A stretch of 64,000 nucleotides of DNA from Albula goreensis (taxonomy: Eukaryota > Chordata > Actinopteri > Albuliformes > Albulidae): the NCBI GenBank assembly GCA_022829145.1, contig CM040758.1:22810575-22874574 (forward strand). The letters are read 5' to 3'. Numbering within the stretch: the stretch's first letter is position 1; each line of letters opens with the position of its first letter. The translations under genes were made by a program, and so were the position numbers. Below are positions 1-64,000 of the stretch, one piece after another. The notes under the pieces are model-generated. The model was not told the origin of the DNA. It worked only from the letters and a program-made list of their open reading frames with translations, and did not search any database.

Positions 1-2978
1 TCCCGTTTAACCATGCTGCTACACTCTGACAGCCATGCTTAGCCTCCTGTAGCACTGCTGTCATACTCCAGTCAGCATGTAAGCCCAGCCTCTTGCAATG
101 CTGTCATTCTGTGCTCTGCTCTGCTCTAATCATGTAAGCCCATCCAGTGGCTATGCTGTCATACTTGATTTACTACATGAACCTAGTCATGCTGTCTCAC
201 CCTCCTCCCCTCGTAAGCCTCTCCTCTAATAAGTCCATCCAGTCCAATAGCAGTGCTGTTAGATGATATATGGCAAAAGCCCGTCCTGTAGTAACACTCC
301 TCTGCTCTGTTCACCATACAAAACCATCCTGTGGTAATGCTAACATGCTTTACTTACCTTGTCCCAATCCTGCCAATCCGATACTGTTGCAGCCATAACC
401 ATAATCTCCCACAGCGCCATTATCATTGAGTATCAATGGACGGCTGCCATGATTGAGTGTCTCTGGTCAGCTGTACTCATCGAGTGTCTACAGTCAGCGG
501 CCATTGTGCCAGTGTAAGGACCTCTCTTACATTTACAGTCGGAGCAATGTATTTACCCAAAGTGGAATAGTCACATCCCTTAAAACCAGCAACCGTTATT
601 CGCAGTAGATCTGCCAGACCTCAGGAGACTTTCAGCAGTACTTCATCCTTTTTTTAAAGTAGGGAAAAAAACATTTTAAAAGTAGGTTTTCTTCTAAAAA
701 TACATAAATAATATAAATAATGGTGACAATGGAAATTCTTTGTATGGTCATTGTTGTGCTGTGTGGGCTGATTGGTCCTTATATCTTGGTCTGAGCTGCT
801 CGGCATTATGTCTCCGACACGGGGCCGCCAGAGAAGAGACCTCCTCACCTGCATGTCAGCACAATTTATGTGCCCTTCATTTTTTCAGACTGAGGGGGAT
901 TCATCAAAAGAACACTTCTCCTTTTTTTTTTTTTCCTCGCGCCTGTGTGTATCTGCTCTTGGCCCCACTCAGGAATTACGTATGCCTCTCAGGAATGGGA
1001 AGGCCATTTTAGCCTCGGCCTGTCTCAACCCCTCTCCGAGGAAAGAGAGGAGATGAGGGCATGTGTGTCTGAGATGACTGAGACATTGTTCTCTTTCATG
1101 CATGGGGCACACCCACGCCGTCCTCTGGTCGGTGTAATGAATTTATTACCCACTTCCTGATAACGTGCATTAGTGCATCATCCTGTGGTGAGGCTTGCCC
1201 CTGGCTTAAAACCTCACCTGACACTTTCAGACAGACAGGCGGTCCCTCTGAAATGATGTCATCCACTGTGGAACACCAGACGCACCTTGCCAATATCCTG
1301 GGTACCTGTTACACCACATGCTATTAGGCCTTATGGCCTTGTATAAACACCTGTTGACATCTCCTTTGCACTAACACTAAACTCTAAAGTCAATACTGGC
1401 ACAGTTATCCTAGGCTGATAAGAGTGTCAGCAACTGTAAATGCCCAAGAAAGGCTTGTTACTTCATGAAGGCAGTCAGAATAATTAGAATTAGTGTTTGT
1501 TATCAGTTGAAATGGACTACGTGCCCTGCAAACTTTATTTCACTTTTGACTGGCTTCTGTGAAACAACATGCGCTATATGTCCTGAACCCTGTTCATCTC
1601 TCTGCTCATTTCTTAAAGTCATTGCTCAATAGGATGGTGGTTGTTGCAGAACACACTCCCCTGTGCGGGCTTGCTCTTGCAAATCTCATTCTTGGTGAGA
1701 GTGCTCTGGTATGCTGTGGTCTCTCAGACATTCTTGTCCCGACTTGCGAAGAGGAGTCACACTTACTGATAATCTGTCAGAGTGCGCAGCTGTTCCAAGT
1801 GTTTTTTTTTTTTTTTTTTTGTTGCATTAACTGTTTGCATAATCTGTTATGTGTTTTATTCAATCAATTTTAATTGCCTGTGGGTTTGTATACCCGCACC
1901 CTCATCCTTATGGTAAGCTACAAACAGATTCTGAAATTTTACTCCTAGCATTGACAGAGGTAAAAAAGAATAACAATTTATCATGCACATCTACAAAAAA
2001 ACAGCATCATGTGTTTTCACCCAAGAGGGTAAAGACATTTACATATAATTTAGCAGACACTTTTAATTCAAAAAAAAAAAAAAACAGGCTATCCAATGTT
2101 TTATGAAATTACATCACCAAAACTTGGGATGTATTTACACCAAAATATGTTGTTCTTTTCAGTTTTCAGTTTGTTTCAGTCTGTAATCATCCAGATTACT
2201 ATTTGAATAACTTTTAAAATGTAAGTGAAAATGGTCTATTTTTCAGGTTTGATCATTTTACCCTGTGCATTACTAATAGTGGTAGTAGTAGGTAGTGGAT
2301 CATCACCAAGTGGGCTATTTATAGCTGCCAAAAAATTGTTTTCATTTATGAAATGGCTTGTCAAACAAAAATGTAAACAAATCTGAAAAGAATCTGAAAT
2401 CATTTAAAATTTTGCTGATGTAACATCTGATGCCGATCGATTTAGAAACATTCTTTTGCAGGTACTGTTATTCATTGTGCACAGAATAAAAATGTGTGGA
2501 TATGTAGCCGTACCTTAACAGTATAATACAAAAATTTAAGTCAAACTTGGTGTTTGGGATCCACATGTCAACTGTAAATCCATGGATAGTGTAGAAAATT
2601 AAACGTGATTAATTTGGCATTGCACCAGGCAGTTAGTGTCCTGGAAGGCTGCCATCTTAATTTAATGATAGCAAATAAAGGGCCTTGAAGGGAATACTGT
2701 TTCTACGTGTAAGAGCACATGAATCTGAGGCTGTAAAGTTTGTGTGGTGTTTGCATACTGTGGGTTGTGGGCTTTTGTGTGGGTCATATCTGGATTTCAG
2801 TTTGCTGGCATGGATTTAATGAAGGATAAATGCACCGCTTTCTATTTGTGACTTCATGTTTTTTAAATATTTATGACATTGCGCTCAGTCTGGACATTCA
2901 ACAAGGAATTATTCTAGAGTCCATTCAAAACAATGGACAAACACTTTCATTGAGAGAAAATACAGACACAATTTCATT

Positions 2979-3018
<40 letters not shown>

Positions 3019-3573
3019 GACACACACACTCACACACAGACTCGCATTGACAGAGAGATACGGACAGTAGCGGTCTAGTAGAGTGCAGTGCAAGCATGTG
3101 ACCTCTGTGACTGTGATCAGTGAAAAGTTCATTATCCTGGTGGCGAGATGCTGGACAGATCTCTAAGGAGCCAGGTCATGGCTGGTCAAGATTAAGAGAG
3201 AAGTTTTGGCAACTCAAGAGCTATAGATGTGGTCCAGCCATTTAGTTAGTATGGGTGTGAGTGTGGGATTTTAACTTGGGGAGGGGGTGTAGGAGTAGCT
3301 ATGGTATAGGTTTTCCCACGTGGGGGATGTGGATGGGGCCATGATGTTTAGCATAGTGATCCATAGCTGTGGTCTGGGCAATTAGTATGGGAGGTGTGTG
3401 TTTGGGTGTGGTCTTGGTTTTTAACTGTAGCTTGGTTAGCATAGGGAGTTCAGTTGTAGAAGTCGTCTAAGCTCTTTGTATGTGGGTGTAAGTGTTATTG
3501 TTTAGCTCCGGGGTGTAGTCAGGGTGTTTACTGGATGCACCCAGGACGTTAAAGTTTCTGTCTCTCCTGTCAG
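1..3573 (+). other. Upstream intron of coro2a (no coding exon found)
   Basis: A 3.6-kb stretch before the first recognisable coro2a exon. The coronin N-terminus (about 67 residues in human CORO2A, before the exon starting TGKVDP) should lie upstream of position 3574, but I found no exon for it here, so the window most likely begins inside an intron. Visible contents are a degenerate tandem repeat of 'tgctgtcat' and 'catgtaagccc' phrases over about 1-330, T- and A-homopolymers (about 1801-1820 and 2071-2084), and a (CA)n tract near 2980-3012. Short open frames are unrelated to coronin and look random. Confidence 0.6.
2980..3012. repeat. (CA)n microsatellite
   Basis: A CA dinucleotide run in the first visible coro2a intron, continuing as interrupted 'cacaca' phrases to about 3039. 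Confidence 0.9.
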
Positions 3574-9254
<5,681 letters not shown>

Positions 9255-10510
9255 CCACCACCGGAATCCCCCACCCTGTCTCCCTCCGATCACCCCCTTC
9301 CCCACCCCACCCCTGCACAGCTCCAACTCATGCACCTAACCCTCATCTCAGTCCTGCTCCCCCTAACCACTCCCGCCCCCTACCCCCCCAACAAATGTCT
9401 GACATCTTTTTTTAACCTAACTTCATGGACTTCAGGCTCTTTGTTCTTGTATTGTCTGTATGCTTCATCAGAGTATGCAAGTCTGTTTTTTTTTCCTCCT
9501 CCATCTTAGTTTTACATGCCCTTCCATTGAAAATCTGTTGGTGCCTATCCTGAATGGATAACACAGACATCTTTTGGACAGAGGACTGGATGGACTACAC
9601 CTGGTTGTACAAAACACTGAATTTTTTTTCTAAGCTTTAGTCAGTACCGTGTAGCATCACCGGGAAAGGGCTGGTATGCTGAGCTGTGTCTGAATGGATA
9701 ATGGATGTATTTATACTACAATGAAAGTGAGAGGTTTATGTCAGATATACTGCTGTGGAAGTGGGGCTGTCCAGCTTTTATTATTTGCAGTCGCAGAATT
9801 TGATTTTAAAAATTGCAATTATTTATTTGTTTTGTTTTTATATTGGGAGAAAAAGCCAAAAGTACAATTGTGGATGATCATAAACTGCACTGCCTTCAAA
9901 GAACAAAGTAATAATTCTGTCATGTGAAGATTACTGTTGCTGGGTAACCAGCTTTTAACCAGGTAAATAAGAACTGCGGCATCTTCTCTCACAGACACAC
10001 TACACACACACACACACCTGTCAAAGGTACAATGCCCGAGTGGTTTAATATTGGGAATGTCTTGCACCAAATGTAAGAAAGTTCTGTTCAGTTCCACCTT
10101 TTACTAGATTAAATTACTTAAAAGTTTATTTTTGTTTACATTGAATTCATTATGGGTGAGAGTTAAAGTAAAATACTAGCCATTTAATATTAGCTGGTGG
10201 AGAGGTGAGGATTTTAAGAGATACGAGTGTTAAGCTTTGAGAGCGTTAAGCTTTTCAAGGTGTCATTTGGATCGCCTGAGTGAGAAAGACTGCCGTTCAC
10301 TGACGTCACAGATTAACAAAGCGATGTCCACTGGGAAAGGGTTCACCAATTCTTCATAACATTTCACCACAGCGAAGGACTGCATCTCTTCCACTGCGAC
10401 TTTTGTAAATGGTGAACACAGCCTTTTGCAGAGAACTGAATTTAAAGAGCTGTTGCTATGTACAAATATGACATATAGGGAATTCAATAAATATTTTGTT
10501 AACTCTTGAC
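9255..10510 (+). other. coro2a 3' untranslated region
   Basis: Sequence after the TGA at 9252-9254. It starts C-rich (about 9255-9395), then becomes AT-rich, and reaches an AATAAA at 10486-10491 that is the first full canonical signal on this strand. A 3'UTR of about 1.25 kb is inferred. It contains a consensus TGACGTCA at 10301-10308 and a short CA run near 10000-10015. Short open frames here are not considered genes. Confidence 0.55.
10486..10491 (+). terminator. Probable coro2a polyadenylation signal
   Basis: Canonical AATAAA followed by a T-rich stretch ('atattttgtt'), about 1.23 kb after the coro2a stop codon. Cleavage would be expected near 10505-10515. Confidence 0.5.
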
Positions 10511-10511
10511 T

Positions 10512-12779
10512 TGTGCATGTATTCCAGTGTGTTTGGGACAGGGGGATTCTGAAGAGGGAACTCTTACTTGTATACATTAAGATATGTGTACCTGTTAAAG
10601 ACACTCTGCTCAGAGATTACTACACACGGTATCCAAATAGACGTCACATTTGGCAGATGGAGATTGAGCTTCAAATAGAGTAATGTATGGTTAGTCTTCT
10701 AATTAGTTACCATGTAAAGCTGAGTCCCGTTCATGAGTAACTCCATATCGCCATTATCTGTTTCAACTGAGTGTCGAGCCGCTGTGTCCTGCATATTGAT
10801 TATCACTGTCAATGAATGTTTCTAAACCAGTAGCTCCAAAAAGTAAAAAGAAAAGCCGATATGCAGTTATAAGCATCCCACAGACATCAGTGGTATTGAG
10901 TAGGACGTTTATTTTTTTCAAAATGAAAGTGCAGTAGAACTAAGTCAATACTCTGTAAAAACATTCAACGGGGGTACTTCCATGTCAGCTGCCAATATAA
11001 CTTACAACACACCATAGCTGTGTTTCCTATGGTTTCAGTGCTAGATGAACGGTAATCTGTTAGTAAATCCATTGGCTGTTAAAAAAAAATCAGCTATTTG
11101 CAGTGAACGATAACACACTGTGCATGACACCAGCCAGTGGCTTTTGTGTACATTCCTGAAACAAACTCGGGGCAATTGTGAGCATGCCACTGCCTCGGAC
11201 CGTTGCAAGTTGCAACATGGGCTGTGTATGACAATGTGAGGGCAGGCCTGCACCAGTGCAGCATTAATCTACCATCAAATGAGGAACTTACAACTTCCCA
11301 GCGATATACAGACAACAGATACTAAGCTCTCGGTGTACTGGTGAGCACCGTGGACGTCAGGTACCACAGCCGGGAGCTGCAGCACAAAGGCAACCTCCAC
11401 AGACTGGAATTCCGCCACGGCCTTAAAAACATCTTCAGCTGAAGAGATGAGTTACGAAATTCCAGCATATACAGGAGATCCCCAGGAACAGGTTTACCCA
11501 CATTTGATCTACAGGTTTAGGGTTCAGGGGCATGTTTTTAACCTCGGAAGATAATGAGGGGGAAGATCAATATAGATCCCTCTCCCATTGTATCACTTCA
11601 GAGTGAAGAGGCCTACCTGTACGCTTGGTGGAAAATTGCATGCCCTTGAGGGGGGCGGGGGAGCACTTTCACTCTCCCCATGGTAGTCTACAGGCAACTT
11701 CAAGCAACAATTTGAGCTCAAAGCTTTTTCTGTACTTCCTTTGCTGCCACTACTTCCTGTTTTTGTGGTTGAAAACAGCACAGAAACTGCAGTGCACGTT
11801 TCATTCTTCTTTTGCACTTCTTGACAGATCAGTCAGTACTCCTAGGTGGACAGAAGCACTCAATGGCCTCAAACCTCCTACCCGGGAATTCAGAGGGGGC
11901 TGGGATGCTACTCAACACACATAAAAGCAGTTGATTCAACCATTAACTTCTCCTGATTTCTTGGCACAGAACTGACTTTGGAACTTACAAAAATTTCTTT
12001 ATAAAAAAAAAAAAACAAAAGTAGCAGCTGTGGAGCGCTGACATGGTTTTGTGAAAGGGTTAGGGTACTTTCTGTTGTCTAATAACTTACTGTTAAAACC
12101 CTTGATGGATGAATACATTTTTAAAAATTTGATAAGATAAACAAGCATCCTTGCAGCAGGAGTATCATCCCCACTGCACAGGATTTACAGAGTTAAGCCA
12201 ACTGTGTTCCTGCAGTTTTTCTGTTGGGTATGTTTTAGTAATAATTGAAGCGTATGAGTTCATTTGGAGGAATGGGATTTGCCATACTGCATTACAGCGC
12301 TTCCTAAACACCTGAACTATACACTTCAGACCATGGTATCCAAGAATGCTTTCACTTCCAGTTTCTTACCTTTGATTTTTCATTCTTGTCAATCTCTTAA
12401 CAGCTGCAAAATGTGTTACCCTTCCAGTCTTTCATTGCCAAATTGTTTCATGGTAATTTTACTGGTGCCCTTATTAAATGATGTACACAACACAAATACA
12501 CGCAACTCAAATGTGTTAGTTTGCATTGTCATCTTTGTGTTATTTCTTTAACAAAATAAAATATTTCACGACATACACAAGATCATAGAAAAAAACGAAC
12601 AAATGAAATAGATTTTTTTTCCTGCATTTGTCTATACGGTTATTGTGAATCCCTGGTTTAGCAAACTCGTGCCCCTCAGTCAACATGAGGGGGCGAGGAC
12701 GTGCTGACGAAGCTAACACATACATCTCATTCTGGAACCTCTGACACCGGATTAGAGAAAATCATAGCAGGGAGAGCAA
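10512..12779. other. Intergenic gap between convergent coro2a and anp32b
   Basis: A gap of 2.3 kb between the two inferred 3' ends. No exon matching NANS or TRIM14, which lie between these genes in human, was recognised. A GC-richer segment at about 11320-11560 stays open for 40-60 codons in more than one frame but matches no family I know. Minus-strand AATAAA equivalents also occur near 10909, so a longer antisense 3'UTR cannot be excluded. Confidence 0.5.
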
Positions 12780-13233
12780 AGCGCAAAATGTTAAGATTTT
12801 ATTTACAAAGGTTTGTCGACTTACAGAAAGTAAAAATGTAGCTACAACTTTGATTTGTGCAACAGGTAGCCACACCAAAAATCATGGCTTACCCATTGCC
12901 CTTTGTTGCTATAGCAATAATCTTAATGGGGGAGGGAGAAAAATAACCCAAAAAAAAAAAAAAAAAAAAAAACAAAAAAAAAAAATAAATCCTCCAACAA
13001 AATATTAAAAGCAGAGATCCCAAACTAGATACCAGTCCCCAAAGTCCTGACGTGGATTTACACAAAGGATTGAGTGTGAACGTGTGGAAATCAAGAGTGG
13101 CGCGCTGCTCCATTCACACTCGTACAGCTGCAACCTGCCCAGCTCGGGTCCACTCCCTTACAGCGGGGACACACAGGAGAGGAAGCCAGGGGACAGGGAA
13201 GGGTCGGTAACTGACTGGCCCGTCGGTTCGCTT
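12780..13233 (-). other. anp32b 3' untranslated region
   Basis: About 450 bp between the TAA at 13234-13236 and the minus-strand AATAAA (TTTATT on plus at 12798-12803). It contains a long homopolymer region (A-rich on plus, 12950-12985; U-rich in the transcript). Confidence 0.6.
12798..12803 (-). terminator. Probable anp32b polyadenylation signal
   Basis: AATAAA on the minus strand, about 430 bp downstream of the stop codon and the first canonical hexamer after it. Confidence 0.55.
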
Positions 13234-22723
<9,490 letters not shown>

Positions 22724-22990
22724 CTTCCCCTTTAAAAGTTTTTTTTTTCCTCTTGGGTTTTGGTGGAATTTTTATTCAATCCAAAAGGCAGAGAGATGCC
22801 CTAATGGAGGGAGAGAATGCAACTGTAAAATGAACTGAGCCAGCCAAACGCCAAGTTACTCAGGGAGAGGAGAAACCATGGAGGGAAACGGCACTCAAAC
22901 AGATATATACTCAATACCGCCATCTGTGGCCAGAAACGCCCATTGCAATTAAACAGGCAATGCAGTCGCTGAGCACGACGCGTCTTACTT
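22724..22990 (-). promoter_or_regulatory. anp32b 5'UTR and core promoter region
   Basis: Upstream of the ATG at 22723 the minus strand has a purine-rich leader with A and G runs. Further up is a TATA-like 'gtatatatctg' (about 22901-22911) and, beyond it, ATGGCGG (22917-22924 region, YY1-like). If the TATA-like word is used, transcription would start near 22875 and the 5'UTR would be about 150 nt. The position is inferred; no transcript data were available. Confidence 0.4.
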
Positions 22991-25900
22991 ACAGCCTGCC
23001 CATTCATGCTGTCCACAGTAGAAAAGGAATTAAAAGTAATGCAGTTACCTACTGCTTGTTAGCAAAGTTATCTTTTAATTCATATAATTAAAAAACACAA
23101 TAAATGGATTGGAGTGAATGTACGATCAGCAACTGCATTTGAAAAATAAGATCTAGTGTCACACAAACACAAATGGATTGTTGATATTCAAATGATCTGT
23201 CTACTTTCATGTATTGTTTATCATGACCAACATAATTATGATAATGTTTCATATGCATATGAAAAGAAGCTAATCATTTGTATTTTCTGCACAATACCCT
23301 AAAACCACATTTGCTGCAATATACTGAAAAACACATGAATTGAAGAAGCATGGTACATATTTTGTTCCACATTTGACAAATGCTATAAATTGGAGAGGGA
23401 CATAAAGTCTAGTAATTATGCATCATGTAAAATAGTAATTAAAATGAAGTGAGTGAGATGACTGGCTCAGATGGGTGACTTTGTACATGTATTCATTTTA
23501 AACTGATGCAAGTACAGACAGAAGAACAGTTTTGTCATGGTACCGATTGCAATTAGCAGAGAGGAGGCAGATGGGTGTAACAGAGAAAAGCACCTTCTGG
23601 ACACCTGGGTTTTCTCACTTGCACTGTTTTGCACTTTTGAACTTAGGTTGGACCAATCAATAAATTGCTGCTGGTACAGCTTAACCTTTTCAGTCACTGT
23701 CACATCAGTGCTGCCTAAAGAAGTGTGAAGTTGAAATGCATCGCGCACACTCAAGTACAGGTGCAACCAAGCCTGTATGCTCCATGCCTGCTATAATTTT
23801 TCGGAACTGTTTTAAGTAACTAGGTTTTGAACCTCCAGAAAATAATAAACACAGCTTCTTGCATACAATCCTTTTCTTTGTCTGCCTTTTAATTCACACA
23901 ACAGTATATATTACAGCTTTGGGTATAGACTGCCATGATTATTGTAAAGTTTTTGTATCAGTACACATTTATTTTGGAGGTAAAAGTACTATGTTTTAAT
24001 CAGACCGCTCACTTGCAGTGTTCGAACCCATGGCTTTAACTGCTATGTTCCGTGTGTCCACTGGGGATTGCTGTGGTCACTGTGCTGATGTGTCTTCAAA
24101 GTCCATCCAACAACTTTCTGCAGCAGAAAAAGTCTGTAACTTAATGGTTGATAATGTCTCCTAAGGGGACATTAAAAATTCCCTGAAAGAAATGAATAAA
24201 CACAGAACCCTTACACCGCATGGTACATGATGAATGCTGATTTGAGCTTTAAACCTCTTAGATAAAACTACAACTTAAGGCCCAGTTTTCAATCAGGAAA
24301 GTTTCTGAAGTTGGAACATTTATGGTTCAGACCAATACTGAGAAATGACTGCGTATGTTAGCCAGTAGCTGATAAGACCAATGAAGCACACACAGTACTC
24401 AGCCATGGGGCCCCCTGTGTAGGCTGGATTTCATTTAAAAATGACTGCCACCCTTGCATAGGAAGAAATGTTAATTGATCTTTATCAGGCATCTATAATC
24501 CAGAACCCACATGAAACACATCTGGATTAGTCTATTATAATGGTAGTCTTGGTCTTTACAGAGAAATCAGCAGTGCAGCTACAACTATTATTATAATACA
24601 GCACCCAGGGTTGCCTAGGTGACAGTGCACTGGGGATATTCGTTTGCAACACTCCATTGAACAGCAAAGTTCCAGTAGTTACAGAAACCTGTGACTACTT
24701 TTCTGCATTTCTGTAAGAGTGCAAAGTCCAACCATAGGAGCACAGTCTTCAAACTCTGGGCTTTCAACAGTTAAAATTACATAAACAAAAGTAACAGAGT
24801 GAGGAGTGACTCCTCCAGTATACACTGAATTAAAACAAACCACATACAAAACAATAACAAAACAGGTGATGTATCACATGCAGAACACAAAGAAAAGTAC
24901 AAACACAACTACAAATATACCTGCAAGCAGGGATGAAGGGGACTTGCACATACAGCTTGTGCATTTTTCATTGACATATAGGTAAATCACCATTTTTGAA
25001 AATCAAAATGGTGGATGAGTGCATGGTGTAATGAAAAGAAATGTACATCAGGGAAGTCCACAAACCCAAACAGAAAACAAATCTGAAGAAATTTCTTTTC
25101 TTAGCCACTTGCATCAAAATTCACAGGCAAAAACAGTGTTTTCTTAATTATAGCGCCCCCTACCGATGGAATGGCATACATTTTTCTCAGTCGATCAGGA
25201 AGTGGTCCCGATGACAACCCTAAAGTTTGGTTCGAATGCATGGATGTGTTGGTGGGATATGGCATTACTTCCTATACTTCCGCTACATTCGGAAGATATC
25301 CAGTGAACGGTCTTGAATAGCAAAAAAAAAAAAAAAAAAAAAGTATTCGGGAGAAATGGTGTGAAGGTGATTTATGCCAAGTTTCATGATGATTGGCTCA
25401 AAATTTAGGAGGAGATGCATATCAACAGTTTTTGATAAGATTCAAAATGGTGGAAAAATGTTCATGATGGAAAATGATGTCATTGTACTCAGCTTGGTCC
25501 AAGGAATCCATAGAAACCTCTTTTGTGAAAATTGGTCAAGTAGGTCAAAAGTTAAGCACACAATTGTAAGTTCAAATTTGGCCTGATGGTAGCACTAGAG
25601 CAAAGGTAGGTGGTACATGAAATTTGGCTCATTGATATCCAAAGCCTCCTGAATCAGTGTGCCAAATTTCATAAAAAGTGACCACACGGTTCCAGCACTT
25701 CCTACTGAGTTCCATGGCGGAAAAAAATAAGAAAACAAACAAAAACAATAGGTACCTGTGCACCTACGGTGCTCAGCCCCTAATAAAAAAACTCAAAAAC
25801 AAAACGCTGACGTGTTTACAGCAGAATGACACTAGACTACAGGATGAATAAACAATTTGTAAATAAGACTTCAATTTATATATTTGCATTATTATGTTTA

Positions 25901-26640
25901 CTGACATACTTCATATGTTTATGAAGTAAGTTTGGCATGGTGTCAAAGACAGAGTGTTATAATATCAGTGATTATCTTTTTGTCAATACGTCTTTGCACA
26001 GCAGCACGTCTATTGCTAAAACAGAACACTTTGTTCTTGTCATGCACATACAAAACACCAAAACACAGCCATTACACTGAATACACGATATACTTCTTTC
26101 ATGAACTACTTAATTTAACACAAAATATATTGCTTACAAGTGCTTTAGAAATATTTACTTATTTACTAGAAATTATTTTGAAATGTATGAATTTTGGTTG
26201 ATCTCCTTGACTGACAGTGTACTAGATATGACCCCCTCTTATGGCCAGTGACTTAGCTATGTGCTCTGAAATACAAGGTCTGCTGGATGATTTACCAGAA
26301 TAGCATCTTTATAAAGAGTCAATACATTGTGCTATCACTTCATAACAATGCATTGACTGTTTCGTTTTTATTTTATCACTAGAAGTCACCAAAAGAGGTA
26401 CTGGACCAATAGCATGGTTTGGTTATCTTAGCATAGGCCTCAAAAGTCCCTGAAAATGAACAGTCCATGACTGGGGATCCCCCAGTTCAATAAAATGGTT
26501 AATTATCAACATCTTTATCCAAAAACACCACCAGCTAATGAACCAGGGACACACTGCTGACTGGTACCCTCAGAAGAAGTGTATTTGAAAAAAGAAAAAA
26601 GGCTAAACAAACTGTAGAACAAATCCAATCAGTAACTGAC
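22991..26640. other. Intergenic region between anp32b and pla2g12a
   Basis: AT-rich spacer between the anp32b promoter and the inferred pla2g12a 3' end. Apart from the dispersed repeat at 25146-25793 I see no gene. A 'gttcgaaccc' word at about 24018 is not part of a foldable tRNA. Confidence 0.6.
25146..25793. mobile_element. Teleost-type dispersed repeat (non-autonomous element, family not named)
   Basis: A segment of about 650 bp starting 'tagcgccccctaccgatgg' and ending near 'ctacggtgctcagcccctaa'. It has typical inner phrases such as 'gccaagtttcatgatgattgg' and 'ggtcaaaagttaagcac'. From memory this style of sequence is abundant in many teleost genomes, where short genic-looking frames inside it are common false predictions. 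No terminal inverted repeat or target duplication was confirmed. A poly-A tract (25322-25342) sits inside it. Confidence 0.6.
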
Positions 26641-27788
26641 ATACATCCTTAACATTTATTTATTTGGTTGTAAACATTAGTTTAACATATACATTACAAA
26701 TATATTCATTGATATTTTGTCATTTTGAAAAGTTTGCTGCTCCATTTTATTGCATAGTACCTAAAAAAGCACAGGTTTGGAATTTGTTTTCCTTTTTGAA
26801 TTGATTGACATATAACTGACAAAGCTTGAACTGAACCTGAGAAAGACAGCAGAAGAATGGAACATTAGTTGTCCTTTTCTACCCACAAGTACAAAAACAT
26901 AGTACACAGTATAGAAATACATAGAAGAACTACAGTAGTTTTTTTCCTGTTGATTATGTTGGCTTCATTTATTCACTGAAAACACGGTTTAGCTTATTAT
27001 AAATCAACTTCTTTAATGAAAATTAGCACAGAGAGCAGCTAGCAGTCAAATTTATGAGTAAGTAATCAAATTTCACATGAGACAGTACCTACAAAACTAT
27101 AAAGATGAGGAAGTATACTTTAAAAACCCATTACATCTAAGATTTTAAATAGCCTAATTTTCATTTTCTAGGTAAATTCGGCACAATAATACAGACAATG
27201 CTGTCGAGTTGCTAGGGAAACAAGGAAAAAAAAATTGCTGGCTGCTCAACTTTATCACACCAGCCGCTGCTGTCTGTTGTGTCATGGCATGTGAAAAATA
27301 TAGAATACTGGTCCAGTTTTTCCATTGGTATTAGGAAAAAGCACGTGGCTACCCAATTACAGGATGAGGGGAGGATGTTTGACTCCTCATCCAAAACACA
27401 ACCCCAACCCTAAATTACGGGGAAGGCAGCAAGGACATAGACCTTCCCTTTTTAAACAAAATCATCAGACCAAGGCAGCAGAATTCCCACAAAGGAGTAA
27501 AGGCACTGTAAAACAAACAAAAACAGGTAAATCAGCAAAATACTGACACGACACATCCCTGCTGACCGAGCTCCTTTCCACCATGGTGGGACTCAAAAGC
27601 AACGCGTCCAAGTGGAGATACTGATGCATACGATGCTGAAAACCAGCTCCTTTGAACATCATTCCTTGGCAACCATATTCCCTGCACATTTCCATAGCAA
27701 CCATGTTCACCAGGGGTATGGAACCTTCCCTGAGTGGAAGGGACGTCCATCATGTGTCTTGCATCCCAGAACCCCACCCAGGTGCCCC
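26641..27788 (-). other. pla2g12a 3' untranslated region (extent uncertain)
   Basis: Sequence downstream of the pla2g12a stop at 27789-27791. Minus-strand AATAAA hexamers occur at 26968-26973 and in a doublet at 26655-26664, so the UTR is about 0.8 or 1.1 kb. No other coding exon is recognised. Confidence 0.4.
26655..26664 (-). terminator. Candidate pla2g12a polyadenylation signals (overlapping pair)
   Basis: Two overlapping TTTATT words on plus (AATAAA on minus). An alternative, closer signal lies at 26968-26973. Confidence 0.35.
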
Positions 27789-30700
27789 TCATAGCTCTTG
27801 CTTGTCCTCGTACAGACACATGCAGGAGGCCCTCTGACTGTCCAGGTATGGCTTGCAGCCCAGGTGCATCACCGCATCAAACAGCAGGTTGACCGCGGTC
27901 TCGCATGCTGGGGACCAGCACAGGTAAACACATGTATACATGAATCAGTGTGGCACAGGTAGGATGTCAGCTGCAGGTAAGTATAACATCAGGTGTGTCA
28001 CTGTAACAGGTGGAGTATGTTATGACTCATCACCTTCAGTGTGATTGAAGAAATCTGTAATAGGGGTTTAGAGTCTTCAAGGTTCATTAGTTAGACATTT
28101 AAATAATAATCAGAATATGCAACCATTACTGTTGTCAATACTAGGTTAGCAAGCAAGTCACTGCAACTTAGCTAGGTCACTGCCATTTTTTCTCTCTGAA
28201 CTTGGAATACCCAACTTTATTTGTCAAGCAACAGTTGTTTTTTACTTGCAAATTAATTAAAGAGTTCCTTTCTGCACAAAATTGTGAGGATGTTGATCTT
28301 ACCTTGCACGCTATGGGACAATCCCAGTGTCCTTTGCACGTTCCTGCAGATGGTCTCCAAGCAGAACTGGAACTGCTCATCACAGTCATGCTTGTCACTC
28401 CCGCATGTATCATAGCAACGGTCGTGTTGGTTACAGCATTTAGTCATGGACGGAATGCCGATATCAAACTGTAAGTGAGAGGTAAAACTCTGAGAGAAGT
28501 GATCTGAGAGAAGAGCAGACGCATTGGAGGTTTGTTGATATGTACAGCTGGAGTAGTAAAAGCTATCTGTTACTACAAGTATAGCTAACCTACAGTATAA
28601 TTCTAGTTCATTTCTAAGGTTGTAATTTCTATTTTCCCAACAGCCTTTAGTAGGCCGCAGTGCTGGCCCAGGGTCACATTTGGGTTCTCTATCTCAGCTA
28701 TGCAAATGCAGTCAATACCTCTAAGCTTCAGGCAAATTTTTTGTGCACAGAATAGAATAATTATAAGGTCGAATCCACTTGCACACCTTTTAATTGTGTG
28801 TATATGTCTGTGTTCGTGACTTTTGTCTGTCTGTCTGTCACGCTAAGCTGATGACAACCGTACTAGTGTAATTTAATGAGAGATATTGATGATGAAAATA
28901 CTGTACTTGAAGTCCAAACATTGGAGATCCACACCCATTGGGTGGAGGTGGTTTGTAACCACGACGAGGCACTGGTTTATAACCTATAAGTGAGAAACAT
29001 AATTAGAGCTTCTATAGACCTTCCTCAGCATACAACATGCAATAATACAAAAAAGTGTTTCAATATCAGGACTAACAAATATACAATGTTTCCCAGGCTG
29101 AGCACTAACCTGAGACTGCTTTAAAAGCATACATTTGGTTAGGCAAATGAAAACACAGTGGTAAAGAGGAATGAAGCATCTGGCCAACAATCTGTGATTA
29201 ATGAGTGGGCTGCCTCGTTCATTACAGCAAACATGCTACTTGTACAAAGGCTGTTTCAAGTAATAAAACTATAATAAAGTGCACAGCCCACTACATTAAT
29301 AGCATCATAACAACAACACAGAACATTACAATCAGACCAACATCACAAATAACACCTCATTAATAACAATATAAGAACAACAGAGAAATCCCCTCATCAA
29401 AGCATTATAGCATCAAAGACCACTTTGTTATAAATAGCAAATATGTCATTACATTAATAACAGTTTAATACGTCTGACTTGTTAATAGCACTATAATAAC
29501 AATACAGACATAATAACAAAACAAAGGCAAATTAGAAGATAGCGACAGCATACAGGTCATTGATGCGGTCTCATCCGCCTCTGTAGATTATACGATTCTG
29601 TGCAGCCCTAATAAGAGCTATCGTCAGTGACATGAGATCTGAAACGGATATGTACAGCAAATATTCACAAAAATTCACAAAACAACAAAGCACCTCTGAC
29701 ATCTACTTCCAGTCACCATTGAAACAGTAAGGAAGAGTCTTTCTAATCTGAGACATCATGAACCGGACCCTGACTCTGGCACTGTTGATAATCTCATCAC
29801 TGATAGGATAGGATACGTTTGAAAGTAAATGATTTGCATGTCTTGCTCATGAGAAAGTGGACTGAGATAAAGCAGAATTTCCCTCCTGCTGATAAACATC
29901 CACGTGAGGACTGTCTCACTCACCGCAATTTCCCAACCATTACATCAACTGTTTGACAATTATGAGAAGCAAAGTACTGAAAAACACACCAACAAGATGT
30001 CCAACTTTAAATTGTCCGAAAAGTCATACATTGTCCTACACTGAAAAGTCCCATCTGCACACTGCTCATGTTAAATAGATGATTACATTGACAGCTGGAT
30101 AACACTTTGATATGAGAGCTGTGCGTGAGCTGGCTTGCCAGCTTGTGTGAAACCAGCAAAATTCAACTAAATGAATTGGCCAGTAATGTAACACTGACTG
30201 ATGAGCCAGCCACTAGTTTGGGACGTGGTTTCAGGGACGAAATACTAACATTATGAGTTACACTTTATTCGCGTTTATTGCTTTGCGCACATATATGCAT
30301 GTGCACTATTCGAATAATAGCTGTAGGAACAGTTGCACAATAATGACAGATTACATTTTAATAGAAATTTAACTTAGGCTCAGCCAAGTGGGATACTGTT
30401 CTTTTAGGTAGGCAACTATGACCCAGTCCTTAGTCTCCTCATCATCTTGACCTGCCCAAGGCCCCAGTTATGTCCCAAAAGGTCAGTGAATAAACGGAAG
30501 GAAAGAAAACACCCTGGTCTGGCCTGGTACAACAAAAAAATCCAACAATTGGTTTGCACCCATCTTAAAGTACGTCTAGAGACTACTTTCCTGCGCCAGT
30601 ATGCCTTTCAAATAACCGTATATATTATAATTGTCAAATAATACAATATTAGTCATTGCTTATGGAGATTCAGTGATGTGAAGGGGTGGCGTCAAAATCA

Positions 30701-31131
30701 TTTGGTAAATTGTCATTTAGCTGGTCAACTTCTCTTCCACAGCTGCAGCCCACGCACTTAGGTACCGGGGCTGTGACGTCACCACCAGACTCACAACCTG
30801 CTACGGCAACCACTGATAACGTCACCGAGACATCAGCTATCATAGTACACGGTACCAGAATGGGTCCACTACTGCAAAGCGATCACAATAATGTACATTT
30901 TGACCCCTTACCGTCGCTGCATTTGTAATGACATAATCCATCTTCCCCTCCAAATAAGTCAAGCGCTGCATTGAGATACGTATCTATCTTATGAATCCCA
31001 TTCCGGATAGTTTTTAGAGTCATTCGCCAGTCCGGGGTTTCTGGCTCACGGTCTTGATTGCATTCACACAAGCGGCTTACAAATCCAAATGAAAACAGTA
31101 CAACAAAAACGGAGAGGAAAAAGTAGTGCAT
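27789..31131 (-). CDS. pla2g12a: PLA2G12A, secreted group XIIA phospholipase A2 (complete)
   Basis: Four coding exons on minus: 30912-31131, 28907-28983, 28303-28468, 27789-27907. They have GT..AG boundaries, are in frame, and encode 193 residues (human about 189). The enzyme family hydrolyses the sn-2 ester of phospholipids with Ca2+; group XIIA is secreted and has a divergent Ca2+ loop. Visible features are a hydrophobic signal peptide at residues 1 to about 24 (MHYFFLSVFVVLFSFG..), the conserved TLKTIRNGIHKIDTYLNAAL block, a PNGCGSPMFG loop (89-97), the catalytic motif CCNQHDRCYDTC with His114-Asp115, and a C-terminal Cys-rich part (HLGCKPYLDSQRASC). The start at 31129-31131 is preferred over an in-frame ATG 30 bp upstream because it places the signal peptide at the N-terminus. 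PLA2G12B is unlikely because the catalytic His is present. Confidence 0.95.
28984..30911 (-). other. pla2g12a intron 1
   Basis: Intron of 1.9 kb. It holds a consensus TGACGTCA at 30774-30781, about 130 bp inside the intron from exon 1, and a second 'aacgtcacc' nearby. It is otherwise AT-rich, and no exon or element is recognised. Confidence 0.55.
30774..30781. promoter_or_regulatory. Consensus cAMP-response-element word in pla2g12a intron 1
   Basis: A full TGACGTCA palindrome close to the first exon. Function is inferred only from motif identity and position. Confidence 0.3.
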
Positions 31132-31649
31132 AGTCCACCCGATACGATTGCTGCCTATCAAAAAGCGTTGTCTTAGCCTTCTGATGAACTACAAGTGCAT
31201 AATTCGTATTTTGTCTAGAACTAGTCTATGTTACGTCAGTTCATTTGACTGTCTAGCTAAACAGTTGCTTTAGGATGTCAACACCATTGCGTTATCCCAG
31301 GTTTCTCGTTCCGGGTTGTATATGCACGTGACTGTAACTCAGACGTGATGACACCACAGTACACGTTCAGAATCGACGTGGTCGGAAGGTCGTCTCTGGT
31401 CCAAAGTACAGGGTTAGTGGGTCGTCTCATATCACTCATATATTACAGCCTCGATAATATTTGCATTGAATGGTTCTTTATTGAACTCGATGCGTAGTGT
31501 TCATCTCAACGCGCAACAAAGCTTTTTGTTGTATATGTGATAAGTTCCTAGTGCTACTTAAACAGTTTAAGCATGCGTTATCTAGTTAGTTACGTTTAGT
31601 AAAAGAGCAAATAAAGCAAACAAACGGAAGTGTCAAGCAACAAGGAAAA
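31132..31649. promoter_or_regulatory. pla2g12a upstream region, possible divergent promoter
   Basis: About 500 bp upstream of pla2g12a. It contains an E-box-like CACGTGAC (about 31325-31332) and an ETS-type CGGAAGTG at 31625-31632 oriented toward the plus strand. pla2g12a transcription would start between the ATG and about 31250. Whether a plus-strand transcript also starts here is unproven. Confidence 0.35.
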
Positions 31650-31748
31650 ATGGCAGCCATTGTAATACAGATTTCTTGGCCGATGGACAAACTGTTGAGA
31701 TGCTGTCGTGAATATAGGCTATTAGTGTATCCTGTCCTGAAACACTGA
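31650..31748 (+). CDS. Possible 32-residue ORF or first coding exon downstream of an ETS site (speculative)
   Basis: ATG at 31650 in a good context (A-rich before, G at +4), beginning MAAIVIQISWPMDK and ending TGA at 31748. It lies 18 bp after an ETS-type CGGAAGTG. The product is not recognised. Internal GT words could act as a donor, making this a first exon. It could equally be chance. Confidence 0.12.
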   Translation: MAAIVIQISWPMDKLLRCCREYRLLVYPVLKH

Positions 31749-32839
31749 GCTACCTCATCACTTCTCAAACTAAGCCCCTTCATCATCATGATAAACGTAG
31801 CCCCAGGAGTATGGAGGACTCATAAAAATGAATCAATGAATCAATCAATACAAGACAAATGACTGTATAAATAAATGGGAAAAAAATTAATAAAAGCGGA
31901 AATTTAGAGTAAGTGTCTAAAACCATTTGTTTGTTTCCATTTGTGTATTTTACCTTGTCTGGTAAAATGAATGGTAGTGTGTAGATCTCAACGCACCAAA
32001 GGATGGTCTATCAGACTACTCACGCGAGATAGCCCCCCTCTGTGTGTGTTAATGAAAGAGTCTATTGCTGATTTGATTGTATTTGTGTATGGTTCTGTTT
32101 GTTGATGACATCGCCAAGGTTGTCACCTATGGCAAGTAAATACCCCAAAACCTACAATGTTCATATTTACAGTAGCAAATTAACAAAACCAGAGTAGAGA
32201 GAGAAAACTCTGTGCTGATGTTTAATTTGAACTTCGCAACTTGTTCATGTTCATTCATGCAATGATGGATTGATTTGTGAATACTGGACAAAATCGTCTC
32301 AGGAACTCACATTAAATGTGATACACTTAATATTTTGTTTCTGTCAAGAGCAATTTAACAGGACAGAGATGCTCATAACAAAAGGTCCTGCCTCAGCGTT
32401 TTGTGGTTTGTGAAAACACAAGTTCACCACTTGTTTCATACAAGTACTCTTTCCTCCAGTTTGATATGTTTTTAAAGTAGAAGTGGGTCACCAACCCATG
32501 GATACGTTTCACACATTTTTATTCTATCAACATCAGTTCCACCTCTTACCACTAGATGTCACACTTGGCAAATCATTACACCTCCCCTCCGAAGAAATAA
32601 ACCACAGACAGAACCTTAAAGAAGTGAGAACCCGTAAAAACACGTAATGTCCACAGAATGAACTCCCATTACAAACTGGTAGCTGGTGTCCTGTTACAGT
32701 TAGCATCATTAACTCACAAAATTAAAAAAAAAAAAAAGACGACAAGAAAAGAAAACATCCATATATTGCTGCAATGTCAAGTTTTTTTCCAACTGCTGAA
32801 AATGATAGTGTCTATTAAGACAGTATATACTGTATTTGA
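31749..32839. other. Intergenic sequence, start of the gene desert
   Basis: AT-rich with a short A run (32727-32738). Nothing recognised. Confidence 0.5.
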
Positions 32840-33760
32840 ATGCACGTATCCACCTGAATGAATAATTTTAGGCATATGCCACATCACTTCTTGTCCATTT
32901 CAGCTAAAAAAATCCCTTTCTGGAATTTAATTTTTTCAATCCTGAAGTGGTCATCATGTATAACCCTCAGAATTTCATTCCCAGGGCTTGTGGCATGATT
33001 ATTTTGTCACTTTTAATCATGATTTCACTTATTTCTCTGTAGTTCCAGTACTGACTTTACAGTGTGGAAACATCTTTCCTATCCCTGAGCAAGTCTTGTT
33101 CTGCCACCCTGCTGAGTGTTATCAGAGTGCCATCTTTAAGTGTCTTCTGGCATATCCTGTCCATTTTATCTTCACCCACAGGGACGTGCTTTGTACTGAC
33201 ATGGACGTGGCCCTCCACCTCTCCCTCCAGCATGTCACATGGCTCTGAATCATTATCCCTGATGTTGAGGAATGGAGACTCAGCCGCTAGCATTTCTTCT
33301 CCCAGCTCGCTGATATCACTTAACTGGGAAGGTTGCAGTTTCAGCTGAAGCCTCAGTATCCTAGGCTTAGCGCTCCCGATGGGCTTCTTTAAGATGGACA
33401 GTAAATGTTTGTGATCTGTATCAACATTAGCCTCTTTGCTACATGTGATCTTGCATTATGTTATGTTATTTGGCTGACAGTTGATTGGGGTGGCCAGGGG
33501 CCCTAGTCAGGGGTCCAACAGCTGCACTAAGCTTGGCTAGACCAGACCTGAACCAGCAACCTTCTCTGTCCCCTTCACAAACCTTAGCCACTGAAATATT
33601 GGCATTTTGAGGTGGGTTATGGCTTTTGATGCAGGCTGTGCTGTTCTGCATTAGAACAGTGCCCAAGCCTGGTTTGGAGGCATCCACCACCAGATTGGCT
33701 GGTTGCTTGTGATCACAGCATCAGATTGAGGTCTTTGCCTTCTGTGTTCTTTTGATCTTT
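32840..33760 (-). mobile_element. Degraded Ty3/gypsy-type LTR retrotransposon pol fragment
   Basis: On the minus strand, broken reading frames match in order the C-terminal part of a gypsy polyprotein. An RNase H-type start with VDASKPGLG lies around 33665-33700. A TDHK motif with a following RLQ-rich linker lies at about 33300-33420. A spacer leading to the integrase zinc-binding region lies at about 32870-33060. Stops, a frameshift near 32960-32980 and an internal insertion (33455-33600) show it is dead. No LTRs, protease, gag or complete integrase were found. Assignment rests on residue patterns, not on a search. Confidence 0.75.
33455..33600. mobile_element. Short nested insertion with tRNA-like boxes inside the gypsy fragment
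   Basis: About 150 bp starting near 'ttatttggctgacag' and ending near 'ccttagccactgaaat', with 'gaaccagcaacctt' between. These phrases resemble widespread fish short repeats of tRNA-like origin. It interrupts the RNase H segment, so it arrived after the retrotransposon. Confidence 0.5.
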
Positions 33761-34084
33761 GCTCATTGACAGTTCTGTGGAAACTCCAACCTGATAACTG
33801 TTGACTTGTTGGCATATTGTGTGGTCAACAGTCTTTGACTTTTGTAGCTGCTTCAAAGTCAAAAGTAAGGGCTATTGCATTTTTAGTAGAGCAGCATCAG
33901 GCATAGGATAGTGCATAGTAGTAAATACACTATAAAAAATGGTGATTTTATAGTGTAAAAGTTCTACAATTTCTTAAATGGCATTGCAATTAGTATGAAT
34001 CACTCTTAAATATAGTTTAATTACAATGAAAATGTAGTTTTTTCAAGAGATTCAATTCCGTAGCTTTTTCTTTTTTTTTTTTTT

Positions 34085-34540
34085 GTCAGGGAAAAGACCC
34101 AAATTTAATTGGCTAAACCACTCCCTCCCTCTCCAGAGATACGCGAGCGTTCTTACGCAGAAGGCTGTCATGCTTCACTCAGGTCAGAGGCGACAGTCTC
34201 ACCTGTGGAGAGGAGTGACAGGCAGAATCTATTCATCCGTTATCTCTATGGCATGTTGTCAGGGAAGGCTCCAGTCAAGACGAAGCAGCTTCTGCAATAT
34301 GTCTATTGTTAAAAAAAAAAAAAATTGACCCGCCACCACATGTGCTGCAAGGCCTCACGGTAATCTCGCTGCAGTTATTTGTCTGCGCAGATGTGAGGGG
34401 CCTTACGATAATCAGCAGAGAAACAGTCATCTCTGCAAGCCGCTGCACTGCTGTCGCGTCACAATGTGTTCACGTCCCCAAGGGTCCGCTTGGCGAATGC
34501 AGATACAGAGCTCTGGGCCATATGACTGAGGGAGGTTAAT
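34085..34540. promoter_or_regulatory. Candidate conserved non-coding block
   Basis: High-complexity sequence of moderate GC with few repeats, split by an A tract at 34311-34324. It contains 'ttaattaatatat' near its end. It stands out from the flanking AT-rich DNA. Conservation is inferred, not measured. Confidence 0.25.
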
Positions 34541-37500
34541 TAATATATGTCACAGTAAATATGAAAGATTATATTAAGATTTATCACAGTATGCATTGAA
34601 TACATTCTTGAATATTGATGGCCACACAGCATTTTACAAGTCAGTTCTGACCAGAAGGTTTTTTTTTTAAATAAAGATCTCTTCACAATTAACTCAAGTA
34701 AATGTTTTGTGTTATTATTGAAATTGTTCATTTTCATTCAAGAAGAACTTTTGCTGCAGTGTCTGTCCATAGCCCATTTTGTCAATAGCTTGTCCTACAG
34801 TCTGCTCCGTCTCAAGTTAAATTACACGTTGTTGTATCATGAGTATGGATACATGTTTAGAAATGAAAAGAGGAATATTAATGAAAGTCCAGTCATGCAC
34901 TTTCATGACACAGGAAGTTACCATGTGTCTCTATCAAGCTCTTTAAATTAATCATCTTGTTAACTGCCACAATAAATTCCTCACTCTCTGCTTATGATCT
35001 GCTTAGGAATGTTAAAACTTAGTGTTTACAGGGAGCAGCTCTTTTGCTGGTATGTTATGTAATTTGATGGTTATTTTTTCATTGGCTGTTGGAAATCTGG
35101 GAATCCACTGCAGGGAAAAGCCACATTAAGGAAAGAAGGTTTCTCACACTACCCTATTTGACATTGTGGCAGTTTTCCTCATAGCTGTAGCCTTGTACTT
35201 ATTGCTGAATTTGACGCTTACAAGGATAACAAGATTGTGTTAAAAACAGATCACAGCATCAAAAACAGATACTTTACTGCTGGTCTAACTTGACTGCATT
35301 TTACCCTCCTAACCACCAGGGGACAGCTGGTTGTGGGTTACACCACTCCCATTTATACAGGTGGGAGCACTCAAGATCATAAATCTCCTACAGTACACAG
35401 GCCCATAAAATTAAGAATAAAGATCAAACAAAATGAAAGCAGTACCCAAAAGAATGGTAGAATATAGCGACACAGGGATACATCCCTTAAATACAACAAA
35501 ACAATCAAATGAAAGCTGAGGAATTAGGTACTTTGTCAGATTAAAATCAACATGCACCTAAAACACTGGAAATGAGGACCATGCACTATACATACTCATA
35601 TTGTTAATTAATCATTTGGCGAATCATTCATGCATTAAATTACTGATTTAAAGCACTCATCTAAGTGGGGCACCCCACAAACACACACACACACACACAC
35701 AAACATTATCAGTGCATTACAATATGACACACTGGAACCCCAGTATAAAATCAGTAATTACATAACATGATATCATACATGCCTGCTATACAGTACTACC
35801 ACAATTACTTCTGGATGAACATCAAAGTAAATTAACTGAGCAGCAAAAGAAGAACAACATATATTACACTTAAATGAAGGGGTTCAAATGAATAAATGAA
35901 ATTCCACAACAACATGACAGGAGGCATTGAAGAGACAGTAGAGAGGGAGATATGCAGTGTCTGTATGCCAGTATCCAGGGATTTATTTTTCACTTATTCA
36001 CTTGGCATCACAACTAGGTGGCATTGATTGACAGTAATTTGAGACTCAGAATAGACTGTAAATGAAAAAAATGAAGGTATATTGGACTTGGCAGTCTTTT
36101 CTCGAATGAATGCTTTAAGCAATTGTGAATTACCTTTTCCTCACAGAATGGATAAGATGTCATTCAATAAGCATGTTTACAATGAACAGATGACTTCCAT
36201 TTCAAATCATTACATTACAACCAAATTCTGTTTGTATAAATTCTCTATTTCTGTCTCCAGAATGGGAATGAATAAAAGTATGGCCTAATATTTGCCATTG
36301 TGTTTATATCAGAGCTTCAGGCAAGAAGGTTGCATAACACTTGAAGAGAAAGGATGCAAGTCATTGCCAGACCATCGTTAGCTGAATTTTTCCTTTAAAG
36401 AAAAATCAGGCATAGTACATTTTATTTTCAAACAATGGTATTTAAATATTTCTTCTTTTTTTTGGTCCATTAGAATTCTGTCAAAACTTTTTACTTATGT
36501 AGACCATTTTAAGTCACATATTGTCAAAACTTTTTAGTCAGTATGGATTCAGAGGATAACCCTTTTGGATAATCTGAACCTCCTGTATTTTCTTTTGTGC
36601 CTTGTATGCAAGACTGTAATTGCTTTACCGTGGGGAGGGCATACTGTATTTTGCAAACTGCTGATGCAAAGGCAGAATAAATAATTCATGCTCTAGCGTT
36701 TCGTTTGTCAACTTGTTGTGGGATTTTAATGGTTGCTTAAAGATGTATGGACTAACTGGACTGCCGGAGCACATGAAAAGGGGTGTGTCGTTGTGAGCAT
36801 ATTCTTGTGATGCAATGGCAGAATAATCTTACAGCTGACCTCTGAGACCTTCATTTTTGACTGAGAGCTGAAAACCTGGTACAATTATGTTCCCTTTCAG
36901 TATTACCGATTTGTTTAAACCCACTGTAAGGTTTTTAAAAGCCTCCAAAGAAAAACAGGTCAGCCAACTCCAGTGTTCTGCAAATCCAAACAACCAATTT
37001 TTGTAAAGATTTTCTGTGCTTTTTGTCTCAAAGTGGAATTAGGCGGTAGAGTAACATTGTTGCGTTAAGCAGATCTTCCTTGAACTGCACATAAAACCTA
37101 GGCCACCGCAAGAAAGGCCAGCACCTCTGCCTCACACAATACATCTTGCTCAAAGAATGTGAGGAGTACTTCTTTAAGTATATGAAATCGTGCATTCAGT
37201 TCCAGAAAATAAGTTTAAACCTTTGCCACTCATTTTTTTAAATTGCCTTTAGAATACTTGATAAATTGTTCAATGTTGAACTCTCGATGTCAAGTTTTTA
37301 TTTTGTTTCCAGTGTTTTGCTTTTTCAATTATCATCAAATTTATAAGCACCAATTCTGGGGAAGCAGTAATTATGATGATGAGATAATGAGTGGAAAACA
37401 ATGACATGGTAATTAATTTGGGATTACAAGATAAAGAGCATAAGGACACATCTAGAGATAATCATTGTCTCGAGATATTGTTTTAAACCAACCCATGAGC

Positions 37501-38861
37501 CTCTGTGGTTTTCTGGGAAGCGTAGTGCTGATTTGCAGACTTGATATTGAAAAATTGTGAGCTTCAGCTTGTCTGGGGTTTTAAAAAGACGTGTCATTAT
37601 TTCAATGAAGCCACAAGAACTATAGCAACCTTGTACTTTTTTTGAAGTGCTCAAATGCATGAAGTCTATGAAAAAGAAAGTGCAGAACATTAACTATCCC
37701 TCGTCTCTGTGTAAATATGTCCAGTCACTATACAAGAATTAGGCAATCTATGTATGTTCATAGAGATCAGTTTCATAGGTCACAGAGATCAGTTTATTCA
37801 GTATTTATCATTTTATTAACAATGTAAATTGTTATAATTTCAGTTTAGCTACACTGCTAATATCTTTTTTTTTTGTTTGTTTTGTACATGTATTAAAAAC
37901 GCTGTATTCTGCATTTCTTACATTGTAGCACCATTGTAGATGCATTGTAATAGCACAAATTCATTCTTTACATTATCATGTTTTCTGATAATAAACAGCA
38001 AGTTACTAGGTTGATATGAATTTCATCTAAGCTCAAACTAACCCATCGAGCTGCAGCAGAATGGTCCCATGAATCTGTACGGTAGGGTTTACAACTGAGG
38101 TGTATTTGGAGCATGCATTGTAGCATTCTAACTTGGCCGTATGTCAGAAAACAAAATTGAATCCCAGAAAAGCTCCCCATTTATGTTGGAAGACTGCTGT
38201 CAGGATTAGATTTCAGACCCTGGAAATGTCACCAAACCTGAGTAAAATCAAATATCTGAAATAATTTAACCTTGTTGTCCTGGGTCTTGGCTAGCCGCAG
38301 GGTTTCCTGCTTTCTTATGTTTCATAATTCCACAATCAGTTCAGGCCCAAGAAACTGAATGTGGTGGGTTTGAATCACTGCTTTATCTGATCAATTATGT
38401 ACTGAGAAACAATGATGACTAGCAATACCCCACAGCCGTCAGGGACCAGGACTCTGGACTACTGTTGAGACCATTTAGACATCAGTATATTTCCAGTATA
38501 TTACTCCTGTGTAACTGTCTAACACAAAACCTCTTTTATGTGACTATACACTGTTTTTGTTTTTATACTGTATTGAGTTGCAAGACTTACACTCCAACAT
38601 TTGACCAATTTTATAAAGGAAAAAAAAATAATCGATAGAAGATGTGAATAACGTTGTTGATCAATGACTGTTTCCTGTAAAATGAATGTGATTGAGATGA
38701 TTTGCAGGAGTGCTGTAAATATTACTGCCAGCTCTACCCATGTCTGACTTTCAGTGGACTGAGAGTTAGCACTTCACAGCTCCAGATTCCTTTTCCTTGG
38801 TCTTACTCAACTTCCTCTGAAGAGCTCATTGGCAACCTGTAGTGTACATATAGACCAGTCT

Positions 38862-38975
38862 CTCTTGGAATTTAGAATAGAAACATACTTCATTCCGAGA
38901 GACTGGAATTTAGAATATCAACACATTTCATTCCAAGAGATTGGAATTTAGAATATCCACACACTTCATTCCAAG
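38862..38975. repeat. 38-bp tandem repeat, about three copies
   Basis: Units begin at 38866, 38904 and 38942 with 'tggaatttagaata', followed by 'cacttcattcc.agaga'. The period is exactly 38 bp. It is intergenic. Confidence 0.85.
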
Positions 38976-41799
38976 ATAAGGAGAAAGGCCCCTAGGCATA
39001 ATTTGCAGGGGACTGGGGATCTGTCCCTCGTCAATAATCGTGACCCAGTAACCTGATAACCAAAGTAACCAAGTAATTTAATGCTGTATGTGCAAACATT
39101 GAACAAGCCCCCCCCCAACCCCCACTTCATTTAATGGTAAAATGAAAAGTACACCCTTGGAAAGGCCAGTGAGACCCTACTCAGTTTGTTATGACATGGA
39201 CACATACCAAGATACACTGAGCTTGGTGTCTTATCCTTTTGGCCATGTCTGTGACAAATCAAATGTGATCACAGAGATTTCTGCAGCAGTTGCCATGGCA
39301 ATTCCAAAGCCTGTGTCATTTTCCCCTTGTCATTAAGATGGTATTAAAATATTTATTTATGTATCTGGGGAAAAAGCATATATTCCTCAATTGCATTGCA
39401 TTTGTTAAATATTTTTTGTGATAATTATATCATGCTAACTGCATATAAGCGCATATGCGTGCATTCATATTGCAAATCATATCAATATTCAGACTCTGAC
39501 CTCTCTCAGCGAGCAGAAATTCACAGGCCGAGTCCAAGCTGTCAGAGTTAAGTGAACTACGCCTTATTTCCATTGAGTTTGTTGTACTTTTTACCCATGC
39601 TGGCTCTCAGGAGACATCTCTACTGCCTCCAGTAGAAACACAGGCACTTTATCAAAGCTATGAATGGGCTCCCAGTGGTGTATTCAGTAACCTGTAGCCA
39701 TCAGAGTGGGGGATTGCTCAAGTCTTGCCCCATGGGCTCAGGGGCTACCGGAGGAGACGCGTCCAGGAAACCGATGGGGAAAGGAGGAGAAGGAGGAGGG
39801 AGAGCGAGAGGAGGAACATTTTCTCAAGGTAGTCACCAGCCGCCCCCGCCCCCCCCGCACCTCACGTGTTAAACATTCCAATTTTGTGTTCGATCGTTGC
39901 GGGGGTGTCGTCTCAGAGCAGGCTTCAGAGTAGGTGCAGGGTTGTATTCCCGACCAGTGCTGAAACACAATGAATCAGCTAATCAAGGTTTTTGATTGAA
40001 GATTTGTTGAATTAGCGGATTCAATACTGGGGCTATAACAAAAACCTCTGTTTGAATGCATTTGTGGTAAGTTTAAAAGTGATGCCCCTTCTAGCTTGCT
40101 TCTCAGGAATAGGCACTGAAGATTGAAAGACCTTTAATATACTGTCCATTTATGTTAGCAATGTTTAATAATGTTTCTCCACTTGATGCTTTATCACTAC
40201 TGCGCTACATGCTATTCTGTCATCAATGGTTTCCTTTCAGCTTCTGTGATATGCATTCCATATCTTGGCTTTGTGGCCTGGTAAGTCAAAAACAGCTCTC
40301 GAGTGAATAAAGAATAAATAACACACTACATTAAAAAAAGAATCCACTCGATGCTGATAAAGAAATCCTGAGGTTTCAGTTTAACAGCTGTGAAAAAACC
40401 GGAGCTTCCAGTAACAGTGCTTCAATGGGTATCTGGTACAGTAGGTGCCAGCGGCCCCCAAAATCCTGAGGATGGCGGTTTTTGACACAATATGTGGATC
40501 ATCCTAACCTAATCCTGCCATTTAAAAAAAAAAAAAAAAAAACTTGTGAATGACATTATTTGTCTTTTCTCACCACTGAAAGATAAATGAATATAAAGTG
40601 GTCCAGTACAGCATTTTTTTTTCCAGCACAGGTTTACTCATTTATGCATTTTGTATTTTTGATCTCCCATACACTCTGATGACCCTCATTATTGGTGAAG
40701 CATCCTTCAAACAGTAAGTACACTGTAGCAATATTATAGAAATGGTGATCTGATGAAGAGATATTTACAGTCATTTATGTAAAAAAAAGTCTCATTATAT
40801 ATAATAGATGTTATCTGCATGAAAAATAGAGAATTAATTGGATGTATGCTACTCACTGCCATTTGCATGTCATGTTTTAAAAGAGGCTGTTTTGATGTAC
40901 CTAAATAATGGCCTTCTTAAAGTGGAACAAACTTGGTATTCATGTACAGTAACTTCACCCTCTGTGTACCCTGACTATAATCAAAACTACTGTACAACTA
41001 CTACTGCAAAATCCACTACTTTAACTCAGTGGCCTACGTCGGTCCTGGAGAACCTCTGAGTGCTCTGGCTATCATTTCCAGTTTAACATCAGCAAATTAG
41101 GGAATTAACTGTGTAATGAACTACTTAAATTGATTAAGTGCTGAGTTAAAAAACCAGCATGCCCTCCTCTCCCCAGTCTTTGTACCCCTGCTTTCTTTCC
41201 AATTTAAATGAATGCAACTGTGGCAGAATCAAGACTCAAGACCTTTGTCTTTTGTGTAATTGCATGTCTTTGTTTTAACATGCTACCACGTTGTTTTATA
41301 GTCATGTTTCCTTATTTTTCCACTGAGTACTTGACAGAATTTACATTGTACTACAGTGTTACTATGGATTAATGCTGCCTGCCTCTCATCCTGGGTTGTG
41401 TCCAAAAAGTTTTCCTATTCGCCATATAGTACACTGTATAGGGATTCGGCCTATGAGGCTACTGCTAACTCCATACATAACCCACTATGTAGCGAACGAG
41501 GAGTCGTTTTGCACACGGCCCTGGTGTTCCACAGTTCCATGGTTTTAGAGATGCCGCTCTGCCACCAGTGAGTTAAATTCAAGCTCCTGTCCAATAAAAC
41601 CCTCCAATTAAGGCAATAAAACTGAGTTAAGATTGTAATTGAATTTGACCAGGGGCCAGAAACCGGTAGATCTCCTTCGGATTCCACAGTCACTGGTAAA
41701 TTATCTCCTAAATACAGCAGGTTTCAAAGTACATTACCGAGTGATTTCTTCAAATGCCATCTTTTGTAATGATTAAGGAATTGGAGTGTTTGTCCTTTG

Positions 41800-41960
41800 G
41801 CACCCATCCGCTCACCACTAAAAAGCACATTTAGCTAATGTGGCAGGCTGGGAATTTGCCCCTCTGTCCCACACAGATATGCAGAGAAGCCTGTAATGGG
41901 CCTCGATGCTTCTCATTTGTACATCGCAGCTGTTGTTGTTATATCCAGTCACTCAAGAGC
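41800..41960. promoter_or_regulatory. Candidate conserved non-coding block
   Basis: Complex sequence with 'atttagctaatgtggcagg' and 'gtaatgggcctcgatgc' phrases, lacking repeats and open frames. It resembles vertebrate enhancer-type sequence by texture only. Confidence 0.22.
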
Positions 41961-42236
41961 AAAAGTCGTTTTTTTTTTTTTCATTAAAGCTAGCTCAGGG
42001 AAGACTGTATGAAATCAACTATTGATTTTTCATAACAACATCGTATCAGTCTGGGCTGCTCCTATTCTGCCAAGCTCCTTACACACATAATATACCGTTC
42101 TTCAGCAGCAATAACCCGCAATGCAATATAGATGATCCCACTCCCTACATACAAGAGCAGAGAAACATATTGCTGACAGGATTTATTCAATATGACAAGG
42201 AAATCCCATGAGACAAATTTTCATGCCATATTTACA

Positions 42237-42279
42237 GTGTGTGTGTGTGTGTGTGTGTGTGTGAGTGTGTGTGTGTGTT
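42237..42279. repeat. (GT)n microsatellite
   Basis: A GT run with one GA interruption and a short degenerate tail. Confidence 0.9.
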
Positions 42280-42758
42280 TGTATGTGCACGTCCATGAGA
42301 GAAATCGTTTATCATTTGCATTTTGTTATTGAAAAACTGTCTAGAACAGAACCACATTATATTGAAAATATATTATATTATATATATTATATTAATAGAA
42401 AAAAACATATATAAACATTATGTGATTCTAAAGACAAAATCGTTATTGGAACAAGATCTACTGTACAACAACTTCCATAGTTTTGAATATCCGTACACAA
42501 CAGATGTGGTAATATATGTATTTATTAGTTGTATTAGTCATAAAGAAATTCTGATAGTTACAGTTAAAACAGTGGCTTAATTTCAGATTCCAAGAATCAC
42601 TTTCTAAATTCTGCCTCTTCTAATTTACAACATGTCTTGGTGACTGGAATTGGGAGTTAATATCCTTATTTATGGGACTCATAACTAAGTCATAACTATG
42701 CCTAGTTTATCACTCTGTTGCGGTATGTCTTCTGGGTATCTGCTTTGCGAATAAAACA

Positions 42759-43256
42759 GTGGTCGCTGGTCAAGCAACCAGTGAGTCTCTGTACTTGGTA
42801 TATGAAATGATAAGACCGCCCCAGTCGACCAAACCCACTATCAGAGGTCTGCAGGTGTCAATCAGACTGCAGGAGGCCGAGGCCATAAAAGTTGACAAAA
42901 CTGTACAGACGATCTATCAGAAACCGAACTCCTGGAGCCAAGACTCTGGGTTAAATGCAAAGAGCGGACTTTCATACAACGCTACAAGTGCTGAGATGGC
43001 TGTTTTCGGGAGGCTGCAGTCTCTGCAATGCAAACCAGATGCAGGCTGGGGTCAGAGCCCCAAAGCCACAGGGACTTGGGGAAGGGCATTAAATTCAAAC
43101 AGAAGTGACACTCTGGGTGGCCACTACACATACACAATGAGGATGACTCCTGTTTCCTGCAGGCCTTGCAAAGTCATTCAGCTTTGTCTGAAGGGTAACA
43201 GTTATCCTGAACTGCAGCGAGGGTGGGGAACTGTTGTGATGATTATCAAACTATGA
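42759..43256 (+). other. Longest unexplained ORF in the desert (165 codons), function unknown
   Basis: An ATG-to-stop frame beginning MVAGQATSESLYL, with no signal peptide, membrane span or recognisable domain. It has three Trp-Gly-containing stretches and normal amino-acid balance. No acceptor/donor pair or close polyadenylation signal was seen. Random expectation for a 33-kb non-coding stretch allows an ORF of this size, so I do not call it a gene. Confidence 0.15.
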
Positions 43257-44929
43257 GTACAGGTGGTGATTTGTCTGAATTTTTCAGCCGTCCACAAACT
43301 AGATTCACGGGACAGATTTTTAATATACGAGTTTATATAATGCCTGTGAAAGCAGTGTTTTTGATGGTAAGCCAATCCATATTTCAGAGTGGAGCCCTGC
43401 TGATCCCCCTGTCAGCGATTTAATATGGCGAATCACAACCTTTTCGAGGTGGGACCGGTAAATCAGACATTTCCCAAATCCCACTGGCAGGCTGGTGGGT
43501 TGGTTTCTGTCTGACAGTGGCTGTGTTGAGCAGACAGGCATGGGAATGAGCACTATAGACCTGTGAGAGAGTACAATCAGATGGCCCTTCTGAGATTTCC
43601 ATAGACAACTTTGATTAGTGCAGTGTTGTGAGACTGAAGCTGGCAGTTACACACTTGGAGGAAGTGAGGATACAGGAGGAGGTGCTAACAGGAAGTTTCA
43701 TCAGCCAGCCAATGAAAAGTGCTTCAGGAATCTTGAACTAAAAACATAAATCACCCCCACCCCCCACCCCCACCCCCCCGGGCCCCAATTTTCTGGGCCT
43801 TTACATGGCCTCACAGAATAAACGTACAGGTGTGTAATTTGGCTGTAGGTCTTATTATTGGGTGGTCACTAAGATGGGAAGATGGGTCTGACAAGTTTGG
43901 TTCAGGTGAGTAAAAAGGGGGAGGGGAATGGCCATTTTTCAACACATTTAAATTTACAGCTGGCCAACACCTTTCTGTTTGACATTGAAACTGTTTACAT
44001 ATTGGTAGAATTAATATATCCATCCTTCAAACCACTAATTTGGGATACATATATTGGTATAACAATCTCTAGTCTATGAATCTCGTTGGTTCAGTGCATG
44101 TATGTAGCAGTACTTGTCTCTCAGCATGAGACTGACTCAGAATAATCTTCCTAAATTACAAAGAGAGCTTGTTTGTCTTTTGATCGTTCAGATCCCTTAA
44201 TTGCATAATCAACACATACTGTGCAATTTTGATAACTTGCGAATTGAAAATCAATCCTTTGACTTCCAGACTGATTAAAATGTTTCTTCTTTTTGAAACA
44301 GATGGGTAAAAGTTAAACTCAGAATAGGCCTGATTTTCAATAGGAATGCCGTGCATTTGATTGGAGAGATCTCAATTTATTTTTATGCTCTGTGGAGCCT
44401 AGTGTCAGGGTCGATTCATATTTAATTCAGTCAGTTAAGGAAATGAACTGAAATTCAATTCATTAATCAAAAAGGGCCTCAGAACATTATGCCTATTTTT
44501 CAATTGCTGAATTGACTGGATTGATGTGGAACAGACCCAAACATTGGTGCCATGTATAAAATAAGTCTCAATCTTCTGGCCCAAGGCAACCTTCTGCATA
44601 AATCTGTATTCCTACTCAAATCAAAATATCAGACATATAAAAGGTGCTTAAAATTCTTGTTTCTTAGAATTCATTTTTACCCTGTGAGCTGTGTTGATAT
44701 ACTCATTCCTCTTTTTATTCACTAAAGCACATCAATTGTTTACCCCTGAACCCTTTCCACTTGTACAGAACAGCAAATCTTTATTTATGGTAATAGACAT
44801 AATAAATACCATGATACACTTCATTCATTTCAGACGAAAAAAGGAAAAAGAGGAAGCAGAAAAATAAGCAAAAAACAAAGATATGATTTAATCAAACAGT
44901 ACTTAACATACCAATGTGTCTCTTTCAAT

Positions 44930-45200
44930 CGAACTATGCCGCTGTTTGAACCCATTGACGGTTTTGTTGTGTTTCTCTCCTTCAATATTTGACATAAACA
45001 CAGCCGACGCTACCTCAGAGAGGTAAATAGCACATCGGACGTGGTCAGCAGGAACAGCCAAAGCAAACTCATTGAGGTGATAATTATACCTCGTTCTCCT
45101 CTGAGCCGGGGAAGAGCCGATTGTCTTTCGGAGAACGAACGTGCAATTTGAGCTGTGTAAACAACAGGGACCCGCTGCTGTTTGCATTCATTGCGTTCGG
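44930..45200. promoter_or_regulatory. Candidate conserved non-coding block
   Basis: High-complexity segment containing 'tgtgtaaacaaca' (forkhead-like) and 'aatatttgacataaacaca'. The minus strand carries a 94-codon open frame that matches no family I know, so a coding origin cannot be wholly excluded. Confidence 0.25.
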
Positions 45201-45236
45201 GGAGAGCCTGTTGCGCCAGTGACAGGGTTTTAGCCT

Positions 45237-45241
<5 letters not shown>

Positions 45242-45303
<62 letters not shown>
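45242..45303. repeat. (TC)n microsatellite, about 62 bp
   Basis: Near-perfect CT dinucleotide run flanked by C-rich sequence. Confidence 0.95.
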
Positions 45304-45308
<5 letters not shown>

Positions 45309-47589
45309 CCTTGTTACGTTGTCAGGACTTTTTTCTTGTCCATGTTTAGTTTCTCTTTCATTTTGCGTGTGCCATTTAAAGGGTAGGTCATGGGGTACAC
45401 TAATTTTGGGTTACTTGTTTCTGCCATGATTTTAATTAATTAATTCGTGTTTTGTACGGGTAAAATGGTTAGTTATGTGTATTATCCCAGTAAAGTCTTA
45501 AGTCAATGTTAAACTCACTCACTCTCTGCCCAGACCAGATGCACTTTCGAGCTTCTCCTGTGAGTGGCGCTGTGCCCAAGGCATTCGGGGGGTCTCTTTT
45601 ACTTCCCACGGTACCTGCCATTGAATGTTTTCCATTCTCTCTCAGCGAAGCTTATCAAAGGGAAACAGATAGACACATTTCACTGCAGAAAACCATATTA
45701 AAGGGACAGCATTGTGTTGAAAGTGCGAGCATGTCGGCGGCAGGCACAGTTCGCGCGCAGGGACGTTTAGGTGAACCCGGGGGGTGGAGGAGCGGAGGGG
45801 GGCGGGTTATGTGGTATGACACTGTGCTGTAAAAGAACACTCTTTTCATCTTTTCTGAAAATACCAAAGCATGAGAAAATATCTTCAAATGGCACAAATA
45901 AATTGATTTTATATTGCCGTTATTGTTGAGAACCAGCACCCTCTGTGTTAGATAAACATGGAAGGCAGGAAAAACGAATCTGTCTGATACGCCACAGTTG
46001 TGGGCGCGTGGCGATCCTGACACGCGGGCCTCCCATCAGTTAGAAAAAAAAAGACTTCAACGGTTGATTTTTAGTCATAATTTTGAAATATGACACTGAA
46101 TTGAAGCCATACAGTGGAATACTATTCACTATTACTATGCTACTTGTAAACACATTTCAAAAGTGTGATTGAAATGGGTACATTTCCTTGTGTATTTAAA
46201 ACCACTGGTATGATTTCACCGTAAATACATGAACTGCACTGTCTTTGCAGTTTCCAGCTTCCAGAATATGCAAGATGAAATATTAAGGACTAGAAATATA
46301 TGGTGGTTATGAATGTATAAATAAAATAAAATAAAATGGTCTCTTACACATTAATGAAACCATGTAATTCATGTTTGCTTTTATCTAATACTGTGAAATA
46401 TTGTGTTTGCACATAGTCTTATGTATATAAAAAAATAATCTTCTATGAATTTTACAGATACAATAAGAATAAAGCTACATGACCATGACAACTGAACTGA
46501 ACTGTAGATCATACCAGCTTTATTGCCTTATGTTGCATTTAGAATCTCATACATTCCCCTACATGTCTTCTGTACAATATAATATACAATATTGTATAAG
46601 TAGGATTTGTTTCTGGAATGCTGAAGTATGTATGCATGTGCTGGTCTGAGGGATGAGAATGATGATCTCTGTTTTCTGTAATCCTGCACCATGGTAGCTG
46701 ATTTCAGAACCTTAGCTGCTCGGTGGGAATTCAGGACTCAATTACATTTTGTGAAATGATTTTTGACCCGAGAGCAGCTTTGCCCCATAGGCAGAATCAC
46801 TCTGATTGGCTGAGTGAAGAATGAAGGTGTGGATTGAAATTGATTGGTTTACACTTGGGTTTAGGGAGGGGTCTGAAAAGTGACCTCAGGGTGCATTTTC
46901 ATGCACTTCAAATGGCTTTATCCACCAAATGAAACCCTGTGAGTTTCTCCTATACTGGAGGTGCACACGTCATTTTTAATTCAGGTGGCACAGACACTAC
47001 CTGTCAAAACAAAACTCCATTCAAGTACATCATGACCTCAGGAGTTAAATTCAAAGTTCAATCTGAATCAAGCCAAAAGCTGCTTGTACAGACATAGGTT
47101 CTTTTTGATGTGCATTAATAGAATAAGTATACCATTTTCATATGAAAATACCTAAGCACAATTTTTGTATGCAGACATGTAAACAAACGACTGTGATATT
47201 ACCAAGTTTTTATTAGGCAACATTATACTACATTACATAGAATAAAGGTGAATGACTAATTGTAAAAGTAAAGGAAATGTTAAATATTAAACAGTTAAAA
47301 ATAAGCATGTTTGCTGGCAAAACATTGTTTATATCATAGCATTAAAACTCACAGGAGGGTGTCAGAAATCATGAAACAAATGCATAAATTACAATCGGTT
47401 AGAGTCCATAAGCTGGAACCAGAAGAGACAGAGAAGCTCCTTTCAGATAATCATCCTAAGCATGGCTTTCATCACTATCACATCATTCAATCGAAAGAAG
47501 GGTCAGTCATGTCGCTGTGTCTTATTTTGTAACATTACAGACCTTCAGGAACATCACATTTTAATTACCTCAGAGAGACTGGCTGTGTG

Positions 47590-47880
47590 TTTAAACGAAA
47601 AAAAACCAGTGGGTTATTTCTCTCCCCATAATTAAAGTGGCTTCATGAGAAGTTCACTATTGGTTATGCCATCACAATTTAGTAGAAAGGAGCTAGTCGC
47701 TAATGAGAAGCCCTTGGCTCACTCCTTAATCACACAAAGTAATCAAAACAAGCTTACTATAATTGTCAAATAAAGTTCTCTGCCTCCCCTATTTGTTGCT
47801 CCCTGGTGGCCTTTGTTTATAATATATAATAAAAAAGGTAAATCTGCTCTGGGAAATGCCACTAATCACTCACTCCTTGA
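47590..47880. promoter_or_regulatory. Candidate conserved non-coding block
   Basis: Complex AT-balanced sequence with 'ccataattaaagtgg', 'cctttgtttata' (SOX/TCF-like) and two similar phrases around 'ctcactcctt.atca' (about 47719-47733 and 47870-47884). It lacks repeats and open frames. Confidence 0.28.
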
Positions 47881-49010
47881 TCATTTAAACAACCTTATTT
47901 TGTAGAAATGCTTATTTTAAAATACAGGGCTGAAAAACAGAAAATAGCATGATATTGTACACAACCAAAAGTCCATGTCCCTCTCAGATAAGTCAAATTT
48001 TTTCTGAAAATGAAGTAAGCTTTTTTTGTGGTTGCCAGTGCAATGAAAAAAGACATAGATTGAGCAGCCACAAATGACTGCACACCATTTGAGTATGTGT
48101 TGAACATCTCCTGTGCCATGTGAAGGAGTAGCCTTCACTGTTGAAATGGCTGTGATCTTTGCTTAAATGTGTGCCAGGTGCATTTTTTTTGTTAATTTGA
48201 GAACATGATCAGTTGCCAGCCTTGTGTCTTCCCTGAAATTGATAAATTGAATGGAATGTTAACATGTGAGTCATTGTGGGCCTACTTAATGACAGGTGTG
48301 TTGTCTCAGGGGAAAGGGTTTTTGGCAACCATTTGTAAAATGGCATGAAAATGTTTGTAGCCTTTCTAAAGGAATGTTTTAAATGATTGTGAAATGAAAT
48401 TGTAACCGGTTATGTGAACTTAAGTATGTAGGTATGTAGGTATTGTCAAGCTTAACATCAAATAAACCCTTTTTTAAATATATATTGGCTCTGATGGTTT
48501 AAGAAAAACCCTATGCTATTGTCCGAGGCAACGGCCATCTTCATGACATGCCACCTTATCCAATGGTGGCAGTGTGCATGTAGGTACTTTGTGCTTTATT
48601 TTGTTGAGTGAGACTCACAGCTTGGACTCAATCAAAAGTAGTCATGAACTTTTACCCCACAGTTAAATGCAAGTATCCCTTTTTCTTTTTCTTAGCAAAT
48701 GCAGCTTGGTGAGTTCAGCACTTTCCCAAACGTACTCTTCCATATATGTTTGTAAAGAGAAATGAAGGACGACTTGCATTCATGTGCAAGTAAAAGTTAA
48801 GGACGGATGTCTGTGGGTGTGGGGTGTAGCTCCTTTGTGCGTATGTACTCAAGGACAGAGCCCTATTCCACAGTAAAATGTGTGAATAAATCTCATCTGA
48901 AAGGCCTGTATACGCTATCAGTTATTGGTTTCCTCATGAGGCAGGCACTCTGAACAGTAGCCCATTAGAGAGGTAGCACCTCCTGACACACTTCCTAACT
49001 GCTTTTGGAG

Positions 49011-49040
49011 AATCTAATCTAATCTAATCTAATCTGATCT
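49011..49040. repeat. (AATCT)n pentanucleotide repeat
   Basis: Five perfect AATCT units followed by one GATCT. Confidence 0.9.
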
Positions 49041-49379
49041 AAGGGAAATCTCATGGTGTGGAAAATTCTAGCTAATCTACCGGTGACCAGATGGAAGGCA
49101 GCAATATGCTGGATCAACAGAAAATGAGTTATTTCATTTTGCTGACCCAAGTTCAGAACAGGTCCTGCTTGGCTAAGCTCTTGTTTTTTTTTTTTTTTTT
49201 TTTGTTTTGTTTTCAGAGATGCTGACTGCAATGTGGACGACACAGAGGAACCAGCTCTGAGACAATAGATGCTACCACAGCCCTGCTCCATCAGGAGCTC
49301 TGTGTATTCTGCTTTTTCTTACAATCAATATTTTGATTAGTTAAGATCCATATTTTAGTGTCACTGCAGGTTAGTGAAA

Positions 49380-49560
49380 ATAAAATAACGAGTTGCCGGA
49401 GAACTGACCTGACTGTATAAAACTCCTTCGGTGAATATGGGAGAATTTATTCTGTTTGACGGGAATACCCAATCCATTCTGGCATCAACCTGCACAAGCC
49501 ATTAAAATCATCTCATTAAAACCAATTAACAGCTCGTTATACATCATACATACAGTACAG
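49380..49560. promoter_or_regulatory. Candidate conserved non-coding block
   Basis: Contains 'cattaaaatcatctcatta' followed by 'aaccaattaacagctcgtta', which are homeodomain-like cores in a complex background. Confidence 0.25.
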
Positions 49561-50954
49561 TGTTATGGTCAGAATGAAAACCAGCATACAAACGCACTCA
49601 CAGGATCAGGGCTGGAAGCCCGTGTTCACCTACAGCATACAAAAATGAGTTTTCAGTGTCATAAACGACAGCAGCTCTTGCTGCAAAAACCTACAATATA
49701 CCATTAAATACTTAAGCAGCTACAGGAGGAAGATTAGTGCCGTAGAACAGGGTGGACGGCCTTTCCCACAGAGAGGCAGGGTGGCCGCAGTTTTTCATTT
49801 CAGCCCAACAGGAACACACCTCAGTCCTGGTGTGTTAGGTATTCTCTTGATTTCGGTTTTCACACCATGGATTACCTGTAAAAAGGTGAAGAGGTCCTTG
49901 GTTGTGATGACAGGCTGCAGGCTGAGTAGAAAAAAATGGTCCTTTAAGAGGTAAATTGATCTGAGGGTATAATGTTAAAATGTAGCAATAACTGTGGGTA
50001 TTCATCCCAGTTCAAAAATTCAGTTCCTCCTTTACGTTCCTCAAAAAATGATGTTGTAGGATCTAAGTCATGCTCAGTGCAGTATCAGCATAGCACCTCT
50101 TGTTTTGAGGGGAAGAATAAACCTGTCAGGCTGTCATGGAGACCGGGAGACAATGACGGATTGTGTTTTCACTCAACGTCACTTTTAGCATTAAATAAAG
50201 TCTGACTCACCACTTGTCATTGCAACTCTGCTTTGGATCAAAGTATAAAGCGGTGAATGTGAAGTTCAAAACATCACCATATTTTGAAATAATTCCATTG
50301 TTGTTCTCACATTTTTTTTTTGTGGTAAAATTTTGCATATAGTTCAGTCATTTGCGTAGAGTGCTAATTCCAGATATTAACAGTCATGATCAGTTTTACA
50401 TTCAGGCACAGGGCAGATGGACTTTCCCAGAGTCACATACATTCATACAACTAAATATTTGCTGGGGCAGTTTGGGTAGTGTACCTGGCTCAAAGTGACA
50501 ATCATGACAATGACCTACCTAGAAACAATCTACCTGAGTGAACCAACAACCTTGGTGGTACAAGCCTATCTCCCAAGCCAGTATACTGCAGTGTCACCCT
50601 GGCATAATTACATTTGTTATTACATAGAGGGAATACAGTGCGTCCATGCTGGATACAGCAGACGCAGAATGAGTTATGCATGTTTGTCATGTAGGGACCC
50701 CAACAACACCATTATTCAGTTAATTCCATGAGCTCCTTCAACACCACTCTCTGCTTTGTTTTTATGAGCATTACTCTGGGTAAAATGAAGTTGAGATGTT
50801 TGCTGGAATCTGCCTTTAACTTGGTTCAACTCAGCATCCCATTGTTCTGCTTCAATAGTTTATTACATGGTTAAGTCACCTTACCTGTTGTGTAGTTTTT
50901 CTTTATGGGAAAGCTTAGAGGGATACAGATGAAGAGGTCACAAACATTTAAGGG

Positions 50955-51042
50955 TTGGAGGTGGGACTTGAAACCAGTCTCCCAGGAATGCAACATGTGG
51001 TTGAGACAGCTGCTCAGCTGACTGAGCTATGTAGTCTCCCAC
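50955..51042 (-). ncRNA. tRNA-like sequence (probable tRNA-derived SINE head or pseudogene)
   Basis: On the minus strand an A-box-like 'tagctcagtcagctgagcag' (about 51012-51031) is followed by a B-box-like 'ggtttcaagtccc' (about 50963-50975), at a spacing close to tRNA geometry. An extra base in the B box and no clean acceptor stem argue against a functional tRNA. A SINE tail was not resolved. Confidence 0.45.
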
Positions 51043-51438
51043 CTGTTAGTTTTAAGATGAAAACAAACCCGTAGACCCAACCGTGATCCAGTCCAAGGAA
51101 CGCCATACAAATCCCTTTTCCAGGGATACAGTTTCAAATAATGTTGCATATTATGTTCACAATCAGAAACAGGATGTCAGCTAACAATTTATGGAAGCTC
51201 TGATACTCTCGGTTTGGTGACTGTCATTTTTAGAGTCTTGTTCAGAAATTAATTTTCCTGGTTTTATAGGTTGCGGCTGTTGTAGTGCGGTACTACATGT
51301 GTCGCTACTGTAAACGTCTGCATTTCAGGCCTCATCGGGCCATCCATTAAAGCACATAAAACATAAAATATTTTTTTTTATAATACCTGCATTTGATAGC
51401 ATACACATGCATGCACAAGCACACAAATGCACACAAAT

Positions 51439-51440
<2 letters not shown>

Positions 51441-51530
<90 letters not shown>

Positions 51531-51539
51531 ACACACACA
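51441..51539. repeat. Long (CA)n microsatellite, about 99 bp
   Basis: CA run with a single 'ca-ta-ca' interruption near its 3' end. The open frames across it encode only Thr/His or Cys/Val repeats and are artefacts. Confidence 0.97.
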
Positions 51540-51707
51540 AGCAAATTATCAACGGTTACCAATATCATCATATCACTAATTTTCTTTGTTTAAATATGCC
51601 TACAATATGCTTTGGCTTTCTTGACTCTCAACCAAAGCATAAATACAATGAAAGGGAGTGAATTATTTGTCCTCTGGCCTCCCTCAGCCTTTACTGTGTA
51701 AATACCC

Positions 51708-51838
<131 letters not shown>

Positions 51839-53460
51839 CTCTACTCCCCCACTAGTGTCCTTACACTGCAGTTAATTTCACTTAGACTCAGTGATTTCCC
51901 AATCTTCCAATTTCACTGCGAACTCAGGCTCTGGAAAGCGCAGTAATGAATTAAGTTGGCGGTCTGAGGTGACTTTTTGTTTTTATTAAATTCATTAAAA
52001 GGAACTTGGGGAAGAAAGCACGCTGAATAGCTTTCTTGATGAATGATGGATGGTCTTTGAAAGAAATTAGATTTCTGCATTCGCCAGGCAACGCGGAGAT
52101 ACCGCTCATTAATTTTGTTAGATTTACTCTTAATGAAAAGGCCTTCCTTATGATTAATTCAATTTAACAGTAAATGTATTGTTCATTTTACAAGTTGAAT
52201 TTCCACAGATGTTCCGTCAGGGTGTCGCTGATAGGGTGAATTCAGTTTTGGTCACGGTTTCCTGCCTCTCCTAATGAATGAGGAGAAATAACACGCGAAA
52301 CGCTATGTGTACAACTGCAGAAAATGCTGTGCAAATGTGCTGTCCTTGATGCAACAGAGAGAAAAGTGGGCTCCGCAGTGACCATAAGCCTCCCTGCATG
52401 AACAGTCACACAATTCAGCGAAACATATAAAACCCGCTCCCATTTAAAAGGCTGTAAAAACCCACCAAATGCATTTCTTTAGCATCCTGTTAAACGTGTG
52501 TCGCACAGTGACGATTAAATCCTTGATACTACCGGAGATGCTGGGTTTTAAAGGTATGAAACTGGTATAAACTGGAATATTGCCATTTAAATGGTTATTT
52601 GCCACCAGCCCCATTAACTGGTTTTATAAAAACATATTCCCTGCCTAGCTGGGGAGTGAAGCGATAGTAATCGGTATGATATTTCCAATAAAACTGAGTA
52701 TGTAAAATATATAGATGACCATAAAGCATGAAGCGTCTTCAGCATTGCTTCGATACCAGCACTAGTGTGAACCAGAGGCAAAGGAATTCTAAAGAGACAG
52801 AATTCTGATGTTTGGGGCGATAAGTACAAGCGGCAGACTCCAGCCGCCCCGCTGGACCCGGGTTGACCACCTCTGCATTTCAGTGTTCATTTCTGAATGC
52901 TTTCACCTCATGTGGACACAGAGAGCTACTGTACTGTCATTTACAATGAGAATATACTGCCAGTAACATACCGTCTTCCCTCTGTGTTTTGTTTGGCCAT
53001 CTTTACAAGCAATTGCAACTACAGACATAGCTAGAATACCTCCCACTGTGCGACATAATACCCTGCTAAACAAGCATCTGTGCTTTTGTCAGGATCAAGG
53101 TCGTTAGCAAAGTTTATGTATGCAGCCCGAAATCAACATGAGATCTCTCAAGCTACATACCCAGTTGTGGTGCACTTACCTGTTGCAGGAACAGCTTGGG
53201 TCCAATTTGGACTGTTAAAGTGCTAGCTGTGGCCTGGATAAACATGGAGTGTATTGTAAGACAAGTTTATAACTTTATATTTTTTACTTTTTAACCCCAA
53301 AGGGAAATTTCTCATGCACTGCACAACAACTATAGCTGTTCTGCAAATGGGAAAATAAATAAATAAATAAATACAAATAATTTCTTAAATAAAACAATAA
53401 TCGGCTAGAAACATCATCTGGAGAGACAGGACATAAGTAATCAGGCAAATTGACTTCTCT
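51839..53460. other. Gene desert between the CA tracts and the SINE
   Basis: No exon recognised. A candidate conserved block lies at 52070-52300, and an (AAAT)n-like run at about 53355-53374. Confidence 0.5.
52070..52300. promoter_or_regulatory. Candidate conserved non-coding block
   Basis: Complex sequence with 'gctcattaattttgttagat', 'cttatgattaattcaattt' and 'ctcctaatgaatgaggag' (inverted-repeat-like). Several homeodomain-type cores occur within 230 bp. Confidence 0.3.
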
Positions 53461-53508
53461 GGTCGATCGAATAGCTATGTCCTTACCCCTGCTCTACCTG
53501 CATCCTCA

Positions 53509-53868
53509 TATCAAACTGCTGAAGCTAAGCAGCCACACCACCCTGTACCCTTCTACTGTCACACTGCTGAAGCTAAGCAGCCACACCACCCTGTACCCTT
53601 CTACTGTCACACTGCTGAAGCTAAGCAGCCACACCACCCTGTACCCTTCTACTGTCACACTGCTGAAGCTAAGCAGCTATACCACCCTGTACCCTTCTAC
53701 TGTCACACTGCTGAAGCTAAGCAGCTATACCACCCTGTATCCTTCTACTGTCACACTGCTGAAGCTAAGCAGCTATACCACCCTGTACCCTTCTACTGTC
53801 ACACTGCTGAAGCTAAGCAGCCACACCACACTGTACCCTTCTACTGTCACACTGCTGAAGCTAAGCAA
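53509..53868 (+). repeat. 48-bp minisatellite derived from the 5' half of 5S rRNA
   Basis: The word GAAGCTAAGCA occurs eight times, at 53521, 53569, 53617, 53665, 53713, 53761, 53809 and 53857, at an exact 48-bp period. Each unit reads 'ctataccaccctgtaccc' ... 'ctgctgaagctaagcag', matching by position about nucleotides 10-59 of vertebrate 5S rRNA (CCATACCACCCTG .. GAAGCTAAGCAG). Copies differ by a few substitutions (ccacacc versus ctatacc). Because 48 is divisible by three the array is open as a 16-residue repeat; that is a by-product. Confidence 0.93.
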
Positions 53869-54290
53869 ACTTAGTTGATGACAATTCCTGAAAAGCTAAG
53901 TTTCTGGTGTAAGGGGTGTCAGTGTACCTGTAGGGGGCACTCCTCCCTCTCAACCAAATATAATTACAATGACCCAGCACAGCGATGGCAGCACTGTGCT
54001 GTAGAAAGGTGTCATCCTTCAGATAAAATGTTAAAAAAGAAAGGTCCTGACTCACTGTGGTCATTAAAGGCCCCTTGGCACTTTTCAACAGAGTGGAGAT
54101 GTTAACCCCAGTGTCCTCATCAAAACCTGCACAAACTGGCTCTTTATATCTGCCCATGAAATCAACCCCCCTACAGGTGACTGGCTGCACAATGCCATGC
54201 GTACCCTCCCCACTTCGATTCCCCAGGTCCTCGCTGCAAGTAGAGAGCTTTCAGTCAACCTCCCAGGTTAAATAAAGGTTAAAAAAACCC
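53869..54290 (+). mobile_element. 5S-rRNA-derived SINE (SINE3-like) body
   Basis: Directly after the 5S-type array comes a SINE body of about 420 bp with phrases typical of fish 5S-derived SINEs: 'agggggcactcctccctct', 'aaggtgtcatccttcag', 'aaggtcctgactcactgtgg', 'aaaggccccttggcac', 'ttaaccccagtgtcct', 'ttccccaggtcctcgctgc' and a 3' end 'ccaggttaaataaagg' plus A-rich tail. The 5S 3' half (box C) just after the array is badly diverged. No protein is encoded. Assignment is from recalled fish SINE consensus phrases. Confidence 0.82.
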
Positions 54291-55689
54291 ATATCAGCTT
54301 AGCAGGTGGATTATGCTGCGTAAAGAACTGGTTGCAGACTGCATGTGAGGTCAAGTGTCCACTTTCCCGATCTGACCGATAACTTGACTGAGAAAAGGCG
54401 GTCTTGCAGACTGGAGATACGTGACATACAGCTGAGCAGACCAAGCTGGAGAGAACAATATTAACCAGTGATAAAAAAGCCTTTTCTGAAAGAGACAAAG
54501 CAACTTGTGTATGGATGTGTAATAAATTCAGTAATGATCAATTCAGGGCAATTTTACAAATAATACTTTATGAAAGTATGGGAATAAGCTCTAGTAGAAA
54601 AAAAAACATTGTTTCTGTTTAGAGATCAAGCAGGTCTTTTGAGATGGTTGTTAACTTTAAATCAATGCACGTACCAAAACTGCTGAGCAATTTAGTACAG
54701 AATTTCTGGGAGGTGAATGTGACATGCAGTTTAAAGAATGTAATGTGCTTGGGTGTGAATTCCTGTTGTTTCCGGACATTGATGGTAAGGATGCTAGCCG
54801 TTAGGGGATTCGTCATTCACCTGGATGTTGTATTTACTGAAACTCCCATGGATGTGAAGATCGTTGCGGTGAAAGGTGTTCAAGTTTTTAGTGAAATGTC
54901 ACTTTAAATAGCAGAGCGCAGGATTAGCGGGGATGCTAACTGACAGGAGTGATGAGTCTGTGGCATATTGGCACAGATGTTTCTATCTGAGCGCGCTCAG
55001 ACTTTTCAGAAGACTCACTTGAGACACAAATCCCTCTACACCACAGGCTTCCTCTGTCTCCAGGGGAGTTTCCCTCCATGCTAGCCAGGTGTATGATCTA
55101 ATGAGAGACTAATTACTCTCTTGATGCTGCATCTGCTACAAAGTTCTCCTACAGAAATGTAACATGCCACAACACATTAATACAAGCAATCAAGTTTGGG
55201 ACATTTTTAGAAAAAGCACCAATATGTGTGTCATACAGAACAAATCATTTTAAAATATATTTTCTCAGCAAAACTTCTCTGGGACAGCCAAGTGGCTGTG
55301 CATTAACTCACTGTTGAATAAACAAATGAAACAATATCTGGAAACCACGGTAACCTGTGCATTTGTCATAGGGCATTTCCCTTTTTGACTGGTTTACATG
55401 TTTATAGATTTATTTGCATTCATAGATTGTATAAGGTTTTTGCATAGATGATAATTCAACACAGCTCATTTTAGTCCCTCAGAGACCAGAGATTGTACTG
55501 TGTTAATTAAAGCCAGCAGCGGCAATGGAAAGATATCTAAATATGGATGTATTAAATAATGAAATTAAATTAAAGACATTCCATATTTAAATATTAAGAT
55601 GTTTTAATAGTTTGGAGTGCTTCAGCCCGGCAGGCAGTGAAAAAAAGGAGTATATGGTTAAAGAGTATATGGTTTGTCAGGGACTATGG

Positions 55690-55930
55690 ACGTACATCTC
55701 TATCTTCTTCCTTCCCTCTGTGGCAAATCGATTGTTTGTAGCTTTAGCTGTAACCGAGCTCAGCTTTTGTCGGCGTTGCTTCACTCTAATTTCTGATTTA
55801 GGCTCTCATATTATCTGTGGCAGAAATAGCTTGGTTTTTCGAGCAATCAATCACAATGCATTGTGGGGGTGCTGGCTGATAGTGCTGAAGTGGTCTTCTA
55901 TCATGCCAGCCACCCATTACACACCTTATT
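55690..55930. promoter_or_regulatory. Candidate conserved block with PBX-like and palindromic motifs
   Basis: Contains 'gagcaatcaatcacaatg', whose ATCAATCA core is PBX/HOX-like, fused to a 14-bp perfect palindrome CACAATGCATTGTG (55852-55865). Confidence 0.3.
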
Positions 55931-57499
55931 ACAGCACTTCAATTTTTCAAAGTACAAATGAAGTCAATTCCTTGAGATTCAAGAGAATCCTTGACCCACT
56001 TTATTCCCTTTTATGAAATTGTCTGCTAATTTATCCTTTCTTACTGTCATCAGTAGACTTTCAGGTGTTCCATATTTGGAATGAGGACCTCATTTGCACA
56101 TGGTATCATGGTATGTTAGTGAGCTTAAACCTGAGATATTAAGTTATTTTAAACCTCATCATGCGTATGAACCTTTTAGCACTCCATTATAATTAATGCT
56201 ATTCAAATTAAAAATGATTTTCTCCCTGTTTGTGGTGCCAGGAAATGTTTATATCATGGTCATGCTACAACCACTGCTGTCAATTTAAGGAGAGAACAAT
56301 CAATCACATGCCATCCTCTAAAAAATGCATGATGTTACATCATTCTTATTTTCAAACCAGTCTTCAGGTTGAGCTTACAAACATGTAAGACTGAGACAGA
56401 CAGTTCAATTAGCGCAGACATTCTTTGGGTGTTTGATTGACCATTAGGGGGCGATGGAGAGTAATGAGACATGGACATCCTCATTTACTGAATCCTTCCC
56501 TACGCAGGCGATGCTAAAGCTAGCTATACATTTTCATAAGTGTCTCATGACGAGTCTCATGATTCGTCAGCATTCAGCCCTGTAGCACTAATCAGTCTGA
56601 AACTAGAATGAACACCATCTAAAATGTATGCAGTATAAGATGTAGATTGGACATAAAATAATCTCACTCTCAAAACATATGTACTGTAAATACATTACAT
56701 ACAACATTTAGGACGCACACTGAAGGCGCTGGTAAAATATATATATGTTTTAAAAAGTACATGGAATGACATCTGAAATAAAAAGAGCACAATAAAACCT
56801 ACATACATGCATACAAATAGACTTGGTTTCCGTCTTTGTCTGTGAAGGTAATTTATAGGACTCACAGGCATTAGTGCATGCTGTATGTCACTATGGGAGA
56901 GCATATTCTCTTCGCTTCAGCCATTAAAGCTTTGATATATAAGTACTCATAATGGATATTGTGCATATGTCTGTCGCTGTGCTGATGTATGTAGAAGCAG
57001 ATGCTGGGCTTCTGCCAAAGAATTAGCTCTCTGTACAGTTATGGCAAGACTCAGTAAATCAGCCCTCCGTCCAATATGTATGAAAAAATATATGTAATGT
57101 ACATGACATAAACACTGAGATAAATGCAGCTGTGGAGAACTGAGCGAAAGCCAGGATGAAGGAATGTTGATGGAGGAATGATCGTTGGATTCTGTCCATT
57201 CTTAGCCCTCCGAATGTGTTGAGACCAATTAACAGCGATGGACCCGTATCGCCTCGCCACATCAATCTCGGATGTGGGGGGTGGGTGGGAAACGCGGGTT
57301 TCTGGGCAACGCGGAAATCAAGAAGCCATCTGTTTATACCCCCACTGCGACCCTCGAAGACAAACAGCTGGGCCCTCGCGAATGCAGAGAGAGATAGGGG
57401 AGGTGCAGTGTAGGGCACTCCTCTTCACTGAGAGCTCCACAGAGCCCAGCCACATTTCACCGTTTTTTTTTTCCCATCTGTTAAAAAAAAAAAAGTCTA

Positions 57500-57690
57500 A
57501 AAATCCCTGGCACGGTGGGCCTGTGCAGTAACGCCTCCCCCGTTTGCGGGGCGGAAGGACGTGATTTGATTACGGTGGAGGCGAATCGTTAACAGTGCAT
57601 TAGGCATGAATTAGACATGGTGTGTTGAGGGTGTAATGATTATGTTAAGCACATTCTGAGTGCAGACAGCTCCAGGTCAAACCTCCCTTG
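57500..57690. promoter_or_regulatory. Candidate conserved non-coding block
   Basis: Starts with a GC-rich 'cccccgtttgcggggcggaa' and continues with 'gtgatttgattacggtgg' and 'gcattaggcatgaattag'. Complex and free of repeats. Confidence 0.28.
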
Positions 57691-59989
57691 CAGGCAGCAT
57701 TGTCTGTTGTTTCAGTGACTTTTCTCTGTGTGGTGGATCAAATATTTAAACATGCATTCTGAAGTTCTGCCATCACATGACAAATGGGATATCATCATTT
57801 TCAATGGGAGCATTTAATTCCCTTAAGTCTGGTGGACTATTCTGTCTACTGTAGTGGTAGACAGTAGGCCACTTACTGCCCAAAGTCCAGATTTTTAATA
57901 AACTTTTGACATCTTCCATCGCAGTATAGGTGAACTGGATTTCAGAAAAAATGAGCAATGCATCACCTAGCAACGTGCTATACCATTTGTCCACTGACCT
58001 TCTGATCTTCCCATCCACCATGAGACTTAATGCTGCTGTCCATCTAACCTCAGTGTTAAATTCACGGCCAGCAGTGTCCCCTTGTAACAGATACTGCTGA
58101 ACATTTCAAATCGGAAGTTATATTTTTCTCACAGGTGACATGGTTTCAATTGAAGATGGATGCAACATGTACTCAGAGTGATTCTTGCCTCGAATAAATC
58201 CCTTGCATCCCATTCACAAGGTAAGAACTTACATTGAAGGAATATATTACAAACATAATTATTGTAATTATAATTGCCGATGATTGTCATTTTTAAAAGT
58301 TTTATTTAGCCTGGTACCATCCAAACTCTTTATATTGCCAGTGAGAAAATCGATGAGGATGAGTCTGATTGACCAGCTTTGGTATCACTGGCAACTGGAG
58401 AACCAGTAATGAGGTTACAATTTCAAATATACTTCACAAATATTTACACTATGTCAGCACCAGACTGCCAAGTTTTTAGCACAAACAAACCAATCAAAGT
58501 AATAACTATGCTTTCTGGACACCTTAGAAAGAGTAATTCTGGGATTTGATACAATTAATATTAAATCAATATAATATACAGCAATTTATTAATAGACTAA
58601 ATAACTACTTAATACAAAGTGCTACAAAAAAAAGATTGCTGTGTAGTAGTCCAGTCTGTAAGCATTCGCTTTGTCATAACAAATATACAGAAAAATCCTT
58701 TTCATTTCATTTGGCTCAAATCACATGTAACTCAAAGCAATATGTGTTTGGCTATGTGAATGTAAGATATAACTGTGTTAATTTCACAGAATGTGAGTGT
58801 GAGGCAATGCTACAGACCAATGCTAAACTCCCAGAGCTAAGTTGTAGCTGTTGCTGGGGAAAGGACAGCCTCCCCTAGCAACAGTTGCTTGGCACAGAAG
58901 GGTTTTTTTTTATTTCTCAATCAAAGGTAGGTGAAGCAGGGAGGATGAACTGAAGTAACTATAGCTAGCACAATGCACAACACCCCCCGGGTATGAGTTT
59001 ATGAAAGAGCCGAACAGAAAAAGACAGATTCGGGTGGGACTAAAGGGTTCATTTGAGCAATGTACTACCCCCACCCCCAGGCTAAAAGTCTGCTCCCAAC
59101 ATGAGCCACTGTAAAGTGGAGGTTGTAATGTCTGCCGCTTCAAGATTCAGAGCAGCTAAGCCAGTTAACTCATTTTTTCATGTGTAATAAATGTTACTAC
59201 TAATTTCAGCTGTCAAAACCAGCTCATGTCAGGACCTACATTGTTAAGGGCAAGGAAAATATTATCTATCCATAAATCAAACAGTTTATGAACTCATACT
59301 TTCACTTATAACATATTTAATGGGTAGACTAGCATCTTATTCTACAAATTTTCAATGAAATGTGAAATAATTGGGTTATCACATCTTGATCCTATTGTAG
59401 GGTGTGACAAAAAACCAGCCTCCACTTTGCACAGATAGCCTAAACTTTTCTCAGTTTTTGTCTCTCCACAAAGGGATGTGGCAAAATTGCATTTTTGATT
59501 CAAGCAAGCCTAAAATATTTACTGTTTCCTGTGTTTCTTCCATTGTGGTTTCAGGTTGAACAGCCACAGGCTACATCGGCCTTGGGTAGCAATAATTTTT
59601 CCTGGTGCTGCTTGGTGAAAGAAAAAAAAAAAAAAAAGCAATTTATATCTTGGGGGCTGGGGAATATTGCCGTGGCTTCATTTCCCTCAAAAAACCATCC
59701 GAGACAGCTCATATAAAATGCATCCGTGAAACTATATTAGCGATACACGATTAAACCTCCTCAATCTAACAGTATGATAGGCACATCCACACGAAACCAG
59801 TTTCTGTAAATTAGGAATTCATTGGTGGGTAACATATGCTCTTTTTCTTTTTTAAAGAGATTTTTATGTGCTTTATTTAAAATTATGTCCCTTAATATTT
59901 CCATCAATATTATATTCATAAGGGCTGCGTCTGATTTTTAAAAATGCATGAAATTAATTCCATGCAATTAACTGACTGAAGCTTTAAGG

Positions 59990-60140
59990 CGTATTGGGTT
60001 CATAGGTTTCAGGTGGGGCGTGTCTATTGTGTATAATTTCCAGGCATCAAGCCAGAATGGAGGCAAAAAGGAGACGATGTGGCAATCAATCGGCTGACGT
60101 TTCACCTGGCCGTCAGCCTCGATCCTGCTCGCTCTGTCAG
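59990..60140. promoter_or_regulatory. Candidate conserved non-coding block
   Basis: Contains 'ggcaatcaatcggctgacg' and 'tcacctggccgtcagcc', with an imperfect inverted pair ggctgacg/cgtcagcc. Confidence 0.28.
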
Positions 60141-60559
60141 ACCTGGTTCATCAAAACGATAAAGACAACATGTATGGTGTGGCTATGGTGCGGGCTGCGG
60201 CTTCTGCTTTCAGTCTAATTTAGTGGAACGGAATAATCAGTCACTCCCGGCAGCGTTCTGTCAGGTAGCATCCTTACCAGGAAATGTGATATCAGCTACA
60301 GTCAGGTGTCATTTCTCTTTTCTGTGTAGGGACTTGTAGACTCCCAGACAGGTATTGTGTGCATTTTAGAACCATTGATATTTCAGGACAGCGTGTTTAA
60401 AAAAAAAAAAAAAAAACACCATTGTCTCAAAACTGGAAGCACATTCTGCCACTGTGAAAGAATTTCTTCATTTTTTTGCTTCATTCAGAATGGGACTCGA
60501 AGAATGAACTGTCCTTACAGGTGCCTTTCCTTTTCTAAATTTGTGATCCTTTTTTCCCC

Positions 60560-60700
60560 TCAAAATGTGAGCTTGATTATGATTATTATTATTGAACCGG
60601 CAGGGGAATGGCCTCTGATCAGCGAGGATAGCTGCCTGCAGCCCGTCCATTTGCACTGCCTCTCTCAGTAATTATTTATCACATGAGCCCAGGGGAAAAA
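60560..60700. promoter_or_regulatory. Candidate conserved non-coding block
   Basis: Contains 'gcttgattatgattatta', a GC-balanced core around 'ggcctctgatcagcgagg' and 'cagtaattatttatcacatg'. Strong enhancer-like texture. Confidence 0.33.
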
Positions 60701-62439
60701 TGCACTGGCATGGAAGGGGTACCCTAATGTCTCGCAATCACAGTTATGAGCAATATAATCACATCATACTACACTGAATGCTCTGTAGAGCTTAACAATT
60801 ATTGTTTTAGAAAAAAAAGCAAATTAACTTAAAGACTCACTCCAGCAGTAAGTACATCCTGTCTTTTTGCATTTTTTCTTAGTAAAAGTGAAGAAGGCAG
60901 CATAGGTATGGAGAAACTGCTTACATAGCTCATCTCTGTCTCCTGTGTGTAAAAACGTGTTTGTGAGTGTGAGCATGGTTTTGTCTTTAGAGGTCTACTA
61001 GAACCCAAATACCCAGGTTATAAATGGATTTTAAGTTAAAGATTTTGCTTTTCCCCCCTTTCTCCCATCCAAACTCAACCAAACTTGTTGATTTCCAGTT
61101 AGCAAACCTACCTGCTGATTTAGGTGGAGGCAGCCATGTGCCTGCTCCAATTAATGCGACAACAATCCTTTGAGTCTTTCCACACTGCAGATGCACCACC
61201 AATTATGCACTGTCTATGTTGTTGAAGGAATACGAGGCTGGCATATTTTCTGTCCTTGTGTCTGCAGTCACCAGGCGTAGCTGCTTGAGGGTGATGAGCT
61301 ACCTGGCTTAGCCCCCTTCATTCCATGGTGACCTGGGTCAAATGTTGTCTTGCTGAAGTGGGCCTCCAGCCATAGCTGGAAATGGCACCAGGAGGACTTG
61401 GATGCCTGACCTCGGGGCTCACACTTTGCTTTTAGAATGAGAATCTTCACAGTGTGGCCACCCAGAAGCCTAATGGGTCCAAAGTTTCTGAATTTGCTGT
61501 TAGTGTCTGGTTGAATTCCAGAATCAATGTCTCAAGTCCCTGTACTTGTTTAGACCCAGGAGACCCTAAGTTCCCACAGGTCCTGAAAGCTCTTTGTGTT
61601 TCTCACCTCTCACATCAGTTTAGAGATGCTTCTTAAACCCCATTAGGGTAGAGCTACTCTCAGATGCCAATCAATCCGCAATGTTTATCACTCCACTGAC
61701 AATGCAGTCATTGGGCAAAATCAATGAGTTACTGATTGCTTCTATATGGTAGCTGCTCACATCTTAAGTTCAATGAAACCTCACTTCCTCATCATTACTC
61801 TGCTCTGCTCCATGTTTGTCTTGTGGCTGGTGTGCTGTTGCATGGGCTTGCTCGAGTGTGTTCTGCATCGACTACTTGCATCAAACATTTTGAATAAAAC
61901 AGTGGTTTTGTAAAACAATCATGGGACCCCCTTGTGTATTCAGTTCATTGACTCATATTTAGAGATCATGATGTTCACTTTGTACTTCAGTGTGGAGTTC
62001 ATGCTGAGCAGTAGAGAAATGTGTCCTCCTTTTCAAGGAGAATAAACATTTCATCATGGATCACAGAACCATCTCGCACAGATAAGAGACTCAGAACAAC
62101 TGAGAATCCACAGTTATTGAGAATAGCCATCAATGATACATGTGGAATACAGGAGAATTGCATCATGTCCTTTTAAACTGGAATGTTCTCTGGGTCAACA
62201 CAGTTCTTACATCAGATGCATAGTCTGACTCTTCTCTTTCGGGAACGTGCAATGGAATGTTCTGCACAGTATTCTGTGCCTTGAACTTGTCTTTCTGACT
62301 GATGCTGATGGATCTCAAAACAGTCTGTGGATCTCTTAAGCTAGTTTGGAGTGTCTCAGACTTCTTCCTTATTCGAATCCCCTGGCACCGAGTGGAGACT
62401 AACTGCAAATAACTGAACTCCTATTCTCTGCAGCAGAGA

Positions 62440-62700
62440 CAACTGACAGAACCTCCTTCAAAGAAAACAGTCTGGGGTCAAAAAGGCAACAACAAGGCGT
62501 GGCTTTGTTGCCATTGTAAGGTGTGAAATAATTGTCCAAATACAGTGCAAAGATGGAGCGTTCAGACATTTATATGGGTTCACGACATGTCCGTATTTTC
62601 TGTTCAACAGAGCCTGACTCACAGATTTGAAAAGACTTCGCTAGTCGACCTTGCCTTTTCAAGGCGGACCGGTCTGCATGCATGAATGAAGAAGCGCTTT
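62440..62700. promoter_or_regulatory. Candidate conserved block with inverted SOX-like sites
   Basis: At 62485-62512 GGCAACAA and TTGTTGCC form an 8-bp inverted repeat with a 12-bp spacer. Each arm carries a SOX-type ACAA core, and another ATTGT follows immediately. CpG words 'gctagtcgacc' and 'ggcggaccgg' follow downstream. Confidence 0.33.
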
Positions 62701-63629
62701 CACACATTAGAGCCCTGATGAGTTTCTATGTAATATGAATTTATATGATGTAATTTGCACTGGACATATACTCAGATGCAGCTCCTGTATTGTTTATCAA
62801 CTTTCTCCTCCTGTGCCAGCGCTGAAATGTTCTCTGCACAGTCACGACAAACTACTGGTAATGAACAGTACAGGATGGCACATTCAGATCAAAGATACAG
62901 ATTCACAGATGTAACATAATAAAGCTGACTGTTTATTTATAAAATACACTGAATTCATTTAATGTGTATGCATCCACATAATGATGTATCACATAACAAC
63001 ACAGTGCAGGACAGCAGATGCTAGTTCGTCTTTCATGTTAAGTGCTGAAACTTTTTGTAACTGGTCATTAAATGCACAAATAAAATGACAAAAACGTGCA
63101 TGTATTCACTGCAATACAGGCTGGTTTGGAGAGAAGCTTCAGCTAAGTGAATACATGCACTAATTTTATTTTGAGCTCTTAATTGCTTTTTTTTTTTTTT
63201 ACCAAATTGTTCAGCCAAACCATCAAATTACATTGAAAGTATAAAATGTGCTATTTTCTAACGTATTTCTGTGAGGGTCTGTTCTCAGCATAGCGCCATG
63301 CTTTCGCCAAGCTCTTGTGTCCTCTATGCATATGATTTCACCCTTGCCCTTACACTCTGGTGGGGCATTCACCTTCCAAACCAGGTTTCTGGGTAGAACC
63401 TGCTTGAACCAATCAGACTGCTGGATTTTGGACAGTGGAATCCACTCTCACAAACTGCAGCTTCCCTTTCCAGACGCTGTAGAGCAACTGGTTACAAGAC
63501 TAGATGTTGTCTATGAGATACATAGACTTAACACAACTGTTTCAGTGGCCAACTGCTGCCTTGCCAGTGTACACCCTAGCTTGCCATGATGTTCCTGGAC
63601 CTGCTAGCTCTGGAAAGTTCAGCTGCGCC

Positions 63630-63960
63630 ACAGAAATATGCCCTCTCTCCAGGCGTCACTCAAAGGCCCTGCATATTAATTAACATTCTCACCTAATCAA
63701 GGCACGCATAAGGCTCACTCCTACATCACTCATTCTGCAGTGAGATCTTCCTCTCACCTCCATTTCAATATTCAGGCGAGCTCAACAGCAACCAACGCAC
63801 CTGGCTGTAATTAGCGGAAGGCCTCCGTGGCGAGGGTCTAATTAAACCCAAGAGATGAAGATCTGGAGAATCCAGGAGTGAAGGTGAAAACTAGAAAATG
63901 GGGGATAACAGGACACTGCTTCTGCCACCTCACTTCACCCCATGGCATTTAAACAAAGGA
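63630..63960. promoter_or_regulatory. Candidate conserved non-coding block with several TAAT cores
   Basis: Contains 'tgcatattaattaacattc', 'cacctaatcaaggcacg', 'ggctgtaattagcggaagg' and 'gggtctaattaaaccc' (near-palindromic). This is the densest homeodomain-type segment in the window and reaches the window's end. Confidence 0.35.
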
Positions 63961-64000
63961 AAGAGCTGGGAAGGTATTCAATGCCATGACGCTTCCACTA

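Follow-up and report, generated by a model that had tools for sequence, protein, structure and literature searches.

A distally clustered 48-bp minisatellite, probably derived from the 5S-like head of a SINE, in Albula goreensis

The stretch of DNA analysed here, called the window, comprises 64,000 nucleotides of the Albula goreensis genome (C18:22810575-22874574), in an assembly of 931.9 Mb and 208 contigs. Eight of its open reading frames were scanned, and four of them carry WD40, LRR or PLA2G12 domains, which fits a vertebrate, the other four being without any domain. The exon-like frames lie at 28253-28693 and 30883-31188 (minus strand; both PLA2G12), as well as at 4774-5118 (plus) and 16365-16628 (minus), with WD40 and LRR domains. 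The window is also home to several simple repeats: a perfect (CA)64 at 51710-51837, about 1.7 kb before the array described below, a (CA)50 at 97% (51440-51539), and two short tandem repeats, one of 38 bp in 2.9 copies (38866-38976) and one of 42 bp in 2.3 copies (6800-6893). The subject of this article is a 48-bp tandem array that runs directly into a SINE. Its parts are as follows:

53481..53531, forward strand: what is left of the SINE's own head, 5S-derived and of the ancestral variant (...CTCATATCAAACTG...), bordering the array on its left side (alignment to the ancestral head)
53511..53867, forward strand: 48-bp tandem array, 7.4 copies (TRF, repeat search, unit listing)
53857..53867, forward strand: last box A half, GAAGCTAAGCA, at the junction of array and SINE (positions; SINE consensus alignment)
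53868..53965, forward strand: 3′ half of the 5S head in damaged form, and beginning of the SINE body (consensus alignment)
53868..54302, forward strand: SINE body and 3′ end, with the tail AAATAAAGGTTAAAAAA near 54270 (SINE profile, nhmmer 53810-54302)

TRF delimits the array at 53511-53867 (period 48, 97% matches), with a score of 651 that is the highest among the 19 TRF rows of the window. Read in 5S phase, 53531-53866 consists of seven full 48-bp units. There are eight GAAGCTAAGCA ends at a regular spacing of 48, the first at 53521 and the last at 53857, and the leftmost of them is within a diverged unit. An earlier sequence-only reading had spoken of an eight-copy array of 48 bp; given the period and these eight ends, the wording is fair. 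The same reading had placed the whole feature at 53509-54290, which holds for the array and the body, while the left edge has to be moved to about 53481, where the SINE's diverged head begins: 53481-53531 scores 58 points against the ancestral head, as compared with a mean of 20.3 and a maximum of 40 in 300 shuffles, and the score of this left flank is exceeded or tied by one of 39 control flanks. The overlapping stretch 53497-53534 matches the unit at 80%. On the other side, the SINE is recognised by nhmmer in a leave-one-out run (53810-54302, E 4.7e-63), and about 17 nt present in the SINE consensus are absent just after box A, in agreement with the decay that had been claimed for the 3′ part of the promoter. 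A perfect 12-nt inverted repeat (ACCTGTAGGGGG) is found inside the SINE body, at 53926-53937 and 54167-54178. When the window was compared with itself by BLAST, no second copy of the array or of the SINE body was found within it.

The unit aligns to nucleotides 8-59 of 5S rRNA with 31 points, the 5S reference in pairwise scoring being a hand-entered sequence, whereas the best of 1000 dinucleotide shuffles of 5S reaches 23. The unit thus beats random sequence, and it is indeed the 5′ part of the head that was amplified. A second method confirms this 5S origin at a sister locus: L012:3195-3311, which spans the last unit and the sequence downstream of it, passes the gathering threshold of the RF00001 (5S_rRNA) covariance model over model positions 1-120 (42.3 vs 38 bits, E 8.1e-6). 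Among the other five array loci in the Rfam run, L021 reaches 23.9 bits, below the threshold of 38, and four have no 5S match; in the window itself Rfam gives no 5S match, either at gathering or at E up to 10. Two further Rfam matches were taken as chance, namely SMCR2_1 in the window (E 2.5) and SCARNA7 in a GT-rich stretch of L016. The 5S control region is the province of TFIIIA and includes box C, and each unit holds only its 5′ part, the box A end. The unit is therefore improbable as a 5S promoter, and since it is without the 3′ part of the control region and the stretch after box A in the window is damaged, a role in Pol III transcription is unlikely. The repeat would be non-coding, is unlikely to have a function and need have none, is unlikely to be a working Pol III promoter, and is probably unstable.

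A genome search with the array yielded 148 first-look candidates, the best 40 of which were scored, with at least 197 matches in all; from these, 40 loci were taken, that of the window included. All 40 are arrays, 357-2565 bp long, and each contains between 7 and 52 near-full units. With as many as two mismatches allowed, a 40-base pattern that spans the junction of two units has 1042 matches in the whole genome (439 forward, 603 reverse), and the reversed pattern, used as a control, has none. The 40 loci and these junction matches make the repeat a dispersed minisatellite rather than a single event. A shorter form of the unit, without the first one or two bases, occurs at 20 of the 40 loci (L009-L048), always beside the full form. 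Pattern scans for the SINE or the array in viral and prokaryotic contig collections gave no match.

How is this minisatellite tied to the SINE? The SINE profile was made from 12 downstream flanks picked by eye, and each of the 12 is recovered when left out of it (weakest E 1.8e-12); three linked loci outside the profile are matched at E ≤ 1.4e-22, including L028, whose SINE starts 180 nt from the array. In total, 15 of the 40 loci have a SINE on the 3′ side of the array, in the same orientation, and at most of these the terminal unit runs directly into it. No SINE comparable to these was found in the 40 upstream flanks, where the best match (E 0.0028), at the linked locus L032, is on the other strand. 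The remaining 25 loci have no clearly recognisable SINE beside the array, with weak matches at L037 (0.0014), L036 (0.0027), L040 (0.0084, other strand) and L017 (0.017). The sequence-only reading had named many satellite copies unlinked to any SINE as the finding that would tell against it; this is seen in part, 25 loci being without a clear SINE and 15 having one. The phases at which arrays start are weakly concentrated (p 0.04), and for five of the 40 the starting point is unit column 45 (AGCA or AGCC), which is the SINE 5′ end. Array 3′ ends had seemed to pile up in unit columns 13-25, an impression that was discarded because the end phases of the 25 loci with no clear SINE are not concentrated (Rayleigh p 0.47).

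The SINE itself belongs to a dispersed family. The window body (53868-54290) matches 39 other places in the genome at 69-78% identity, among 40 scored of 289 candidates, which upholds its identification as a SINE body; as none of the 39 is a close copy, the family looks old. It shows both the 5S-like head and the dispersed, multicopy common body of a 5S-derived SINE (SINE3/5S). One head is the norm in such elements; among 29 further copies examined for tandem heads, L072 has two, both old, and none has three or more. The 5′ half of the head is kept in six of these 29. Compared with 5S, the one-headed L053, L060, L063 and L071 score 48-73 points against shuffle maxima of 35-40, and L072 (35 vs 35) and L058 (39 vs 39) do not exceed theirs. 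The SINE head starts with GCCAGCAGCCATACC or similar, at the place where the 5S reference has GCCTACGGCCACACC, and in the one-headed copies the 5S-like head that begins there continues past box A. In L060, AGCAG stands at the 5′ end of the head and a second time at box A, at a distance of 48 bases that is exactly the period of the array; this spacing was measured in that one clean copy, the 5′ half of the head being altered in L063 and L071. Five SINE copies at C17:3.69-5.99 Mb (L059, L073, L074, L077, L078) share a nearly identical upstream flank ending in ATTGTCAAACAGCC, which may be a local segmental duplication or another repeat that carries the SINE.

Further marks of a 5S-derived SINE are a LINE-derived 3′ tail and target-site duplications. 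The shape of the tail was judged by eye, and target-site duplications give no signal in the 13 SINE-linked loci, whose copies are old (mean 6.31 vs 6.26 in the control), nor in the 27 loci then classed as SINE-free, two of them in fact linked (5.15 vs 5.35). The heptamer CATATCA, seen at both ends of the feature, was rejected as such a duplication, its left copy being part of the SINE's own head. Template switching during retrotransposition, which the earlier reading had offered as one way to form the array, thus finds no duplication signal to sustain it, though in old copies.

Units and bodies differ in age. Over 863 near-full units from the 40 loci, identity is 95.68% within loci and 95.27% between them, the latter figure being inflated since the loci, unlike the bodies, were picked by likeness to the window array. 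Permuting the locus labels 200 times gives a within-locus mean of 95.47 (sd 0.11, maximum 95.73), so close to the observed value that locus structure is slight at most. Several variants are common to loci, C5T at 32 of the 40, T28C at 30 and C3T at 22, always beside the common state. By contrast, for 12 arrays the adjoining SINE bodies have a pairwise identity of 51% in global alignment (39-62%), and of 59-67% in their longest local matches. Units shared across loci whose bodies have diverged so far are not explained by local slippage alone, and the picture of a single SINE with a slipped head has to be given up.

The edges of the arrays are informative as well. First and last units are 92.3% and 92.5% identical to the consensus, as compared with 97.8% for interior units (n=779; p 8e-11 and 6e-7), and the setting of array edges by BLAST may add to this divergence. 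An ancestral state, either A in column 31 or CA in columns 24-25, is found in 21 units; 19 of them are no more than three units away from the end of an array, and the remaining two are in L014 and L021. At the window locus the order is an ancestral left border (53481-53531), a core of derived type, and then the SINE body; a derived core between ancestral head remnants is seen in part at L015, L031 and L047 too. Judged from sequence, this arrangement points to a core that was either brought in from another place or overwritten. An ancestral head to the left of the array is significant singly at six of 33 loci, and the combined p of 0.14 is not significant.

The arrays are also concentrated near chromosome ends, which were assumed to coincide with contig ends. 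None of the 40 is more than 6 Mb away from a contig end, a zone in which 31% would be expected on these 18 contigs (p 7e-21). Exact matches tell the same story from C1 to C4:43.39 Mb: 19 of 20 places, five of which rest on a single exact match, are within 6 Mb of an end (22% expected, p 4e-12). For the SINE copies the figure is eight of 24 on contigs of known length; of 15 on contigs of unknown length, ten are no further than 6 Mb from the contig start, and seven of the ten belong to one C17 group. Overall, 18-23 of 39 SINE copies are this close to an end, as against 40 of 40 arrays (Fisher p 8e-9 to 2e-6), and when the C17 group is counted once the SINE figure becomes 12-17 of 33 (p 3e-10 to 2e-7 against the arrays). 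The SINE copies are themselves not clearly uniform, 18-23 of 39 standing against about 31% expected on contigs of known length, an excess due in part to the C17 cluster of seven. Still, the arrays are more distal than the SINE copies, so that the distal bias is mainly a property of the arrays. An impression that arrays occupy one end only of each contig (17 of 18 contigs, five with a single locus) was abandoned, C1 and C3 having matches at both ends.

We consider it probable that this is a SINE-derived satellite, formed from a 5S head and spread among distal loci by recombination, partly into the heads of resident SINEs. Its parent would be an old SINE family whose 5S-like head (GCCAGCAGCCATACC...) carries AGCAG twice, 48 bp apart. 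Misalignment between these two copies would duplicate exactly 48 bp and so set the period, by way of a two-headed stage for which one old copy, L072, stands as an example. In one SINE copy the unit would then have changed from CATGTCAAAC to ACTGTCACAC, a direction suggested by L060 and the array edges, and the changed unit would have expanded by unequal exchange. Ectopic recombination or gene conversion may have carried the array to many near-end loci, where it would have arrived partly in the heads of old resident SINEs, by homology, leaving a derived core between ancestral remnants and body. The narrower proposal that resident heads served as homologous landing sites, many old heads near the ends being invaded by a single derived 48-bp array, is tentative, possible rather than probable. 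If true, it would mean that a dead SINE family gives docking sites to a satellite made from its own promoter.

Other histories have to be weighed against this one. Arrays might have been born separately in many SINE heads and been homogenised later by gene conversion between chromosome ends, in keeping with the distal clustering and with the survival of ancestral states mainly at array edges; we find this somewhat unlikely, and it is indistinguishable here from the spread of one array, both needing exchange between loci. Without any such exchange, slippage would have had to occur independently in each SINE head. The two AGCAG copies 48 bp apart in L060 may indeed predispose a head to it, and L072 is an old two-headed copy, but old heads would amplify their own mutations, and the derived ACTGTCACAC and the minor variants are common to loci, which makes this course improbable.

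Could the array have travelled with the SINE instead? In SVA the VNTR moves together with its element, and a multi-headed SINE might likewise be a mobile unit, its array carried by reverse transcription. The arrays joined to a SINE at 15 of 40 loci, and the five that start at column 45, would suit this; yet bodies that share 51-67% beside units that share 95%, the lack of a direct-repeat signal at array edges, the 25 loci without a clear body, and the absence of copies with at least three heads among 29, six of which keep the 5′ half of the head, together make it most improbable. The probability is slighter still for a satellite taken straight from 5S rDNA and lying beside SINEs by chance: such satellites are known in fish and the unit is 5S-like, but its middle is of SINE type (GTACCCTTCT...) rather than 5S type, and the SINE is found on one side and one strand only, at 15 of 40 loci.

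Compared with known systems, the repeat appears as a SINE-head-derived, distally clustered minisatellite, of a kind already known among SINE-derived satellites and distinguished by its 5S head. B1 and Alu are 7SL-derived SINEs. Minisatellites grown from SINE sequence are likewise cited in PMC9659126, namely a VNTR family of B1 origin in the mouse (Bois et al., 1998) and minisatellites associated with Alu in humans; as far as that citation describes them they have other units and no 5S head. The 5S rRNA-derived SINEs tabulated in PMC3747384 (SINE3, AmnSINE1 and OS-SINE1, fish included) resemble the parent element in their 5S head and in being dispersed elements with a body, a likeness drawn at the level of the table. 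The SVA retrotransposon, which is named in PMC5753468, similarly has a VNTR inside a composite retroelement; unlike it, Albula goreensis combines old bodies with young arrays, and joint movement of repeat and body is not seen (51-67% vs 95%, no duplication signal).

The closest known system is that of the squamate satellites sSat1-3 (Vassetzky et al., 2023, PMC10702118), which derive from tRNA-related SINEs and have units of about 70-290 nt. In the available portions of that account the resemblance is extensive: the tandem unit is a part of the SINE and shorter than it, the terminal unit runs into the SINE (here at 15 loci of 40, and not at 25), the units are more alike than the SINEs, and subtelomeric positions are preferred (here all 40 arrays are no more than 6 Mb from a contig end). 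Another sSat trait, the presence of four or more homogeneous units at numerous loci, is found here as well (40 of 40, with 7-52 units). The differences are the 5S-related head and the 48-bp unit, together with the shared core between ancestral head remnants, which is not met with in those portions of the sSat description. Among the matches listed for open-licence PMC papers, there is no satellite from a 5S-headed SINE.

Whether such satellites are restricted to squamates was called uncertain by the same authors (PMC10702118). The present case points to SINE-derived satellites beyond tRNA-type heads and, Albula goreensis being a fish, beyond squamates. It is an open question how satellites come into being, and likewise how a single unit gets to many loci that are not linked; since one genome here contains the parent element, a two-headed step, repeats that may have set the period, ancestral borders and a shared core, the steps are testable. 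The passage to satellite DNA from a short piece of an old jumping element, a piece that had itself come from a ribosomal RNA gene, can thus be examined in this fish.
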